This document shows positions 1-64,000 of a stretch of 64,000 nucleotides of DNA, in pieces. Below the pieces are notes generated by a model. That model saw only the letters and a list, made by a program, of their open reading frames with translations. It made no database searches and was not told the origin of the DNA. This stretch comes from Kaiparowitsia implicata GSE-PSE-MK54-09C (lineage in GTDB: Bacteria; Cyanobacteriota; Cyanobacteriia; Elainellales; Elainellaceae). The translations under genes and the position numbers were made by a program. How positions within the stretch are numbered: position 1 is the stretch's first letter; each line of letters begins with the position of its first letter. The stretch is from NCBI GenBank assembly GCA_019359435.1, contig JAHHHI010000066.1, positions 1 through 64,000 of the forward strand, read 5' to 3'.

Positions 1-217
1 AGAAGATTTGGGTCAGGTCGAGGCGCGCTAGACTCAAAGACATGGCTGAGGTGCTTAGAATTCAATACTTTGAGCGTAACCCTCAGCCTTCCTTTCGGCA
101 CTCTGATCCTTGTCGAACTCACGTTAATTCATCTTCCAATTATGCAACGCCAAATGTTCCATTCATCGAGCCTACTATCTCAGCTCCGTCGCCACCACAG
201 CCACGCTGTGGAACACC

Positions 218-442
218 ATGGTGCGAGGGCATTGGAGTATTGAAAATCGATTGCATTGGCCAAAAGATGTCGTCCTCAATGAGGATGAGACCTATGGACG
301 AGACCCGAATGCCCTGCTCATTGCTTCGCTGTTTCGGTCCATAACGATTAACGTGCTCCGGCTAAATGGATTTGATTCAGTGTCGTCCGCTCTACGGAAG
401 CTGGCTAACCAGGTTGAGCAGATTTTTCATCTTCTACAATGA
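218..442 (+). pseudogene. C-terminal remnant of an ISAs1-type (DDE) transposase
   Basis: The 74 residues carry the motif RGHWSIENRLHW followed by DVVLNED, the C-terminal block of ISAs1 / H-repeat transposases, including the catalytic Glu in the SIEN segment. The rest of the protein, with the two catalytic Asp residues, is absent, because the frame is closed just upstream. This is therefore a dead fragment. No terminal inverted repeat could be recognised next to it. The 200 bases upstream hold only short unconvincing frames. Confidence 0.75.
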
Positions 443-656
443 ATCAACCCTGCCTTGCCCCCCATTTGTAGCCCAAATTTTCGGAATTGATATTAGCTAT
501 TGCGTCACCCAATTGCGACCTGACTACTACGATTCATAAGAGGCTATAAAGAGGCCATAAGAAAACTGGCGTCTTAGCGCATGCCAGGTCGCTACAGGGA
601 GTACGACTGTGGAGAGAGATTTAAACGGAGTGCTAAAGCGCTTGCTATAGTAAAAG

Positions 657-1238
657 TTGGAATTCTATGGCAGAAAGGGAAGTCTTTTACGGGGTTTCTT
701 GTTGGCGCTACTCATCAATGCCACTTGCTATAGGCAAGCCTGTTACAGCTATCTGTTTTACTTAATTTTGATAGTCCTTCTTATCGTTGAGAGCGCGTTG
801 GGCGATCGCCACTTGATTGAACGTGCCCTGGATGCGTTTCCCTATATGCAAGAGATTCGCTGGGCCGATTCCAACGAGTCACTGATTGCCAATCTCGTCG
901 CTCCGGTTGATTGTCACTACGCCAAATATCACGATGACCCAACTGAAGACACCGTCCCGGATTTAATCTTGCTGTCTCTTGATTTGCCCAATGATGGTGC
1001 GTGGGATATGTTGCAATACCTCAAAGCCCATCGGCAGTTTTCCAGCATTCCGGTGGTGGCACTGGGTCAGTCGCCCAAAGTCGCTGAGGTGCAACGCAGC
1101 TACGATTTGGGCGCGACTTCTTTTATCCCCAAACCGAAGAGCGAGAAAGGCTGGGTTGACCTAATTGACGTTCTCGGGCAGTACTGGTTTACAACCGTTG
1201 AGTTACCCAAAGCGCCCATGCATCGTAAAAAGCTGTAG
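657..1238 (+). CDS. Degenerate CheY-like receiver protein (pseudoreceiver)
   Basis: From about residue 40 the protein follows a receiver fold: LLIVES-ALGDRHLIERAL, then PDLILLSLDLPNDG, SIPVVALGQS and FIPKPK. The usual phosphoacceptor Asp of LLDLNLP is Ser (LLSLDLP). The acidic pair at the first strand is reduced to a single Glu, and the switch Thr is Gly; the conserved Lys of the last KP motif remains. The protein should thus not be phosphorylated in the normal way. No ATG lies in frame: the open frame begins at TTG 657, while homology begins only near TTG 768, so the true start is probably the latter. The residues before it are hydrophobic and may not be translated. The gene stands alone with no histidine kinase nearby. 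It could also be a decaying gene. Confidence 0.65.
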   Translation: MEFYGRKGSLLRGFLLALLINATCYRQACYSYLFYLILIVLLIVESALGDRHLIERALDAFPYMQEIRWADSNESLIANLVAPVDCHYAKYHDDPTEDTVPDLILLSLDLPNDGAWDMLQYLKAHRQFSSIPVVALGQSPKVAEVQRSYDLGATSFIPKPKSEKGWVDLIDVLGQYWFTTVELPKAPMHRKKL

Positions 1239-1434
1239 CTGAATTTGACTACGTTTGGCTAAATTCTGTCGTTGCTCGACGCTGCCTGTCCCTCTGGATG
1301 TTTGTCCCTCTGACAGTTCCCTGACAGCCCTGGGCAACGTAAGGAACTATTACAGCTCGATGGATTATTCACTCCATTGTTAGACAATAAAGCCACAGGC
1401 GGTTTTGTACGCCTACCCAGGCGGGAGCCCGATC

Positions 1435-2058
1435 ATGCTGACGTTTCGACGCCAACCCCCCTCAGAGTTGGACACGCGCGATCGCATTCTGCAAGCGGCG
1501 CAGCGCCTCTTTGCCCGCCGAGGATACGACGGCACGACCACCCATGACCTCGCGCAGGCTGCTAAGGTCGCAGAGGGAACCTTATTTCGCCATTTTGAAA
1601 ATAAAAAGGCCATTTTGGTAGAGGTCGTGACTCAGGGCTGGATTGAGATCCTCACGGATTTGTTGACCGAGCTAAGCGAAATGGGCAGTGCGCGGGCGAT
1701 CGCCCAAGTGATGCGAAAGCGCATGCTCAACCTGCATCAAAACTCCGACATGCTGCGGGTGTGCTTTATGGAAGCGCAGTTTCACCCCGATTTGCAAGAG
1801 CGGATGCAGCGAGAAGTCATTGGCAAAATGACTGACGTAGCCGAAGCTTTTTTTCAAGACGCGATGGACAAAGGCGTCTATCGCCGGATGAACTCGCGCA
1901 CGGTGGCGCAGGTGTTCTTGGGGATGTTTACTGTGGCGGCCTTTAGCCGCGATACGCTGCTGCCTGAGTCATCGTCTCCTGCTGCCATGCAAGAAATGGC
2001 AGAGGGAATTGCTGATATTTTTCTCAACGGTGTGCTGCCCGATGGCGCAAGCGCTTAG
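1435..2058 (+). CDS. TetR/AcrR family transcriptional regulator
   Basis: The protein has 207 residues. An N-terminal helix-turn-helix domain carries the TetR pattern: TRDRILQAAQRLFARRGYDGTTTHDLAQAAKVAEGTLFRHFENKKAIL. A helical ligand-binding domain of variable sequence follows. I chose the ATG at 1435, which has a GGCGGGAG-like ribosome site just before it, over an upstream TTG. The gene is single, followed by a hairpin and the convergent cobO. The ligand and target are not visible; TetR proteins usually repress a neighbouring efflux or metabolic gene, but no such gene lies directly beside it. Confidence 0.9.
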   Translation: MLTFRRQPPSELDTRDRILQAAQRLFARRGYDGTTTHDLAQAAKVAEGTLFRHFENKKAILVEVVTQGWIEILTDLLTELSEMGSARAIAQVMRKRMLNLHQNSDMLRVCFMEAQFHPDLQERMQREVIGKMTDVAEAFFQDAMDKGVYRRMNSRTVAQVFLGMFTVAAFSRDTLLPESSSPAAMQEMAEGIADIFLNGVLPDGASA

Positions 2059-2088
2059 CGCGAAGATCTAGAGCCTACTAAGCCCAAT

Positions 2089-2136
2089 CTTTAGAAAAGA
2101 AAACTCTGCGTGTTGCGGAGGATTTTCTTCTTTAAA
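2089..2136. terminator. Intergenic hairpin between convergent tetR and cobO
   Basis: An imperfect inverted repeat pairs CTTTAGAAAAGAAAACTC with GAGGATTTTCTTCTTTAAAG around a short TGCG-TGTTGCG centre. A/T-rich arms on both sides would give a T tract in either direction. This is a likely bidirectional terminator. Confidence 0.55.
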
Positions 2137-2298
2137 GAGTCGCCAGTAAGGGCCTAAAGTAGGGCTTAAAATGCGGTGGCTTCGCTACAGCGACAGGCCA
2201 CGCACAACGGCAAACCCTACTGCCTACGACGCGAGCAGCAGGGCTCTGAGCATTTGCCTAACGGGCGTTAATCTGAACCCGTCAGATCACTGGAGTCA

Positions 2299-2991
2299 CT
2301 AAAACTCAATGCCGGGTTGCGCTTTGATGCCCTGTTCTCGAAATGGGTGCTTGATTAGCGTCATCTCGGTCACCAAATCAGCATGGTCGATCAGGAGTTT
2401 GGGAGCGCCGCGTCCGGTGAGGATGACGTGCGATCGCTCCGGTTTTTGGCTGAGCCCCTCCAGCACGGCCTCAGCCGATAGATATTCCAGCTTGAGGGCG
2501 ATGTTGATTTCATCTAGCAGCACTAACTGAAACGCGTCGCTCAGCATCAGATCTTGCGCTTTCTGCCAGGCTGTTTTTGCCATTTGAATATCGCGCTCGC
2601 GATCCTGAGTTTCCCAGGTAAAGCCTTCGCCCATGGCATAAAACTCTAGCTGGGGTGGCACGTTACCGATGGCTGTCGTCCAGGGGGCCAGGGCTGCCTT
2701 TTCTGCCGGTTCCCATGCGCCTTTGATGAATTGCACAATCGCCACTCGATAGCCATGCCCGAGCGATCGCAGCACCATGCCCAAAGCAGCGGTGGTCTTG
2801 CCCTTACCCGTGCCAGTATTGATAATGATTAGCCCTTTTTCGCCATCGCGCGCGGCTAGTCGCTGCTGCTGCACCTCTTTGCGGCGCGCCATTTTTTGTT
2901 TGTATTGGGCATCGCTGAGGCTGCGGGTGGCGTCGTCATTCAGTTGAACGGCTTCAGCATCAATATTTTGAGAAATGTTTTGAGAGGACAT
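2299..2991 (-). CDS. cobO: Cob(I)yrinic acid a,c-diamide adenosyltransferase (CobO/BtuR)
   Basis: This enzyme transfers the adenosyl group of ATP to cob(I)yrinic acid diamide in cobalamin synthesis or salvage, in the cytosol. The P-loop NTGTGKGKTTAALG is near residue 50, followed by RVAIVQFIKG and the LVLLDEIN block, all typical of the CobO/BtuR family. The start at 2991 (MSSQNISQ) gives about 230 residues, close to family length with a short extra N-terminus. A longer frame up to 3192 overlaps the neighbouring dihydroorotase and reads as low-complexity sequence. No cobalamin riboswitch was recognised upstream. Confidence 0.93.
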   Translation of the reverse strand: MSSQNISQNIDAEAVQLNDDATRSLSDAQYKQKMARRKEVQQQRLAARDGEKGLIIINTGTGKGKTTAALGMVLRSLGHGYRVAIVQFIKGAWEPAEKAALAPWTTAIGNVPPQLEFYAMGEGFTWETQDRERDIQMAKTAWQKAQDLMLSDAFQLVLLDEINIALKLEYLSAEAVLEGLSQKPERSHVILTGRGAPKLLIDHADLVTEMTLIKHPFREQGIKAQPGIEF

Positions 2992-3118
2992 AAGGAGAGA
3001 CGGGGATGAGAGTAAAAAGGGAAAGAGTTGGGATGGTGGGGCGGGATGGCGGGGCGGGTGATTCTGGCCGGACGTTTGGGCGCTGAAGGCTCCGTTCCTG
3101 GCCCCAACCCTCTGAACT

Positions 3119-4465
3119 CTAATGCCCGAACTGCAGTGCCTTGCCGCGCACAGCCGGATCGATCGTGCCGTGGTCGTAGGCGACCTGACCACCGACGATC
3201 GTCACCTGGGGATACCCCGTCAGGTTCCAGCCTTCAAAAGGGCTCCAGCCGCATTTGCTGAGCACATCTTCACGGCGAAAGGGCTGATACGTGGCAAGAT
3301 CTACCAAGACTAGGTCGGCATCGTAGCCAGGGGCGATCGCCCCCTTCTTGGCGATACCGTAGGCGTTTGCCACGGCGGTCGACATCCAGCGAGAGACCTG
3401 GGCCACCGTGCAGCGCCCCTGCGCCGCCTGGGTCAGCATCAGCGGGAGCGAGGTTTGAACACCCGGCATGCCGGAGGGGGTATTGGGATAGCCCTTTGCT
3501 TTTTCCTCAAGAGTGTGGGGGGCGTGGTCTGTGGCAATGAAGTCGATCACACCATCCAACAGCGCTTGCCAGAGAACGTCTTGGTCGCGGGGCGATCGCA
3601 GCGGCGGATTCATTTGCGCCAGCGTGCCAATCGTCTGATATGCGTCGGTATTGAGCAGCAAATGCTGCGGCGTCACTTCCGCTGTGACCCAAGCGGGCTT
3701 TTCTATCCGCAATAGATTGGCTTCGTCTCCGGTAGACAAATGCAGGATGTGAAGCCGCCGCTGATACAACTTAGAGAGACGCAGCGCTAACTGAGTCGCT
3801 TCTAACGCTGCCTGGTTATCTTGAATTTCTGAGTGAATGGCGACATCCGTTTCCCCAGAGAATTCTTCTCGCCGCGCCAAAATTCGCGCATGGTTTTCGG
3901 CATGGACGGCAATCAGCCGGTTTTCGTAAGTCGAATCCGTCACATCTCGATAAAAAATGCGATCCAGCGATTCCGCATCATCCACCAACAGCGGCCCATG
4001 CATTGACCCCATAAACACCTTGATGCCGCAGGTGGGCGAGGCCGTCCTCAGATCGGGCAAATTCTCCTTAGTTGCGCCGATAAAAAAACCAAAATTCACT
4101 AAACTCTTACTGGCGGCTCGTGCCAGCTTATCGTCCAATGCGGCCTGAGTGGTCGTGAGTGGTCGGGTGTTGGGCATTTCTAGAAATGACGTAACCCCGC
4201 CCCGTACGCAGGCGCAGCTGGACGTAAACAAATCTTCTTTATGCTCTAGCCCCGGCTCTCGAAAATGCACCTGGGGGTCGATCACCCCCGGCAACAAAAT
4301 CAGCCCACTGCCGTCAATCACTTGGTACTCGTCAAGGTTGTCAATGGCAAGGCCAGCGCCGACGCGGGCAATGGTGCCCTGGTGAATTTCAACATCGGCG
4401 ATCGCCAATTCCCCAGACGGCAGCAGGGTTTGAGCATTGCGAATGAACATAGGAGTTCGTGTCAT
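3119..4465 (-). CDS. pyrC: Dihydroorotase (amidohydrolase superfamily)
   Basis: This enzyme reversibly cyclises N-carbamoyl-aspartate to dihydroorotate in pyrimidine synthesis. The 448 residues show the amidohydrolase order: DPQVHFREPG (metal site), EMPNTRP, IKVFMGSM (position of the carbamylated Lys), AVHAEN, LHILHLST (His ligand) and ATDHAPHT with the catalytic Asp. The first His of the usual HxH pair is Gln (QVH). I recall this from a whole subgroup of bacterial dihydroorotases, so I do not take it as loss of function, but allantoinase-like or other activity cannot be excluded. The ATG at 4465 (MTRTPMFI) is preferred to 4489. The 3' end lies 127 bp upstream of the cobO start on the same strand, so they may be co-transcribed. 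Confidence 0.85.
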   Translation of the reverse strand: MTRTPMFIRNAQTLLPSGELAIADVEIHQGTIARVGAGLAIDNLDEYQVIDGSGLILLPGVIDPQVHFREPGLEHKEDLFTSSCACVRGGVTSFLEMPNTRPLTTTQAALDDKLARAASKSLVNFGFFIGATKENLPDLRTASPTCGIKVFMGSMHGPLLVDDAESLDRIFYRDVTDSTYENRLIAVHAENHARILARREEFSGETDVAIHSEIQDNQAALEATQLALRLSKLYQRRLHILHLSTGDEANLLRIEKPAWVTAEVTPQHLLLNTDAYQTIGTLAQMNPPLRSPRDQDVLWQALLDGVIDFIATDHAPHTLEEKAKGYPNTPSGMPGVQTSLPLMLTQAAQGRCTVAQVSRWMSTAVANAYGIAKKGAIAPGYDADLVLVDLATYQPFRREDVLSKCGWSPFEGWNLTGYPQVTIVGGQVAYDHGTIDPAVRGKALQFGH

Positions 4466-4856
4466 AAACGCCCCACAGAGGTGGGTCACAAAACAGCGGA
4501 ACAGGGATGGGTCTGGATGAAATGGAGCGTTGCCGTTCAGGCAGCCTCCCTAGGTCAAGAGTACAGTACCTGTTACGAGCTAGGGCTGATATTGGTGCGA
4601 ACCAGTACCCATGGAGTGCCCCTAGAGTAGCCCTTCTCTAAACTTGCCGTCGCTTCTCATCAACCCTTGCTAAACTTTGGATAGACCTGGCAACTTGGCG
4701 AGAGCAATCGGTCAAAATCTGAGTCAGACTCATAGGTAATTCTTTCCAAGTCCATAACGCCGATCGACGAGTCTCGACCCGACGGATTCTCACTGAGATT
4801 TACACCCAAAGTGTTCAGATCAGTGCTTAAATCAATAAGCGAATTTCGCCCCGTAA
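4466..4856. other. Intergenic region between divergent pyrC and lepB
   Basis: 391 bases contain no convincing gene. The short frames here, including one on the minus strand running into lepB, have no recognisable similarity. The region should hold the divergent promoters of both neighbours, but no clear -35/-10 pair or operator stood out. Confidence 0.5.
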
Positions 4857-5609
4857 ATGCAGATGTCAGACCAACCAAATTCGAATCCTCAATTGCCTCA
4901 GGATGCACCAGAACCCAAGGTGCAGCCCACCTCTATCGCGAATGGGCAGGTTAGTAATGGTCAGGCTGGGGCAGCAAAACTTGAGGCTCCTGCTCACTCA
5001 ACAGAGGAAAACCCCCTCGTAGAAGGGCTGAAAACCATCGGCCTTAGCATCGTCTTGGCGCTCGGCATTCGCACCTTTGTCGCAGAAGCACGCTACATTC
5101 CCTCAGAATCAATGGTGCCGACGCTAGAAGTGAACGATCGGCTCATTGTGGAAAAAATTAGCTATCACTTTAATCCACCTCGGCGGGGCGATATTGTGGT
5201 GTTTTCCCCTACAGAACGCTTGCGGGCAGACAACCCCAGCCTCAATGATGCATTTATCAAGCGGGTGATTGGCCTGCCGGGAGAAGAAGTGCAGGTGACC
5301 AATCGTCAGGTCTTTATTAATGGCGAGCCAATTGACGAGATTTACATTCCGCCTGAACTCGCACCCGAGTATGACTTTGGGCCAGAGATTATTCCCGAGG
5401 GGGAATACCTGGTGCTGGGCGACAACCGCAACAATAGCTACGACAGCCACTTTTGGGGCAATGTGCCACGCAGCAACATCATTGGGCGGGCTGCAGTTCG
5501 CTTCTGGCCGCTAGATCGGGTAGGCAGCATTGGGCCTCTGCCCAACTTTGAGGATGCGCCTGCTGAGGCTGAAAACGAAGCGGGGGAACCTCAGCCTGCT
5601 GCCAATTAA
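4857..5609 (+). CDS. lepB: Signal peptidase I
   Basis: This membrane-bound serine protease removes signal peptides from exported proteins. Residues 1-50 are a polar, low-complexity cytoplasmic tail, followed by one hydrophobic segment (TIGLSIVLALGIRTFV). Box B, PSESMVPTL, contains nucleophile Ser85. DAFIKRVIGLPGE contains the general-base Lys135, and VLGDNRNNSYDSHFWG is box E. The S26 Ser/Lys dyad is complete. Translation may start at ATG 4857 or at ATG 4863 (MSDQPNS). A Pro/Glu/Ala-rich tail follows the catalytic domain. The gene stands alone. Confidence 0.95.
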   Translation: MQMSDQPNSNPQLPQDAPEPKVQPTSIANGQVSNGQAGAAKLEAPAHSTEENPLVEGLKTIGLSIVLALGIRTFVAEARYIPSESMVPTLEVNDRLIVEKISYHFNPPRRGDIVVFSPTERLRADNPSLNDAFIKRVIGLPGEEVQVTNRQVFINGEPIDEIYIPPELAPEYDFGPEIIPEGEYLVLGDNRNNSYDSHFWGNVPRSNIIGRAAVRFWPLDRVGSIGPLPNFEDAPAEAENEAGEPQPAAN

Positions 5610-5878
5610 CAGCTCTCGAAATTTCCATCGCAGTTTGATTAAGAACTGAACCTTTTGTTTCTCACGAGGTTTAGTCTTTTTTTCCAGTGTTTTTGGGGAT
5701 TTAGAGCTGTGAACCCTTTTAGGAGTGATCTGAGATAGCGGGTTCGGTAGCCGAGAGTTCTCAAACTGGCGATGCTGAATCGCAGTAGGAATTCGGATGC
5801 GGCGGAGGCAGGGACGGTTGCCTTTGCTGACACGGGTGAATGCTTGATTCATTCCTATATCCAGTGATCCAGTGATTG

Positions 5879-7213
5879 TTAGCATGTTTTGGGCTGCCAA
5901 GTTTTGAGGACACGCCCTTGAATCGGGTGGTGAAGCCAGGGCGTGTTGTGGGAGAGAGACTGGAGATGCTGGGGTTCTGGAACCCAATGGGAATTGGGAT
6001 CGAAGAGCGTAAGTTCGGCAGGGGGCTGAGGGGCGTTTGCCCTGGCGGTCTCGGGACGAATCACCGTTAGGGTTTGCCCCATGCAGCGGGCGGGGTTGCT
6101 GCTGAGGGCGCGCCACAGCGCTAAGGCAGAGCAGTGCTGGGGTTCTACGAGCCCGTGCCAGAGAAGTGGCAGCGCCAGTTCTAAGCCGATGGCACCGGGT
6201 GGGGCTTCGGCAAAGGGCACGGTTTTTTCTTCATAGGTATAGGGGGTGTGGTCGATGGCGATCGCATCCAGAACCCCAGTTTCTATCGCGTGCACTAGGG
6301 CGGCGCGGTCAGCGGGTGTGCCCAAGGGTGGCTCTAGCCGCAGGCTTGGGTGATAGCTGCTGAGCGACTGGGTACTGAGCAGCAGGTGCATCCAGGAGGT
6401 GCTGGCGGTGATGGGCAATCCGGCGGCTTTGGCCTGCGCAATCTGCTCAACGCCACGAGCCGTGGAAACCCTCATCACGTGAACGGGAACCGCAATGGAC
6501 AGATCTGCCAGCGTTTCGAGCAGGGCGGCGAGGGGGGCCGTTTCGGCAATGGCTGGGGTGCCTGGCAACCCCACGCGAATCGCGTCTACCCCATCCCGCA
6601 TGACCCCACTACTTTGAATCGCTGGGTCGCAGCACCACAGCGCTAGGGGTTTGTTTAGCGCTTGGGCATATTCGAGTAGGCGGCGCAGCAGCAGCGGGTT
6701 GGTCAGCGGGCGGCCATCGGCAAAGCCCACGATGGGGGTGGCTGCCAGCTCTGTTAATTCACTTAGCTGTTGTCCTGTGGCTCCTTGGGTAAATGCGGCC
6801 CAGAGATAAACTTGCGGCATTGAGGGGAATGGGTGGGATGCGTTTCGAGAGGTGAGCGCCGAGCGCACCCAATCTATGCTGGCGGGGTTGTCGATGGCGG
6901 GCTGGGTGGTGGGCAATAGCGTGAGGCGTGTGAAGCCGCCTGCGGTTGCAGCTGCGCAAAGCGAGGTGAGGGTCTCGCGCGACTCATAACCGGGTTCTCC
7001 CGACTGGCTGTAGAGATCGACTAGCCCTGGCCCTAGCACTAGCCCGGTGCAGTCGCGGCGCTCAGTGTTGTCGGGGAGTTCACCTGGCTCAGCCGCTGAC
7101 CCGGCGTCGCTTACAGCTGCGACTTGCCCATCGTGGAGCCACAGGTCGCAGGGGCGATCGCTCCCGGCAACTGCATCAATCAGCCGCACATTCTGCAATA
7201 GTTCCGATGCCAT
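5879..7213 (-). CDS. Dihydroorotase-like protein lacking the metal-binding residues (PyrX-type)
   Basis: The overall fold and length (444 residues) match dihydroorotase: PGLVDLYSQSGEPG at the HxHxREPG position, TLLPTTQPAID at EMPNTRP, and AIDHTPYTYEEK at TDHAPH. The two His of HxH are Tyr and Gln, the carbamylated Lys position reads IVGFADG, and the third His ligand region reads LALWCCDP. The catalytic Asp remains, but a metal centre cannot form. Known inactive dihydroorotase homologues (PyrX, PyrC') serve as structural partners of aspartate transcarbamoylase; that role here is inference. The start lies 8 bp after the stop of the nucleotidyltransferase gene, so the two probably form an operon. 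Confidence 0.85.
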   Translation of the reverse strand: MASELLQNVRLIDAVAGSDRPCDLWLHDGQVAAVSDAGSAAEPGELPDNTERRDCTGLVLGPGLVDLYSQSGEPGYESRETLTSLCAAATAGGFTRLTLLPTTQPAIDNPASIDWVRSALTSRNASHPFPSMPQVYLWAAFTQGATGQQLSELTELAATPIVGFADGRPLTNPLLLRRLLEYAQALNKPLALWCCDPAIQSSGVMRDGVDAIRVGLPGTPAIAETAPLAALLETLADLSIAVPVHVMRVSTARGVEQIAQAKAAGLPITASTSWMHLLLSTQSLSSYHPSLRLEPPLGTPADRAALVHAIETGVLDAIAIDHTPYTYEEKTVPFAEAPPGAIGLELALPLLWHGLVEPQHCSALALWRALSSNPARCMGQTLTVIRPETARANAPQPPAELTLFDPNSHWVPEPQHLQSLSHNTPWLHHPIQGRVLKTWQPKTC

Positions 7214-7221
7214 TTGCTGCT

Positions 7222-8052
7222 CTATGCCTCTCCAAACCGTTGATAGGCGGCTGCCAGTGCTCCGGGCACGCCCACATCCAGAAATTCTCCAGATTCAAAA
7301 TAATGGCCTTGCACCTGTAGCCCTGCGGCGATCGCCGCTTGAATCACATCACCGACATACAGCTCGGGCAACTCGGGCTGGGTGCGGCGATGGGGGCGAT
7401 CGCTCGCCAAAAACTCATGCATAAACTGGGTAAACGTAGGCCGCCAAGCGGCGATGATCCAGCTCTCTCGCAGGGGAGAATTGGGTGATTTGATCACGAG
7501 CTGCTGAATGGGTTGAGCGTTGCCGTCTCGACGTGAGTCGCGGTGATTATCCCATGCCACCAGATCCACCCGCGACGCCTGGGCTGCGTCTACCGGAAAC
7601 ACACCCAGCATCACATCCGCGCCAGTGTTCCCTAACCGCTGCCGAATCTGCACAAACGCATCTGCCGGGTGCAGCAAAATATCTGGAAAGCCCAGCAGCA
7701 CATTGGCCCCGCCGAGGAATGGATAGGCGCAATCTAGCGTGTAGGGCGTGCCATAGGGGTCAGACATGATCAGGTAGGCCAGATCTAGCCCCAGCCACTC
7801 TCCGCTTTTGTAATACGCGGGAATATCCCACTTCCCTGGCTTGAGAATGATCAAGGTTTTGCTTACACCCGCCTGCTGGTATTGCTCTAGCAGGTAGTGC
7901 GACACGGCTTTGGGATGCCGCCGTCCATTCGCAGCCGTGTGGAACCCAATTGGCAAAATTTCCTTGCTACAGGGCAACGGCTGCAGCCGCGTTGCAGAGC
8001 CGCCCGCGGGTAGCAAGCCTACCCACGCGTCAGAATTGGCACTGGTCATCAT
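7222..8052 (-). CDS. NTP-transferase family sugar-1-phosphate nucleotidyltransferase
   Basis: The N-terminal signature GLLPAGGSATRLQPLPCSKEILPIG corresponds to the LAGGxGTRLxPLT...KxLLPV block of glucose-1-phosphate thymidylyl/uridylyl-transferases. It binds the nucleotide and is followed by the HYLLEQYQQAGVSKTLIIL segment. Such enzymes make NDP-sugars for polysaccharides. The sugar cannot be told from sequence. The protein (about 276 residues) has the length of a RmlA-type enzyme. The start is uncertain among GTG 8064, ATG 8052 and ATG 8049. It is the first gene of a probable two-gene unit with the degenerate dihydroorotase. Confidence 0.85.
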   Translation of the reverse strand: MMTSANSDAWVGLLPAGGSATRLQPLPCSKEILPIGFHTAANGRRHPKAVSHYLLEQYQQAGVSKTLIILKPGKWDIPAYYKSGEWLGLDLAYLIMSDPYGTPYTLDCAYPFLGGANVLLGFPDILLHPADAFVQIRQRLGNTGADVMLGVFPVDAAQASRVDLVAWDNHRDSRRDGNAQPIQQLVIKSPNSPLRESWIIAAWRPTFTQFMHEFLASDRPHRRTQPELPELYVGDVIQAAIAAGLQVQGHYFESGEFLDVGVPGALAAAYQRFGEA

Positions 8053-8064
8053 GACGATTGGCAC

Positions 8065-8374
8065 TCTCTCCCGCGTCTACTGATCCCCAAGGTGAACTCC
8101 CCAACGTGAAAATGTTGCAGCAGTCGATCTACCAATAGTCGATTCACCCATGCTGTTACTCCAGCACTCTGCCGTCGGTGCCATCCTTGAGAAATTGAGG
8201 ACTTGAGGACTGCTTGCCTGGATGGGAGGCTCTGCCCTGGATTGGGCCCCCGATCATAGGGCGGAGCGATCGCCCCATTCTTATGATCTGAATCAAAAAT
8301 CGGGTGCTTTACGTAGAAAGATTTCGCCATAAATGGGGAATTAAAGAATGGGATAAGTAGGCAGGAGCCAAACC
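8065..8374. other. Intergenic region upstream of two divergent genes
   Basis: About 310 bases with no recognisable gene. It contains the start regions of the minus-strand nucleotidyltransferase and the plus-strand small exported protein. One GAGCGATCGCCCC HIP1-type site is present near 8265. Confidence 0.4.
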
Positions 8375-8620
8375 ATGAAACGGTGGATCGTTGGAATCTA
8401 TTATTTCGGCATTATTTCTAGCCTTGGGAGTGTGCTGGCACTGCCAGCTCTAGCCCATAACTATGATATTGAGCTAGACAGGCGAAATTTCAAAGACCAA
8501 TTGCTGCTGGTGAGTCTCGTCTCGACCAGTGTAGCTGCGGGATGGTTGGCACTTGACCTGTGGGAAGACCTGCAAGACTACAAAGGAAAAGCCATCCCCA
8601 ATCGGATCAGGAAAGACTGA
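8375..8620 (+). CDS. Small hypothetical protein with signal-like N-terminus and a membrane segment
   Basis: The 81-residue protein starts with MKRWIVGIYYFGIISSLGSVLALPALAHN, a signal peptide or anchor ending in a plausible ALA cleavage site. It then has a second hydrophobic stretch (LLLVSLVSTSVAAGWLAL) and a charged tail. An AGGAG ribosome site lies 8 bases before the ATG, and a strong terminator follows at 8741. The expression signals make it likely to be real. I do not recognise a family. Confidence 0.65.
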   Translation: MKRWIVGIYYFGIISSLGSVLALPALAHNYDIELDRRNFKDQLLLVSLVSTSVAAGWLALDLWEDLQDYKGKAIPNRIRKD

Positions 8621-8740
8621 CCTGCACTGCTTTGCGCTTGCTTGCTGGCCGTCACGGGACAGGTCCGCCCAAGTTTTTAAGACCTGTGAACTTGGTGAGA
8701 GCCGTTGCAGGTGTCATCCCATTCAATCAGACCTATTGAG

Positions 8741-8772
8741 ACGGCGATCGCCCCAGGGCGATCGCCGTTTTT
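8741..8772 (+). terminator. Rho-independent terminator built from two HIP1 sites
   Basis: ACGGCGATCGCCC pairs perfectly with GGGCGATCGCCGT across a 2-base loop and is followed by five T. Each arm contains GCGATCGC. It lies after the small exported protein and just before the end of the convergent histidine phosphatase gene. Confidence 0.8.
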
Positions 8773-8818
8773 GGTGCCACTGGATAGAACCTTGCCCACC
8801 CACGCACTGAGCGAGCCC

Positions 8819-10156
8819 CTACAGCGCCCCGGCGGCCGTGCGGTCGAGCACGCCCTCACCCAAATGGCTGGTGATGTTGAGTGCCTGCACCAACGGGGCT
8901 TCTGCGGCCCCTCGGGGATAGTCAATTACGCTGACGGCCCCGTTACCTTGCTTAAAGCTCCAGAACTGATTCGGGCCAGCCCCGACGACAGAAGCCAGGA
9001 TAGCTTTGTTAATCGCATCGTGGGCCACAACGAGCACCGTGGAGCCGGGGGCTGCGGCAGCAACGAGGGTGTTCCAAGCGGCGATCGCCCGTTCCCATAC
9101 TTGCGTCAGGTTTTCACCTTCGGGCATTTGCACCGTTTCCGGCGCGACCTTCCACTGCTCTAGCTCGGTGGCATAGTCAGCGCGAATTTCTGACTCCAGC
9201 TTGCCTTCCCAAAGGCCATGGCTAATTTCCTTCAGGCGATCGTCAAAGCTGAGCGATATGCCTGCATGGGCTTTGAGGATAATCTCGGCGGTTTCGCAAG
9301 GGCGCAGCATAGGGCTGCTCACAGCGGCATCTATGGCAATATCTTGCAAGAAAAAGGCGGCTTTTTCGGCCTGCACCCGCCCTTGATCATTCAGAGGTAC
9401 GTCAATCTGGCCCTGAAAGCGCTGGTCGCGGTTCCAGTCGGTTTCGCCATGGCGCACTAGCAAAATTCGGGGCCCTTGCAGCTCGGTCTTTTTCGGCGGA
9501 ACCGGCAGGTTGAGATGCGCGGTGGCGTTCATCGACTCGATCTGCACCAGGTCGCCCAGCGTTCCTGCAAAGTTGAGCACACTGATGCCGCAATTGGTCT
9601 GCTGAAATCGGTTAAAGCGGTCGGCATCTAAGCCAATGGCGGTTTGAATCAGCGCCCGGTTAATGCCGCTGTGGGCTACCAGCAGCACCGTTTGGTTGGG
9701 ATGCTGGGGCAATAGCTCGCGCCAAAACTGACGTGCTTGGTCATAGAGCGATCGCAGGGGATAAAACGGCTGCAACCCGGTGGACGTGTTGATCTGCAAC
9801 TGCAAGTCATGGGGGCGGCTGCGCCAAATTTCGTACTGCTCGGGAAAGCGCTGTTTAAGTTCATCGAACAATAGCCCTTCCCAGCCTGCCAGGTTCACTT
9901 CACGCAGTTGGTCGGTGAAGTGAATGGCGGGTGCTGTGGCGAACTGAGCCGTGATCAGCTCTGCCGTTTGGCGAGCGCGTCGCAGAGGGCTCGCATATAC
10001 CGCGTTAAAGGAGAGCGATCGCAACGCTTGCCCAGCCCGACGGGCCCCGTCTTCTCCGGCCTCTGTGAGCACCGACTCGTCAAGTAGGCCTTGAATGCGG
10101 CGCTCAGCATTGAAGCTGCTGATGCCGTGGCGCACCAAAATTACGCGAGTAGCCAG
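8819..10156 (-). CDS. Tandem histidine phosphatase (phosphoglycerate-mutase-like, two domains)
   Basis: Two complete histidine phosphatase domains lie in one chain of about 445 residues. Domain 1 begins VILVRHGISSFN with nucleophile His10; domain 2 begins ILLVRHGETDWN near residue 236. Each has a second motif with the partner His (LLVAHSGINRAL and LVVAHDAINKAI). The layout is that of cyanobacterial proteins often labelled phosphoglycerate mutase, related to slr1124-type phosphoserine phosphatases. The substrate is inferred only. Homologues begin MxTRVIxVRHG. Here the matching codon is CTG at 10156, with a perfect AGGAGG at 10165-10170, 8 bases upstream. An ATG-type alternative at 10219 would add 21 unrelated residues. 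Confidence 0.87.
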   Translation of the reverse strand: MATRVILVRHGISSFNAERRIQGLLDESVLTEAGEDGARRAGQALRSLSFNAVYASPLRRARQTAELITAQFATAPAIHFTDQLREVNLAGWEGLLFDELKQRFPEQYEIWRSRPHDLQLQINTSTGLQPFYPLRSLYDQARQFWRELLPQHPNQTVLLVAHSGINRALIQTAIGLDADRFNRFQQTNCGISVLNFAGTLGDLVQIESMNATAHLNLPVPPKKTELQGPRILLVRHGETDWNRDQRFQGQIDVPLNDQGRVQAEKAAFFLQDIAIDAAVSSPMLRPCETAEIILKAHAGISLSFDDRLKEISHGLWEGKLESEIRADYATELEQWKVAPETVQMPEGENLTQVWERAIAAWNTLVAAAAPGSTVLVVAHDAINKAILASVVGAGPNQFWSFKQGNGAVSVIDYPRGAAEAPLVQALNITSHLGEGVLDRTAAGAL

Positions 10157-10276
10157 GGCCGTACCCTCCTGTGATGGTTGTAGATAACGCGCGATGGACA
10201 CCGCGCAAAACACCAGCATTGTACCCGACGGGCGGTTCCCAGTGCGATAATGCCAAGGAGATCACCCCGTCTGTGG

Positions 10277-11896
10277 ATGCAACCGCTCATGACCGTGAAA
10301 CGTATTGTCTTGACTGCGCTAACCCTGCTGGTGCTGCTTATGGTGGGCAGCTCGCTGGTGCGCAGTTGGGGACAGCCGCAAATTACTAACCGTCTGCAGC
10401 TCTATCAGACCAACCTGTTGTTGACGGCAACGGCGTATGAGGGAGAGGATGCCACCAAGACCAATCAACTGCGTCGGGCGCTGTTAGGTGAGGAGCCCTT
10501 GCAAATGGCGCTTACTCAATATCAAACTGTACGCGACAGCGCTGAGCAAAATTTGGAGCGGCTCTCTCAGCAGTTGGCCGATGCCAATGCCGCGCTGCCG
10601 GTGACTCCTCCTGCGGCGCTGGATGAGACGACTGCGCCGGTTGATTCTCCGACGACCGGCGCAGGCCTAACCCGTCGGACGGAAGTCAACCAGGCGATCG
10701 CCCAACAGCGATTGCTCCTCAATCAGCTGGATCTGAGTATTGGCATCATTCAGGCGGCGGACGGCGATGTCGCCACGGCACAAGCCACATGGCAAGCCTT
10801 GAGCGATCGCCTTTCGACAGATCCTGCGAGTGAGCCATCCACAGCCATTGCAGCCATTGCGGATACTGTGCCCGTGCTATCGGCTCTGTGGGATGATCCC
10901 CCTCGGCTATTACCTGATACGGAACCCATCGTGCAACGCACCCTAGAGGGCTGGTTTCGGGCCACCGCCCTTAGCCGACTCTATACCCTGCAGCAGCGCC
11001 CCGACTCTTTGGCTGAGCTTCAGGCTGCCCAGCAAACCGCCGCCGAGAGCACCTTGGTGAAGCTGGGGCTGGTGGGCAGTTTGCCTGTATTCGCAGGGAT
11101 TGTAGGTGTCGGGCTGCTCATTTTTCTGATTGTGCAGCGGGCCTTGCAGGGTAAGCAAGCAGTGCTGGCTCTAGCGGGCGATCGCCCGTGGGTTGTTCCC
11201 TGGGATTGGGAAATCGTCTGGCAGGTGCTGATCGTCGGCTTCTTTTTTGTAGGGCAAATCGCCGTGCCGCTGCTAGTAGGGGGCTTTAGCAGCGCCTTTG
11301 CCGAGTTTGGCATTCGCGCTCGGGCCGTCTATTCGCTCACCTACTACCTGCTCATGGCGGGGGCTGGGCTGGCGGTGCTGTATGCTTCAATTCGCCAGTT
11401 TTTCCCGCTGACTGAAAACTGGTTTCGGCTGCGCCCCCTGAGCAAATGGCCGCTGTGGGGCTTTGGGGGCTACTTAATTGCGCTGCCGCTGATGATTGCG
11501 GTGTCGCTAGCGAACCAGCAGATCTGGCAGGGCCAAGGTGGCAGCAATCCCCTCTTGCAGATTGTGCTGGAGGAGGGCGATCCCGTCGCGCTGGGAATTT
11601 TTCTCTTCACTGCGGCTGTCGCCGCGCCAGTGTTTGAAGAAACGCTGTTTCGGGGCTTTTTGCTACCGTCGCTGACACGCTATGTGCCGGTGTGGGGGGC
11701 GATCGCCCTCAGCAGCTTGCTGTTCGCCGTCGCCCACCTCAGCATTTCCGAAATTTTGCCGCTGGCAACTCTAGGCAGCGTCTTGGGCTTTGTCTACTGC
11801 AAGTCTCGCAGTTTGCTCGCGCCGATTCTGCTCCACAGCTTGTGGAACAGCGTCACGATGATTGGGCTATTCATCTTGGGTAGCGGCGCGCGCTAG
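10277..11896 (+). CDS. CPBP family intramembrane metalloprotease with long N-terminal region
   Basis: This multi-pass membrane protein has an N-terminal anchor (IVLTALTLLVLLMVGSSLV), then a soluble, coiled-coil-prone region up to about residue 265. The C-terminal CPBP (Rce1-like) domain follows, with EETLFRGFLLP near residue 454, AVAHLS and LLHSLWNSVT near 518. These are the Glu-Glu/Arg, His and His/Asn motifs of the family. Such proteases act on membrane substrates or process prenylated proteins; the target here is unknown. The start is uncertain: ATG 10250 contains the AAGGAG-like sequence, and ATG 10277 or 10289 (MTVKRIV) fit the anchor better. Confidence 0.85.
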   Translation: MQPLMTVKRIVLTALTLLVLLMVGSSLVRSWGQPQITNRLQLYQTNLLLTATAYEGEDATKTNQLRRALLGEEPLQMALTQYQTVRDSAEQNLERLSQQLADANAALPVTPPAALDETTAPVDSPTTGAGLTRRTEVNQAIAQQRLLLNQLDLSIGIIQAADGDVATAQATWQALSDRLSTDPASEPSTAIAAIADTVPVLSALWDDPPRLLPDTEPIVQRTLEGWFRATALSRLYTLQQRPDSLAELQAAQQTAAESTLVKLGLVGSLPVFAGIVGVGLLIFLIVQRALQGKQAVLALAGDRPWVVPWDWEIVWQVLIVGFFFVGQIAVPLLVGGFSSAFAEFGIRARAVYSLTYYLLMAGAGLAVLYASIRQFFPLTENWFRLRPLSKWPLWGFGGYLIALPLMIAVSLANQQIWQGQGGSNPLLQIVLEEGDPVALGIFLFTAAVAAPVFEETLFRGFLLPSLTRYVPVWGAIALSSLLFAVAHLSISEILPLATLGSVLGFVYCKSRSLLAPILLHSLWNSVTMIGLFILGSGAR

Positions 11897-11912
11897 GGAG
11901 AAATCCGAGGCG

Positions 11913-12608
11913 CTAGAGGATCGGCTGCACCTGCTGCATCGCTTCTAGATCAAGCTGGGCAAGGTGGTCATAGGCATGGGCGATCGCCCGTTGCCCTCGC
12001 AAGAACCCTAGATTTGCGCTGGGGCAGAGGTAGTGAAGCGTTTCGACGCTAAAGCGATCGCGCAACCGCTGAACGCTGCGCAGTTGCCGCCCCCAATGAA
12101 AGGTTTTGGCAATGCGCAGGGGCACCGCCTGCCCATGCTGGTTGGGCAGTAGATGTCGCCCAGTGAACAAGATGCCGCCCTCTGCTGCGTGATACAGACA
12201 AGATGACCCTGGCGTATGGCCGGGTGTCCAGATCGCTGTAGTGCAGGGGGCGATCGCCCAGTCCTGCTGAAATGGAGTCACCTCTAGCCGGGGCAGCAGA
12301 TAGGCCTCTTGCTCTTGAATGATCACCGCGCAGCCGGTATCGCGCTGAATGGCCTTGACCTGGGCGATCGCATCTCGATGGGTGAGAAACAGCCAGCGAA
12401 CGCCGCCCTGGGTTTGAAGCGTCGTGGCGATCGCCTCCGTCCAGGCGGGGCAGTCTATCAAAATATTGCCCTCGGGTCGCTGGATAAAATAGGCCGTGCC
12501 GCCGAGCGTCTCCCGATTAGGCGGAAACGCAAACACTCCGGCAACGACCGGACGCAACGGTGACAACGGCGGCAGAACAGCATCAGGCAGATCAAAACGT
12601 TCAGACAT
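11913..12608 (-). CDS. MBL-fold metallohydrolase-like protein
   Basis: The sequence follows the metallo-beta-lactamase fold: ILIDCP, LFLTHRDAIAQ at the HxHxDH position, TPGHTPGSSCLY, GGILFTGRHLL and a final HYLCPS. The metal motif is altered: THRDAIAQ keeps one His and one Asp but lacks the second His and the DH pair. The usual Asp after FTG is replaced by Arg (FTGRHLL). Related cyanobacterial/plant proteins carry HRDDVADH here, so this copy looks further reduced and its catalytic capacity is doubtful. The start ATG at 12608 (MSERFDLP) is preferred. It converges on the CPBP gene with 16 bases between stops. Confidence 0.8.
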   Translation of the reverse strand: MSERFDLPDAVLPPLSPLRPVVAGVFAFPPNRETLGGTAYFIQRPEGNILIDCPAWTEAIATTLQTQGGVRWLFLTHRDAIAQVKAIQRDTGCAVIIQEQEAYLLPRLEVTPFQQDWAIAPCTTAIWTPGHTPGSSCLYHAAEGGILFTGRHLLPNQHGQAVPLRIAKTFHWGRQLRSVQRLRDRFSVETLHYLCPSANLGFLRGQRAIAHAYDHLAQLDLEAMQQVQPIL

Positions 12609-13009
12609 AAATTGAGGTAGAAAGAGACACACAAAATCGCATTAGAAGCTTCTTGCCAGAGGTCGTTGGCTGCAGGGCCTGGTTAGAAGTCTCCCCATAG
12701 GCCTTGCTCGTCTGTATCGGGCGCGCTTGGGCAGGCAGTGTAGGGTGAAAATCCCCTAGCAGAGTAGCAGAGTGAACCCGTTAAGATAGATGCAGAGGCA
12801 GCACTCATCCTAGGCGTCTGTGATTGATGGGGCTAAGTTGCCTTGACAGAGTAAGTATGGTGAATGGAGACAGCAACCCTTCGAGATTCGTTTGTACTCA
12901 AGCCTAAGGTTTGTACTTAAGCCTAAGACAATTTGGTTCATCGAATAGGGAACGTTATCCTTAGTCAGCCCTGTATTGCCGATAGAGACGTTCATGAACG
13001 AATGACAGC
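12609..13009. other. Intergenic region between divergent MBL and M50 genes
   Basis: About 400 bases without a supportable gene. It contains a short direct repeat (TTTGTACT-AAGCCTAAG, near 12890-12926) and the palindrome CGTTCATGAACG just before the M50 start. These may be promoter-proximal elements, but I cannot assign an operator. Confidence 0.4.
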
Positions 13010-14509
13010 ATGATTTTTTGGCTCCTCCTTCTCGGAGTTTTAGGGTTCTTCACCTATTTCCTTATGCAACGCAGTGTGGTCAATGTGACGCGCACACCCG
13101 TTTGGCTGCTGTGGCTGGTGATTATGATGCCTGCCCTCATTTGGACGGTTTGGGTGTTGATCAATGGCCCAGAGGCCCAAATTCCAGCGTTATTGCTGTT
13201 TGGCTCCTTTATTGTGTGCCCGTTACTCTATTTATTGCTGGTGCAGTGGGGTCGGATCGCGACGCCTCGCCCCACACCTGACGCTGCTGCATCAACAGAA
13301 GATCTCCTTGGTCGAGAGTCAAAATCAGTCGTAAAGCCCATCAATCGGCAAGACGAAGCCACGCTACACAACTGTTTTCCCTGGTCGGTCTATTACTTGC
13401 AAAATGTAGAATATCGCCCCCAGGCATTAATTTGCCGTGGGCAGTTGCGCTCGTCGCCAGAGGTGGCTTACAACACGATTCGAGACAATATTGCCGCCAA
13501 GTTTGGCGATCGCTTTCTGGTCGTATTTCAGGAAGGGTTAAACGGTAAGCCGTTCTTTGCTCTAGTTCCCAACCCCCGTCCTCAGAGCAATCAAGCCCAA
13601 TTCGACCCAGGGCTGCCGGGGTTGGCGCTGGGGCTGCTAGTCGCCACCCTGTGCACCACCGCGCTAGCAGGCGTGTTGATGTCTGGAATATCGCCTGCCG
13701 ATGCCGACCTAACCATGCTGCTGTTTACGTTGGGGATTCCCTACGCACTGTCGCTCATGTCGATTTTGGGGCTACATGAGTTGGCCCACTATTGGATGGC
13801 ACGGCGATATCGCATTCGGACGACCTATCCCTACTTTATTCCCGTACCGCCCACGATGTTTTTTCCCTTTGGGACGGTGGGTGCGTTTGTCCAGATGCGA
13901 TCGCCCGTTCCGCATCGCAAGGCGTTATTTGACATTGGCATCTCTGGGCCGTTGGTGGGGTTTGTGGCGACGATTCCCATACTGCTCTGGGGGCTGGCCC
14001 ATTCCCAAGCCATTGCGGTAACCCCAACACTGACAGAAGAACTCGGCAACCCTGGGATTCTCAACTTTCGGCTGTTCAACCCAATGGCCTCTTTACTGAT
14101 TGGGTTAATGACGAAGCTGGCGATGGGCAACAGTTATGCTCCAGAGCAGGCCCTACAACTGCATCCTGTTGCAGTTGCGGGGTGTATTGGGGTGGTGGTG
14201 ACCGCGCTCAACCTGATGCCTGTTGGGCAGTTGGATGGCGGGCATATTGTGCATGCAATGTTTGGTCAGCGGACGGGCGCATTAATTGGGCAGGTGGCAC
14301 GGCTGCTAGTGCTGGCCCTATCGTTTGTGCAGCAAGAGCTGTTGCTCTGGGCAATTTTGCTATTTTTCATTCCGGCAGTCGATGAACCTGCGTTGAATGA
14401 TGTAAGCGAACTCGACAACCGGCGAGATTTACTGGGGTTGGCTGCGCTGGCCCTGCTGGTGATTATTGTGTTGCCCCTGCCAGCTACCATTAGTCGATTT
14501 TTGTTCTAG
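13010..14509 (+). CDS. Site-2-type M50 membrane metalloprotease (EGY1/slr0643-like)
   Basis: The 499-residue protein has two N-terminal membrane segments, then a soluble domain (about 110-200). The catalytic membrane core carries GLHELAHYWMARR with H256-E257-x-x-H260, and the second motif NLMPVGQLDGGH near residue 400 provides the Asp ligand. FPFGTVGAFVQMRSP is typical of the cyanobacterial and chloroplast EGY group. These proteases cut membrane-embedded substrates; the target is not known here. All catalytic residues are present. No strong ribosome site precedes ATG 13010; the start agrees with the first hydrophobic segment. Confidence 0.9.
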   Translation: MIFWLLLLGVLGFFTYFLMQRSVVNVTRTPVWLLWLVIMMPALIWTVWVLINGPEAQIPALLLFGSFIVCPLLYLLLVQWGRIATPRPTPDAAASTEDLLGRESKSVVKPINRQDEATLHNCFPWSVYYLQNVEYRPQALICRGQLRSSPEVAYNTIRDNIAAKFGDRFLVVFQEGLNGKPFFALVPNPRPQSNQAQFDPGLPGLALGLLVATLCTTALAGVLMSGISPADADLTMLLFTLGIPYALSLMSILGLHELAHYWMARRYRIRTTYPYFIPVPPTMFFPFGTVGAFVQMRSPVPHRKALFDIGISGPLVGFVATIPILLWGLAHSQAIAVTPTLTEELGNPGILNFRLFNPMASLLIGLMTKLAMGNSYAPEQALQLHPVAVAGCIGVVVTALNLMPVGQLDGGHIVHAMFGQRTGALIGQVARLLVLALSFVQQELLLWAILLFFIPAVDEPALNDVSELDNRRDLLGLAALALLVIIVLPLPATISRFLF

Positions 14510-14834
14510 ATTTTCTGCAATCGACATACACTATAGGCAAATGCTATGGGCAATGTGCTGATTTTGCCTATGCTGTGCATTGACAGCGCATTGAATATGG
14601 TTCAATTTAAGCGAAAGTAGGCGAAAGAATTAATGACCCTTGGTAACTGTAGCGGTTGGGTGTCGCATTCCTAACTCTAATGTGAGATAGCGGGTGTGGG
14701 ATAGCAGTAACGCTGAGTGAGCCGGGGTTCTATCGCATCTTCCTGGGGCTATTATTGCCACACTGGTTAGGGTTAATTTGTGCAGTTCACCAGGCTTAGT
14801 TGCAGTCTTGAAGACAGATAAGGAGCCATTGGGA
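14510..14834. other. Intergenic region after the M50 protease gene
   Basis: 325 bases with no gene. ATAGGCAAA at 14533 and TTTTGCCTAT at 14562 can pair as a weak hairpin that may end the M50 transcript. The rest should carry the promoter of the downstream coiled-coil gene. Confidence 0.4.
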
Positions 14835-15380
14835 ATGACCCATGATGTTCAGCAATGGTTAGGGGAAATTAAAGCACTGCAGCACAAGCTGGCCGATGCG
14901 CATCGCGAGAGAGATGAGGCCTTTGCTAGTGCTGCAAACTGGCGTAGTCTCTACGAAACAGAGGCGAAGCAGCGCCGCGCCGATGCCAAGCTTGCTCAGC
15001 AGCGTCTGGATGAACTGCAAGAGCAATTGACCCAGCGCGTTAACGTGGCCTCTTCAACGCGGCTGGATGCGGCACGATTGCAGGCAACTCAGCCTAATCT
15101 GGCTCAGCCAGACCTAGACGATTCCCCCAATGAGTCCCTCTTAGAAGAGGACACTGGGAACGAGGTAGATGGATTGAAGACAGCACTGGCGCAGGCGCTA
15201 GAGGAATGCGATCGCCTTGCTGCCGCACTCCAAGCCGAGCAGCAGCAGCATGATCAAACCCGACAAGGGCTAACCTCAGCGCTGGGGGACACGATGGATC
15301 TGCTGACGAAGGAGCGATCGCGCCATAATGCATTGATCAACGGCACAGGGGTTGCTACGCCGCCGCCTACTACACCATGA
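14835..15380 (+). CDS. Hypothetical coiled-coil protein
   Basis: The protein has 181 residues from ATG 14835, which is preceded by AAGGAG at a 10-base spacing, so the longer frame from 14778 is rejected. The N-terminal half is a strong heptad-like coiled coil rich in Ala, Glu, Gln and Arg (KLADAHRERDEAFASAANWRSLY, AKLAQQRLDELQEQL). An acidic linker and a second helical segment (ALAQALEECDRLAAALQAEQQQ) follow, with a Pro-rich end. No enzymatic motif is visible. It resembles conserved cyanobacterial proteins of unknown function. Confidence 0.7.
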   Translation: MTHDVQQWLGEIKALQHKLADAHRERDEAFASAANWRSLYETEAKQRRADAKLAQQRLDELQEQLTQRVNVASSTRLDAARLQATQPNLAQPDLDDSPNESLLEEDTGNEVDGLKTALAQALEECDRLAAALQAEQQQHDQTRQGLTSALGDTMDLLTKERSRHNALINGTGVATPPPTTP

Positions 15381-15445
15381 TTTCGAACCTCGTTAGGTTG
15401 CAAATTCCTAAAGTTTTACTGCTCACGTCTCGGACAGGACGGTTC

Positions 15446-15575
15446 TAGGGGCTGTCATCAATTATCCTTTGATATCCCAAAAATCAACAGTCACAGCCCC
15501 TAGCCTGTTTTTTTGGGTTGGGCGTGGCAATGCTCACAGCATCAAGCGTTTGGTTGGAATTAATGACACGCCCTA
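15446..15575. mobile_element. TA-flanked MITE, copy 1
   Basis: The 130 bp element is bounded by TA on both sides, with imperfect terminal inverted repeats: GGGGCTGTCATCAAT at the left and the complement of ATTAATGACACGCCC at the right. Inside it folds as two hairpins, GGGGCTGT with ACAGCCCC (left half) and GGGCGTG with CACGCCC (right half). It has no coding capacity. The TA duplication and size fit a miniature element mobilised by an IS630/Tc1-type transposase, but no such transposase is in the window. It lies between a + gene and the convergent thrC. Confidence 0.85.
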
Positions 15576-15737
15576 GGCAGTTCAGCCTTGCAGCGCGGGG
15601 CCGAGCAACGCAATTAAGCTTACGGTAGACCAGTAAGCTGAGATGGACTTTGATAGTCCCTACAGGGGCTAGTATAGGGTCGGTTGCGGAGTGGGGCCAA
15701 CTGGAGGGGGAGAGGGGCGATCGCCCACCGCTCAATT

Positions 15738-16907
15738 CTAAAACCCCATGGCGTCAGCCACCGCATTCACAGTTGGGGCCAGCCCGCCCTTAAACTGATT
15801 GTCAGACACCTTAATGGCAGTATCTGGATCTTTCAGCCCATTGCCGGTCAGCACGCACACCACGGTTGCCCCCGCAGGCACCTGATCCTTAACCTTAAGT
15901 AGCCCAGCCACCGAGGCGGCACTGGCAGGCTCACAAAAAATTCCCTCACCCGCCGCTAGCAGACGGTAGGCCGCCACAATTTCGGCGTCGGTCACCGCGT
16001 GGAATGCGCCCTGGCTAGCATCTCGGACGGCGATCGCCTTGTCCCAACTGGCGGGATTGCCAATGCGAATGGCCGTCGCCACCGTTTCAGGATTTGCCAC
16101 AGCCTGCCCGGTAATCAGCGGCGCAGCGCCCGCCGCCTGAAAGCCCATCATTTTGGGCAGACGGGTGCTCTTTTGGTGCTCGTGATACTGGCAGAAGCCC
16201 ATCCAATAGGCCGTAACGTTGCCCGCATTGCCGACGGGAATGCAGAGCCAGTCAGGTGCATCCCCCAGCGCATCCACAATTTCAAACGCTCCGGTTTTTT
16301 GCCCTTCTAGCCGATAGGGGTTTACGGAATTTACCAGCGTGATGGGATAGTGCTCTGCCATCTCGCGCACAATAGACAGTGCTTGGTCAAAATTTCCCTG
16401 AATTGCCAGCACTTCTGCTCCATAGAGCAACGCTTGGGCGAGTTTGCCCAGCGCAACATAGCCATCGGGGATCAACACAAAAGGTCGCAGACCGCCACGG
16501 CGCGCATAGGCCGCTGCCGCTGCTGACGTGTTGCCGGTGCTGGCGCAAATCACGGCCTTAGCTCCGGCTTCTTTGGCTTTGGTAATCGCCATCGTCATCC
16601 CTCGGTCTTTGAAGCTTCCGGTAGGATTGAGACCGTCATATTTCACAAAGACCTGCACCCCTCGGCCAATTTCAGCGGCGATCGCCAGTGCTGGAATCAG
16701 CGGTGTGTTGCCCTCATGCAGCGTCACAATGGGTGTGGAATCGGTGACGGGGAGATAGGGGCGATAGGCATGGATCAACCCCTGCCAGTGGTTTGCCGCA
16801 ATTGCTTGAGACGGCGCGGTATGGATGGGTAGCCTGGGTAGCGCCCGCTCAGCCACACTCGATTTAGCACCAAACACACGAGAAATAAATGACACAGTTC
16901 GCAACAC
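15738..16907 (-). CDS. thrC: Threonine synthase
   Basis: This PLP enzyme converts O-phosphohomoserine to threonine. The PLP lysine lies in [11 protein letters not shown]; the phosphate-binding loop and Ser/Gly motifs [15 protein letters not shown] and [14 protein letters not shown] follow, and [12 protein letters not shown] is the typical C-terminal block. At about 360-389 residues it is the short bacterial/plant-type enzyme. No ATG precedes the conserved region: GTG 16907 is the longest start and GTG 16856 is an alternative. Homologues begin shortly before [13 protein letters not shown], so the first 20-30 residues are uncertain. Confidence 0.93.
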
Positions 16908-17289
16908 AATCCATCATAGAGGTGAGCAGAAACGAATCGCCAGACGGCCTAGCGGCTGCGCTGCGACCCATGGCCTCGTCTGGGTTCGCCGCGCTTTAGC
17001 ATTGACTCGGCATTCACAAGCTTCACCCTACAGTTTATCCTGATGCGCGTTCAATCGTGGGGCTTGCCAGTCTGAGTCAGCAGCACATCCATCTGGCAGG
17101 AGGGGCGAGTATCTGATTTGGAATGAGCCCGCCACGTGAACTTTTCGTCAATTGAGCACGTCGTTACTCTAGTCAGTTCCTAAGTCAGTTCTTAAACTGA
17201 CACATCTGTAAGCCAACTGGATTTGCCTAAAACCTACGATGACTTATCGCGGTTGAGCTAGAATACCCGAGTGGTGTGAGTGAGTAAAA
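16908..17289. other. Intergenic region between divergent thrC and a small gene
   Basis: About 380 bases without a supportable gene. It must hold both promoters. The only visible feature is a run of short direct repeats of the type AGTCAGTTC-TAAGTCAGTTCTTAA near 17172-17196. I cannot assign a regulator. Confidence 0.4.
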
Positions 17290-17544
17290 ATGACTAGTCA
17301 AAACCTATTAGACAGCGATCGCCCGCTTCTGACTGCTGATCCCGTATCCGAACAACGCTCTCCTATGACTGATACACAAGGGGCGATCGCCCCATCTGCC
17401 CCACAGGCTGAAATTCAGACAAAAAAGCTGCCCTACCAAAAACCGCAACAGGTAGAGCTTCTAAGTCTGCATGCTGAAGTTGAAGCATTGCTGCACCAAA
17501 TTCAGCACGCTAAACAGCAACGTCAACTGCAGCCTCACGCCTAG
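17290..17544 (+). CDS. Small hypothetical protein
   Basis: The 84-residue polar protein has a disordered N-terminal half containing two HIP1-coded stretches (DSDRPLL, GAIAPS). It ends in a short helix (QVELLSLHAEVEALLHQIQHAKQQRQ) that could form a coiled coil. A strong palindromic terminator follows 60 bases downstream, which supports a real transcription unit. No family is recognised. Confidence 0.6.
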   Translation: MTSQNLLDSDRPLLTADPVSEQRSPMTDTQGAIAPSAPQAEIQTKKLPYQKPQQVELLSLHAEVEALLHQIQHAKQQRQLQPHA

Positions 17545-17604
17545 GCTGCCTGATTGGTCAGCAGCGCTTTAGACACAGCAGGCCACCGTTGCTTTTCCAT
17601 CTCT

Positions 17605-17650
17605 CCAAAACAGTAAGCGCTGTGCGATCGCACAGCGCTTACTGTTTTGG
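17605..17650. terminator. Perfect 46-bp palindrome, bidirectional terminator
   Basis: The sequence from 17605 to 17650 is its own reverse complement, centred on GCGATCGC (17624-17631). The outer arms CCAAAACAG / CTGTTTTGG give T runs on both strands. It sits between two convergent genes. Confidence 0.85.
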
Positions 17651-17747
17651 GGGACTTGGGGTAAAGTGGCCCAGTTTGACCTCATGCCATCTGCTTTGTG
17701 GATGACACGGGTTTTTGCATCAGCCGAACTGACACTGTTTATCAGGT

Positions 17748-18602
17748 TTAAAGGTAAGTGCGGTAGCTAACGCGAGCGTCAAATCCATTGCGGCGCAGGA
17801 CACTCGCCACGTTCTCGGCATCACCGCGATTGCTGAACACCCCCGCGTTAATAAACGCGCCTTGGTTTGCCTGATCCTGAAATGCATTCCCCACCACCCG
17901 CCGCACACTGCCCAGCAGCACCGGTCCCTGGCCTGGCACCACCACCACATAGGGGCCAGCCTGCACCCCGCCCACCCCGCCCACAACACCGCCAGGGTAG
18001 CTGGGGTAGCCACCCCCCGGCGTGCCCACACCCCCGACAAGCAAAAACTCTGTAGCGGCCCAGCCACCACTGGTTAGTTCTGACCAGCGGCGACCGCCTG
18101 CATCGGCTTGCCGCCCCGTAAGCTGCAGCTGAGCTCCATCGCCGACGCCTTGTATGGCGAGACCGTTCGGTTGATTTCGAATATTGATGCCTTGGCCGCT
18201 GGGGGTGCGCACGACCGCCACCGCGCCAAACCCAGTGGCGGCTCCGTTCACGGCAACGGTGCCAAAGTTTGTAGTGGGGGTGGCAAACCCGCCAACATTC
18301 GAAAAATTGCCATCAATGAGGTAGAACAGGTTGAGGGCACGCAGGGTTTGGGGGCCGGCTTGGCCATCAACCTGGAGGCCCGCCCGCCGCTGGAAATTGA
18401 GGACAGCGGCTTCGGTCTCTGGGCCATAGCTGCCGGTAGGAAACAGACCTAACGTGGTTTGAATATCGCGCACGGCAGGGCCGCTGCTGCCTAGGCTATA
18501 AACCTGAGCCAGTGCCGCATTGGCAGAGAGCATGATTGCCGCGGCGATCGCCCCGCTGGCAAACTGAGTTATGGGATAGGCAGCAACGATTCGGGACTCC
18601 AT
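17748..18602 (-). CDS. Exported peptidoglycan-binding protein with SH3-like and SPOR-like regions
   Basis: A signal peptide (to ANAALA, about residue 32) is followed by a PG_binding_1 domain: LGSSGPAVRDIQTTLGLFPTGSYGPETEAAVLNFQ, ending near 92. Residues about 125-190 look like a bacterial SH3 domain (GINIRNQPNGLAIQGVGDGAQLQL..GRRWSEL). A Gly/Pro-rich linker follows. The last 65 residues resemble a SPOR-type repeat (QGAFINAGVFSNRGDAENVASVLRRNGFDARV). The domain set points to binding of the cell wall in the periplasm, possibly at division sites. No catalytic domain is present. Confidence 0.85.
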   Translation of the reverse strand: MESRIVAAYPITQFASGAIAAAIMLSANAALAQVYSLGSSGPAVRDIQTTLGLFPTGSYGPETEAAVLNFQRRAGLQVDGQAGPQTLRALNLFYLIDGNFSNVGGFATPTTNFGTVAVNGAATGFGAVAVVRTPSGQGINIRNQPNGLAIQGVGDGAQLQLTGRQADAGGRRWSELTSGGWAATEFLLVGGVGTPGGGYPSYPGGVVGGVGGVQAGPYVVVVPGQGPVLLGSVRRVVGNAFQDQANQGAFINAGVFSNRGDAENVASVLRRNGFDARVSYRTYL

Positions 18603-19070
18603 GGTTCATTCCTGAGATTTATAGGTAGAATTTTGGCCAGACCAGTCGCGTCTAGTATTGTTCGGGCATCGTTTGGGCACAATTTCAATGATTGGACGGT
18701 CTGAAAGGATGGTTGATCACCCCTGAGGGATCTCCCCTGGTTCATTACAACAAGACACAGTTGCAACTCAGCCTGTTCCAGACAACAGGTTGGTAATCTG
18801 CGTGCCTCGGTAGAGTCTTGCAGCGTCTTACAACTGAGGATTGCCGATGAAATCTTCATCAATACGCCTTACACCTGGTTTCGACCTGTGGTTTAGACCG
18901 TGATCAAGGCTGAGATCGAAGTCATGCGAGTTGTGAGTAGATGCCATCCTTATGCAGGGGTCAGTGCCTAACAGGGCATCCGACGCAATGCCCGCGCCTA
19001 AACCATCGCGGCTTGGCGTTTGTCTTTTACAAAACTTAAATACGCATAGCATATTATTTGCACGTTTGGC
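18603..19070. other. Intergenic region between divergent genes
   Basis: About 470 bases without a convincing gene. Short minus-strand frames have no recognisable similarity. A TATTAT box lies at 19052, close to the next start, but without a good -35. Confidence 0.4.
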
Positions 19071-21050
19071 ATGATTCGATTCCTGATTTCTCGACCGTTG
19101 GCCTGGCTTTTGCCCCTGTGTAGTCTATTGGCCGGTGCCAGTTCTGCGGTGTTGTTTAGCACCATTGACCAGACAGCGCCGTGGAGTGCAACTGTTAGAG
19201 AGGCTCGCTCTGAGCTGGAACTGGCCGAAGCCGCTGCGGCCTCAGCAGAAGACGCGGCAGGAGCAGAGACGGCGATCGCCCCCGCAGTTTTTCTCCCCAA
19301 CGGGAGGCCCGCGCTCACATTAGTGCCAGAGCCAACTGAAGTCTGGGAATGTGAAGTGGCCATCATTGGCGGCACCCTAGGCGGCGTTGCCGCAGCGGCC
19401 CAGGCGATGCAGGCGGGTGCCAAAACTTGCCTGATCGAACTCACCCCCTGGCTGGGCGGGCAGATCAGTTCTCAAGGGGTGTCTGCCATTGATGAATCTC
19501 TGGCGATGATTCGGCGACAAAACTTCTCGCCCAGTTGGCTGACGTTTAAGCAGCGCATCAAACAGCAAGCCGTCGCACTGCCTGACTGGACGGGTGTGCC
19601 GCCCAATACCCCTGCCCAAGACACCAATAGCTGCTGGGTGGGGTTGCTGTGCTTTCCGCCGCTGGCTGGGGCCAATGCCGCGCAGCAGCATCTAGAGGCA
19701 GCTGCCCAGTCTTCGCCGGGTAGTCAGTGGGCGATCGCCACCGCCTTTAAAGCCGCAGAGTTTGACCCTAGCGGACGCACCATCACCGCGCTTTACGGTG
19801 TGCGCCGCATTCCCCGTCACGTTGATTATGTGCCCTCAGGCCGCGCCTCTGCTGAGCTGCAGGCCTGGTATTCCTGGGAAAACAACGACACCTTTGAAAA
19901 ACAGCCCCTGCGGCTGCAACCCCCAGCGGGTCAGCAGATGGTGGTCATAGATGCCACAGATACCGGCGAACTGGTCGCTTGGGCGCGCGTTCCTCATCGG
20001 GTTGGGTCAGAATCGCGCGACACCACGGGCGAACCCAATGCCAGCGATTTTGACAACCCCTCCTGCACCCAAGCCTTCACCTTTCCCTTTGCCTTGGGCA
20101 TTCACGATGACCAAGGTGAAAGCCTAAAGGGGTTGGACTATATCAAGACCTTTTATGGCAAGCATGAGCACCAGCAGGTCTATACCCTAGAAGGCGCACC
20201 GATGTTTTCGGGACGCAGCTTGTTTAACTATCGCCGCATTGTCAGCAGCGGTCCCAGCAGCCCGTTTTTGGGCAATCCGGCCCCAGGCGACATCACGATG
20301 ATCAACTGGACGCAGGGCAATGACTGGAACTGGATGGACCCGCCGCTGATTTTGACGGATGATCGCCTCTTGCAAACCAATCAATATCAAAACTGGATGG
20401 GCGGCGTGTCGAAACTAGCGCTGCGCCACGCCGAGAATCATGCCCTCACCTTTGCCCAGTGGCTGCTCAACAATCAAACCCAGCCCGGGTTTCCGCTGAC
20501 TTACCTATCGGGTCATGAGATGCCAATGGGTACCGAGTCGGGGCTGAGCATGGTGCCCTACATTCGCGAGGGACGACGGATTTTGGGCCGCAGCGCCTAT
20601 GGTCAATCGGCGTTTATGATCCAGGAGCAAGATATTCGCAGCGACATGCAGGGGCGCGATTTTCGGGGAACGACGGTGGCGATCGCCCATTATGACATCG
20701 ACATTCACGGCTGCCGCTATCGCAACTGGGGGCCGACCGGAGAAGCCACCCGTGCTTCCGTGAAGGAGCATTTGGTCAGTCCTATCCAAATCCCCATCGA
20801 AAGCTTAATCCCCCAAGGGGTCGATAATATGCTGATTGGGGGCAAGGCGATCGCCGCGACCCATATCGCCAACGCTGCCACCCGCGTCCACTATGGCGAA
20901 TGGGGCATTGGGTCTGCATCTGGGGCGATCGCCGCCTGGCTGACTCAACAAACCGCCGTCACCCCCAACCCAGCCAATCTAGCGGCGAACGGTCTTATGC
21001 CCGAGATCCAGGCTTATCTAGAATCTCAGGGTGTTCGCACGACTTGGTGA
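19071..21050 (+). CDS. FAD-dependent oxidoreductase, membrane-anchored or exported
   Basis: The protein has 659 residues. An N-terminal hydrophobic segment ([20 protein letters not shown]) suggests export or anchoring. After an Ala/Glu-rich linker, the dinucleotide-binding motif [28 protein letters not shown] lies near residue 98, with GGTLGG in place of GxGxx[15 protein letters not shown] follows, as in the FAD_oxidored family (PF12831). [16 protein letters not shown] near the C-terminus is the second FAD contact. The substrate is unknown. Its stop lies 7 bases before the start of dtd, so the two are probably co-transcribed. Confidence 0.85.
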
Positions 21051-21057
21051 GCTGCCG

Positions 21058-21510
21058 ATGCGAGTAGTCGTGCAACGAGTAACCACCGCACGGGTTGTGA
21101 TAGCGGGTGTCACGGTGGGCCGCATTCCGCAAGGGCTGCTGCTGCTCGTGGGCATTGCGGCTACAGATACCGATGCCGAATTGGACTGGATGGCGCGTAA
21201 GTGTCTGGATCTGCGGCTGTTTCCCGATGGCGAAGCTGGGCGGTTTGACCGCTCAGTGAGGGAGATGGGCGGAGCGCTGCTTGTGGTCAGCCAGTTCACG
21301 CTCTATGGCGACTGCCGCAAGGGCCGTCGCCCCTCGTTTACGGCGGCGGCCCCACCCCAAGAGGCCGAGCCGCGCTTTGACCGCTTTGTGGCACTCCTGC
21401 GAACCAGTGGGTTAACAGTGGAAACTGGGCAGTTTGGGGCGCAAATGCAGGTGCTGCTAGAAAATGATGGCCCGGTGACTCTGGTGCTAGAACGAGACGC
21501 CCCAGGCTAG
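21058..21510 (+). CDS. dtd: D-aminoacyl-tRNA deacylase
   Basis: This enzyme hydrolyses D-aminoacyl-tRNA, keeping D-amino acids out of protein. The 150 residues show the full DTD pattern: [13 protein letters not shown] at the start, GLLLLVGI, the active-site block SQFTLYGD and the Gly-Pro motif as ENDGPVTL near the end. ATG 21058 matches the universal family start; the open frame further upstream overlaps the preceding gene. The stop codon TAG is formed by the TA target and first G of the MITE at 21508, so the C-terminal residues (ERDAPG) may have been changed by that insertion. Confidence 0.95.
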
Positions 21511-21636
21511 TGGCTGTCATCAAATTAGCCGCTAATGATCCAGAAATCAACGGTCATAGCCCCTAGCCTGTTTTTGGATTGGGCGGGGCAACGCTCATAG
21601 CATAAGACTTTTGGTCGAAATTGATGACACGCTCTA
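21508..21636. mobile_element. TA-flanked MITE, copy 2
   Basis: This 129 bp copy shares the family structure: GTGGCTGTCATCAAA at the left end, TTGATGACACGCTC at the right, internal AGCCCCTAGCCTGTTTTTGG, TA at both borders. It is more diverged than copies 1 and 3. The left TA and following G form the dtd stop codon. Confidence 0.85.
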
Positions 21637-21674
21637 AGCCGGTTGCGGCCTACTGCTAAGCAACTTGCAGATTT

Positions 21675-21697
21675 CATAAGAAACTCTTATCTTTTTT
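21675..21697 (+). terminator. Possible terminator downstream of dtd
   Basis: ATAAGA and TCTTAT pair around AAC and are followed by CTTTTTT. The stem is short, but the T tract is good. Confidence 0.45.
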
Positions 21698-21710
21698 AGG
21701 AGATGAATTG

Positions 21711-21740
21711 TTGACGACTTATAACTCTGCTTGCTAATGT
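21711..21740 (+). promoter_or_regulatory. Possible sigma70-type promoter of the HAD gene
   Basis: TTGACG (21711-21716) and TAATGT (21735-21740) are 18 bases apart, about 20 bases before the ATG at 21761. Confidence 0.35.
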
Positions 21741-21760
21741 GAAGAAGAGTTTAAGAATTT

Positions 21761-22618
21761 ATGTTTCGGGTACCGCGTATGGCGATCGCCGCAGCCATTA
21801 GTCTGGCATTAGTCCCTTCTCTGTTTGCCTCTGCCCGTGTCAGTCGACAGCGCCTTCCGGCAATCAAGCCGCATTCTGCATCGCCGCAGCTTACCGTGTT
21901 TTGCGATTTTGACGGCCCGATTGTCGATGTCTCTGATCGGTACTATCAGACCTATCAATTGGCGATCGCCGATGTCTGTGAGCACTATCATCGGCAGGGC
22001 ATTGTGCTGGCCCCTCGGTTGCTTAGCAAAGCGCAGTTTTGGCAGATGAAGCAGAACCGCATTCCCGATGTAGAGATTGCGCTGGAATCGGGGCTGCTGC
22101 CAGAGCAGGTAGAGTGTTTTTTGCAGCAGGTGACCACGATTGTGAACCAGCCAACGCTGTTGCACCAAGATTGCTTGCAGCCCGGTGTGCGCTGGGCGCT
22201 GTCGCTGCTGCATAGCCAAGGGGCACGGCTGATTTTGGTCACGCTACGCTGCCAAGAGCAGGCCCAGAGTATTTTGCAAAGCTATGGCTTAGCGGATTTG
22301 TTTACCGATATTCGCGGCACGGGCGATCGCACGGCTGCGTATCTCAACCAGGCCGACACCAAAGCTGCCCTATTGCGGCAGGTCGTGGCCGACCACACCA
22401 TCTCGCGTGCCGAGCTAGATGCCGCCTGGATGGTGGGCGACACCGAAGCCGATGTGCTGTCGGGGCGATCGCTCAACATCAGCACCATTGCCCTCACTTG
22501 CGGCATTCGCAGCGCCACCTACCTCAACCAGTTCCAGCCCTGCCGCATTCACAGCGACCTGCTGTCTACCGCCCATTACCTGGTGTATCAGCGAGAGCTG
22601 CACCAAGCGGTTTGCTAA
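21761..22618 (+). CDS. HAD-superfamily hydrolase
   Basis: The four HAD motifs are in order: I, FCDFDGPIVDVSD, with both Asp; II, LILVTLR, with Thr; III, the Lys in ADTKAALLRQ; IV, AAWMVGDTEADV. A helical cap lies between motifs I and II, as in type C1 (phosphoglycolate phosphatase-like) enzymes. The first 30 residues are hydrophobic (MAIAAAISLALVPSLFASA), unusual for a HAD enzyme, and could be a signal peptide; the start may instead lie further in. It is a likely phosphatase of unknown substrate. A hairpin at 22677 follows. Confidence 0.88.
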   Translation: MFRVPRMAIAAAISLALVPSLFASARVSRQRLPAIKPHSASPQLTVFCDFDGPIVDVSDRYYQTYQLAIADVCEHYHRQGIVLAPRLLSKAQFWQMKQNRIPDVEIALESGLLPEQVECFLQQVTTIVNQPTLLHQDCLQPGVRWALSLLHSQGARLILVTLRCQEQAQSILQSYGLADLFTDIRGTGDRTAAYLNQADTKAALLRQVVADHTISRAELDAAWMVGDTEADVLSGRSLNISTIALTCGIRSATYLNQFQPCRIHSDLLSTAHYLVYQRELHQAVC

Positions 22619-22676
22619 GGGAGGCACACCCTAAAATTGTGACCGACCAAACCATACCAGAACGTCGGCCTGACAG

Positions 22677-22713
22677 CGCTGTGTCAGCCCCTCGCTACAG
22701 GGCTGACACAGCG
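22677..22713. terminator. Intergenic hairpin between convergent HAD and phnE genes
   Basis: CGCTGTGTCAGCCC pairs perfectly with GGGCTGACACAGCG across a 9-base loop. No T tract follows on the plus strand, so termination is likely but not certain. Confidence 0.55.
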
Positions 22714-22840
22714 TTCAACCATTCTGCCTACAGTGTAGGCGGCAAAGCTTTAGAAATTTGCCGAACTGACGCCTGCCAGTGCATTAAGGAGCGCGTTTAG
22801 CGCGTTTACAGAGGGCATACGCGGAAACTAAACAACCGGG

Positions 22841-23653
22841 CTAGATGATTTCCTTGCGGGCTTTAGCAGACACCCACTCGCTAAACAACACCATTAAAAA
22901 AATCACAATAAAAATGGTGCAGACACGGCCCCACTGCAAGCCGTTCACCGCTGCACTAAGCTGCACCCCAATGCCACCCGCGCCCACCAAGCCCAGCACG
23001 GTTGACTCGCGGATGTTGATATCCCACCGGAAAACGCTGACGCCCACGAAGGTGGGCAACACCTGAGGCACAATGCCATAGCTTAGTACTTGTAGCTCGC
23101 TGGCTCCCGTGGCGGTCACGGCTTCCACGGGTTCGCGGTCAATTTCCTCAATGGCTTCAAAAAATAGCTTGCCCACAAACCCAATAGAGCGCAGCCCAAT
23201 TGCCAGAACGCCCGCAAGCAGTCCAGGGCCAAGAATCGCCACCAGCAGTAATGCCCAGATTAGCGAGTTGATGGAACGTGACGTCACAATCATCAACAGG
23301 GCAATAGAACGGACGATGGGATGCGGGGTGGTGTTAGTAGCAGCTAGAAACGAGATGGGAAGGGCGATCGCCACACCCATAATGGATCCCAGCGTCGCGA
23401 TGTTTAAGGTGTCCCACAGCGGCCTAACCAATGTCGGGGCATAGGCGACGTTGGGTGGAAACATCCGCGCAATGAGCTGCATGGCTTGCTCGGGAGAGTC
23501 GCGCACAAAGGCCCAGGTCGTCGCGTCAGAAATAATCTGCCAGCACCACAGCACAATCAGCGTGCCCACGAGCCACATCAGCCAGTGTTTGATGGCGGTA
23601 GGGCGATCGCGCCGCTGCCAAATCTTCTGTCCATTCAGCTCAGAAACAGGCAC
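22841..23653 (-). CDS. phnE: Phosphonate-type ABC transporter permease, second copy
   Basis: The 270-residue inner-membrane permease is the last gene of phnD-phnC-phnE-phnE. Several membrane segments surround the permease loop, with ATGASELQVLSYGIVPQVLPTFVGVSVFRWDINIRESTVLG and LVGAGGIGVQL, the PhnE signature. The start is GTG 23653, overlapping the stop of the upstream phnE by one base (TAGTG), indicating translational coupling. It presumably forms a heterodimer with the other PhnE. Which phosphorus compound is carried (phosphonate, phosphite or phosphate ester) is not visible. Confidence 0.92.
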   Translation of the reverse strand: MPVSELNGQKIWQRRDRPTAIKHWLMWLVGTLIVLWCWQIISDATTWAFVRDSPEQAMQLIARMFPPNVAYAPTLVRPLWDTLNIATLGSIMGVAIALPISFLAATNTTPHPIVRSIALLMIVTSRSINSLIWALLLVAILGPGLLAGVLAIGLRSIGFVGKLFFEAIEEIDREPVEAVTATGASELQVLSYGIVPQVLPTFVGVSVFRWDINIRESTVLGLVGAGGIGVQLSAAVNGLQWGRVCTIFIVIFLMVLFSEWVSAKARKEII

Positions 23654-24459
23654 TACTGCACCCTCCGTCGAATAAATACCGAGGTCAACTCCGTCACCAT
23701 GACTAGGGCAATAATAATCAGCAGAATCGCGCCAGCTGTGTCAAACTCATAGCGATTAAACGCCGTTTGTAGCGTGGCACCGATGCCGCCTGCACCCACC
23801 ACACCCACCACAGCCGACTCTCGCAAGTTAATGTCGAAGCGGTAAACCGACAGCCCAACGAGGCGCGGCATCACTTGGGGCAGCACACCATAGGTCATAA
23901 TCTGCAACCATGACGCGCCCGTAGCCCGAATGGCCTCAGCCTGTCCTGCGTTAATTTCTTCAATATCTTCGGCGAGCAGCTTCGAGAGAAAGCCAATCGT
24001 CGTAAACCCCAGCGTCAGCACCCCCGCCAACGGGCCAAAGCCCATCATTACCACAAATAAAATGGCAATGATCACTTCCTGAAACGTCCGAGAAATAGTG
24101 ATCAGCGCGCGGCAGAACAAATAGATGGGCGTAGGCGCAATGTTTCGTGCCGCACCAAAGCCTACCGGAATCGAGATGACCACGCCCAGCACCGTCGCTA
24201 CGACAGTCATCGTCAAGCTTTCAAGAATGCCCGCTTGAATATCGCCCCAGCGTGACATAAAATCTGGCTGGAGTAATCCGCTCAGCAAGCGCGTACCGCG
24301 AGTCAGCCCAGTTGCAACGCGCGCCCAGTTCACATTAAGGGTGCTCAGCGCAATTACCAGGTACCCAATCGCCCCAAGCCCTAACCCCCAGCGCCACCAG
24401 GGATTGGGGATGAGCGGTGGCGGCGACCAAGAGCGAGGTTTCGCAGCCGGCGACGTCAT
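23653..24459 (-). CDS. phnE: Phosphonate-type ABC transporter permease, first copy
   Basis: The 268-residue permease is homologous to its downstream neighbour: [51 protein letters not shown]. Five to six membrane helices are apparent. It starts at ATG 24459 in an ATGA overlap with the phnC stop. The pair of PhnE genes differs enough to suggest an old duplication and a heterodimeric channel rather than a recent copy. Confidence 0.92.
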
Positions 24460-25307
24460 GAGGTTACTCCTGGAATCACGTCAGACAGAGTGCTCGTCAT
24501 CGGGGTTTTCGTCGCCGCTGCCTCGTCGGCATCCTCTGAGTCGGCATCTGAGTCGGCATCGGTTGTCCAGTCTTCTTCGCCGTAGATTTGCGTCAGCACA
24601 TCGGGGGTCAGCCCATCCGTTGGCCCATCGTAGACCACTTCACCCATCCGCAGCCCAACAATCCGCTGGGCAAACATTTGCGCCAACGGCACATCGTGGA
24701 TATTGATGATCACCGATAGATCTCGCTCCCGCGCGAGTTCGGTAATCAGCCGCATAATCTGGCGTGAGGTTTTGGGATCGAGGCTGGCGGTGGGTTCATC
24801 GACAAGCAGCAAGTTGGGATTTTGCAGCAGCGCTCGGGCAATGCCTACCCGCTGCCGCTGCCCACCCGACAGCGCATCGGCTCGCTTGTCGGCAAAGCTG
24901 TCTAGGCCAACGCGATGCAACAGGCGAAACGCCTCGTCGATCGTGCTTTGGGGAAATTTACGGAACCAACTTTGCCAAAAATTGACATAGCCCAACTGCC
25001 CCGATAGCACGTTTTCCATCACCGTCAGCCGTTCTACGAGAGCATATTCTTGGAAGATCATCCCGATTTTGCGGCGAGCGCGACGCAGCGCTGCAGTGTT
25101 GAGGCGGGTGAGATCTTGCGTGTCTAGCCAAATATGTCCTGATGTTGGCTCTACTAGGCGATTGATGCAGCGAATCAGGGTGCTTTTGCCCGCGCCGGAT
25201 GGCCCAATCAACGCCAACACCTGTCCTTCAGGAATGGTCAGGTTTACGCCTTTCACGGCGCGATCGCCCGTCGGGTATTGCTTGTCAAGGTTCTCTAATC
25301 GCAGCAT
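24456..25307 (-). CDS. phnC: Phosphonate-type ABC transporter ATP-binding protein
   Basis: This ATPase subunit powers uptake. Walker A is GPSGAGKST, the ABC signature [16 protein letters not shown], and Walker [13 protein letters not shown]; a Q-loop [13 protein letters not shown] is typical of PhnC. The last 35 residues form an Asp/Glu-rich tail ([14 protein letters not shown]) beyond the family's usual end. The gene starts at ATG 25307, 160 bases after phnD, with a strong terminator in between. Confidence 0.94.
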
Positions 25308-25410
25308 GGTAGGTCAGGATGAATGATCAACGGGGAGCCAGCAGGGAGAGGTTCAACCGATCAAAATATAGGCCAGTCAACATCCAACTCAATCAACAGA
25401 CGCGCCAAAT

Positions 25411-25456
25411 AAAAAGCCGTAGAAGCTTGACAGCGCCAAGCCTCTACGGCTTTTTT
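25411..25456 (-). terminator. Strong terminator between phnD and phnC
   Basis: Read on the minus strand, AAAAAGCCGTAGAGGCTTG pairs with CAAGCTTCTACGGCTTTTT (one G-T pair) across the loop GCGCTGT, ending in a T run. It lies 12 bases after the phnD stop, inside the operon. Confidence 0.85.
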
Positions 25457-25467
25457 GGGGAATTTGA

Positions 25468-26514
25468 CTATTGTGGATTGGTATATTCCACACCGAGCGC
25501 ATCGTCAATCTGCCGAATCACCGCCCAATATTCTTGGTAGGTGATGGGAATGAACTGAGCTTCATCAGACTCTCCAAATTCAGCCTCTAACTGGGTTCCT
25601 TCCCAATCAAAGGTAAAGAATGCCTCTTTTACCTTTTCTGCTAGTTCGGGGTCGAGGTTATAAACATGTCCATACCCAGTCGTCGGGAACGTTTCGGAGG
25701 TATAAATGGTGCGAAGCTGGGTGGTGTCAATCACGCCACGCTCAGCCATGCGCGTCATCACTGAATTGGCGATCGCCGCTGCATCATAATCCTGGTTGAA
25801 TACGCCCAGAATTGAGTTATCGTGGCCACCCGAGAACACCGCCTCAAAATTCTCTTGCTCTTTCAAGCCAAACTCATCTTCCAGCAGCGCAGACGGCGCT
25901 TTGAAGCCAGAGTTAGAGGTGGGCGAGGTAAACGCCAGTTGCTTGCCGTCTAGGTCTTCAACGTCCTGAATGTCGCTGTCCACATAGGTGATAATTTCCA
26001 TTTCGTAACCGAAGGAGCCATCTTCTGCTGCCATCATGGCAAAGGGCACAAAGCCTGCAAAGTTAACCGCAAAAGGGTTTGACCCAGTATTGAACCCGGC
26101 CACATGCAGGCGACCTGCACGCATCGCCTCAAGCTGTGCCGCGTTAGAATCTACCGCGAAGAAGGTCACGCGCTTACCCGTCACCTCTTCCATGTGCTCT
26201 AAAAACTCAGACCACACGTCGCGGTAAACCGACGGATCTTCGACGGGCGTGTAGGCAAAAATCAGTTCGTCAGGATTCACAAATTCAGAAGGATCTGTGG
26301 GCGCATCTGCGACCAAATCACCATCGCTGTCGCAGAAGCGCTCGTCCATTTTTTCGGGCCGGGGACAATCTGCTTCTACCGGAGCCGCAGCAGAATCGGC
26401 TGCTGGTTCTGCATCTGTATCAGTGGCGCTTGGCGTGGCACAGGCTGTAGAAATCACCACAACGCCTGCGAGAGCAGCGTATAGCCAAGACTTGGGACGA
26501 CGAAGAGTAGCCAT
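25468..26514 (-). CDS. phnD: Phosphonate/phosphite-type ABC transporter substrate-binding lipoprotein
   Basis: The start at ATG 26514 (MATLRRPKSW) gives a lipoprotein signal with lipobox ISTAC and Cys25 as the lipidated residue. A disordered acidic linker follows, then a PhnD-type periplasmic binding protein: FAYTPVEDPSVYRDVWSEFLEHMEEVTGKRVTFF, MRAGRLHVAGFNTG, AFTSPTSNSGFKAP. The CDSDGDLVAD segment before the domain is typical of cyanobacterial members. A longer frame to 26577 has no signal sense. The gene comes first in the operon, behind a Pho-box-like repeat. Confidence 0.93.
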   Translation of the reverse strand: MATLRRPKSWLYAALAGVVVISTACATPSATDTDAEPAADSAAAPVEADCPRPEKMDERFCDSDGDLVADAPTDPSEFVNPDELIFAYTPVEDPSVYRDVWSEFLEHMEEVTGKRVTFFAVDSNAAQLEAMRAGRLHVAGFNTGSNPFAVNFAGFVPFAMMAAEDGSFGYEMEIITYVDSDIQDVEDLDGKQLAFTSPTSNSGFKAPSALLEDEFGLKEQENFEAVFSGGHDNSILGVFNQDYDAAAIANSVMTRMAERGVIDTTQLRTIYTSETFPTTGYGHVYNLDPELAEKVKEAFFTFDWEGTQLEAEFGESDEAQFIPITYQEYWAVIRQIDDALGVEYTNPQ

Positions 26515-27016
26515 AGAGAAAGGTGAATGAATTTGGTTTACAAATCTTTTGATATAAACTGAACCTATAAGACGCAAATTAAATCGAAATTAAGTTTCGT
26601 TTTTCAGAAGGTTAATAACCGGATAAGATTGCGGTTTGAACTCACATTCAGTCGTAATAGCGTGAACGAATGTGTCATAAGTTATGTCAAAATATGTCGA
26701 ATTTTCAGGTTGATCTGCAACTCTATTTTTGAGTTCCCTCGTTTGCTCATCTATGTCCGTCCTGGGTGCGTCGCTGAGTGAGCGCCTTTGTAAGGTAAGC
26801 GTTTTATCCATTTACCGAACTGACGTTAAACCACAGAGTTTTACCTACGAAGCTCTGGCATGGGAAACGGAGCCTGCAGGACGCTCTGTGACAATCGTCC
26901 TAAACCAGCCTCTATCTAGAGACAGACTAGAGACAGCGTGATTAATCTATCTAAAAGAGTTAGTCGATTGGGGCTGAACTGTTTAAAGTGAAGAATGGTT
27001 ATTAATAGGAACGGCT
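26515..27016. other. Divergent promoter region of phnD and the 444-residue gene
   Basis: About 500 bases, A/T-richer than its surroundings. It contains the Pho-box candidate. A minus-strand frame of 73 codons (26590-26811) reads as polar protein but overlaps the regulatory candidate and has no family, so I do not call it a gene. Confidence 0.5.
26609..26627 (-). promoter_or_regulatory. Pho-box-like tandem repeat upstream of phnD
   Basis: On the minus strand, CTTATCCG and ATTAACCT lie 3 bases apart, matching 6/8 and 7/8 of the cyanobacterial SphR/PhoB repeat unit (C/T)TTAACC(T/A) with its 11-base period. It lies about 95 bases before the phnD start, a position suited to phosphate-starvation control. 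It is a pattern match only. Confidence 0.45.
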
Positions 27017-28351
27017 GTGAACGCACCCTCCCAAGCGCACCATTGGACAACCGCACTGATTGATTTTGTGCAAGCTACAGATGAATCGGTGGCAGCAGCG
27101 CGGGAGCGGTTTACGAAGACCCAGCTTGCGATTACGGCTAAGGCTGATATGAACCGCCGTCAGTTTATGGACAGTCGGTTTGCGGTAGAAGGGCGGGTGG
27201 GCGATCGCACGCCACTCGACCTGTTTATTGCCGCTCAGTCCAAACTCTCCGACGACGATCGCGCGCTGCTAGAAAGCTGGCACCGCAGCTTTTTAGGCCT
27301 TTTTGCCATTGATGAAATTGCCGAAGCCGCCTCGGGCGATCGCGCCCTGCATCTCACCAACTGGCTCACGCAGAAGCATTACACCGCACTGTTAATGGGC
27401 GATCGCGAAGCGCAAGATGCCGAACGGCTAAAGGCGGGAGATATTCTACTAGCGCATATTGCGCCGCTGTCTGACACGCAATGGCTGTTTTTGGCTCCTT
27501 GGATGGCGCTGGGCAAGCTAGGCAAGCCCAAGCTGGCGGTCGCGATTGGCAGCTTCCGCGACAACTACAAGCCCCATCTCTATGGAGACGCGCCCGATCT
27601 GCTAGAAGAAGCATGGATCTCTGTCGAGCGCTATCATCAACAGTTTGTAGATTTTTTTGGCAGCGATACGGTGACTCTACCCGGACGCGAGCTCAACCAG
27701 CGGTTAAACGATTTGCAAGATGTGCTGCTGCAAGAGCAGCTAGACTCGGCTGGAATTGATCAGTCAAAATCTCTGCGAGAACTCGCCACCGATGCTGGCG
27801 TCGATGAGGACGATCTCTCGGAGCAAGTTGAGTCGATGGGTGCAAGCCGAGCGCAGCTTGATCAAGCGCTTAGCGCTTCATCCATGAAGATGCCCCGAGT
27901 GGAACTGCCCCGAGACCTGCGCCAAGCCGAACATGCCACCGCCCTCAGTCATCCCCGCTGGGGCCAAGTGTTTTTGCCGTCTTATCATGTGCTGTGCCGC
28001 TTAATGGAAACTGAGAGCATGAGCACTGCAATTGAAACTCAAGACTTGTTCCGCCAGCACCTCAAAAATCCTGAGGTGAAAACCTTTGTGCTGCAAGACT
28101 TGGCACAGCGCTATCCCGCTGTGGTGGAAGCGCTGGTGCAGCGCAGCTTCAACCGCCCTGACTTTGTGCTTGAGACCGACCTTGAGGCGCTGTTAGTGGA
28201 GTTTGGCAAGCCGTTGCAGCCCCAACTGCCCGAAACGGCTAGTGTCCCCGTGCATCTCCACAACCTGTTTCAGGAAGTGGTCGTAGAGATGGAGAAGCCC
28301 AAGACTAAGAAAAAGACCAAGAAGAAGGCTGTGGCAGGCTTTCAGCGATAG
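27017..28351 (+). CDS. Conserved hypothetical protein with Lys-rich tail
   Basis: The 444-residue protein starts at GTG 27017, with AGGA 6 bases upstream. It is mostly helical, with no recognised catalytic motif. Its middle contains a helix-rich acidic stretch (DAGVDEDDLSEQVESMGASRAQLDQAL). The last 20 residues are highly basic (KPKTKKKTKKK), which may bind nucleic acid or membrane. Length and codon use look like a genuine gene of the host. I do not know its family. Confidence 0.75.
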   Translation: MNAPSQAHHWTTALIDFVQATDESVAAARERFTKTQLAITAKADMNRRQFMDSRFAVEGRVGDRTPLDLFIAAQSKLSDDDRALLESWHRSFLGLFAIDEIAEAASGDRALHLTNWLTQKHYTALLMGDREAQDAERLKAGDILLAHIAPLSDTQWLFLAPWMALGKLGKPKLAVAIGSFRDNYKPHLYGDAPDLLEEAWISVERYHQQFVDFFGSDTVTLPGRELNQRLNDLQDVLLQEQLDSAGIDQSKSLRELATDAGVDEDDLSEQVESMGASRAQLDQALSASSMKMPRVELPRDLRQAEHATALSHPRWGQVFLPSYHVLCRLMETESMSTAIETQDLFRQHLKNPEVKTFVLQDLAQRYPAVVEALVQRSFNRPDFVLETDLEALLVEFGKPLQPQLPETASVPVHLHNLFQEVVVEMEKPKTKKKTKKKAVAGFQR

Positions 28352-28435
28352 AGCCTAGCGGAATATAGCCACTCAACTCAGTCAAAATGACCCAGCGGAG
28401 TATCCAAATCTAGTGAATTAAATGTAGTGTGTTTT

Positions 28436-28466
28436 TGTGAAAGCCCCGAACGGCAGAGCTTTCACA
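28436..28466 (+). terminator. Hairpin after the Lys-tailed protein gene
   Basis: TGTGAAAGC pairs with GCTTTCACA across 13 bases; flanking GTGTG and CACAC could extend it. A weaker T run (GGTTTTT) follows ten bases later. Confidence 0.4.
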
Positions 28467-28503
28467 GCACACTGGTTTTTCGTGGTGACGGGGTTGACAG
28501 GCA

Positions 28504-28905
28504 ATGACAGAGTCGCATTTGCATCTAGCGGTCAATGGCACGCTGATGCGCGGGCTAGAACTCAATACGAACTTGCTCACGGTTGGAGCTACGTTTGTGC
28601 AAGAGGCTGAGACCGCCCCGTGCTATCGCCTTTGGTCTATTGGCGATCGCCATCCAGCGATGCTTAAAGTGGCGAGCGGGGGGAGGGCGATCGCCCTAGA
28701 GGTGTGGGCGTTATCTCCCAATGGACTGGTGCAGGTGCTGCTGCAAGAACCGCCAGGGCTGTGCATTGGCACGATAGAACTGTCGGATGGAAAAACGCCG
28801 CTGGGCGTGTTGGGAGAACCCTGGCTCTGCGAAGGACAGCGAGAAATTACTCAACACGGCGGCTGGCGAGCCTATTGCCAGACGGGTGTGGGCGTCAGAG
28901 GCTAG
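28504..28905 (+). CDS. Allophanate hydrolase C-terminal-domain-like protein
   Basis: The 133-residue stand-alone protein is homologous to the C-terminal domain of allophanate hydrolase (AtzF_C, gamma-glutamyl-cyclotransferase-like fold). Typical blocks are LAVNGTLMRGLELN, APCYRLWSIGDRHPAML, AIALEVWAL, LQEPPGLCIGTIEL and LGEPWLCEGQREITQHGGWRAYC. The amidase domain that would hydrolyse allophanate is absent. No urea carboxylase lies near. The function is therefore not assured; it may bind or cyclise a small nitrogen compound. Confidence 0.85.
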   Translation: MTESHLHLAVNGTLMRGLELNTNLLTVGATFVQEAETAPCYRLWSIGDRHPAMLKVASGGRAIALEVWALSPNGLVQVLLQEPPGLCIGTIELSDGKTPLGVLGEPWLCEGQREITQHGGWRAYCQTGVGVRG

Positions 28906-29140
28906 GCTGCATTGCAATTCCCGAGCAAATTTTGAGGGCAAGGCGCGCAAGCTAAGTAAATTGGATGATTAAATGTGCGACTCTTCTGTTGTCCGCTCCG
29001 AGGCTCAGCCTTGCCAAAACCTCCCTACCGCTTGCATGCGGATGCAGAATTGCTGGTAATTGCTGTGGGTTGATGTGAGATTTTTTGGCAGAAAACACCC
29101 AAGCTCTTTCCCAAGCCCTTTATGTATGGTGGATAGTCTA

Positions 29141-29845
29141 ATGCTAAATGCGCTGCTGTTTGACTTGGATGGCACCTTGGCAAACACCGACCCGCTGCAC
29201 TGTGCGATCTGGCAGGAGGTGCTTGCAGAAAAGGGCATGACGATCAATGAAACTGATTATCGAGAAAAGTTTAGCGGACGGCTAAACGAGAACATTATTC
29301 AGGACTTGCTGCCAGAGCTGTCGCCGGAGGAAAACCAGGCGATGGCAGAGGCCAAAGAAGGCCGGTTTCGCGATCGCGCCCCTAGTTTAGAACCGCTGGC
29401 GGGCGTGCTGGATATTCTGAACTGGACGGATGCCCATGGGCTGAAGAAGGCGGTGGTGACCAATGCGCCCATTATCAACGCCCGGCACATGCTGCAAGCG
29501 CTGCAGCTCACGCAGCGGTTTCCGGTGGTGGTGATGGCGGAAGAACTGCCTCGGGGCAAGCCCGACCCCTTGCCGTACCAAACTGCGCTTGATCGGCTAG
29601 GTGTGAGTGCCGCTGGGGCGATCGCCTTTGAAGATTCGCCATCGGGGGTGCAGTCGGCGGTTGCGGCAGGGTTAGTGACGGTGGCGATCGCCTCCTCCCA
29701 CGACCCTGATCAACTGGCGAGCCTTGGTGCAACCTTAGTGATCGACGACTTTACCGACCTGCGGCTAGAAGCGCTGTTGCGCTCTGCACTCCCTACGGCG
29801 GCGGCTTACCGAGCCAATAGCGGCAGCAGCAATGCCACAAAGTAA
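29141..29845 (+). CDS. HAD hydrolase of the beta-phosphoglucomutase-like group
   Basis: HAD motifs: LLFDLDGTLANTDPLH (I), KKAVVTNAP (II), RGKPDPLPY with Lys (III), AFEDSPSGVQSAVAAGL (IV). The helical cap and spacing match beta-phosphoglucomutase and sugar-phosphate phosphatases. ATG 29141 gives the usual start (MLNALLFDLDG); 29126 is possible. The last 40 bases overlap the 3' end of the convergent cdsA, so the C-terminal YRANSGSSNATK is read from the antisense of cdsA. Confidence 0.9.
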   Translation: MLNALLFDLDGTLANTDPLHCAIWQEVLAEKGMTINETDYREKFSGRLNENIIQDLLPELSPEENQAMAEAKEGRFRDRAPSLEPLAGVLDILNWTDAHGLKKAVVTNAPIINARHMLQALQLTQRFPVVVMAEELPRGKPDPLPYQTALDRLGVSAAGAIAFEDSPSGVQSAVAAGLVTVAIASSHDPDQLASLGATLVIDDFTDLRLEALLRSALPTAAAYRANSGSSNATK

Positions 29846-30672
29846 TACACCAGCGGCGCGGTAAACACATAGCTATCAGCCCGGTCAAGAATGCCGCCGT
29901 GGCCGGGGATCAGCTGACCCGAGTCTTTAACACCAGCATCACGCTTCATCATCGATTCTGTGAGGTCGCCCAGCAGGCTCGCAATGCCGATGAGCAGCCC
30001 TAGCGCCATGCCCGTCAGCGGAAAACCCGGCCAATCTAGCAGCCATGACCCCGTAGCGCCCACGGCCACACTGCCCACTACCCCGGCGATCGCCCCTTCT
30101 ACAGTTTTCTTAGGGCTAATGGCCGACAGTCGCGTGCGCCCAATCATCTTGCCAAAAACATAGGCCCCAATATCCGCTGCCCAAATGCAGAGAAACGCCA
30201 GTAGCGTCGTGGTTAACCCCATCGGCATCGCGCTTAAATCGAGGCTGCTGGGGAAGTAGCCCCCGAGGGGAAGGTTCGCCACCTCAGCTTGACCGAGCGA
30301 TCGCAGCCGCACCCAATAGCTGGGCAAATAGCCGCCATAAAACAGCCCCAACACCGATGCAGAAATGTCGGCAATGGTCGCCAGCTTTGGCTGAAACAGC
30401 AGATAAAAACAGATAAACGTACCCGCCAGCGGCATCACCGCATCTGCCAGTGGCGGCCAGAGCATAGACACCACCAGCAGCAGCTGACTCACCACGAGCG
30501 TCGTTTTGGCGGCAGGCACGATGTGCTTGGCGCGCACCAGTTGAAAATACTCTAACTGCCCCAAATACACCAGCAAGCCTATGCCCACAGTGAAATACCA
30601 CCCACCCAGCAACACCATGCCAATGGCAATGGGGATGGCAACCAGGGCACTCACTAACCGCGATAGAGACAT
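29806..30672 (-). CDS. cdsA: Phosphatidate cytidylyltransferase
   Basis: This enzyme makes CDP-diacylglycerol from phosphatidic acid and CTP at the inner membrane, the branch point to phosphatidylglycerol. Seven to eight hydrophobic segments are visible. The family signature LLGDLTESMMKRDAGVKDSGQLIPGHGGILDRADS is complete near the C-terminus. At 288 residues it has normal length. It starts at ATG 30672. Confidence 0.95.
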   Translation of the reverse strand: MSLSRLVSALVAIPIAIGMVLLGGWYFTVGIGLLVYLGQLEYFQLVRAKHIVPAAKTTLVVSQLLLVVSMLWPPLADAVMPLAGTFICFYLLFQPKLATIADISASVLGLFYGGYLPSYWVRLRSLGQAEVANLPLGGYFPSSLDLSAMPMGLTTTLLAFLCIWAADIGAYVFGKMIGRTRLSAISPKKTVEGAIAGVVGSVAVGATGSWLLDWPGFPLTGMALGLLIGIASLLGDLTESMMKRDAGVKDSGQLIPGHGGILDRADSYVFTAPLVYYFVALLLPLLAR

Positions 30673-30869
30673 AGACCACGCACCACAAGGGGACTCTGGG
30701 GATTAATCTAACAAACTTATGTCTGATGTGGATTCCTGAAAACTCTGAATAGACGCTGCATTCCGGCAATCCTGTAGGGATGAGGTCGGGGAGCTAACGA
30801 TGGTGCCATCGTTCCTCGGGCTTGATCCCGTGCAGGTCTGCCGACGGGTTCAGACTTTAGCTGCCGACG

Positions 30870-32456
30870 TTAGCCATAGGCCGGATGAAACGGATGGTGG
30901 AGATGGGCCTCGGTTTCATCATCCAAGATTTGAATCACCTGGTGATAGATCGCGTCAGCTTCTTTGGGGGAGTTGCCAATGCTGAGCAGCCCGATTTTGC
31001 CATATTCCGACAGACAGCCAATGATGTGGAACACGCTGCCCACCTCGGTGCTGGGGTTAAAGTGCAGGCGATGTTTGGCGATGATGTGCATGAGATCGTC
31101 AGGCAGCAGGCCAATGTAGCGATCGCTCTGCAAGTTATCCGTAGCGACGTAATACTTGGCCTTGCCTCGCTGGCTCAAAAACAGCCCAGATTGGGCATCA
31201 TACTGCCCCCCGGTGAGCAGTTTTAGCGTCATCTGGGGATGGGTGGTGCCGCCTTTGCGCACGTTGATTTCAATGGCATGCAGATCCCATGGGTTTTGCT
31301 CAGAGGCGCGCACCGCCATAAAGTCAACGCTATAGCGCTCAATCACGCCCTTAGCCGCCAGCACATTGCCCACGGCTAGCCCATACGCTTGGAGCTGCTG
31401 GCGATAGGCCTCGTCTGCGGGGAAGCAGCAGCCCAGGAAGATTTGCCCGTCGGGGCCTCCTAAGATTTGGTCATGGGTCGAGAGAATATCGACGGTGCCG
31501 TTGGGCGTGATGCGCCCCTGCACGCTGGGCGATCGCTTCTCTTCTCCTTCAATAAACGCTTCCACAATCGCCCCTAAATCTGGGATGCGGCTGCTAAAGC
31601 TGTCCCAGGTTTCGGTATCGCACTGAAAGCTGAGGTGCTCAAACTGCTGGGCGATCGCCCCCACTCGTTCCTCAGGTGCCATGTGATGGGGCGAGGCCTG
31701 AGGCATAGCGCGCAGATCAAGCAAGGCATTGCCCTGCCCAGAAAACCCCTCATTCAGCTTCACCACCATCCGTTTCAGCTGCGGCTGTCGATCCCACAGT
31801 TCCGCAGTGGCAGCGGCCAATTCCTCTTCTGTCCAGACTTCTAAACAGCCATCGGGATGGGGCACATCGGCTTCGGCAAACACCTCACGGCTGCCGCTTT
31901 TGGTGCCCCAGCGCAGCAATGCCGGATCTAGCGCCAGCAAGGGCAAATCAAGCTGAAGTGCCAGATCTCGTTCTAACTGCGTTGAGTTAAAGCAGGTCAT
32001 GTAGCCGAGATTGGGACGCACCAGTTGGCGAATTTTGGCGATGAGGCGAGGGCGCTCCAGAATCTTTTGCGTCAGCGTTTTGGTTGAGCCATCGTGGGCA
32101 GACAGCAGCACTAGCCGCTGCCGCGCATCAGAAAAGGGCACATCGGGCAGCAGCTTGAGGTAATAGTCCACAATGGTGGGGTGCAGCGGCTGCGAGGTGA
32201 CGTAGATGAGGCGGGTGTTGGGGTTGCGCAGTCGAATCAGCGAAAACAGCAGGCGCTCTTCGTAATGGTGCACGCCTTTCACCTTCGTCAGCTCTCGCCG
32301 ATCGAGGCTGAGGGATGGAATGATCACAATGTCGTGAGCGGTTTCATCAAAGTCATCTACCGAGCGCCAGCGATCGCTCAGCAGAGCCTGCAATTCCTCA
32401 AAGCGATCGCCCTGGGCCAGCGGCGGCAACACTAATCCCTGCATTGAGTCACTCAT
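30870..32456 (-). CDS. PGM1-related ATP-grasp peptide-ligase-like protein
   Basis: The protein has 528 residues from ATG 32456 (MSDSMQGLVLP). An N-terminal region (HDIVIIPSLSLDRRELTKVKGVHHYEERLL) precedes an ATP-grasp fold: RMVVKLNEGFSGQGNALLDL as nucleotide/phosphate-binding part and DLHAIEINVRKGGTTHPQMTL as the metal-binding Glu-x-Asn block. These features match proteins annotated as peptide ligase PGM1-related, named after the pheganomycin enzyme. No precursor peptide gene or tailoring enzyme was recognised beside it, so the role is open. Confidence 0.8.
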   Translation of the reverse strand: MSDSMQGLVLPPLAQGDRFEELQALLSDRWRSVDDFDETAHDIVIIPSLSLDRRELTKVKGVHHYEERLLFSLIRLRNPNTRLIYVTSQPLHPTIVDYYLKLLPDVPFSDARQRLVLLSAHDGSTKTLTQKILERPRLIAKIRQLVRPNLGYMTCFNSTQLERDLALQLDLPLLALDPALLRWGTKSGSREVFAEADVPHPDGCLEVWTEEELAAATAELWDRQPQLKRMVVKLNEGFSGQGNALLDLRAMPQASPHHMAPEERVGAIAQQFEHLSFQCDTETWDSFSSRIPDLGAIVEAFIEGEEKRSPSVQGRITPNGTVDILSTHDQILGGPDGQIFLGCCFPADEAYRQQLQAYGLAVGNVLAAKGVIERYSVDFMAVRASEQNPWDLHAIEINVRKGGTTHPQMTLKLLTGGQYDAQSGLFLSQRGKAKYYVATDNLQSDRYIGLLPDDLMHIIAKHRLHFNPSTEVGSVFHIIGCLSEYGKIGLLSIGNSPKEADAIYHQVIQILDDETEAHLHHPFHPAYG

Positions 32457-32742
32457 AGATGAAACACGTGTCTTATCACTAAGTAAATAGAACGAAATAA
32501 ATAGAACGGAGAGCAAGACAGCCCTCTACCCGGGTGCTAAAGGAGAAGTGCCAGATGCGCGATCGCCCTCAGCGTCATGGGCCATCCTGCCAGACTCTTC
32601 TAGTGGGTGGCTCTGAATATGAGAGGGCTATCCCTGATCTTAACCAGCCACGGGATGAACTCTGCGGAATTGTCAATATCTAGTTATATATGCAGAGATA
32701 TCTTGCTCAGTTAGATGCACGCCACGTTATCGTAGTCCCATC

Positions 32743-33969
32743 ATGCTGCCTTCAGACCTACTCATCAACCGCCAACAGGGGGAAGCCCTAGCCCCTAAAC
32801 GGCTCGCGCTGAATGCACCGAATCGGGCGATCGCCACAGAACTGATCACGCTGTTTCAGCAGCACCTGGGCAAAACCCAAGGCGAGCTGGATCGGCACCT
32901 GCGAGAGCTGGAAGGCGAAGATACTGATTTTAAGGTGAAACGGGGTCTGGCTCATCTCTTGAAGGGCGATCGCTTTACCAGTTTTGAGATTGTTAGCCCG
33001 CTAGAGCCGCCCCTGCTGCGGCAACGGGTGTTTGCCCAGGCCGCGCAGGCCGCCCCCCTGCCCCAAACCGCTGCTACTACCCTAACCACCTTGGCACAAC
33101 ACCTCAGCGCTGAGCTAGCGCACGAAGTGCTGCCCGAGCAAATTCGCGCCGGACTCTACGCCGACCTGCAAGAAAACCGCATCCTCACTCGGTTCGAGCC
33201 GCCCACGGGGGATGAGCTGCTGCACCGCTACAACCTGTCGCAGGTGCAGGGCGTGTTCTACAAGGCCAGCCACATTACCATCACCGCCCATCGCAATGAT
33301 CCGGGAGAATACAAGCTGCTGTTTCGCTACCTCAAGCTGTTTCGGCTGATGGCCTATATCGAAGGCGACGCCGACCACGGCTTTACCATCACCATTGATG
33401 GCCCGGCCAGCCTGTTTGGCAACAGCACCCGCTACGGCCTCGATATCGCCAAGCTGATTCCGGCCCTGCTGCATGTGACGAAGTGGAGCCTGGCGGCAGA
33501 ACTACAAATTAAGGATGGATATGGCGATCGCCCCCGCAGTCGCCGCTTTACCCTCACCGCCGACAGCGGCTTGGTGAGTCACTATCCCCCTGGCAAAGCC
33601 TTCGACAGCATGGTGGAGTCAGCCTTTGCAGAACGCTGGGCAGCCCTCAAAACCGACTGGCGACTCGAGCGCGAGGTTGATCTGATCCCCATTCCCGGCA
33701 GCGTCATGATTCCTGACTTTCGGCTGGTGCATCCCGATGGGCGATCGAAACTGCTCGAAATTGTGGGCTACTGGCGCCCCGAGTATCTTCGCAAAAAGTT
33801 CTCCCAGGTGCGCCAGTCGGGAAGAGATGACCTAATCTTGGCCATATCAGAACGGCTAAACCTCGAAAAAGCAGGCGTAAAGCTAAGCCAAACCCCCGCC
33901 CGCATTGTCTGGTTCAAAGACAAGCTCATTCCAAAGACGGTGCTAGCCGCTTTAGAAGACGATGCTTGA
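32743..33969 (+). CDS. DUF790 family protein, Bax1-like nuclease
   Basis: The 408 residues have the DUF790 layout. The N-terminal half contains LLINRQQGEALAPKRL and the LLFRYLKLFRLMAYIEG segment. The C-terminal part has MVESAFAERW, then PDFRLVHPDGRSKLLEIVGYWRPEYLRKK, which reads as a PD-(D/E)xK-type nuclease core. In archaea, Bax1 of this family partners with the helicase XPB in DNA repair, often encoded next to it. No XPB-like helicase lies on either side here, so it is an orphan within this window. It is the last plus-strand gene before the cassette array, whose terminal site starts 17 bases after the stop. Confidence 0.82.
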   Translation: MLPSDLLINRQQGEALAPKRLALNAPNRAIATELITLFQQHLGKTQGELDRHLRELEGEDTDFKVKRGLAHLLKGDRFTSFEIVSPLEPPLLRQRVFAQAAQAAPLPQTAATTLTTLAQHLSAELAHEVLPEQIRAGLYADLQENRILTRFEPPTGDELLHRYNLSQVQGVFYKASHITITAHRNDPGEYKLLFRYLKLFRLMAYIEGDADHGFTITIDGPASLFGNSTRYGLDIAKLIPALLHVTKWSLAAELQIKDGYGDRPRSRRFTLTADSGLVSHYPPGKAFDSMVESAFAERWAALKTDWRLEREVDLIPIPGSVMIPDFRLVHPDGRSKLLEIVGYWRPEYLRKKFSQVRQSGRDDLILAISERLNLEKAGVKLSQTPARIVWFKDKLIPKTVLAALEDDA

Positions 33970-33985
33970 TGCTAGTGGAATAACT

Positions 33986-34071
33986 GGGTAACGGTGAGCG
34001 TCACCGGCGGCAGATATCATGAAAACGAAGTCAGAGGTTGTCCATCCGTCCGGTGCACGCAAAGGCTAGCT
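33986..34071 (-). other. attC-like site G (distal end of cassette array)
   Basis: The left arm GTAACGGTGAGCGTCACCGGCGG can pair with the right-hand part (GCGTGCACCGGACGG on the complement); GCGT, CACCGG and CGG match with one extra base. The end boxes are degenerate (GGGTAAC; GCTAGC in place of GTTRRRY). The left arm resembles that of site D (CGGCGGCAGAT). Confidence 0.5.
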
Positions 34072-34181
34072 GGCTCGCCCTATCGAGGAGAGCCCTAGCT
34101 AATGAACTACTGTTTTTTATAGAAAGGATGAAATGATGCTTATGTAGTGCTTTTGTTGGAATGAATAAAGCCACAAGAAGG

Positions 34182-35648
34182 TTACAGCATTATCCCGAGC
34201 AACTCCAATAGTTTGTGGTATTTTTCAGTATCTCCTTGTTTTCTATAAAGATCTGCGGCAGCTTGATAGTTTTGAATTGCTAATTCACGATTACCTAACG
34301 AAGAATGTGCATCCCCTCTATTTTTATAAGCTTGAGCGAAATCCGATTTTAGCTGAATAGCTTTATCTAAATTATAAAGTGCTTGATCAATAAACTCATT
34401 GTTTCCTAGCCTTTGTCCCAGTATAAAGTAAACACTTCCTAAATTGCTATAGGCTGAAGCATGGCTTGGGTTTAGTCGAATCGCCTTATTGAAATCTTCA
34501 ATTGCAGGATTAAAATTCAGTAGTTGAGAGTATGTTTCTCCTCTAACATTGTAGGCTTCGAAAAAATCAGGGTTAATTTCAATAGCCTTGCTTAAATCCG
34601 AAACTGCTTGTTGAAGATCACCTTGCCTAGAATAAAAGCTACCTCGGTTAAAATAAGCCAAAGCATTTTGGGAATCAATTTGAAGAGCCTTGTTGAAGTC
34701 AGAAATTGCGCCTTCAGGGTCCACAATCGAGCGAATAACTCCCCTGCTAATATAAGCCTCAGCATAATTGGGATCGAGATGCATTGCTTTATGTAAGTCT
34801 TCCAAAGCTTCTTCCACAGATCCTAAAGCAAAATGGACATTTCCCCGGCTAGATAAGGCTTCAACGTAGTTTGGATTGAGCCGAATCGCCTGATCAAGTT
34901 CTGAGAGGGCTCCTGGTAAGTCATCCCTATCAATCTTCTCAACTCCACTGTTGAAATAACCTTCTGCCTTGATTTGACTTTGTAAGGATAGAAAGTCTGA
35001 GGCAACCAGTCCTGTTGGTATAGATGCAGCAATAGCTAGAAGCAAAGGGACTGATTTTTTAAGGTTTGTACGACTAGATTTACTAGATTTACTTTGAAAT
35101 AAAATAGGCGTCGAATGTTCTGGTATCCCTTCCAGTTGAATCTCATTGCAAGCAAATTTGAAAGCTTCTGGTGCTAAATTACCTGCTCCCAATGCTTTGT
35201 AAAAACCTGCAGAAAAGACAATTGCAGCCTTATCGCCAATTGTATTATTCATGCCAATAACAAACGGCACAAATTTTGCAATTGCTTTAGCTTGGGATTC
35301 CGAGAAGCAGGCATTCAAAACGACACAGTTGATTTGCTTAGATACCAACCCGAATAAATTAGCCAGAGCCTCAGTCGAAATAGGTTTCACCTTGCCTTCG
35401 ATATTTTCAAAACAAAGTTCCCCTGTACTCATACCGTGCCCTGAAAAGTGAACAATTTGAGGTTCAACGTCAAAAATTGCTTGGGATATGTCTGTAGGTC
35501 GGACAGATTCACGAGATTCCAATGCAAAACTGTTTCGTTGCTTGGCAAGCTGTAACTTTTCACGAATGTCCCGTAACTCTTGCCCTAAACGCAAGCGTGC
35601 TGCATCACTAGGGTCTGCGGCTAGAAATAGAATTTTGATTTTACGCAT
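34182..35648 (-). CDS. CHAT-domain (caspase-like) protein with membrane segment and TPR repeats
   Basis: The protein has 488 residues. The N-terminal CHAT peptidase domain carries the catalytic pair in IVHFSGHG (His71) and CVVLNACFS (Cys114). A single hydrophobic segment (about 197-220, KKSVPLLLAIAASIPTGLVASDFL) suggests membrane anchoring. Residues 230-485 are tandem tetratricopeptide repeats (GNVHFALGSVEEALEDLHKAMHLDPNYAEAY and similar) for protein binding. CHAT-TPR proteins act in cell-death or defence signalling in several systems; the role here is inference. The gene has lower GC and almost no HIP1, unlike the flanks, and is the first cassette after site G. Confidence 0.88.
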   Translation of the reverse strand: MRKIKILFLAADPSDAARLRLGQELRDIREKLQLAKQRNSFALESRESVRPTDISQAIFDVEPQIVHFSGHGMSTGELCFENIEGKVKPISTEALANLFGLVSKQINCVVLNACFSESQAKAIAKFVPFVIGMNNTIGDKAAIVFSAGFYKALGAGNLAPEAFKFACNEIQLEGIPEHSTPILFQSKSSKSSRTNLKKSVPLLLAIAASIPTGLVASDFLSLQSQIKAEGYFNSGVEKIDRDDLPGALSELDQAIRLNPNYVEALSSRGNVHFALGSVEEALEDLHKAMHLDPNYAEAYISRGVIRSIVDPEGAISDFNKALQIDSQNALAYFNRGSFYSRQGDLQQAVSDLSKAIEINPDFFEAYNVRGETYSQLLNFNPAIEDFNKAIRLNPSHASAYSNLGSVYFILGQRLGNNEFIDQALYNLDKAIQLKSDFAQAYKNRGDAHSSLGNRELAIQNYQAAADLYRKQGDTEKYHKLLELLGIML

Positions 35649-35833
35649 GCTAGAGCCTCGCTCAGAGTTTGACCTTCCTTCATTTCAAGACCTGCTCCCA
35701 CACCCCGTCTAGCCATAGATATCATCCTTCTAGCTGCTAGAGCAACTTGGCAACAAGGTTAAGTCGTAGTCATGAACTTGCTCTTCGCCCTTTATTGCGA
35801 TAAAAGCTAAAAACTTTAGCCTACTAAGGATCA

Positions 35834-35919
35834 GCTCACGTTCTGGCTGAGCGGCTGCAAATAACCTTTGCAACTCTACCGATTTCCAGCAAAAGTCTGC
35901 TCCAGCCGGGTTGTTGTGC
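35834..35919 (-). other. attC-like site C
   Basis: 86 bp lie directly downstream (minus sense) of the DUF5615 gene. The segment 35849-35873 is identical to site B at 24 of 25 bases. Arms CTGGCTGAGCGGCTG and (complement) CCGGCTGGAGCAGAC pair with an extrahelical base. The end boxes are GCTCACG (degenerate) and GTTGTGC. Confidence 0.6.
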
Positions 35920-35935
35920 TGCACCGCTTACACAA

Positions 35936-36265
35936 CTATTGTGAAACTCCAACTTCGATTACTTCCCCTGGCGCAAGAGTACTCAGCACACTGCGAACAT
36001 CAGGGATCAGAGGCACTAAATCTGACAACCTATTACTGCGTGCTACAAGAACAACAACTGCCACCCCAGCTTGCTCTAAGTTCTACTGATACCGCAAATT
36101 TTGATCTGTGGTGAGTAGAATCGTGAAGCTCTCCTGATTCATGAGCCGCAACAATTCACCATTCTTTTTTCCTGACCATCCCCTCTCAACAACTGTGCGT
36201 ATCTCATAATCAGCCAGTTCTCGCTTCAGGGGACGTGGAGCACATTCATCAAGCAGGATTCGCAT
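35936..36265 (-). pseudogene. DUF5615 PIN-like toxin, interrupted by an in-frame stop
   Basis: The frame starts MRILLDECAPRPLKRELADYEIRTV, the N-terminus of DUF5615 proteins (PIN-like fold, with Asp-Glu in LLDEC and Asp in TTDQN). It meets TAG at 36083-36085, where the family has Gln (RYQ|Q|NL). The same frame then continues with typical family sequence, GVAVVVLVARSNRLSDLVPLIPDV and LAPGEVIEVG, to a stop at 35936, giving a full-length 109-codon gene apart from the amber codon. The toxin is probably inactive unless the codon is suppressed. It overlaps the DUF433 gene by 17 bases, as expected of a co-translated pair. Confidence 0.85.
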
Positions 36266-36473
36266 AGGCTGTCAGCATTTCTTTTGCTAACTCAAGAGCT
36301 GCGATCGCTTGCTCACGCCTAACACTCGGAAAATGATCCAAGAATTCATCGAGTGGATCACCCGCTTCGAGATAATCGAGTAACGTTTTCATTGGCACAC
36401 GAGTTCCAACGAAAACAGGGGTTCCTCCTAGAATGTCAGGGTCACTATGAATAACACGAGCTGTGGCTGTCAT
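36249..36473 (-). CDS. DUF433 family antitoxin-like protein
   Basis: The 74-residue protein has the DUF433 pattern: IHSDPDILGGTPVFVGTRVPMKTLLDYLEAGDPLDEFLDHFPSV, a small winged-helix-like fold. DUF433 genes commonly precede DUF5615 genes and are considered antitoxins of PIN-like toxins. Here it is intact while the toxin downstream has a nonsense codon. It starts at ATG 36473. Confidence 0.9.
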   Translation of the reverse strand: MTATARVIHSDPDILGGTPVFVGTRVPMKTLLDYLEAGDPLDEFLDHFPSVRREQAIAALELAKEMLTAYANPA

Positions 36474-36630
36474 ATCAGCTATCCATTAGCAGAGTTCTCT
36501 TCGATCTTAGCCTGCGCATCATGCTTAAATTCATTAAAAGTCGTCACCCCAGCACTAGGTTTTAGGATAGCTTTCAACCCAAGTTGCGAACAGATTCGCT
36601 TCCGGCTTTGTCACTACTGAAGATTAAGTG

Positions 36631-36716
36631 GCACAACGGCAAAACGCAGCGGCGGCAGATGATCTATGCCTCTCACCGATAATCTCTACTCCGCCCGCAC
36701 CAACGCAGTGTTGGGC
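36631..36716 (-). other. attC-like site D
   Basis: 86 bp with GCACAAC at one end and GTTGGGC (a perfect GTTRRRY box) at the other. The arms share AAC, GCGG, CGG and AG when folded, with an extra base in one arm. The site lies 25 bases downstream of the CopG/BrnA-like gene. Confidence 0.65.
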
Positions 36717-36741
36717 TGCTGACTGGGGCGTAGGCTTTAAG

Positions 36742-37026
36742 CTAGCGCTGAGTAGCCTCACCTAGCGCCTCCTGAAGTACTTCATCACTCACACCATGAC
36801 GTTTCAAACTGGCAATCAACGCAGAGACAGTATCCCCTTCTAATCGCTCAAGGTCAGCACGCAGCCCTTGGCCAATATAGGCACGTGCTAAGGGCTGATA
36901 CCCAGAAAAACCCAATAATGGAGCTAGACGCTTCAGATCCTCAATCACATCTTCTGGCATCCGAATAGTGATCGTTGTCATAGGCCGATCCCTATTTAAC
37001 CGTTGTTTCAAAGCATCAACCTTCAT
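36742..37026 (-). CDS. CopG/BrnA-like ribbon-helix-helix antitoxin
   Basis: The ribbon segment TTITIRMPEDVIEDLKRLAPLLGFSGYQPLARAYIGQGLR is a ribbon-helix-helix DNA-binding domain of the CopG type found with BrnT toxins. A C-terminal helical tail follows (SALIASLKRHGVSDEVLQEAL). ATG 37026 overlaps the BrnT stop by 11 bases, so translation is coupled; ATG 36981 (MTTITIRMPEDV) is the minimal start. The protein should neutralise the toxin and repress the pair. Confidence 0.88.
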   Translation of the reverse strand: MKVDALKQRLNRDRPMTTITIRMPEDVIEDLKRLAPLLGFSGYQPLARAYIGQGLRADLERLEGDTVSALIASLKRHGVSDEVLQEALGEATQR

Positions 37027-37312
37027 AGTATTCGCGCTCCTTGCGTGTCGCTTTGCGGGCCGAAATAATCCTAATGGTGTCGTTTTCACGCTCTATGTAG
37101 ACGGCATATAAAAGATTCCAGCGTCTGTCCAAACGAATGACCGCATCGCGCGCTTCATCATTACGACTCGCATCAACTACCACAAGAAACGGATCAAAGA
37201 AAGCCTCCGTAGCTTGATGAAAGGTTACTCCATCATGGTTTATGGGGTTAACCCTGGCTTTCTCGTCATTCCAAACGAAAGTGACGCCATTGAGCACGAA
37301 ATGTACGTCCAT
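37016..37312 (-). CDS. brnT: BrnT family ribonuclease toxin
   Basis: The 98-residue protein has the BrnT order: FVWNDEKARVNPINHDGVTFHQATEAFFDP, then RWNLLYAVYIERENDTIRIISARKATRKEREYY. The WNDEKAxxNxxKHGVSF-like start and the ISARKATxxERxxY end are the family marks; BrnT folds like RelE and cuts RNA. The Lys of the usual KHGV is Asn-His-Asp (INHDGV). Gene order toxin-antitoxin is that of brnTA. All visible features are intact. Confidence 0.9.
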   Translation of the reverse strand: MDVHFVLNGVTFVWNDEKARVNPINHDGVTFHQATEAFFDPFLVVVDASRNDEARDAVIRLDRRWNLLYAVYIERENDTIRIISARKATRKEREYYEG

Positions 37313-37421
37313 GCCCCATATTGTAGCCAGTGTGTATTTACATTGTCAATACACACTGGTGATACGTGCCTGGAGTCGACTCAACCCCTACTATCGGCCA
37401 CCTAGCAGATGCTCTTAAGCA

Positions 37422-37516
37422 GCCCAACGAACGACTGAGGTCATCGGCGGCAATAACAATAACTTCTGATACCCTGCCGACAATCTCGCTTCCGCCGCTG
37501 CAATGATTTGTTAGCC
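37422..37516 (-). other. attC-like site A
   Basis: 95 bp with GCCCAAC (a perfect RYYYAAC box) at 37422 and GTTAGCC at 37510. The inner arms CGGCGG and CCGCCG pair, with CTG/CAG-type contacts outside. The TAA stop of the DUF2442 gene lies inside the 37510 box. Confidence 0.7.
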
Positions 37517-37819
37517 CGTGGCTTGACGCTCATTTAGCCATTTTTGGAATGATTTCTGACTTTCTGCTGATGATTGCCCAAGGATTATGTTCTTGACACT
37601 AACATCTTCGTCAAGTTGATTCCAATGGATTCCGTCTCCACTACCAATTAGCCGCCAGCTATTTCTTTCTTCCACTGAACCATGCAAGAGGCGCGGATAC
37701 CATGCCAATGGAACAGAAATAGTGCGCACATCAGATAGATCGACAGACAAAGTATCATCTGTAATCTTGATGGTCTGTATCTTAGGTATTTCAAGTAGGT
37801 CAACCGTTAAAGAAGTCAT
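37511..37819 (-). CDS. DUF2442 family protein
   Basis: The 102 residues follow DUF2442: an N-terminal DDTLSVDLSDVRTISVPLAWYPRLLHGSVEERNSWRLIGSGDGIHWNQLDEDVSVKNIILG, the block IHWxxLDEDISVxxLLxG being diagnostic. DUF2442 genes usually follow DUF4160 genes and the pair is regarded as toxin-antitoxin-like. Here its start lies inside the 3' end of the DUF4160 gene (20-base overlap). The stop codon sits in the attC core box. Confidence 0.9.
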   Translation of the reverse strand: MTSLTVDLLEIPKIQTIKITDDTLSVDLSDVRTISVPLAWYPRLLHGSVEERNSWRLIGSGDGIHWNQLDEDVSVKNIILGQSSAESQKSFQKWLNERQATG

Positions 37820-38035
37820 TCCAACCCTCTATTAATTGCTCTTGGTGTTCCTCAACCAGCTTTTGGATACGATTTATCTCTGTGCGGTTAAACCCTTGTT
37901 ATTTTGAAGACGGACTAGGCTAAGCCAGAACTTAGCTTCGTCATTATCGCGTTCAACATGTACGTGGGGTGGCTCATCTCGATCGCCTGCATAGCAGAAA
38001 AAACGATATGGTCCAACACTTAGAAGAGTAGGCAT
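37800..38035 (-). pseudogene. DUF4160 family gene with a one-base frameshift
   Basis: From ATG 38035 the frame reads MPTLLSVGPYRFFCYAGDRDEPPHVHVERDNDEAKFWLSLVRLQNN, clearly DUF4160, then runs to a stop after KGLTAQR. In the next frame the expected family end continues at once: GFNRTEINRIQKLVEEHQEQLIEGWNDFFNG, stopping at 37800. The shift lies at the GGG run (37893-37895 on the plus strand), consistent with loss of one base. Without it the product would be about 78 residues, the normal size. It could also be a sequencing error or programmed frameshifting. Confidence 0.88.
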
Positions 38036-38227
38036 CTCAAATAATTGTAACAGGGGCTAAATCGGCGCTCATTATAAGACCCTGCTCAGATGGCTGATCC
38101 AGCGTGAAGTCTAGTGAAGTTTAGTATTGTAAAAAGGCCATCGCCCCCACTCACCCCATCTCCCCTCACTTATCTGTGCCACCCATCAACCACCTGAAGC
38201 TACCTTAGACTGGCCTGGAAAGAGGAG

Positions 38228-38314
38228 GGCTAACTATCCGGTTGAGCGGCTGCAAGTAACCTTTGCAACATCACCAAGATCTCCAAACAGTCCGCTCCAT
38301 CCGGGTTGTTAGGT
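38228..38314 (-). other. attC-like site B
   Basis: This is the best-formed site. GGCTAAC at one end and GTTAGGT (a perfect GTTRRRY box) at the other. The arms AACTATCCGGTTGAGCGGCTG and (complement) AACAACCCGGATGGAGCGGACTG share CCGG, GAGCGG and CTG with offset extra bases, as in integron attC hairpins. The TAA of the GNAT gene lies in the 38308 box. Confidence 0.75.
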
Positions 38315-38845
38315 TGCGCTATGACGTTGCAGATTTGCTGTGTCCATCCAGCCATACGCAATCTCGATCAGCTTAACCCCTCCTCTTTCAATCTCTTTTT
38401 CATACACTTTTTGCCCTCCAAGCGTTTCATAGAATCGACATGCAGGATTCTTTGCTAATACCCATACCAGCATGGAATGAATCCCCCTTTGACTCAGCCT
38501 CTGTGCGACTGCCCGAACTAACTCACGTCCGATCCCTTTTTGTTGATGGCTCTTGAGGACATAAATTGCAGTTAACTCGCCTTGATAAACTGAATCACCT
38601 GCGCGTTCTACTCCACCATTGGCAAAACCGACGATTTTACCTGATTCATCCTCTGCAACATAAGTAAAGTTGTCGTCTTTTGAGGTATTGTCCAGGATTT
38701 GGTGCCAACCGTTTTCTCGCTTCTCATAGGATAGAGTCGCCAAAAGTTCATCTGGGACGATCCCTCGATAAGTAGTTCGCCAAGTATCTACATGAACTCG
38801 TGCCATTACAGCTACATCATTATGGGTCGCTTCTCGCACAATCAT
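38309..38845 (-). CDS. GNAT family N-acetyltransferase
   Basis: The 178-residue protein has the GNAT fold: IREA-like start (MIVREATHNDVAVMARVHVDTWRTTYRGIVP), a central acceptor region, LTAIYVLKSHQQKGIGRELVRA as the acetyl-CoA pyrophosphate loop (Q-x-x-G-x-G) and FYETLGGQKVYEKEI at the end. The substrate is not visible. ATG 38845 has an AGGAG ribosome site 7 bases upstream. Acetyltransferases of this size are common integron cassette genes. Confidence 0.92.
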   Translation of the reverse strand: MIVREATHNDVAVMARVHVDTWRTTYRGIVPDELLATLSYEKRENGWHQILDNTSKDDNFTYVAEDESGKIVGFANGGVERAGDSVYQGELTAIYVLKSHQQKGIGRELVRAVAQRLSQRGIHSMLVWVLAKNPACRFYETLGGQKVYEKEIERGGVKLIEIAYGWMDTANLQRHSAT

Positions 38846-39027
38846 CAGCAACTCCTACCGATACCTCATCTCGCCCATTATGCAATTTCAACTTACATCT
38901 GAAGCAAGCTGTTCCACTTTACAATGGCTAGACAACTAGATTTCAAACCTTCGATACTCAGTCGATCGATTCTAAACTACTGCCCTCACTAATAACTTGA
39001 GCGACCTAACTATTAATAGACTGAAAT

Positions 39028-39066
39028 TTTCTGCCTAAGATCCCGTCATAGGTAGATAGGCAGAAA
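39028..39066. repeat. Inverted repeat upstream of the GNAT gene
   Basis: TTTCTGCCTA (39028-39037) pairs perfectly with TAGGCAGAAA (39057-39066) across 19 bases. It may end transcription of a minus-strand cassette gene upstream. Confidence 0.5.
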
Positions 39067-39095
39067 GATTCGGCATAACACTCCAGATTTATTAC

Positions 39096-39260
39096 TTATG
39101 CAGATTTTTTCTGTATAGTACGCCGATTAAGCCAAATAGCGAGAATCTTTCCGCCATGTTTAGGTTCCTCACGAAGGTGAACAATTGCACGATACAACCC
39201 CTGTCTTTTATGCAGCCACAGTATCAAGATGGGTGGGTTTTGCTGGAAGTGCGATCGCAC
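39096..39260 (-). CDS. Possible small basic protein, 54 residues
   Basis: A GTG-initiated frame encodes a basic peptide containing LHKRQGLYRAIVHLREEPKHGGKILAIWLNRRTIQKKSA. The composition is protein-like, and it occupies an otherwise empty gap in the cassette array, followed by the hairpin at 39028. There is no ATG, no good ribosome site and no recognised family; it may be a fragment. Confidence 0.3.
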   Translation of the reverse strand: MRSHFQQNPPILILWLHKRQGLYRAIVHLREEPKHGGKILAIWLNRRTIQKKSA

Positions 39261-39261
39261 T

Positions 39262-39295
39262 GAGTAACAGCAAAGCTCAGCGGCGGCTGATTACT
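39262..39295 (-). other. Possible half attC site E
   Basis: GAGTAACAGCAAAGCTCAGCGGCGGCTGATTAC resembles the left arms of sites D and G (AACGGCAAAACGCAGCGGCGGCAGATGAT), but no complementary right half is visible before the NucS-like gene. It is probably a truncated site. Confidence 0.35.
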
Positions 39296-39377
39296 ACTTG
39301 TATCAAGTCGAGCCTGGATAAAGCAGCCTGATACAGCAAAGTGCTAGACGTACTGAACCAAGACAGACTATTGAGTG

Positions 39378-40505
39378 CTAGATTTTCTCTAGCCAAGTTT
39401 CTAGTGCTAGGTTTATCAAGTCTTCTAAGGATAATGCCTCGCCTTCTCTACCAATTAAGGCAAGATATCTTTCTATGGACATTGCTAAGCCTGACTTATA
39501 GTGTGGATTCAGAGCTAAATACCTACGTCGCCCAACAAATCGCTCTCGATAGCTCTTGTCCGTAAAGTATTTTTCAGTAGAATTTCCCCAAGAATTAGAA
39601 GGCAGTAGTTTATTCAAAGGTCGGACTGATCCTGATTGCCATTCCTCAAAGCTCACCATTCTTCCGTTGCCTTTTGGAACATGACCTAATGCAGTTACTG
39701 CTGACCAGTTCGTCCAGATCCTCATCCTAGCAATAATTTTTCTCGCACAAGTACTACTAGATGTAACGTGTGGTAGCCACAAAAATAGAGCTATTGTCTT
39801 ACGACTCTTATCATATCTAATCTCAGCGCAGGTCTTAGTTTTGCTAAAGCCATACAACACACTACTGCCTATAAACAGCTCCTTAATTTGACTGTGAAAT
39901 CTGAGAATCTGTTCTCTTGAGTTCAAAACCGCTTTTCGTTCAACTTCATCAATATTGGCTAATAGGGTTAGCAGACGCCTTGGAGGTTCTGAAATTAACT
40001 GTTCTTGTAATTCCTTTTCATATGGGACAGTTATTGAAGCCACTTCGTTACTTTCTAAATCTTTGAGAATAAAGATAAGATGTCCAGACTCTACAGATAA
40101 ATCAAATTTCAAAAATTGAATATCCAATTGACTATATTTCCTGTCAATTAGATTATCCCTATGAAAAGCGGGGGAGATCACCAGTAGTTTGATAGGTTTA
40201 GAATAGTCAATAAAATCAGTGAATGGCTTCTCTTCTAGCAGAGCGCTATGATATCGAGACACTTGGTTAACTACGTACCGATCTTCTTTATTTTTAAGCT
40301 CTATAATGAGCAGCCTTTTATCAGGTTCTACAGCTAAGATGTCACAGAATTGACCACTGATGAGAAACTGCCTCTTTAATGGAGTAGCCCCAAGCATTTT
40401 ATCTAAACATAAATATAGGAAGTTTTCGAGGTTTACTTCCGATTGAAACTCCCACTTTGAACCCACCTTCTTAAGTTTAACTGCTTCAAATAGTGGGTAA
40501 GACAT
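39378..40505 (-). CDS. NucS/DUF91-like PD-(D/E)xK nuclease
   Basis: In this 375-residue protein, GQFCDILAVEPDKRLLIIELKNKEDRYVVNQVSRYHSALL near residue 50 holds the D-(x)n-E-x-K triad of a PD-(D/E)xK nuclease, as in NucS/EndoMS-type proteins. The C-terminal two-thirds is unlike the NucS clamp-binding protein, with a basic, aromatic region (ARKIIARMRIWTNWSAVTALG; RRRYLALNPHYKSG). No helicase or methylase neighbours it. The low GC and cassette position point to acquisition. The substrate and any defence role are inference. Confidence 0.72.
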   Translation of the reverse strand: MSYPLFEAVKLKKVGSKWEFQSEVNLENFLYLCLDKMLGATPLKRQFLISGQFCDILAVEPDKRLLIIELKNKEDRYVVNQVSRYHSALLEEKPFTDFIDYSKPIKLLVISPAFHRDNLIDRKYSQLDIQFLKFDLSVESGHLIFILKDLESNEVASITVPYEKELQEQLISEPPRRLLTLLANIDEVERKAVLNSREQILRFHSQIKELFIGSSVLYGFSKTKTCAEIRYDKSRKTIALFLWLPHVTSSSTCARKIIARMRIWTNWSAVTALGHVPKGNGRMVSFEEWQSGSVRPLNKLLPSNSWGNSTEKYFTDKSYRERFVGRRRYLALNPHYKSGLAMSIERYLALIGREGEALSLEDLINLALETWLEKI

Positions 40506-40587
40506 GGTTGAGAAGATGAAGTTGGATTTCCAGTAATATACAAATGTATTCAGCAGTAAACATCGATTATATCCGTTCCATAAGTAT

Positions 40588-40671
40588 GCCTAACGGTTAT
40601 GGTCAGCGGTTTCTGTAGTTTTTGCATACATCCCAAGCGGGTTCGATCAATCCGCTGCACTAGAATTATTG
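40588..40671 (-). other. attC-like site H
   Basis: 84 bp begin with GCCTAAC (perfect RYYYAAC); the far box is ATTATTG (degenerate). The inner arms TCAGCGG and CCGCTGCA pair. The site lies 28 bases downstream of the GIY-YIG gene. Confidence 0.5.
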
Positions 40672-40699
40672 GAATGCTGCAACTAGCATATACATCAAA

Positions 40700-41680
40700 C
40701 TAAAAACCCAACATTGGTACTGGCTCATCATTAATGGCATGTATTGTAGGATAATACTCTTGTAAGTGCAGGTATCTTGAGAGCAAAGTCTGTAGCTGAT
40801 AGTCAGTTAGGCAAAGGCTTTTTACCCCACTAACAGTACAGAATCGTGCGCCACACTCCAAGGGAAATAGCTTTTGACCAATTTCTGAGTTGCGAGCCAT
40901 TTCTAGCCTCTCTGCAAAGGGCATGGCTCTTACTTCTTGTCGCATCGCTTCGTACTCAGACATAGGAATTGAAGTCCATCCACCAAAGCGTTTCTCTTCC
41001 ATAACTTGATACATGCTAGGATTATGCATGATGCGTTCCTCAAGCCAAGGAATCAGCCGAATCTCGATTCCGTTACACCTTGTCCACCAATGAGCCCCAT
41101 CTCTGCGCCGAACAACTTCTGTCCATCTGAATAAGCTATTTGGCTTTCTGGTAATTGCTTGTAATGTCTTACGAAGAGTAGTAGTAGCAAACCGTACTTC
41201 GCTATAGGCCGCTAGGTAACCAAAGATAAGTGTTTTTAACTGCTGGTTATTAGCTGGGCACAGTCCAAAACCAATGACTCGTTCATTCAACTTTTTGAGT
41301 GATAATGTGAGCATCTGAAAGCTAGGAATAATCTTTCGCTCAGGAACCCTTGTTTGGTTTAAGACTGGGCAATAATGCTCAATATACTGACGCTCAAGCT
41401 TGTTAAGCTCACTTTGATTACAAGCAAGCCAAAACAGACGTACTTCACATCTTTCACTAACTGCCTCAAGTTGAGGGAATCGATGATGGTTTTGCCAACG
41501 GCTTCTTAAATTTGTTGCTAATCCAACATAGAAAACTTGATCACGAGCGATCGCAAAGTAGATTGCAGAGCACTCAGGTAATCTTTGCCTTTCTAATAAT
41601 TTCAGATTTGGTAACGTATTGAATTCTTGCAACACGGCTTTCGTTAATTCATTCTGACTGTCCCTATGATTCCCATCCAT
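40700..41680 (-). CDS. GIY-YIG nuclease domain protein
   Basis: The 326-residue protein has an N-terminal GIY-YIG domain (residues 36-115): AIYFAIARDQVFYVGLATNLRSRWQNHH, with the tyrosines and Arg, and LNKLERQYIEHYCPVLN with the metal-binding Glu. The remaining 200 residues are not recognised; they include a Trp-rich part (DGAHWWTRCNGIEIRLIPWLEE). GIY-YIG proteins include homing, repair and phage-defence nucleases. It is the most upstream cassette gene of the array in the sense of transcription. Confidence 0.82.
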   Translation of the reverse strand: MDGNHRDSQNELTKAVLQEFNTLPNLKLLERQRLPECSAIYFAIARDQVFYVGLATNLRSRWQNHHRFPQLEAVSERCEVRLFWLACNQSELNKLERQYIEHYCPVLNQTRVPERKIIPSFQMLTLSLKKLNERVIGFGLCPANNQQLKTLIFGYLAAYSEVRFATTTLRKTLQAITRKPNSLFRWTEVVRRRDGAHWWTRCNGIEIRLIPWLEERIMHNPSMYQVMEEKRFGGWTSIPMSEYEAMRQEVRAMPFAERLEMARNSEIGQKLFPLECGARFCTVSGVKSLCLTDYQLQTLLSRYLHLQEYYPTIHAINDEPVPMLGF

Positions 41681-41750
41681 ATAGTCATCTCAACATTTGG
41701 TATCTAACAGTTAACCTTTCAGCTACTGTCCCCACAGATAGAATAAAGCA

Positions 41751-41839
41751 GCCCAACAATCGATCTAAACCGCAACACCGGTTTGCAATTGCCGTGAGGC
41801 TAACGACAGGCGTTGTCGGTTCCAGTGAGCTTGTTATTT
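41751..41839 (-). other. attC-like site F (leading end of cassette array)
   Basis: GCCCAAC (perfect RYYYAAC) lies at 41751 and GTTATTT at 41833. AACCGCAACA pairs with TGTCGGTT, and AAACCG..CGGTTT forms an alternative inner hairpin. It is the last recognisable site before the array ends. Confidence 0.5.
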
Positions 41840-41946
41840 TGCCTGCTGATGGAATTCCCAAGCACCAACATAGAAAATCAGCACTGTAGAGTCAAAATAA
41901 CCTGTAATTGGAGGGGGAAATTTTGCCCAATGCGCTCATACAGAAG

Positions 41947-42059
41947 ATTAGGTGAAAATTTGACAGCCTAACACCTCTACCTCTGTGAGGGTAATTGGGT
42001 AGAAACACGTTAGCCTAATTACCCTATATAGAGAATTAGGTAGAAGAATTCAGGCTAAC
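41947..42059. repeat. Three imperfect iteron-like repeats
   Basis: ATTAGGTGAAA (41947), ATTGGGTAGAAA (41994) and ATTAGGTAGAAG (42035) are each followed 14 bases later by AGCCTAAC, AGCCTAAT and GGCTAAC. Each unit can thus fold as TTAGG/CCTAA. A longer pair, AGGGTAATT (41988) and AATTACCCT (42017), overlaps the middle unit. Confidence 0.6.
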
Positions 42060-42286
42060 CACTTCCTTGAATGAGTAAGCGCGGGGTGGCGTCACAAAAT
42101 GTAGAGGAGGACACTTGTTTTCTCTAGCAAGTTGGTTTATTCTTTGCGATACCGGAACTGGATTTCGGTGAACAACTAACGCGCGCTTGGGGTTTTGGGC
42201 GCTGATTAGGAGTGCTGGACACACTCACTAACCAGCTGACCTGACTCCTGGCTATAGCAGGAGCCAGGCTTTGATGATTATCAAGC

Positions 42287-42362
42287 GCCTTGCTAATGCT
42301 GACAAGTGGTTGGGTCAACCACGCCCTAGGCGCGTTTCCTCTACAACACGCATTAGCGAGGC
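42287..42362 (+). promoter_or_regulatory. Folded 5' leader that may sequester a ribosome site
   Basis: GCCTTGCTAATGC (42287-42299) pairs with GCATTAGCGAGGC (42350-42362), one G-T pair in 13. Inside, GTGGTTG pairs with CAACCAC. The right arm contains the GAGG that would serve the ATG at 42371. A further hairpin, CTCCTG/CAGGAG, lies just upstream (42245-42263). Confidence 0.5.
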
Positions 42363-42370
42363 AAATACTC

Positions 42371-42574
42371 ATGACATCTGACTTCAATCCTCTGCTGCCC
42401 ACGCAGCAGGACAACAGTCGTTTGCAGATTTGGATTGTGGGGTCGCGAGACCAGGTAATCCACGCGATGAATGAACTCTACGTTAAGAAAGTGGCGACCG
42501 ATCGGGTGCAGTTTACGCCGATTATTCCTGCGCCGTTTTCTGAGGGCAAGTTTATGTCGGTGCTGACGCGATAG
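42371..42574 (+). CDS. Small conserved hypothetical protein, 67 residues
   Basis: The protein reads MTSDFNPLLPTQQDNSRL, then LQIWIVGSRDQVIHAMNELYVKKVATDRVQFTPIIPAPF and GKFMSVLTR. The spaced hydrophobic pattern indicates a small alpha/beta fold. I recall closely similar short proteins in other cyanobacteria, without known function. The start at 42371 is chosen because GAGG lies 9 bases upstream and the extended frame from 42290 crosses the leader hairpin. The gene is flanked by large hairpins on both sides. Confidence 0.7.
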   Translation: MTSDFNPLLPTQQDNSRLQIWIVGSRDQVIHAMNELYVKKVATDRVQFTPIIPAPFSEGKFMSVLTR

Positions 42575-42586
42575 AGGCTGATCCTA

Positions 42587-42668
42587 TGAGAGAGGACGGC
42601 GGCTATAGCCCTTGGGGACGGGGGCGATCGCCCTCAAACACGGCCTAGAGTATCGCCGTTCTCTCTCA
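42587..42668 (+). terminator. Long compound hairpin after the 67-residue gene
   Basis: TGAGAGAGGACGGCG pairs with CGCCGTTCTCTCTCA (one G-T pair in 15). The 52-base interior contains two further palindromes, GGCTATAGCC and GGGCGATCGCCC. There is no T tract, so it may end or stabilise the transcript. Confidence 0.5.
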
Positions 42669-42825
42669 GCTCTCACAACCCAGGTGGGTCTTGTGGCAGT
42701 AAAAAATCACCCCGCCAGTCTTGACAGGGTAACTCGTGCGGCAGTGTCCCTAGTTTCGTGCAGAAGGCCGTCGAGAGCGATGCGAGCCGAGCCGACGGAT
42801 GTAACCGAGATCCCCCCGCCCCCCG

Positions 42826-44085
42826 CTAAGCCTGAAGCAGCTTATGCAGAACCCGCTTTAGCTTGGGAATATCGACCACCAGATCCGCCCCTTTGGGATC
42901 AAGTCCTTGGCGATCGCAGTGCAGGCAGGCATAGGGGAACCCCATCGAATGGCTCAGCTGGAAGAACCCACCCGTATAGAACTCCCCATATAAATCCAGA
43001 ATTCTGGTTTTGCCCGTCGAGAAGATCATGTTGACCAGCCCCGACCCATGGGTGCCCACAATCACTTCCGCCTGAGAAAATAACCGCACCTCATCCGCAA
43101 AGCTCAAATCTTCCATGATGTAGCTTTTGAACCCCAGTGGCTCTAGCACCTGCATCACAGCGTCTTCGTTCAAAATGCCGCGCCCTGCCCCAAGCCGACG
43201 CGAAATGAAAATGCGGGGCGAGTAGGGGATCGCCGCCTCCTGTAGCGGAGGCAGGTTGCTGAGCATGCGATCGCGCATCCAGCGATAGACCTCGGGATCA
43301 GACCAGCGACACTGCTGCCGAAACGAAGGCAGCACCAACGTCTTGGCCTTAATGGGCTTGCCAGTCCACTCCACATAGTCTTCAGGCTTATAGCCCAGCA
43401 GCTCTAGCGACTCGCGCTGCCAGCCCTTTAACTTTTTGTGCAGCAGCAGAGTGGGCTTAATGCCCGTCTGCTGCTGATACCACTCCAGCCCTTCTAGTTT
43501 GGCTAAGCATTCGGTAAACCAGTGGAAATAAATCTTGCAGCCCCAGGTATTCACCAACGAGCACACAGACTCCATCTCGGTGGCCTGCAGCTTGGCAAGG
43601 GGATGATAGGCAGTCAGCGTTCGTAGCGGCAGCGCTTCAAACCCAGGCTGGCGATCGTCACCATCGGGCATCACCGATTCCATCAACACAGCCCCATCCT
43701 GGGTGACGCCGACCGCAGCAGGCCCCACCAGATATACATCGGAAATCTCTGCCACAAAGGGGCGCTTCATCCCAAACGACCCCGTCAGGGTTGCAGCGAT
43801 GTCGGGAACGCCATCGACACTATCTACAATCGGTGGACTGGCGTGAATGACGTGACTATTGCCAAATTCCTGAGCCCCATACGCCTCAAGATTTGCGGCC
43901 ATGTCAGCCCGCGTAACAGCCTTAAGCCAGAGCTTCTGCCACAGAGGAAAGTAAATCGATCGGCGGATTTTGCCAATGTCAATATGCCCTTTTAAGAAGG
44001 ACATAAACTTCGACTTGAGCGTGTTTGTAATGCCAGAGCTGGCTGAGCTCTTGGAAGCGCTGGGCTGGTTTTGAACGGCGACCAT
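42826..44085 (-). CDS. Glycosyltransferase family 61 protein
   Basis: The 419-residue protein belongs to the GT61 (DUF563) family. NTWGCKIYFHWFTECLAKLE marks its N-terminal part. RIFISRRLGAGRGILNEDAV and EVRLFSQAEVIVGTHGSGLVNMIFS hold the nucleotide-sugar binding site, with the conserved HGSGLxN motif. There is no membrane segment. Such enzymes build surface polysaccharides or glycans; the sugar is not predictable. No other polysaccharide genes are adjacent. The start is ATG 44085. Confidence 0.9.
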   Translation of the reverse strand: MVAVQNQPSASKSSASSGITNTLKSKFMSFLKGHIDIGKIRRSIYFPLWQKLWLKAVTRADMAANLEAYGAQEFGNSHVIHASPPIVDSVDGVPDIAATLTGSFGMKRPFVAEISDVYLVGPAAVGVTQDGAVLMESVMPDGDDRQPGFEALPLRTLTAYHPLAKLQATEMESVCSLVNTWGCKIYFHWFTECLAKLEGLEWYQQQTGIKPTLLLHKKLKGWQRESLELLGYKPEDYVEWTGKPIKAKTLVLPSFRQQCRWSDPEVYRWMRDRMLSNLPPLQEAAIPYSPRIFISRRLGAGRGILNEDAVMQVLEPLGFKSYIMEDLSFADEVRLFSQAEVIVGTHGSGLVNMIFSTGKTRILDLYGEFYTGGFFQLSHSMGFPYACLHCDRQGLDPKGADLVVDIPKLKRVLHKLLQA

Positions 44086-44390
44086 GAGTTCTCCTGAGAC
44101 TGTTCAAATAACGGGCGGACCATTGCGCTGCCGATGTAGCAACACGTCTGCACACCTCCATGCCGAGCATCAATACAGTTGGCCTTCTCCAGCAGCACCT
44201 TAGCGAAGTTCGTTAAATGCACGGAAGGCCTAATCGTAGATCACACAGTTTCTTTATACAGGGTGCCGCAGGATATTAAGCTCTAGTAAAGAATCCCCGG
44301 ACGTTTGTGGGTTTCAACAACACATGACCTGTTGACGGTGGGGATCAGGTTTCGCAACTGCCTTCTATCGACTCGGTACAACATAGCAAA
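44086..44390. other. Intergenic region between GT61 and thioredoxin-like genes
   Basis: About 305 bases with no gene. It should hold the promoter for the GT61 gene. No clear motif was found. Confidence 0.35.
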
Positions 44391-44972
44391 TTATCCAAAA
44401 TAGGTCGGCTCATTGCCTGGAATCCACTTAATGTTGCAGCCGATGCTGGGCAGTTGCTCTGGACTGACGGGTTTGCCCTGAAGCACGGCATCAATGGCGG
44501 CTCTCAAGTCGCGCCCGGTGACGGGCTTGCCATTGCTGGGGCGGCTGCTATCCAGTTGCCCGCGATACGCTAGGCGGCGATCGCCATCAAACAAAAAAAA
44601 GTCTGGCGTGCAGGCAGCGGTATAAACCTTAGCCGTGTCTTGGCTTGCATCAAAACAGAGCGGAAACGTGAAGCTGAGTTCTTCCGCCATTTGCCGCAGT
44701 GATTCCGGCGCATCGTCAGGATATTTAGTCGCGTCGTTGGCGCTGATGGCAACAATCCCCAAGTTCTGGGCCTGATAGTCGCGACCAATAGCGGCCAGTT
44801 CGGCCTGCACATGCTTCACAAATGGGCAGTGGCGGCAGATGAACATGACCAGGTATGCCGGGCGATCGCCCAACTGCTCTAGCGAAATCAGCTCACCCGT
44901 CGTTACATCGGGCAACTCAAACATCGGTGCTTGTGTGCCCAGCGGCAGCATCGTAGACGCAGTCATTGCCAT
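44391..44972 (-). CDS. Thioredoxin-like / AhpC-TSA family protein
   Basis: The 193-residue thioredoxin-fold protein has PMFELPDVTTGELISLEQL as the AhpC/TSA start, the redox motif FICRHCPFVKHV (CxxC), IVAISANDATKYPDDAPE and TPDFFLFDGDRRLAYRGQLD. The conserved cis-Pro is in CTPDFF. It matches the common bacterial proteins annotated thioredoxin family with CxHCPF. A thiol-peroxidase or redox-partner role is likely, not proven. ATG 44972 has AGAGGAA 7 bases upstream. Confidence 0.92.
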   Translation of the reverse strand: MAMTASTMLPLGTQAPMFELPDVTTGELISLEQLGDRPAYLVMFICRHCPFVKHVQAELAAIGRDYQAQNLGIVAISANDATKYPDDAPESLRQMAEELSFTFPLCFDASQDTAKVYTAACTPDFFLFDGDRRLAYRGQLDSSRPSNGKPVTGRDLRAAIDAVLQGKPVSPEQLPSIGCNIKWIPGNEPTYFG

Positions 44973-45794
44973 GGGGCAGTTCCTCTTGAAGATAGGCTGG
45001 GGAGTGATGCTTTATTCAGGGATGACTTACTACTTACTACAAAGTTTGCACAGGATTTGGATGCTCGCAACCTCTGAAGGGTGAAGTCTTTCTCCTGTGG
45101 CCTTTGACCGCACCTGCATCAGGCGTAATGCAGCGGACAGATGCGCCAACGTCTCTACACGCCTCCATACCCTCAGCCTAGGAACCTCAATTCAAAAACC
45201 TCAGCTTGAGTTAAGACCATCCCTATACGGCTAAAGCATTACAGCGCAAAATACACCCCTCAAAGCCCTGACTCGGGCTATGCCTATTGTCCATTAGTTG
45301 CCCGCAATGGGCGTTCTCCATCGAAAGGCACAGCCAGTGCCTGACTAATCTCCGTACTACGGCAATTGTTGCAGCGGTAGCAATCACTGATCATGATGAT
45401 TAGGCAGTCTGCTAATAAATCTGTAGATCTGCGTGTGCTGGCATTTTAGCCATTGCACATTAGGCAATTTGGGCAGGCAATTGAGCAACATAGCATAACA
45501 TCTGCCTACCTTGACGGAGCGCGAAAATGCAAGTTTCGCATCTCTTGAATCCGATCACTGCATACTCTCCGTGCGAAGCTCTTGAAACCTGGGTAGAACT
45601 AGAGGTATAGAGAACGAGAAACCTGACAAAGCCTAGGTGCGATGCTCGAGGTGCATTATGCTGAGCGCCCTGTGACGTAGCGCAAGGGCTGTCGGGGATT
45701 GTTAAGGGGAAATATGGTGTGCGGCTCTGATGCGTGAGCCAAGCGCTAGATATAGACCCGACCCATAACATTACTGATTTGAGGTATGACCTTT
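44973..45794. other. Long gene-poor intergenic region
   Basis: About 820 bases with only short frames lacking any family, on both strands. No tRNA or known small RNA was recognised. The last 150 bases, GC-rich with short inverted repeats such as GGCTC..GAGCC near 45724, lead to the 47-residue gene and may include its promoter. Confidence 0.4.
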
Positions 45795-45938
45795 ATGAAC
45801 GGCACGACACAGACAACATCCAAGCAGACCGAAATCCCGGCTCAAACGATTCAAAACACTGAAGAGTTCAATCAGTGGGCCTTGGCCGTGCGGCAGCAAA
45901 TGATTGCCTCGTTGCGCAAGCGTGGCGTTCGCTACTAG
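45795..45938 (+). CDS. Small conserved protein, 47 residues
   Basis: From ATG 45795, with GAGG ten bases upstream, the frame encodes a polar N-terminus followed by an amphipathic helix: EEFNQWALAVRQQMIASLRKRGVRY. A further in-frame ATG at 45786 would have GAGG too close. A strong terminator 100 bases downstream supports the transcription unit. I recall similar very short proteins ending in LRKR in cyanobacteria; no function is known. Confidence 0.6.
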   Translation: MNGTTQTTSKQTEIPAQTIQNTEEFNQWALAVRQQMIASLRKRGVRY

Positions 45939-46039
45939 AGACTCCAACGGCTTGGTTTGGTGGAAGGGTAGGGGCGATCGCCCACCCTTCTTCATCACCA
46001 AACTAGACCTTGATGAAAGCAGAGACGACTCAAATTTAG

Positions 46040-46082
46040 CGCTGTGGAACGTACATTTTCATTCGTTCCACAGCGTTTTTTT
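46040..46082 (+). terminator. Rho-independent terminator of the 47-residue gene
   Basis: CGCTGTGGAACG pairs perfectly with CGTTCCACAGCG across 12 bases and is followed by seven T. Confidence 0.88.
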
Positions 46083-46168
46083 GTATCGCAGCGACAGCAG
46101 TCAGCGGTCAATGCATTCAACGGGGAAGAGAGGTTGAGCTGATCCCGAACTCTGGTTCAAATCAGTGG

Positions 46169-46825
46169 TTAAGCTGCATCCGCCCAAGCGCGCAGCAACG
46201 TCAATGCCTTGACCAGACTCAGGGTTTCACTTTGGTCAATAAAATTCTGAATCACAGCAGGAGTGACAGCAGGAAAAAGTTCGCTCGCTGGGATCGGGCT
46301 GTATCCATCGTCTTGCAAGCGATGCAGCGTCATCTTTAGCTGTAGCGGCTGGTTGCGGTGGGGCTGCAGTTGACCGCGCCAGACCTCTTCAATGCCGAGG
46401 CTGGCGTAGATGGGAAATTTGTCTACGCTGCTGGCATTGAGAACTATTTCGAGCGCCAAGTTGGGTGGGGGCATTTGGACGATGTCGATCTGAGGAATGA
46501 CATCGATGCGATCGTCGGGTAAAGGTGGGGGATCTCTGTAATACACCGCATCGGGTGAGATGGCGCAGAGCTGATGAGAATCGAGCAGCACCACGGGGGC
46601 GATCGCCCGGATGGATTGCGATCGCACATCGGCAATGAGCTGAATCAGTGAATCGAGCAAATTGCGGCAACGCTGATGATCGGGCAGCGGCGTCATCATC
46701 TCAAGGCGATTGCCCCAATAGGTTAGGCGAGTGTCGCCTTCCACCTCTTGTTGCAGAGCTTGAAACTGCCGCCAACTGACATTGGGCAGCACCACACGCT
46801 GTTCAGTTGGGTCTGGCTGTTTCAT
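46169..46825 (-). CDS. Uma2 family (DUF820) putative nuclease
   Basis: The 218-residue protein is of the Uma2/DUF820 family, greatly expanded in cyanobacteria. The PD-(D/E)xK core is visible as ISPDAVYYRDP, then PPPNLALEIVLNASSVDKFPIYASLGIEEVWRG. The usual Lys two after the Glu (ExK) reads EIVLN, so catalysis may be impaired; the SxDxxxK segment that often supplies a Lys is present. The role is unknown; a restriction-like function has been suggested for the family. Confidence 0.9.
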   Translation of the reverse strand: MKQPDPTEQRVVLPNVSWRQFQALQQEVEGDTRLTYWGNRLEMMTPLPDHQRCRNLLDSLIQLIADVRSQSIRAIAPVVLLDSHQLCAISPDAVYYRDPPPLPDDRIDVIPQIDIVQMPPPNLALEIVLNASSVDKFPIYASLGIEEVWRGQLQPHRNQPLQLKMTLHRLQDDGYSPIPASELFPAVTPAVIQNFIDQSETLSLVKALTLLRAWADAA

Positions 46826-46914
46826 GGCGCGTTAAATAAACGGCGGGAGACAATCGGTTAGACCTCATCCTAAGGGGCAAAACCCTGAAGGCACAATCCT
46901 GAAGGCACAACAGG

Positions 46915-47388
46915 TCATGACTGCGGTTCGCAATAGGCGTTGACCTGTTCCACTAGGGTGCTTTCTTGACTGATCGCCACCTGAAATTTAGTTCGAGCCT
47001 CGCGGGCATCTTCGAAGGCTTGTTGATCGAGGGCGATCGCCAACTCGCGAGCTGTGAGGCTGGTTTCGGTATACATCGTTAAAAACTGCTGCTGATAACT
47101 TTGCAGTTGTGGGTCTGACAATTGCAGCGCTTCCACTTCTTCCTTGCTCTGATCAAACCGTTCAGAGACCTGCGTCAGCGCGGCGGCGTTAGGGGCTGCA
47201 TTGGTCTGCACAATAGCCTGCACATCTTCGACAGTATTATTGGCTAACTGGGTCAGCTGATTGCACTGCACCAGCGTGGGTTGGGGACGTCCACAGCTTG
47301 CCAACAGCACTAGGCTGACACTGCCAATAAGAGAGCCAGCAGGGAGAGCGGCAAACGGCACGCGGTGCCGTGTAAGCTTGCTGTTCAT
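46915..47388 (-). CDS. Hypothetical lipoprotein
   Basis: The 157-residue protein has a signal peptide ending in the lipobox LLASC (Cys near residue 32). The mature part is helical and rich in Gln, Ala and Glu (QLANNTVEDVQAIVQTN; SERFDQSKEEVEALQL), with two further Cys (near 42 and the C-terminus) that could pair. No family is recognised. It starts at ATG 47388. Confidence 0.75.
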   Translation of the reverse strand: MNSKLTRHRVPFAALPAGSLIGSVSLVLLASCGRPQPTLVQCNQLTQLANNTVEDVQAIVQTNAAPNAAALTQVSERFDQSKEEVEALQLSDPQLQSYQQQFLTMYTETSLTARELAIALDQQAFEDAREARTKFQVAISQESTLVEQVNAYCEPQS

Positions 47389-47547
47389 AACGTTGGGTCG
47401 AGAAGACGATGACGATGAGTGACGGTACGGTTAAGATGCAATGAGGTGGAGATGCAGTGTGTTGAGATGCAATAAGGTGCGATATCAGTGGAGTCGCGCG
47501 GCTAATCTTACCATCGGTGGCGATGCCATACTACTAATTTCCAAAAC

Positions 47548-47675
47548 TAGGGGCTGTCATCAATTAGCCTCTGATATCCCAGAAATCAACAGTCACAGCC
47601 CCTAGCCTGGTTTTTGGGTCGGGCGTGGCAACGCTCATACATAAGGCTTTTGGTCAGCATTGATGACACGCCCTA
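47548..47675. mobile_element. TA-flanked MITE, copy 3
   Basis: This 128 bp copy is closest to copy 1: GGGGCTGTCATCAATTAG at the left, ATTGATGACACGCCC at the right, same internal double hairpin. TA lies at both borders. Confidence 0.88.
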
Positions 47676-47865
47676 GCTCTTTTTGAATCTATATCGGGTT
47701 ATATCGGGTGAATGAAAACGGGCGTTGCTGAATTACAGCATGAATCTGTGTACGAGCGCACCGCCGTGCGCCCCTGCGCGGAACATGGATGCTTGAATTC
47801 AGCCTTATATTTGGCAACGGCCTAAACTGCGTGGCTCCAGACTTGGCGGGTGCCATGAAGCGACG

Positions 47866-50800
47866 TTACATGACCAGTTGCACCTGAGATCCCGCATCGG
47901 TTTTTGTAATTTCGATGCGGTGTTGAAAGGATTCTTTGAGACGGGGCACATGGGTCACAGTGAGAATGCAGGAAAAGTCGCCGGCGATCGCCTGAATAGC
48001 TGCGATGAGGCGATCGCACCCCACATCATCCTGCGTGCCAAAGCCTTCGTCAATCACCAATAACTGCAGCGCGGCCCCAGAGCGCTGGGCCAGCAGCCGC
48101 GCCAGCGCCAGCCGAATGGCAAAGTTAATGCGAAAGGCTTCGCCACCCGAGTAGGTTTCGTAGGGGCGCGTGCCCCGCGCATCAGCAATGAGGATGTCGA
48201 GGGTTTCGATCAGCTTGTCGGTGGTGCGGGCCGAGCTAGAGCGGCGACGACTGCGCTGGGTCACAAACTGCAGGTGCAATTGGTGATTGGTGAGCCGTCC
48301 TAAGAGCTGGTTCGCTTCTGTTTCGAGCTGGGGCAGCACGTTTTCAATCATCAATGCCTGAATGCCGTTTTTGCCGTAGGCTTGCCCCAGTTCTTGATAA
48401 ACCCGCAGTTGGCGACGGGTGTGGTGCAGGTGTTGCGTCATCTCCTTGTGCTGCTGGCGCAGAGCGTCGAGCTGCTGTTGCTGCTGCTGCAAGCGACCGA
48501 TGGCTGCGAGATGGTCGTCTAGCACGGTTCGCCGCGTGTGCATTTGGTCGTTTAGGGTGGCGATCGCCCGATCTGGATCGGGCACCTGCCGAATCTGCTG
48601 CACCAGCGCCTCTAGCTCGGTGGTGAGCGCGCTCAGTGCGGTCTGCCGCTCTTCGAGCAGGTGTGCGAGGTCGGTCTGCCGCTGCTGCAACTGGGGATAC
48701 TGCTGTTGGGCCTGGTGCAGTTCTTGCTGGCGCAGTTGCCAGGGTTGCGCCTGACGCAAGCGGTGCCGGAGCGACGTGTGATGATCGAGGTTATAGGCGA
48801 TCGCCCCAATGTGCGCATCCAGTTCTGTGATCTGCTGTTGCAGGGGCGATGCGGCTAGATCGCGCAAGGCCTGCTCGAGTTCGGTCTGCTGCGTCTCAAG
48901 CTGAGGCAGTTGCTCCATCACTCGGTCGTAGCGTCGCTGCGACTGCTTGAGTTCGGCCTGCTTAATGTCTGCCCAGCGCCACCGATCCACATCGCCCCGC
49001 GCGAGGGCATGGTTTTTGTCGTCATAGTCTAGGTCTTGCAGGGTTTGCTCTAGCAGCCGCAGTTCGTCTTGGTATTCGGGGGCATAGTCGCCGGTGTCGA
49101 GCGATCGCTCCAATTCTGCTAATTCTTGCTGTGCTTGGGCTAGCCGACTGTTGCCCGCGGTGGCCCCCTGCAACTGCTCTTGCAGCTTGCCGTGGCGTTC
49201 CACAATGGCTGTGTAGTGAGTCAGCTCGTCGTCTAGGTCGCGATACTCCTGGCGCAACAGTTGAATTTCGCGATCAGAGGTGGCAAGTTGTTCTCGAATC
49301 ACCCAAATTTGCTCCTGCAGATCGCGCTGCTGCGCCTGGTGCCGCGCCATCACAATTTGCAGATGATGGGCGTCTAAGGGGCGATCGCACACGGGGCAGG
49401 GCGGAAACAGGGCGCTGGGCAGGCGAGCATAGGTGGGCGGCTGCGCCTCCTCGGTGGTTGGGGCTGACCCGCGCCCCGCCTTCCCCGATCGTTTTTTTGA
49501 GCGAGCAGCGAGGCTCTGGTGTGACGACGCAGTCTGCTGGCTGGCAGATTGGCTAGGCCCATGACTGGCTGCCAGTTCCATCATTGCCGCATTGGCCTCA
49601 TCAGACTCGACATCAGACGCCAGCGCGTGTGGCTCTGCGCCTTGCTGCTGCAACAGTGTAATTTTTTGATTCAGCTCGGCCAACTGCGCTTCGCATTCTC
49701 GCTGGCGTTCCTGCAAGCGTTCTAAAAAATTCTTGCGCTCTAGCCCTTTGTCTAAGACCTGCTGCTGATAGGCGCGACGCTCCTCTAAGTATTTAATCGC
49801 CGTAGCGACTTCGGTAATGGTTTGCTGAATCTGCGGCTGTCGCTGCTGCTGCTGCTGCAACTGCTGAATCGCGCTGATCAACTCGTCGCGGCGGGCGGCA
49901 AGACGGGTCTGCCGTCGGTCAATCTCGGTGCGCAACTGCTGCTGCCGCTGTAGCAATGGAGCCGCCTGCATCTGCCGCTGATCGAGGGCGCTCAGGTGCT
50001 GGCGTGCTTGGTGGAGCTGAACGAGGGCTGGCTCAAGATCGGCGGCTTTGCTGAGTGCGTGGTGATGTTCTTCAGCCTGCTGCTGCAGCGTCTCGATCTG
50101 GCTTTGGAGGCGGCTTTGACGATGGCGCAGCGCTGTGTGCTGCTGTTGCTGCTGTTGCTGCAGGTCTTGTCGCTGCGTGGTAGCAGCCTGGTGCGCGTGA
50201 AACTTGCGGGTGAGCAGGTCTTCTTCGGTTTGCAGGCTGTGGTATTCGGCACAGCCTGCGGCGATCGCCTCTGCCTGGCGCAGAACCCCTTCCAAGGCCA
50301 CCTTTTGCTTGATCACCTGATGATGCTCTTGCTTAAGCCGCTGGCAATCTTGGCTAAGGCGCTGCTGCTGCTGCTGCTGCAACTGCAGGTGTTGCACCCA
50401 GGTGTGCCGCTGCTGCTGCGTATCGGTGAGTTGGCGCAGGGTGTCGGCATCCCCTTGCTGCTGCTGTTGCAGATCATCCAACTCGGCTTGCAGGGCTTCT
50501 AGCTGAGGCGTCAGTGCATCCCCTTCCTCGATCTGGGTGGCCATGTGGCGCAGGCTGCGCTCTAGCAGGTCGAGTTCGGCTTTGAGATCGCGCGATCGCT
50601 CTCGGGCGCGCTCTGCCAAATCGTCATATTGATGCAGATTGAGCAGGTCGGCAAGCACCTGCTTGCGCTCGCTGGGGCGCTTGAGCATAAAGGCATCGGC
50701 ATGCCCCTGACGCAGGTAGGCCGAGTTGACAAACGTGTTGTAGTCAAGGCGGATGTGCTGCACAATCAACCGCTGGGTGGCGCGCATGCCCCGAGCCGTA

Positions 50801-51126
50801 AGGCTGCGAAAGTTGCCCTCTGCCAACTGCACCTGAAACTCTAGACTGCTGCTCTGTCCGCGCACCCGCGTGCGAATCACGCGATACACCCGATCGAAGC
50901 AGTGAAAGGTATAGTCAACGCGGGCTTCGGTTTCGCCCATGTGGATGGCGTCATCTTCGAGGGCGGCACGACTCTCACCCCACAAGGCCCAGGCGATCGC
51001 CTCTAGCAACGACGATTTGCCCGCCCCGTTAAACCCACAAATGCACGCCACATGCAGTCCGCGAAAGTCAATTGACGCATCGCGGTAGCTCAAAAAGTTT
51101 TTTAGCGTCAGGTGCAGCGGGATCAT
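47866..51126 (-). CDS. sbcC: SbcC/Rad50-like exonuclease subunit
   Basis: This large SMC-like ATPase (1086 residues) with SbcD forms a nuclease for DNA ends and hairpins. The N-terminal Walker A is GFNGAGKSS, with a typical MIPLHLTLKNFLSYR start. Two long coiled coils, unusually rich in Gln (runs of QQQQQQ), flank the zinc hook CPVC near residue 577. The C-terminal signature TYSGGEAFRINFAIRLALA is near 992 and Walker B LLVIDEGFGTQ near 1023. A low-complexity insert (SASQQTASSHQS..RSKKRSGKAG) precedes the hook. The partner sbcD is not adjacent. CTG/CAG-rich coding DNA gives long spurious frames on the other strand. Confidence 0.95.
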   Translation of the reverse strand: MIPLHLTLKNFLSYRDASIDFRGLHVACICGFNGAGKSSLLEAIAWALWGESRAALEDDAIHMGETEARVDYTFHCFDRVYRVIRTRVRGQSSSLEFQVQLAEGNFRSLTARGMRATQRLIVQHIRLDYNTFVNSAYLRQGHADAFMLKRPSERKQVLADLLNLHQYDDLAERARERSRDLKAELDLLERSLRHMATQIEEGDALTPQLEALQAELDDLQQQQQGDADTLRQLTDTQQQRHTWVQHLQLQQQQQQRLSQDCQRLKQEHHQVIKQKVALEGVLRQAEAIAAGCAEYHSLQTEEDLLTRKFHAHQAATTQRQDLQQQQQQQHTALRHRQSRLQSQIETLQQQAEEHHHALSKAADLEPALVQLHQARQHLSALDQRQMQAAPLLQRQQQLRTEIDRRQTRLAARRDELISAIQQLQQQQQRQPQIQQTITEVATAIKYLEERRAYQQQVLDKGLERKNFLERLQERQRECEAQLAELNQKITLLQQQGAEPHALASDVESDEANAAMMELAASHGPSQSASQQTASSHQSLAARSKKRSGKAGRGSAPTTEEAQPPTYARLPSALFPPCPVCDRPLDAHHLQIVMARHQAQQRDLQEQIWVIREQLATSDREIQLLRQEYRDLDDELTHYTAIVERHGKLQEQLQGATAGNSRLAQAQQELAELERSLDTGDYAPEYQDELRLLEQTLQDLDYDDKNHALARGDVDRWRWADIKQAELKQSQRRYDRVMEQLPQLETQQTELEQALRDLAASPLQQQITELDAHIGAIAYNLDHHTSLRHRLRQAQPWQLRQQELHQAQQQYPQLQQRQTDLAHLLEERQTALSALTTELEALVQQIRQVPDPDRAIATLNDQMHTRRTVLDDHLAAIGRLQQQQQQLDALRQQHKEMTQHLHHTRRQLRVYQELGQAYGKNGIQALMIENVLPQLETEANQLLGRLTNHQLHLQFVTQRSRRRSSSARTTDKLIETLDILIADARGTRPYETYSGGEAFRINFAIRLALARLLAQRSGAALQLLVIDEGFGTQDDVGCDRLIAAIQAIAGDFSCILTVTHVPRLKESFQHRIEITKTDAGSQVQLVM

Positions 51127-51647
51127 GCCAACCTAGCATTGCTTCCTACGCGATGTGACGATAGCACTGAGTACCGCCTTAAACTCGCCATACTTGGAGT
51201 CCTTAGCGGCTCAATCACCAACGATACGGGACGATAAGCCTTGCAGAACTACTCGAGTGGAGTCGATTCAATTGGGCCAATCCAGCGGAATCGATTCAAT
51301 TAAGCCAATCCAATTGAGCCAGTCCACTTGAGCCACATCGCTTAGTCTCACCTCATTCTATCCCTAGATTAATACATTTGCACTTTAATACGTCTGTATG
51401 GAATTTGTCAGGAGGTCTGATCCAAGCTGGGGTTTAACTGTTGCTCTCTAGGGTCAGTGTCGAGTGGCCTCAATGGGCTGTGATAGCCGCTAGATTTAGA
51501 GTTGGGGCGTTGCTGGAATTTAGCAACGCAGACTCCATTTTTTTTGATGCCTCATCGCTTCTGAGAAAAGAAACGCACAGGTTTAAGGCTTCCCTTAAGG
51601 GGCGATCGCCCCTAGAATCTCATCAGAGGTTTTTGAGACATCAACAC
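51127..51647. other. Intergenic region between divergent sbcC and the metallopeptidase
   Basis: About 520 bases. A short motif, (C/T)CAATTG/AATTGAGCC(A)ATCCA, is repeated near 51268-51330, giving a locally repetitive tract. An upstream-extended frame exists for the peptidase (from 51441) but reads as non-conserved sequence. No other gene is seen. Confidence 0.4.
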
Positions 51648-52490
51648 ATGCGCTGGGAATACGGGCGTCGAAGCACCAATGTTGAAGATCGCCGCCGCAT
51701 GGGGGGCAGCAGTCGAGGGGCTGGGCTAGGGTTAGGCGGCATCGTCTTGGCGCTGATTGCCATGTTTTTTGGCATTGATCCCTCCATCGTGCTGGATCAA
51801 GCAGCGCCTGATCCGTTTTCAGCACCGCAGCAAACCCAAGTCTCCCCTGCAGATGACCGCGCCGCCGAGTTGGTGTCTGTGGTGCTGGCAGATACCGAAG
51901 AAACTTGGAATGAAATTTTCCGGCAATTGGGATCGCGGTATGCAGAACCCCGGCTCGTCCTGTTTTCAGGGGCGGTGCAATCGGCCTGCGGCTACGCCCA
52001 AGCTGCACTGGGGCCGTTCTATTGCCCGAGGGATCAACGCATCTATATTGATCTCAGCTTTTTTGAAGATATGCGGAATCAACTGGGCGCGCCGGGCGAA
52101 TTCGCTCAGGCCTATGTGCTGGCGCATGAGGTCGGGCATCACGTGCAGAACTTGCTCGGCATTTCGGGTCAAGTTCAGTCCCTGCAACAGCGCGTCAGTC
52201 AGACGCAGGCCAACCAACTCTCAGTGCGGCTAGAACTCCAGGCGGATTGCTTTGCAGGGGTGTGGGGGCACAATGCCCAGATTGTGGAACTAGACCGCAC
52301 CGATATTGAGCAGGGGCTGAATGCCGCAGCCGCTATCGGGGATGACCGCTTGCAGCGGCGATCGCAGGGCTATGTGGTGCCAGAGTCGTTTACCCATGGC
52401 AGTTCAGCTCAGCGGGTTCGCTGGTTTGAGGAAGGGCTGCGTGCAGGTGACCCCGAGCTGTGCAATACCTTTGAAACCCAGCAGCTCTAA
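51648..52490 (+). CDS. Neutral zinc metallopeptidase (YpfJ family)
   Basis: The 280-residue protein has a positively charged N-terminus (MRWEYGRRSTNVEDRRRMGG), then one membrane segment (GLGLGGIVLALIAMFFGI) and the PF04228 domain. YCPRDQRIYIDLSFFEDM precedes AHEVGHHVQNLLG with H160-E161-x-x-H164, and ELQADCFAGVWGHNA supplies the third ligand region. The MRWxxxRxSxNVEDRR start is diagnostic of the YpfJ group. The substrate is unknown. Confidence 0.93.
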   Translation: MRWEYGRRSTNVEDRRRMGGSSRGAGLGLGGIVLALIAMFFGIDPSIVLDQAAPDPFSAPQQTQVSPADDRAAELVSVVLADTEETWNEIFRQLGSRYAEPRLVLFSGAVQSACGYAQAALGPFYCPRDQRIYIDLSFFEDMRNQLGAPGEFAQAYVLAHEVGHHVQNLLGISGQVQSLQQRVSQTQANQLSVRLELQADCFAGVWGHNAQIVELDRTDIEQGLNAAAAIGDDRLQRRSQGYVVPESFTHGSSAQRVRWFEEGLRAGDPELCNTFETQQL

Positions 52491-52558
52491 TAGTTGAGCC
52501 GTTCTCCTATTGCCCTAGATTGGTCATTGGTGATGACTTGGTCGTTGATGATGACGAG

Positions 52559-52587
52559 GTATAGGACAGGTACTACCTGTCCTATAC
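52559..52587 (+). terminator. Perfect hairpin after the metallopeptidase gene
   Basis: GTATAGGACAGGTA pairs with TACCTGTCCTATAC around a single C. There is no T tract. Confidence 0.5.
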
Positions 52588-52640
52588 GCCATTAGCTCTG
52601 AATATCTGAATACTCCTGCCAATCATTGCGACAAGTCACT

Positions 52641-52817
52641 ATGAAACGACAGCGGATCAAGTCGTGCGATCGCTGCCAGTGCCTAGCAGATGTCTTGTAT
52701 CGGGTGCAGTGGGATGCGTCACAGCAGTGGTACTTTGTGTGCGATCGCTGCCATCTCCACATTACCGATAACAATGCTCACTACATTTACGGCGGCACCT
52801 GGAAGGCCCGCAAATGA
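52641..52817 (+). CDS. Small zinc-ribbon-like protein
   Basis: The 58-residue basic protein has two CxxC pairs, SCDRCQC and VCDRCH, spaced by about 25 residues around a hydrophobic strand pattern (VLYRVQWDASQQWYF). This is a likely zinc ribbon. The Arg-rich start (MKRQRIKS) and Trp-Lys end suggest nucleic-acid contact. The Cys codons lie next to HIP1 sites (GCGATCGCTGCCA twice). Similar small proteins occur in cyanobacteria; no function is known. Confidence 0.7.
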   Translation: MKRQRIKSCDRCQCLADVLYRVQWDASQQWYFVCDRCHLHITDNNAHYIYGGTWKARK

Positions 52818-52870
52818 TAGTTGGTGGCGTCGCGGTGATAGAAAGCCACTGAACTTTGCGCTATGTCGCG

Positions 52871-53638
52871 TTATACCGTCGTCGTTATCGCATGGCTTAG
52901 CGTCTGCTGAGCCATGCGAGCATCGCGAGTATCGCGCTTAGCAGTGTAGAACTGTTGGGCGATCGCTCCCAGGGTATACATCAACCCCGCATTTCCGGCA
53001 ATACCAACCGCCGGGCCTACCACCGGAATCAACTCCACCATATTGAGCCCCATCTTAATCACACTCGACCCACCCATCGCCAGGCCCCAAATCGCCAGCA
53101 CCTCACCCCGTCGCGTTGGGTCAGTTGGCTCAAAGCCATACAGTGCGGCAATGTGATACACCATTTCCGCTTGCAGCGCGCTCAACGCGGCCACCTCAAT
53201 CCCCAGCATCGCCAGAGCAATAGGAGGAGCCACATTAGCAACCAAGCCTAGGCCAGCGGCCTTGGTCGCCGTCTCCGCAATCACCCGCTGCGCTAACTGC
53301 TCCGCCGTATCAGCAGGATGCTTCTGCATCAGCGCCGTCACCTCCTGATGCACCGTCTCTACATCAACCTGTCCTACAGCAGCCATCACCCATTTCACCC
53401 CTGGCAACTTCGTCGCTAGTTTCACCAGCGAATTTTCTGCTATGGGAGTCACAATGTTCCCTACGGTTTCGGTGCTGCGCTCAACCCACTCAAGCGCAAC
53501 TGGCGCCACACTATTACCCACCGCAGATGCAGCCCCTCCCGCCATGCGAGTCGCTGTATTTGCAACCCCGAAGGCAACTTCTAACATTTGCTGTGGCAAT
53601 GAAAATAGAGAATTTGATTGAGTCATCTTAGGCAGCAT
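52871..53638 (-). CDS. EcsC-like helical protein
   Basis: The 255-residue protein is Ala/Val-rich. VIAETATKAAGLGLVANVAPPIALAMLGIEVAALSALQAEMVYHIAALYGF, with the following DPTRRGEVLAIWGLAMGGSSVIKMGLNMVELIPVVGPAVG, resembles the EcsC family or the related DUF697-type membrane-associated domain. Several moderately hydrophobic helices could insert in a membrane. The start may be ATG 53638 or 53626. The function is unknown; it is not beside an ABC transporter, unlike Bacillus ecsC. Confidence 0.65.
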   Translation of the reverse strand: MLPKMTQSNSLFSLPQQMLEVAFGVANTATRMAGGAASAVGNSVAPVALEWVERSTETVGNIVTPIAENSLVKLATKLPGVKWVMAAVGQVDVETVHQEVTALMQKHPADTAEQLAQRVIAETATKAAGLGLVANVAPPIALAMLGIEVAALSALQAEMVYHIAALYGFEPTDPTRRGEVLAIWGLAMGGSSVIKMGLNMVELIPVVGPAVGIAGNAGLMYTLGAIAQQFYTAKRDTRDARMAQQTLSHAITTTV

Positions 53639-54313
53639 AAACGTGGGAACAATTACAGCCTATCGCAGGACTTTAGGCAGCTCATCAGCCCTGAGTTACA
53701 AATGCCAACGCGCACAAACCCTTCTCTGTGGGGAACTTAGGCGGATTGCGTAGAAACTGAGGCAAGTGGACATGGCAGGCAGGCCCAAACAGGTGAGGGG
53801 TTTGAGTAGTGTGGGCAAATGCCCAAAACCGTGGTGCCTGCGACGCGGGAGACATCACGGTTTTGCGTTGTTTTAGCCCCGCAATACACGGCTGAAATAA
53901 TGCTGTCAAACTCATGTTTACCTCAAAGCCACTACCCAGTGCGTCGAAAGATATTTCACGGAAGGAAACTCTTTGCGGGAGATGACTTAAGAAACTCGCG
54001 AGAAAACAATGTACTCGCTGATTAGGTACTCGCTGATTAGGTTTTCTCCCTTTGGGGCTTTGGGAGACGTTGCACGTTGGCAAAACCAAACGACGGCGCT
54101 TAATCCTCGACAGTCCTTGGTTACATCATTGCCCCGCAGAGGCCTAACAGAAGGCTAAAGCCTAAATGTGTTGCTTTTGTAAAGCTTTGTTACTCACCGC
54201 ATAATCCCCTACGGTTGCTCCCGATAGCTCTTCAGAGGATGGAGCAGCCCCAAACACCGCGCTCCTCCTCCAATCACCAAGTTTTAACTAGCCTGACACA
54301 GGAGTAACACACA
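53639..54313. other. Intergenic region upstream of the RTX gene
   Basis: About 675 bases. A minus-strand frame (53685-54089) lacks any family and is not called. A 15-base unit GTACTCGCTGATTAG is repeated twice in tandem at 54011-54040, enclosed by GAGAAAAC (54000) and GTTTTCTC (54041), so the duplication forms the loop of a hairpin. The remainder should hold the RTX promoter. Confidence 0.45.
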
Positions 54314-55510
54314 ATGGCCTCTAAGAACTTCAGCCTTATTCCCTTGTTGCCCGTCAACATCTATGGAACTCCCGGCAACGACACTCTCAAAGGCAATTTC
54401 CTCAGTAATGTGATGTATGGTTACAACGGCAACGACACCATCTATGGCTATGGCGGCAACGACACCATTCATGCGGGTGGAGACAACGACCTAGTCTTTG
54501 GTGGCGACGGCAATGACTCGATTGATGGATGGACAGGCAACGACACTCTATATGGCGGAGCTGATAATGATACGCTCCTCGGTTTTAGCGGCGACGATGT
54601 GCTGTGGGGCGGCAGTGGCGACGATGTGCTCTACGGCGAAGCGGATAACGACAAACTCTACGGGGGGTCTGGCAATGACTCGCTCTACGGGGGGTCTGGT
54701 AAAGACACCATGTATGGCGGACTAGGCAACGACAAGATGTATGGCGGCAGCGATGATGACCTAATGTATGGGGATTCTGGCAACGACACCATGTATGGAG
54801 ATGCCGGTCACGACACTATGTATGGGGATTCTGGCAACGACAAGATGTATGGCGGACTGGGCAACGACAAAATGTATGGTGGCCTGGGCGATGACACCAT
54901 CTACGGTGAAGACGGCAACGACTACATCAATGGTGGCGATGGCAACGATGTCCTCTGGGGCGGTGCCGGCAACGACACGCTGGATGGATGGGTTGGTGAT
55001 GATGCAGTGTATGGCGGTTCAGGAGATGACTTGATCTATGGCTGGTCAGGCAACGATACGCTCTCTGGTAGCACGGGCAAAGATACCCTATATGGGGAAA
55101 CAGGTAATGACGTGCTGTACGGTGGCTCAGACGACGACAAGCTCTACGGTGGCACTGGCAACGACACCCTCTACGGTGGCTCTGGCAATGACGTGGTTCA
55201 GGGCTTTGGTTCTGGCACGTCAGAATATGACGAGATGTGGGGTGGTACAGGGGCTGATACCTTCGTGCTAGGCAGCAGCTTCTCAACCTTCTACACTGGG
55301 CTAGGCTATGCCACGATTAAGGACTTTAGCTTTCAAGAGAAAGACAAGATCCAAGTTCAAGGCAACATTAGCGACTACAACGTGAACTTTATCGCGGTGA
55401 CAGGTGGATTCAACGCTAACATCACCAAGAATGGAGACTTGATTGCGGTAGTTGAGGGCCTTAGCAGCCAGTCGGCTCTGATTCCATCGCTGGACTTTGT
55501 AGTGGCCTAG
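54314..55510 (+). CDS. RTX-type calcium-binding repeat protein
   Basis: The 398-residue protein consists from residue 18 to about 300 of nonapeptide-type RTX repeats (GGxGNDxLYG), more than 25 in number, many almost identical (YGGLGNDKMYGG). These bind calcium in a parallel beta-roll. The last 90 residues (ADTFVLGSSFSTFYTGLGYATIKDFSFQEKDKIQV..) form the usual C-terminal cap and type I secretion signal region. No enzyme domain is present, so it may be a surface or S-layer-like component. AGGAG lies 9 bases before ATG 54314. No TolC/HlyB/HlyD genes are nearby. Confidence 0.93.
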   Translation: MASKNFSLIPLLPVNIYGTPGNDTLKGNFLSNVMYGYNGNDTIYGYGGNDTIHAGGDNDLVFGGDGNDSIDGWTGNDTLYGGADNDTLLGFSGDDVLWGGSGDDVLYGEADNDKLYGGSGNDSLYGGSGKDTMYGGLGNDKMYGGSDDDLMYGDSGNDTMYGDAGHDTMYGDSGNDKMYGGLGNDKMYGGLGDDTIYGEDGNDYINGGDGNDVLWGGAGNDTLDGWVGDDAVYGGSGDDLIYGWSGNDTLSGSTGKDTLYGETGNDVLYGGSDDDKLYGGTGNDTLYGGSGNDVVQGFGSGTSEYDEMWGGTGADTFVLGSSFSTFYTGLGYATIKDFSFQEKDKIQVQGNISDYNVNFIAVTGGFNANITKNGDLIAVVEGLSSQSALIPSLDFVVA

Positions 55511-55572
55511 TTAAACTAGCGCAGCAGCTGTATTAATCTGTCAGACCTGAGTTTGCAGTAGCTACAAAACAG

Positions 55573-55621
55573 CCAGAAGCCAAACGGGCGTGCAGTGACT
55601 GCACGCCCGTTTGGCTTCTGG
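55573..55621. terminator. 49-bp near-perfect palindrome after the RTX gene
   Basis: 24 bases from 55573 (CCAGAAGCCAAACGGGCGTG...) pair without mismatch with 55598-55621 around one G. This very strong hairpin probably terminates or stabilises the RTX transcript; it lacks a T tract. Confidence 0.7.
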
Positions 55622-55624
55622 TAT

Positions 55625-55807
55625 ATGGCCACCTTAAAGAATCCGAATAGTTTGATTGGATCAATTGCGCAGGGCAAGAGTTCATCAGACCAGTCTGCCC
55701 CGACTCACAGGGTTAGCGCTGTATCTTCAGCTCAACATACCAGTCCGCTCAGCCATCTGCCCCATCAACGCATCTATCATTGCTGGTGGGAGATTGCTAA
55801 ATCTTGA
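55625..55807 (+). CDS. Possible short protein, 60 residues
   Basis: An ATG frame directly after the palindrome encodes a Ser/Gln/His-rich sequence (MATLKNPNSLIGSIAQGKSSSDQS, ending HCWWEIAKS). There is no clear ribosome site and no family. It may be non-coding. Confidence 0.25.
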   Translation: MATLKNPNSLIGSIAQGKSSSDQSAPTHRVSAVSSAQHTSPLSHLPHQRIYHCWWEIAKS

Positions 55808-55906
55808 ATCGCGCTGTGGTGGGATGGCTTGAGGCCAATTTCAAGTCCACTCATGTCCAAGTTCACTTATTTAAGCGCAAAAAACTAGCGCAAAAAAATG
55901 GTGTGC

Positions 55907-56143
55907 TTATTCTGCTGCGTTTGAAATGACTTCCAGCTCATCTGGCCGCAAATGAGCCTTAAACTTTTTAGAAAATTTAACCACAACGGGGAAGTTGGCG
56001 CTGATGGGCTGCTCACGCCAGACATCGGCAAAACTGATCACATCTCCCTCCTGCCCTTTGATGTCAAACGCTTCATTGCGGTGCTCAGGGTGGTGATACA
56101 CAATGACGGATTCTGTGACACGGACGCGATCGCCAACGTTCAT
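55907..56143 (-). CDS. ftrV: Ferredoxin-thioredoxin reductase variable chain
   Basis: This small beta-barrel subunit forms the heterodimer with the catalytic FtrC and links photosynthetic electron flow to thioredoxins. The sequence fits the family closely: MNVGDRVRVTESVIVYHHPEHRNEAFDIKGQEGDV, then ISANFPVVVKFSKKFKAHLRPDELEVI. ATG 56143 gives 78 residues, the normal size; the frame to 56194 adds 17 residues without similarity. ftrC is not in the window. Confidence 0.95.
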   Translation of the reverse strand: MNVGDRVRVTESVIVYHHPEHRNEAFDIKGQEGDVISFADVWREQPISANFPVVVKFSKKFKAHLRPDELEVISNAAE

Positions 56144-56249
56144 AAACTGCTGCTGTGCTAGAGAAATCAAGGGCTTTGAAAAATTTGTGTTCAAAGATAC
56201 GCACCCTACATCTTGACACAGGATGATCCCTTCTCAAAGGGGCGGGCTG

Positions 56250-58139
56250 CTATTCTGCCGACTCGGTAGACTCAGGGACAGGCTGCGGCGTTGAGGGAGT
56301 CGGGTTGAGCCGCTGCCACACTAGCCACCCGGCCAGCCCTACCATGGCCATTCCAGCCAGCACCCCTGCCGCGATTAGCAGCGGCAGCGATACGCCCTGC
56401 CGCCGCCGCCGCCGAGACCCCGTTGGGGCTGCCACTGGCTCGGGCGGGTCGCCATAGAGCAGCACCCGTGCTGATTCGGACAGATCTGGCATGCTGATGT
56501 CAGTTGTGCTGGACTCTGGATCGATAAACTGGGCGCGATCGCTCACCCGGCATTCCAGCAATACAACAGAGGTATTGTCGTGGCGGTTGTGCTGGTTGGC
56601 CAGTTCCACCCATGTTTTGGCACAGCCTTCTAGCGTCAGCTTGCCTTTAGCAAAGGCGCGCATCACGTCTGGCCAGTGCTGACTCACCCGGTCGTTGTCA
56701 CTGAGCCCGTCAGAGCAGAGCATCAGCACCCCGTCCTCTTCTACCACGAACCGCTGAATGGTGGGATAGATGGCGTCGGCATTGCGGGTGCCGAGGGCTT
56801 GCACCAGCGCGCCACCATCTTTGCGGCGGAGGGCGTCGCGATAGAGGCTGCGCCCCAGCCGCACCTCTCGCCCGGCTAGGTCATCATCGACGGTCAGCAA
56901 TTGGCAGTAGTCGGGGGTCAGCCAGTAGGCGCGGCTGTCGCCGAGGTGGAGCAGATAGAGCTCGTGGGCGTTGGCATTGCCGCGGGCGGTGGCAATTTTT
57001 TGAGGAAGCTGCAGCGCCATCACGAGCGTGGTGCCCATGCGATCGCGCGCTTCTCGACCTTGCGTATCATTTTGGCTAGCGATGGTGTTGTTCACAATAC
57101 GCAGGATAGATTCCAACTGCTGCGTCACGATATCGGGCGTTAGCAGCGCAGTTTCTTCCATCACATCGGCCAGCATGGTGCGGATTTGGAGCTGCATCGA
57201 GCGCACCGCCATTTGGCTAGCGACCTCGCCCCCGGCATGTCCCCCCACGCCGTCGCACACCATTACCAAATAGGGCAACACTGCCGCATCGGTGGCGGTT
57301 GGCGCATGCCCTGGCTGGGGAAAGCAGGCATCTTCGTTTAAGGGCTGATGCGGGCCGGGCGAGGTGGCAGCGGCCACCTTGAGCCGCAGCGGCAGTTGGG
57401 CCGCTTGGTCGAGCAACAGCTGATTCAGCCGGGTGGCGATCGCTCGCAGTTTGGCTGGGGTATCGTCTCCCTCTTTCATAAATCGGCAGAGATCGCGTAC
57501 GGGGTCTGCAATGGCGGGCTGCAGAGATGGCAGCCAGCTCTGCCACAGCGTCGCCAACTCACTCACCGGCGGCACCCCCTCTTCAGCTTGAAAATCGCCA
57601 TAGAGCGATCGCACCCACACCCGCCACCCCTCAACCCGCAAGTTCTCGTCTACCAACACGCTAGAGGCCACACCTGCCTCCAGCAGCGGCACCCACAGTT
57701 CCAGCAATTGCCACAGCCAATAGACTTGACGCACCGCAGGAGCGCCCCGCAGCGAAGCCGACAAACTCGGCAGCGGCGAACCCGATCGATCAATGGGCGC
57801 ATTTTCTAACAACAAGACGGCTGTAGAATCGGCAATGCAAAAGCCGTAGATGGTCGGCACATGCAGCCGATAAGGAAACAGCTTGAGATAGGGCAGCACG
57901 GAGGGCGGCAGCTCGGGTGGTGCTTCGGGTGGCTTGGCGGGGCGCATATCGAGCCAGATGTGGGGTGCCATCACATGATAGCGATCGCCCACCTGAGTCC
58001 CCACTGCAAAGGCTTCGGCCCCATCCCCAATGGCCCAGAGGTGGCGGCGTTCTAGCAGCGTCCCGCAATCCGCACAGACTGATGCATCGAGGGGATTGTC
58101 CTCCGACAAACAATTGGGGTTAACGCATTGCAGGAACAT
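56250..58139 (-). CDS. PP2C-type protein phosphatase with N-terminal zinc ribbon and C-terminal anchor
   Basis: The protein has 629 residues. CVNPNC..CADC (residues 5-25) is a zinc ribbon. Residues 45-250 contain a weak protein-kinase-like pattern (YRLHVPTIYGFC, VLVDENLRVEGWRVWVRSLYG) without catalytic residues. The PP2C domain (about 255-540) holds the metal motifs VCDGVGGHAGGEVAS (296), LHLGDSRAYW (400), LMLCSDGLSDN (477) and RHDNTSVVLLE (521). A basic stretch and one membrane helix (SLPLLIAAGVLAGMAMVGLAGWLVW) end the protein. It should dephosphorylate Ser/Thr proteins at the membrane. A pseudokinase reading of the middle is inference. Confidence 0.9.
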   Translation of the reverse strand: MFLQCVNPNCLSEDNPLDASVCADCGTLLERRHLWAIGDGAEAFAVGTQVGDRYHVMAPHIWLDMRPAKPPEAPPELPPSVLPYLKLFPYRLHVPTIYGFCIADSTAVLLLENAPIDRSGSPLPSLSASLRGAPAVRQVYWLWQLLELWVPLLEAGVASSVLVDENLRVEGWRVWVRSLYGDFQAEEGVPPVSELATLWQSWLPSLQPAIADPVRDLCRFMKEGDDTPAKLRAIATRLNQLLLDQAAQLPLRLKVAAATSPGPHQPLNEDACFPQPGHAPTATDAAVLPYLVMVCDGVGGHAGGEVASQMAVRSMQLQIRTMLADVMEETALLTPDIVTQQLESILRIVNNTIASQNDTQGREARDRMGTTLVMALQLPQKIATARGNANAHELYLLHLGDSRAYWLTPDYCQLLTVDDDLAGREVRLGRSLYRDALRRKDGGALVQALGTRNADAIYPTIQRFVVEEDGVLMLCSDGLSDNDRVSQHWPDVMRAFAKGKLTLEGCAKTWVELANQHNRHDNTSVVLLECRVSDRAQFIDPESSTTDISMPDLSESARVLLYGDPPEPVAAPTGSRRRRRQGVSLPLLIAAGVLAGMAMVGLAGWLVWQRLNPTPSTPQPVPESTESAE

Positions 58140-58792
58140 CAGCGCATTGATCCACTTCTAAACCACACGGTCTAAACCACCTAAATCACACTATCCATAG
58201 CGTAAAGCAAAGGCACACGTCGATTGTTCATCTTAATATAGCTGTCGCTGCTCAGTTTGGAGCATGGGCTGAAACGTTTTTATAGGTGCGTTCCCTCTAC
58301 TCACAAACCAGCGCTGATGAATGGGATTGACACAGTTGGATACTGGAGTCGTTTTAGACAAGAATGAGAGGTGGAGTAAAGATTACGCCCTTGCTCCATA
58401 TCCATGCTCCAAACACCATTATCAATATTGGAATGGCTGGGGGTGTCTGATAGCAAAGCCTGCGTCCCAGCACTAGCTAGTCATCACGGATTAGCAGATC
58501 TCACTGAGCTAAAAAAACTTAGCCCCAAAAAATAAGACTCAATGGGCAACCTTACAAACGCAATGCGATCGCAAAAATGAAACAGCACCTTAATTTTTCT
58601 GATCTCGTGGGATGACTAAGCTAGATTGGAGCTGTGTGGGTGAGCCATTGCATCATTACGCGCTGTCTTTAATGCTGGTTTTAAACCTGCTGTTCTAGCG
58701 GTTTCTATTCGCGTTTTATTCGCTCTCGGTAGTTCCTTATCAAGTCTGGTTAGGTGCTACCCCCGTCATAACCCCTTTACCCTTGGCGTCGC
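58140..58792. other. Intergenic region between divergent PP2C and nfeD
   Basis: About 650 bases, A/T-richer, with no supportable gene. It has no clear repeat; the promoters of both neighbours must lie here. Confidence 0.4.
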
Positions 58793-59230
58793 ATGGCCGT
58801 GAGTCACTCTGCTATTTGGCTAATTGTTGGTATCGTCTTTTGCGTCATGGAGTTCGTCTTGCCCACCGCCTTTTTAGAGGTGGCGCTGGGGCTGAGTGCC
58901 TTCATTGTGGCGGCGGCAGCGCTGGTGATTCCCAGTTTTGGGGTGCAGGTGGCGCTGTGGATGCTGCTGTCGCTTATCCTGACGCTGCTGGTGCGGCGGC
59001 TGATGCCCAAACGCACCCCGCGTGCGATCGCCGAATCGAGTGAGGCAGAAACGCTCACCGAGATTTTGCCTGGACAAACAGGACGGGTGATTTACGAAGG
59101 TGGCTCTTGGCAGGCTCGCTCAGAGCTAGATGTGGCGATCGCCCCGAATCAGCGGGTTTACGTGGTAGAACGACGCGGCACTACCCTGATTGTGGTGCCT
59201 GAGCACTATCTAGATAGCCTGGATAGATAG
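58793..59230 (+). CDS. NfeD-like membrane protein
   Basis: The 145-residue protein has three closely spaced membrane helices (AIWLIVGIVFCVMEFVL, ALGLSAFIVAAAALVI, VALWMLLSLILTLLV), followed by a C-terminal OB-fold (LPGQTGRVIYEGGSWQARSELDVAIAPNQRVYVVERRGTTLIV). This is the short NfeD form, which lacks the serine protease domain. NfeD proteins pair with stomatin/SPFH proteins in membrane microdomains. The stomatin gene follows 250 bases downstream on the same strand. Confidence 0.9.
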   Translation: MAVSHSAIWLIVGIVFCVMEFVLPTAFLEVALGLSAFIVAAAALVIPSFGVQVALWMLLSLILTLLVRRLMPKRTPRAIAESSEAETLTEILPGQTGRVIYEGGSWQARSELDVAIAPNQRVYVVERRGTTLIVVPEHYLDSLDR

Positions 59231-59479
59231 TTCAGATCGCTAGATAGATAAACGGATCATCACATCAGCCTGTCAGGCATTTTAGATGACACCCTCATGA
59301 GAATGAGCTGACGGATGACTCAGTCAGACATGGATTGAAATTAAATGTCTATCGAAATTAAATTTCTGCTGGGGTAACGTTTGGTTACGCAGCTGGGCAT
59401 TCTGCTGATATTCCGTTGAAGTGTGTTTCAGAAAAGTCCATTAGTTCACTATTCCTCTGCAATTCGGAGACAACAGGTT

Positions 59480-60439
59480 ATGGAAGGCTTTTTTGCGCTA
59501 GTACTGGCCGCGTTAGGCGTTACAGGTCTTAGCAGCAGCGTCAAAATTGTAAATCAAGGTAACGAAGTGCTGGTGGAGCGCTTAGGGCGATACAACAAAA
59601 AGCTAGGCCCCGGCTTTAACCTGATGGTGCCCTTCGTCGATCGGATAGCCTACCGCGAAACCATTCGAGAAAAAGTTTTGGATGTGCCGCCGCAGCCCTC
59701 CATCACGAAAGACAACGTAGCGATTTCTGTAGATGCGGTGGTCTACTGGCGCATTGTAGACATGGAAAAAGCCTATTACCGGGTTCAAGATCTGCACGCT
59801 GCGATGGTCAACTTAGTGCTGACCCAAATTCGCTCGGAGATGGGCAAGCTCGAATTGGATGAAACCTTTACCGCTCGCCAGCAAGTCAACGAAATTTTGC
59901 TGCGAGAGCTCGACATTGCCACTGACCCTTGGGGCGTCAAGGTGACGCGGGTAGAGTTGCGCGACATTACGCCGTCTAAAGCGGTGCAAGAGTCGATGGA
60001 AATGCAAATGACGGCAGAGCGTCGCAAGCGAGCTGCCATTCTAAACTCAGAAGGCGAGCGAGAGTCGGCTGTGAACTCGGCCCGAGGCAAGGCCGATGCG
60101 CAACTGCTTGCAGCCGAAGCCGACCAAAAGGCGGTGGTGCTTGCGGCCGAAGCCCAGCAAAAGGCCATTGTGATGCGAGCCCAGGCGGAGCGCCAGAGCC
60201 AAGTGCTGAAGGCGCAGGCCACGGCAGAGGCGATTCAGGTCGTTGTCAAAGCCATGCAAAATGACCCCAACGCGCTCGCCGCGAGCCAACTCTTGCTGGC
60301 CATGGGCTATATCGATATGGGGAATACGATTGGCACGAGCGAGAGCAGCAAGGTCATGTTTATGGATCCCAAGAGCATTCCAGCGGCGATTCAGGGCATG
60401 ATGTCGATGGTGGATGACGGAAAGCGCACCCTGTCTTAG
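59480..60439 (+). CDS. Stomatin-like SPFH (slipin) protein
   Basis: The 319-residue protein has an N-terminal hydrophobic segment ([17 protein letters not shown]) and then the SPFH/PHB domain: [72 protein letters not shown] long Ala/Glu/Lys/Gln coiled coil ([25 protein letters not shown]) and a short C-terminal tail follow. ATG 59480 gives the standard start; an extension to 59423 is not conserved. It likely oligomerises in the membrane and partners with the NfeD protein encoded upstream. Confidence 0.94.
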
Positions 60440-60771
60440 ACTCATCTCGGATGCCCTTCGGAGATCCGCCTCGGACTCAATGCGCGGTTTAAAGTTCGGA
60501 TGCGAAACTAGTTGCGGTGGGGCTTTGAGAGCTGCATCGCAATCTTTTTTGGCCGGTTTTCTTGCAGGGGCTTTAAAGCTCTGTCTCGAGAAGAATGTCC
60601 CTGCATGGGGCGAATAGCCGTTTGCTCCGACGGTTTTAAGGCTGGTTGACAGGGGATTTTCTTGGTTAGGAAGCACTGGAGTGTTGGGCGATCGCCCTAA
60701 TGCTGCATCGGTGCATGAATACGATATCCTTTGGGGGACAGACGTTTTGGATATTTGGATATAAGGACGCT
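60440..60771. other. Intergenic region between stomatin and porin genes
   Basis: About 330 bases without a gene. One HIP1 site is at 60689. No clear terminator or promoter was found. Confidence 0.35.
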
Positions 60772-62409
60772 ATGCCTAGGCGATTGCAACTCCGTCGATG
60801 CTTCTGCTGGGGCACTGGGCTGGTGCTGGGTTGGGTAGGGGGAGCGCCAACGTCTTTGATCCAGGCTGCGCCTTTACCCCCTATTGAATCGGCTCAGCCG
60901 CCGATGGCACAGACGACGGTTCCGTCGGTGACGCAGTTTTCAGATGTGCAGCCCACGGACTGGGCCTATGAAGCACTGCGCCTGTTGGTAGAGCGTGACG
61001 GGTGTCTATCGGGGTATCCCGATGGCACGTTTCGGGGCGATCGCCCCATGAGCCGCGATGAATTTGCCGCTAGCCTCAGCGCGTGCCTCGCGCAATTGCA
61101 GGATAGAGACGATGGCAGTGTTGGGGATGATGTGCTGTCAGCGGTGCAGCGCTTGCAGCGCGAGTTCGCCGCAGAGTTGGCCCGCGTGGGCGATCGCCTC
61201 AATACCCTAGACGGTCGCACCGCAGCCCTGACACAGCAGCAGTTTTCTACGACAACTCGGCTGTATGGCGAAGCGATTCTAGGGCTGTCTGCCACCGTGG
61301 GCGACCAAATCGCGGCGGCGAGCAGTGACAATCTGGTGCTGCAACACCGCACGCGGCTGACGTTGCGCACCAGCTTTACCGGCAGCGATGCGCTCAATGC
61401 GCGGCTAACTGCTGGCAACGGGTTGCCCCCTGTGACTCCGGCGAGTCTGCTGCCTGGGGTGACACAAGGCACCGCAGAGGGTCGGCTGAGCGCGAGCGTG
61501 GGCGGCAACACCAGCAATCGGCTCGATCTCGATCGGCTGGACTATTCCCTGCCGTTGGGCGATCGCACTCAGCTTTATATCGCTGGCGTCGGCGGGCGCA
61601 GCAGTGACTACCTGCCCAGCACGGCAAATCCCTATTTTGATGATGGAGATGGCGGCATGGGCGCGATCTCTGCCTTTGCCCAGCAAAACCCAATTTACCG
61701 CATCGGCGGCGGCAGTGGCGCGGGGGTGACTGTGGAGATGGGCGATCGCCTCTTTCTGAGTGCGGGCTATCTGGCGAGCAGGGCGAACCAGCCGGGGGAA
61801 AGCCAGGGACTGTTCGAGGGGGATTTTGCCGCGCTGGCCCAGGTGACCGTTGTGCCCAGTGATGCGATACAGCTCGGGCTCACCTACGTCCGCGGCTATC
61901 ACACCTCGGGCAATTCCATCTTTGCATTGGGCAGTCAAGAGGAGTTTTTCACCGGGACTGTGCCTGCAAACGCGTTGCATACCGGGCTAGATGTGTCTGC
62001 CACGACGAATTCCGTTGGGGGATCGCTCTCCTTGCAACTCAGCCCGGGGCTTGCGGTGAACGCCTTTGGAGGCTATACCGATCTCAATTTGCTCAACAAC
62101 ACGGGCAGCGGCGAGATTTGGTACTACGGGCTAGGGCTAGCATTCCCCGATCTATTTGCCGAAGGAAACCTGGGCGGCCTAGTCGTTGGTGCAGAACCTT
62201 ACTTGGGGGGCGCAACGGCGGCGGGGCTAAACCTGCCGCAGCTAGGGCTGAGCAACGATACCTCGCTGCATCTAGAAGCGTTTTATCGCTATGCATTGAG
62301 CGATCGCCTTATGCTCACACCGGGCATTATTTGGATCACCGCCCCCGATCAGTTTCGAGGGAACGATGATTATGTAGTGGGCACGCTCCGCATGACGCTG
62401 CGTTTTTGA
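60772..62409 (+). CDS. Outer-membrane porin with SLH domain (OprB / iron-uptake porin type)
   Basis: The protein has 545 residues from ATG 60772, with AAGGA just upstream. A signal peptide ends near SLIQAAP. The SLH domain QFSDVQPTDWAYEALRLLVERDGCLSGYPDGTFRGDRPMSRDEFAASL anchors the barrel to the cell wall. A short coiled coil (VQRLQREFAAELARVGDRLNTLDGR) leads to a beta-barrel region ending in TLRMTLRF with terminal Phe, as outer-membrane proteins do. This is the major porin architecture of cyanobacteria. The solute is not predictable. Confidence 0.93.
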   Translation: MPRRLQLRRCFCWGTGLVLGWVGGAPTSLIQAAPLPPIESAQPPMAQTTVPSVTQFSDVQPTDWAYEALRLLVERDGCLSGYPDGTFRGDRPMSRDEFAASLSACLAQLQDRDDGSVGDDVLSAVQRLQREFAAELARVGDRLNTLDGRTAALTQQQFSTTTRLYGEAILGLSATVGDQIAAASSDNLVLQHRTRLTLRTSFTGSDALNARLTAGNGLPPVTPASLLPGVTQGTAEGRLSASVGGNTSNRLDLDRLDYSLPLGDRTQLYIAGVGGRSSDYLPSTANPYFDDGDGGMGAISAFAQQNPIYRIGGGSGAGVTVEMGDRLFLSAGYLASRANQPGESQGLFEGDFAALAQVTVVPSDAIQLGLTYVRGYHTSGNSIFALGSQEEFFTGTVPANALHTGLDVSATTNSVGGSLSLQLSPGLAVNAFGGYTDLNLLNNTGSGEIWYYGLGLAFPDLFAEGNLGGLVVGAEPYLGGATAAGLNLPQLGLSNDTSLHLEAFYRYALSDRLMLTPGIIWITAPDQFRGNDDYVVGTLRMTLRF

Positions 62410-62455
62410 GCAGTTCATGAGGCCAATCATGAACTGCTTATGATTGGCCTCATGA
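62409..62455. terminator. Two mutually exclusive hairpins between convergent genes
   Basis: AGCAGTTCATG (62409) pairs with CATGAACTGCT (62428). Alternatively TCATGAGGCCAATCAT (62415) pairs with ATGATTGGCCTCATGA (62440). The two stems share bases and cannot form together. Between the porin stop and the Calx-beta stop this is the only space for termination. Confidence 0.65.
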
Positions 62456-62460
62456 GAGGC

Positions 62461-64000
62461 TTAGGGACGAAAACCGCTGAACCCCACCCCGCGTTGAAAG
62501 AGGATGTCATCATCCACCAGGGTCACCGTTGCCGCCCGCTGTTTGGAATAGGCCCCGACATGGCTAAAGCCAAACAGCGCCATCGTCAGATTCCGATCAG
62601 GTTGATAGGCGGTGTTGCCGAGAACCCGCAGTGGCACCCAGGCCGTGGTTTGTCCGGCGGCAAAGTTCACCCGAGTGACGCCACCGAGGAAGTCGCGACC
62701 GGCGATCGCACTGCCGTCCAACAGCCTGACCTTCACCGAGCCCGCCTGCGACACATTGCCCGAGCGAATCAGCGGAATTCGGACCGTGTTGAGCTGGTCG
62801 CCCTCCTGCACCCGGAAGCTGGGCGCTCCAAAATCGTAGGCGGTTCTGGCATCATCATTGCGAATACGACCCACAGACCTCAGCGCATTGGGGTTAAGAG
62901 ACCCACTCTGAGGATTGGACAACCGCACGAAAAATTTCTCGTTGCGTTCAAACTGGGTATCGCCCCGAACCAGCACAGTTACCCGCTGATGGGTCATCCC
63001 CGGACGGAACTTGATCTGGGTTGGCGTCACTCGACTGTAATCACCATCCGCCACGGTAGCCGTGCCATCCAGGGTGCGATATCGCACCGCCACCAGCTGG
63101 TCGCTCGCATGAGACAGCGACACGCGGAAGGCAAAGCGCTGAGTGCCCCGATTTCCTTCTCGACGGGTAGCCTTAATCGGGCGAATAGAGATCACCGGGT
63201 CGTTCGCCAAAATGGTCAGGGTTCCCTCAGGAGCAGTCGTGTTGATGCGATAGTCACCCTCCGCGAGCGTGATCCGAATCGTTTCATCGAGTTCACTAAT
63301 CGTGTCATTGATCGGATTCACCACCACATCCACAAAGGCTTGTCCTACGGGGATGATTGCAGTGCCTGAGAGCGTGTCGTAATCGACTCCATTCGTGGCG
63401 TTACCGGCCACTCTGTAGTTCACGGTGAGCGCTTGCGACAGGTCGCCTGTGCGGTTAAAGCGGAAGATGCCCGAGTTGGGGATGTGCTCGTTGATGATGC
63501 CATCCAGCACTGACACAGCTACCAGCGATCGCTCCACATCGGGAACGGGAGGAGCATCAATAATCGTGACAGCGGCGGTGTTTTGGGCATTATTCACCGC
63601 ATACTGGCCGCCTGCCAGCGTCAGCACTACGGTTTCATCGCCCTCTACCAACTCGTCCAATACAGGATTCACCTGCACATCTACAAACGCTTGACCAGCG
63701 GCGATGGTGGCTGTTCCTGTGAGCGGGCTGTAGTCCGTGCCGTTGGTGGCCGTGCCGTTGATGGTGTAGTTCACGGTGAGCGCTTGGGACAGATCGCCCG
63801 TGCGCGTCAGGCGGAACACACCGGGATTGCCCGGCAGTTCACTCGCGATCGCATCCTGCGCGATTACCGAAATCACAGGTGCATCTTGAATTGTTACAGT
63901 AGCGTCGTCTTGAGTTGAGCTAACGACATACGTCGAACTGTCATCTAGCGTGAGCACCACGGTTTCATCGCCCTCTACCAACTCGTCCAGAACGGGATTC
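62461..64000 (-). CDS. Calx-beta repeat protein, 5' part outside the window
   Basis: At least 512 residues, without a start in the window. Tandem Calx-beta domains of about 110 residues recur: FRLTRTGDLSQALTVNYTINGTATNGTDY, AFVDVQVNPVLDELVEGDETVVLTLAGGQYAV, and a similar second and third unit. A last, more diverged repeat (REGNRGTQRFAFRVSLSHASDQLVAVRYRTLDGTATVADGDY) precedes a short tail, GVGFSGFRP. Calx-beta domains bind calcium and occur in large extracellular adhesins. Adjacent units are very alike in DNA (63640 and 63976 regions). The full size and any secretion signal cannot be seen. Confidence 0.88.
   Translation of the reverse strand, partial: NPVLDELVEGDETVVLTLDDSSTYVVSSTQDDATVTIQDAPVISVIAQDAIASELPGNPGVFRLTRTGDLSQALTVNYTINGTATNGTDYSPLTGTATIAAGQAFVDVQVNPVLDELVEGDETVVLTLAGGQYAVNNAQNTAAVTIIDAPPVPDVERSLVAVSVLDGIINEHIPNSGIFRFNRTGDLSQALTVNYRVAGNATNGVDYDTLSGTAIIPVGQAFVDVVVNPINDTISELDETIRITLAEGDYRINTTAPEGTLTILANDPVISIRPIKATRREGNRGTQRFAFRVSLSHASDQLVAVRYRTLDGTATVADGDYSRVTPTQIKFRPGMTHQRVTVLVRGDTQFERNEKFFVRLSNPQSGSLNPNALRSVGRIRNDDARTAYDFGAPSFRVQEGDQLNTVRIPLIRSGNVSQAGSVKVRLLDGSAIAGRDFLGGVTRVNFAAGQTTAWVPLRVLGNTAYQPDRNLTMALFGFSHVGAYSKQRAATVTLVDDDILFQRGVGFSGFRP

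Follow-up and report, generated by a model that had tools for sequence, protein, structure and literature searches.

A dihydroorotase homologue of oxygenic cyanobacteria with a ruined active site and a putative PyrX-like role

In this study, we ask what a cyanobacterial cell may do with a protein that bears the name of dihydroorotase (DHO) and has lost the histidines on which such an enzyme depends. The corresponding gene lies in the window, by which we mean the whole stretch of 64,000 nucleotides of Kaiparowitsia implicata DNA that was analysed, and its features are collected in Table 1. We refer to its product as pseudo-dihydroorotase (pDHO). We will consider its fold and its residues, their fate across the class, the genes and the other dihydroorotases that accompany it, and its possible connection to PyrB and aspartate transcarbamoylase (ATC).

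Table 1. Features of the window discussed in the text, with coordinates in window positions
Feature	Position	Strand	Basis or remark
Cobalamin adenosyltransferase gene, directly after P0002	2299-3063		PF02572
Separate dihydroorotase P0002, likely catalytic	3119..4489	minus	NF005751, 754.6 bits vs cut-off 529
lepB, signal peptidase, convergent neighbour	4857..5609	plus	PF10502
pDHO (P0001)	5879..7213	minus	ATG start, open frame, 444 aa
D321 codon, Asp305 equivalent	6251..6253	minus	alignment
R248 codon, replacing beta-site His232; covaries with D321	6470..6472	minus	alignment
D166 codon, possible Asp153 equivalent (ambiguous gap placement)	6716..6718	minus	alignment
Y68-S69-Q70 codons, replacing the HxH metal motif	7004..7012	minus	alignment
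Nucleotidyltransferase-like ORF, here between pDHO and the phosphatase gene	7222..8064	minus	weak family match
Two-domain histidine-phosphatase gene	8819..10219	minus	PF00300, two stretches

Fold and active site of the window protein

The window protein passes the cut-offs of two dihydroorotase families, NCBIfam NF005614 (PRK07369; 583.8 bits vs 456) and TIGR00857 (299.1 bits vs 279.05), and a Pfam search with it returned no match at E 0.001. Its AlphaFold model, for which the input was an alignment of 58 class sequences, reaches a mean pLDDT of 92.8, and the closest solved structures are type-I dihydroorotases (Z 50-52). These include the enzyme of T. thermophilus (Z 51.8) and the chain of A. 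aeolicus DHO that was solved together with ATC (Z 50.5, rmsd 2.4 over 413 residues, 29% identity). The A. aeolicus enzyme, which shares this fold and forms a DHO-ATC dodecamer of class A1 (3d6n, 4bjh), is described as carrying one zinc, bound by His61, His63 and Asp153 with Asp305 nearby, and as being active in the complex (PMC3880350). Its second metal site, formed by His180 and His232, is empty, and Asp153, a zinc ligand in this type-I enzyme, sits close to the position that the carboxylysine occupies in E. coli (PMC3880350).

In the window protein, by contrast, the histidines of this site are lost. The equivalents of His61, His63 and Arg65 are Y68, Q70 and G72, those of Asn95 and His180 are T102 and W193, and those of His232 and His309 are R248 and Y325. 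The residue set of a catalytic DHO (the HxH motif, the beta-site pair of histidines, Arg65 and His309) is consequently absent. The initial annotation had read the HxHxREPG motif as YSQSGEPG, and the alignment agrees with it. It had also held that all metal ligands were gone, which is true of the four histidines and not of Asp305, kept as D321, nor probably of Asp153, to which D166 would correspond given an ambiguous gap. To judge from alignment and model, the window ORF is a genuine type-I homologue of DHO whose active site is ruined.

Site loss, selection and the Arg248/Asp321 exchange across the class

The protein has matches in 151 of the 244 genomes of the phylum and in 107 of the 114 genomes of the photosynthetic class to which the window belongs, a count for which 73 match-less phylum genomes were taken as lying outside the class from a kinship-ordered genome list. 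Since psbA is present in the 9 class genomes tested (over the cut-off in 8, and as pieces at contig ends in G107) and was not found in any of 12 other phylum members tested, we take this class to be the oxygenic one.

Our residue table aligns 91 class sequences, 78 of them core and 13 from the small-genome family f19; three rows were removed ahead of the counts, L125, a split reading frame of G066, and the duplicates L130 (of L006) and L061 (of L001). Arg65, His180 and His232 are each kept in none of the 91, and this absence exceeds chance. His61 is kept in all 13 f19 copies and in 1 of the 78 core sequences, and a single sequence among the 91 (L088) keeps both His61 and His63. All 7 scored residues are kept in 12 of 12 homologues from sister lineages, and the 10 of these 12 genomes that were included in the psbA test all lack psbA. 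The f19 copies have diverged (22-34% identity), and their orthology is supported by the lepB and phosphatase genes that flank them in 13 of 13 loci, as elsewhere.

Eighteen close pairs of pDHO have dN/dS values of 0.07-0.21, which shows that the protein is under purifying selection. That pDHO could be the decaying relic of an old dihydroorotase is thus very hard to believe. It does, admittedly, evolve faster than the other four proteins in a comparison of five (mean distance 1.24 vs 0.30 to 0.54), and it is missing from seven genomes of one genus (1.6-1.7 Mb), in which a profile of the f19 copies also found nothing, while an eighth member of the genus, G217, retains it. Against this stand the low ratio in every one of the pairs and the matches in nearly the whole class. 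The conserved inactive amidohydrolase of the initial annotation is upheld by the class-wide loss of the site and by selection, with inactivity judged by sequence. The family that is named dihydroorotase is very probably not one, since the residues of the 91 class sequences in our table speak against such an activity, and pDHO is probably metal-free and misnamed in databases.

Another reading is that pDHO is still an enzyme, acting on a different amide through a reduced metal site made in most orthologues of His63, D166 and D321. The loss of HxH is indeed not uniform in the family: Q70 of the window protein is atypical, as a histidine is kept there in 55 of the 78 core sequences, in which Asp305 is kept in 71 and His306 in all 78, and an Asp precedes the Gly154 equivalent in 73. 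However, His63 is missing from the window protein, and Arg65, which in dihydroorotases serves substrate binding, is missing from every sequence. Moreover, no sequence without Arg248 has an acid at position 321, and we consider a residual enzyme improbable.

This last feature deserves attention. At the positions 232/305 of the A. aeolicus numbering (248/321 in the window protein), the 91 sequences carry R/D (71), R/E (1), N/H (11), N/N (4) or G/N (4), so that Arg248 and an acid at 321 occur together in 72 of 91, neither occurs in 19 and a mixed state in none. The covariation rank of this pair varies with the measure used: for all 91 sequences it is 2 of 69,378 by MIp and 9 of 69,378 by MI over joint entropy, and for the 78 core sequences it is 1 of 57,291 by MI over joint entropy and 25 of 57,291 by MIp. 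To count the changes, we built a quick tree from 69 of these sequences, with the two columns removed beforehand and 22 rows dropped by hand as near-duplicates or members of well-covered groups. Both positions change together four times on this tree, and four such changes are forced by its well-supported branches. As the acid at 321 is absent wherever Arg248 is absent, charge pairing fits better than metal binding, and the simplest reading looks like a salt bridge between Arg248 and Asp321 in place of the metal.

Gene neighbours and the other dihydroorotases

The initial annotation had placed a sugar nucleotidyltransferase gene 8 bp from pDHO and saw in its product an unexpected partner. The gap is real: the ORF coordinates put the stop of this ORF at 7222, on the same strand and 8 bp upstream of pDHO. 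Its family match is weak (28.6 bits vs a cut-off of 320; 15.7 vs 21.2 for PF00483), and matches at E <= 0.001 occur in 48 of 80 genomes. Close homologues (E <= 1e-51, the next best being 7.8e-8) are found in 5 of the 80 (G000, G011, G174, G091 and G118), and in the four genomes other than that of the window they are unlinked to pDHO. The check that the annotation had suggested, conservation of the pair across cyanobacteria, gives 1 locus in 92, namely the window itself. The pairing is not conserved, and a partnership of pDHO with the nucleotidyltransferase is, on these counts, rejected as very improbable.

The genes that do recur are others. These neighbour counts come from 92 loci, in 92 of the 107 matching class genomes, and are lower bounds, as 30 of the 92 loci have flanks of 1.5 kb and others are cut off where a contig stops. 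In at least 57 of 92 loci, pDHO is preceded on its own strand by a histidine-phosphatase gene, mostly near, with distances taken from stop-to-stop frames, and a convergent lepB lies downstream in at least 23 of 92. This allows one to imagine that the pseudoenzyme serves a process other than that of PyrB, for instance together with the phosphatase, and the lack of linkage between pDHO and pyrB points the same way. Yet the phosphatase gene stays in place directly after lepB in the seven genomes that have no pDHO, and the best-studied inactive relatives of DHO, as far as the sources cited below describe them, act on PyrB. We therefore regard such a role elsewhere as unlikely, if clearly less so than a residual enzyme.

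If pDHO is inactive, dihydroorotate chemistry would be done by another protein, and a candidate is at hand. The separate dihydroorotase P0002 keeps the ligand positions except for the first histidine, which is a glutamine (QVHFREPG). This is not peculiar to the window's genome, as the solved P. gingivalis dihydroorotase 2gwn also has Gln for the first metal histidine. Among 68 class genomes, the dihydroorotases over the cut-off are of the NF005751 family, to which P0002 belongs, only in 43, of TIGR00856, the E. coli type, only in 22, of both in 2 and of neither in 1, so that by family score another dihydroorotase accompanies 67 of the 68. The exception is G131, a genome rated 99% complete. Being found in 66 of the 68 genomes, and in 20 of the 22 that have TIGR00856 only, pDHO is tied to no single type of dihydroorotase, and it stays while the presumed catalytic enzyme is exchanged between two families.

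The P0002-type genes are not intact everywhere. In G185, the sole dihydroorotase match over the cut-off is of this type and has three stop codons, with no E. coli-type match over the cut-off, and over-cut-off matches of the P0002 type with one stop codon each are found in G197, G011 and G111. Partial copies of this type lie near pDHO in G062 (C36:138847-139167), G197 (C79:230830-231696) and G095 (C1:3226074-3226214); the G062 fragment is below the cut-off and beside pDHO, and the G062 and G197 copies contain stop codons. All three genomes have an E. coli-type enzyme, and these partial copies may perhaps reflect a replacement under way. The window's genome (G000) itself has two further E. coli-type dihydroorotase genes (C95:26631-27644 and C97:3199-4212), one of which may be foreign, as contamination of this assembly is given as 4.41%.

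A possible link to aspartate transcarbamoylase

What could then be the use of pDHO? In P. aeruginosa, ATC without its pseudo-dihydroorotase is described as an inactive monomer (PMC7053772). Mutants of S. meliloti in which a DHO-like gene next to pyrB is disrupted are described as pyrimidine auxotrophs, and the authors proposed that the gene encodes an inactive PyrX (PMC5929573). Fungal CAD-like proteins likewise have an inactive DHO domain that goes with ATC (PMC7053772); the likeness is one of description, and there the pseudo-DHO is a domain of one long chain, whereas the cyanobacterial pDHO is a separate protein. The analogy with P. aeruginosa and S. meliloti makes service to PyrB the most likely role of pDHO.

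PyrB itself is over the cut-off in 76 of the 80 genomes searched and in 68 of 68 class genomes, the four without it lying outside the class. The PyrI regulatory chain (TIGR00240), by which class B ATCase is recognised, was found in 0 of 74 genomes, with 7 of 14 control genomes positive, and the enzyme is not of class B by this mark. Cyanobacterial PyrB clusters with the A. aeolicus and Pseudomonas proteins and away from those of B. subtilis and S. aureus, with support (84/88) that is under the program's bar. The PyrB of the window's genome (L131:2001-3008) has an insert at about residues 205-235, of variable length among cyanobacteria and absent from the A. aeolicus and B. subtilis proteins.

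Gene positions, the weak co-evolution and the genus that does without pDHO weigh against such a link. Coordinates read by eye place pDHO next to pyrB in no class genome, the nearest approach being about 19 kb in G002, and in the window's genome pyrB and pDHO are on contigs C78 and C71. In the sister family f30, an intact DHO homologue lies beside pyrB in four genomes (G190, G171, G009 and G150), and the PyrB of the three f30 genomes tested falls outside the A. aeolicus/Pseudomonas group; in four genomes of f37, the DHO homologue and pyrB are on different contigs. A mirror-tree comparison of 29 genomes, in which G085 was left out and common descent was corrected for by means of PurA and SerS, gave partial correlations between pDHO and PyrB of 0.59 overall, 0.26 in the core and -0.09 in the small-genome family. 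This signal is weak and differs from group to group, and we draw no support from it. The control pair PyrB-ArgF gave 0.43, 0.41 and 0.29, and thus exceeded pDHO-PyrB in the core and the small-genome family.

The known system closest in kind is PyrX of Pseudomonas (class A2 ATCase), which is also a DHO homologue that has lost its catalytic residues. Two sequence-based marks of a PyrX-type protein, an inactive DHO homologue kept by selection and another dihydroorotase in the genome, are found here; a third, a gene next to pyrB, which is usual and not strictly defining, is lacking, whereas pyrX of P. fluorescens L272 comes after pyrB. The residues differ as well: at positions 61, 63, 65, 232 and 305, PyrX has N, A, R, Q and H, whereas the window protein has Y, Q, G, R and D. 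In an unrooted tree from which P0002 and L124 were left out for their long branches, a branch (94/86, under the program's bar) separates pDHO and PyrX together from the active dihydroorotases, and a tree that groups pDHO with the active enzymes of the sister lineages is not rejected (p-AU 0.146), so that the inactivation may have happened once or several times. Compared with the known PyrX-type proteins, pDHO probably lost its metal in a way of its own.

Taking all this together, we think it reasonably probable that pDHO is a metal-free, PyrX-like helper subunit of PyrB. It would keep the DHO fold and bind PyrB, whose chains it would hold together, probably as a dodecamer; dihydroorotate chemistry would be left to another dihydroorotase, P0002 here and an E. 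coli-type enzyme elsewhere; and the former metal site would be held by the Arg248-Asp321 salt bridge. The structural or regulatory role, like that of PyrX, put forward by the initial annotation is thus the best-supported reading, through the loss of the site, selection, the accompanying dihydroorotase, the absence of PyrI and, modestly, the grouping of PyrB, while the link to PyrB itself is one that we infer. The literature searched contains no published study of a cyanobacterial pseudo-dihydroorotase, an earlier remark in older papers being possible, and the main text of a survey of Synechocystis complexes has none of the words searched for, locus tags among them.

A dihydroorotase name that is wrong for this family would touch metabolic models as well as gene naming. 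Should pDHO serve PyrB, cyanobacteria would rely on a pseudoenzyme for an early step in making pyrimidines. Two genomes of the pDHO-less genus that were searched have PyrB and lack PyrI, so that PyrB works there without pDHO, and this genus is a natural comparison for the escape of PyrB from such a dependence. More tentatively, and with more doubt than belief, one may picture a class-wide ATCase of oxygenic cyanobacteria held by a metal-free pDHO, with an arginine-aspartate bridge standing in for zinc and the catalytic dihydroorotase swapped, in which one small-genome lineage has lost pDHO and PyrB has become self-sufficient there, and this would amount to a natural switch of ATCase class.
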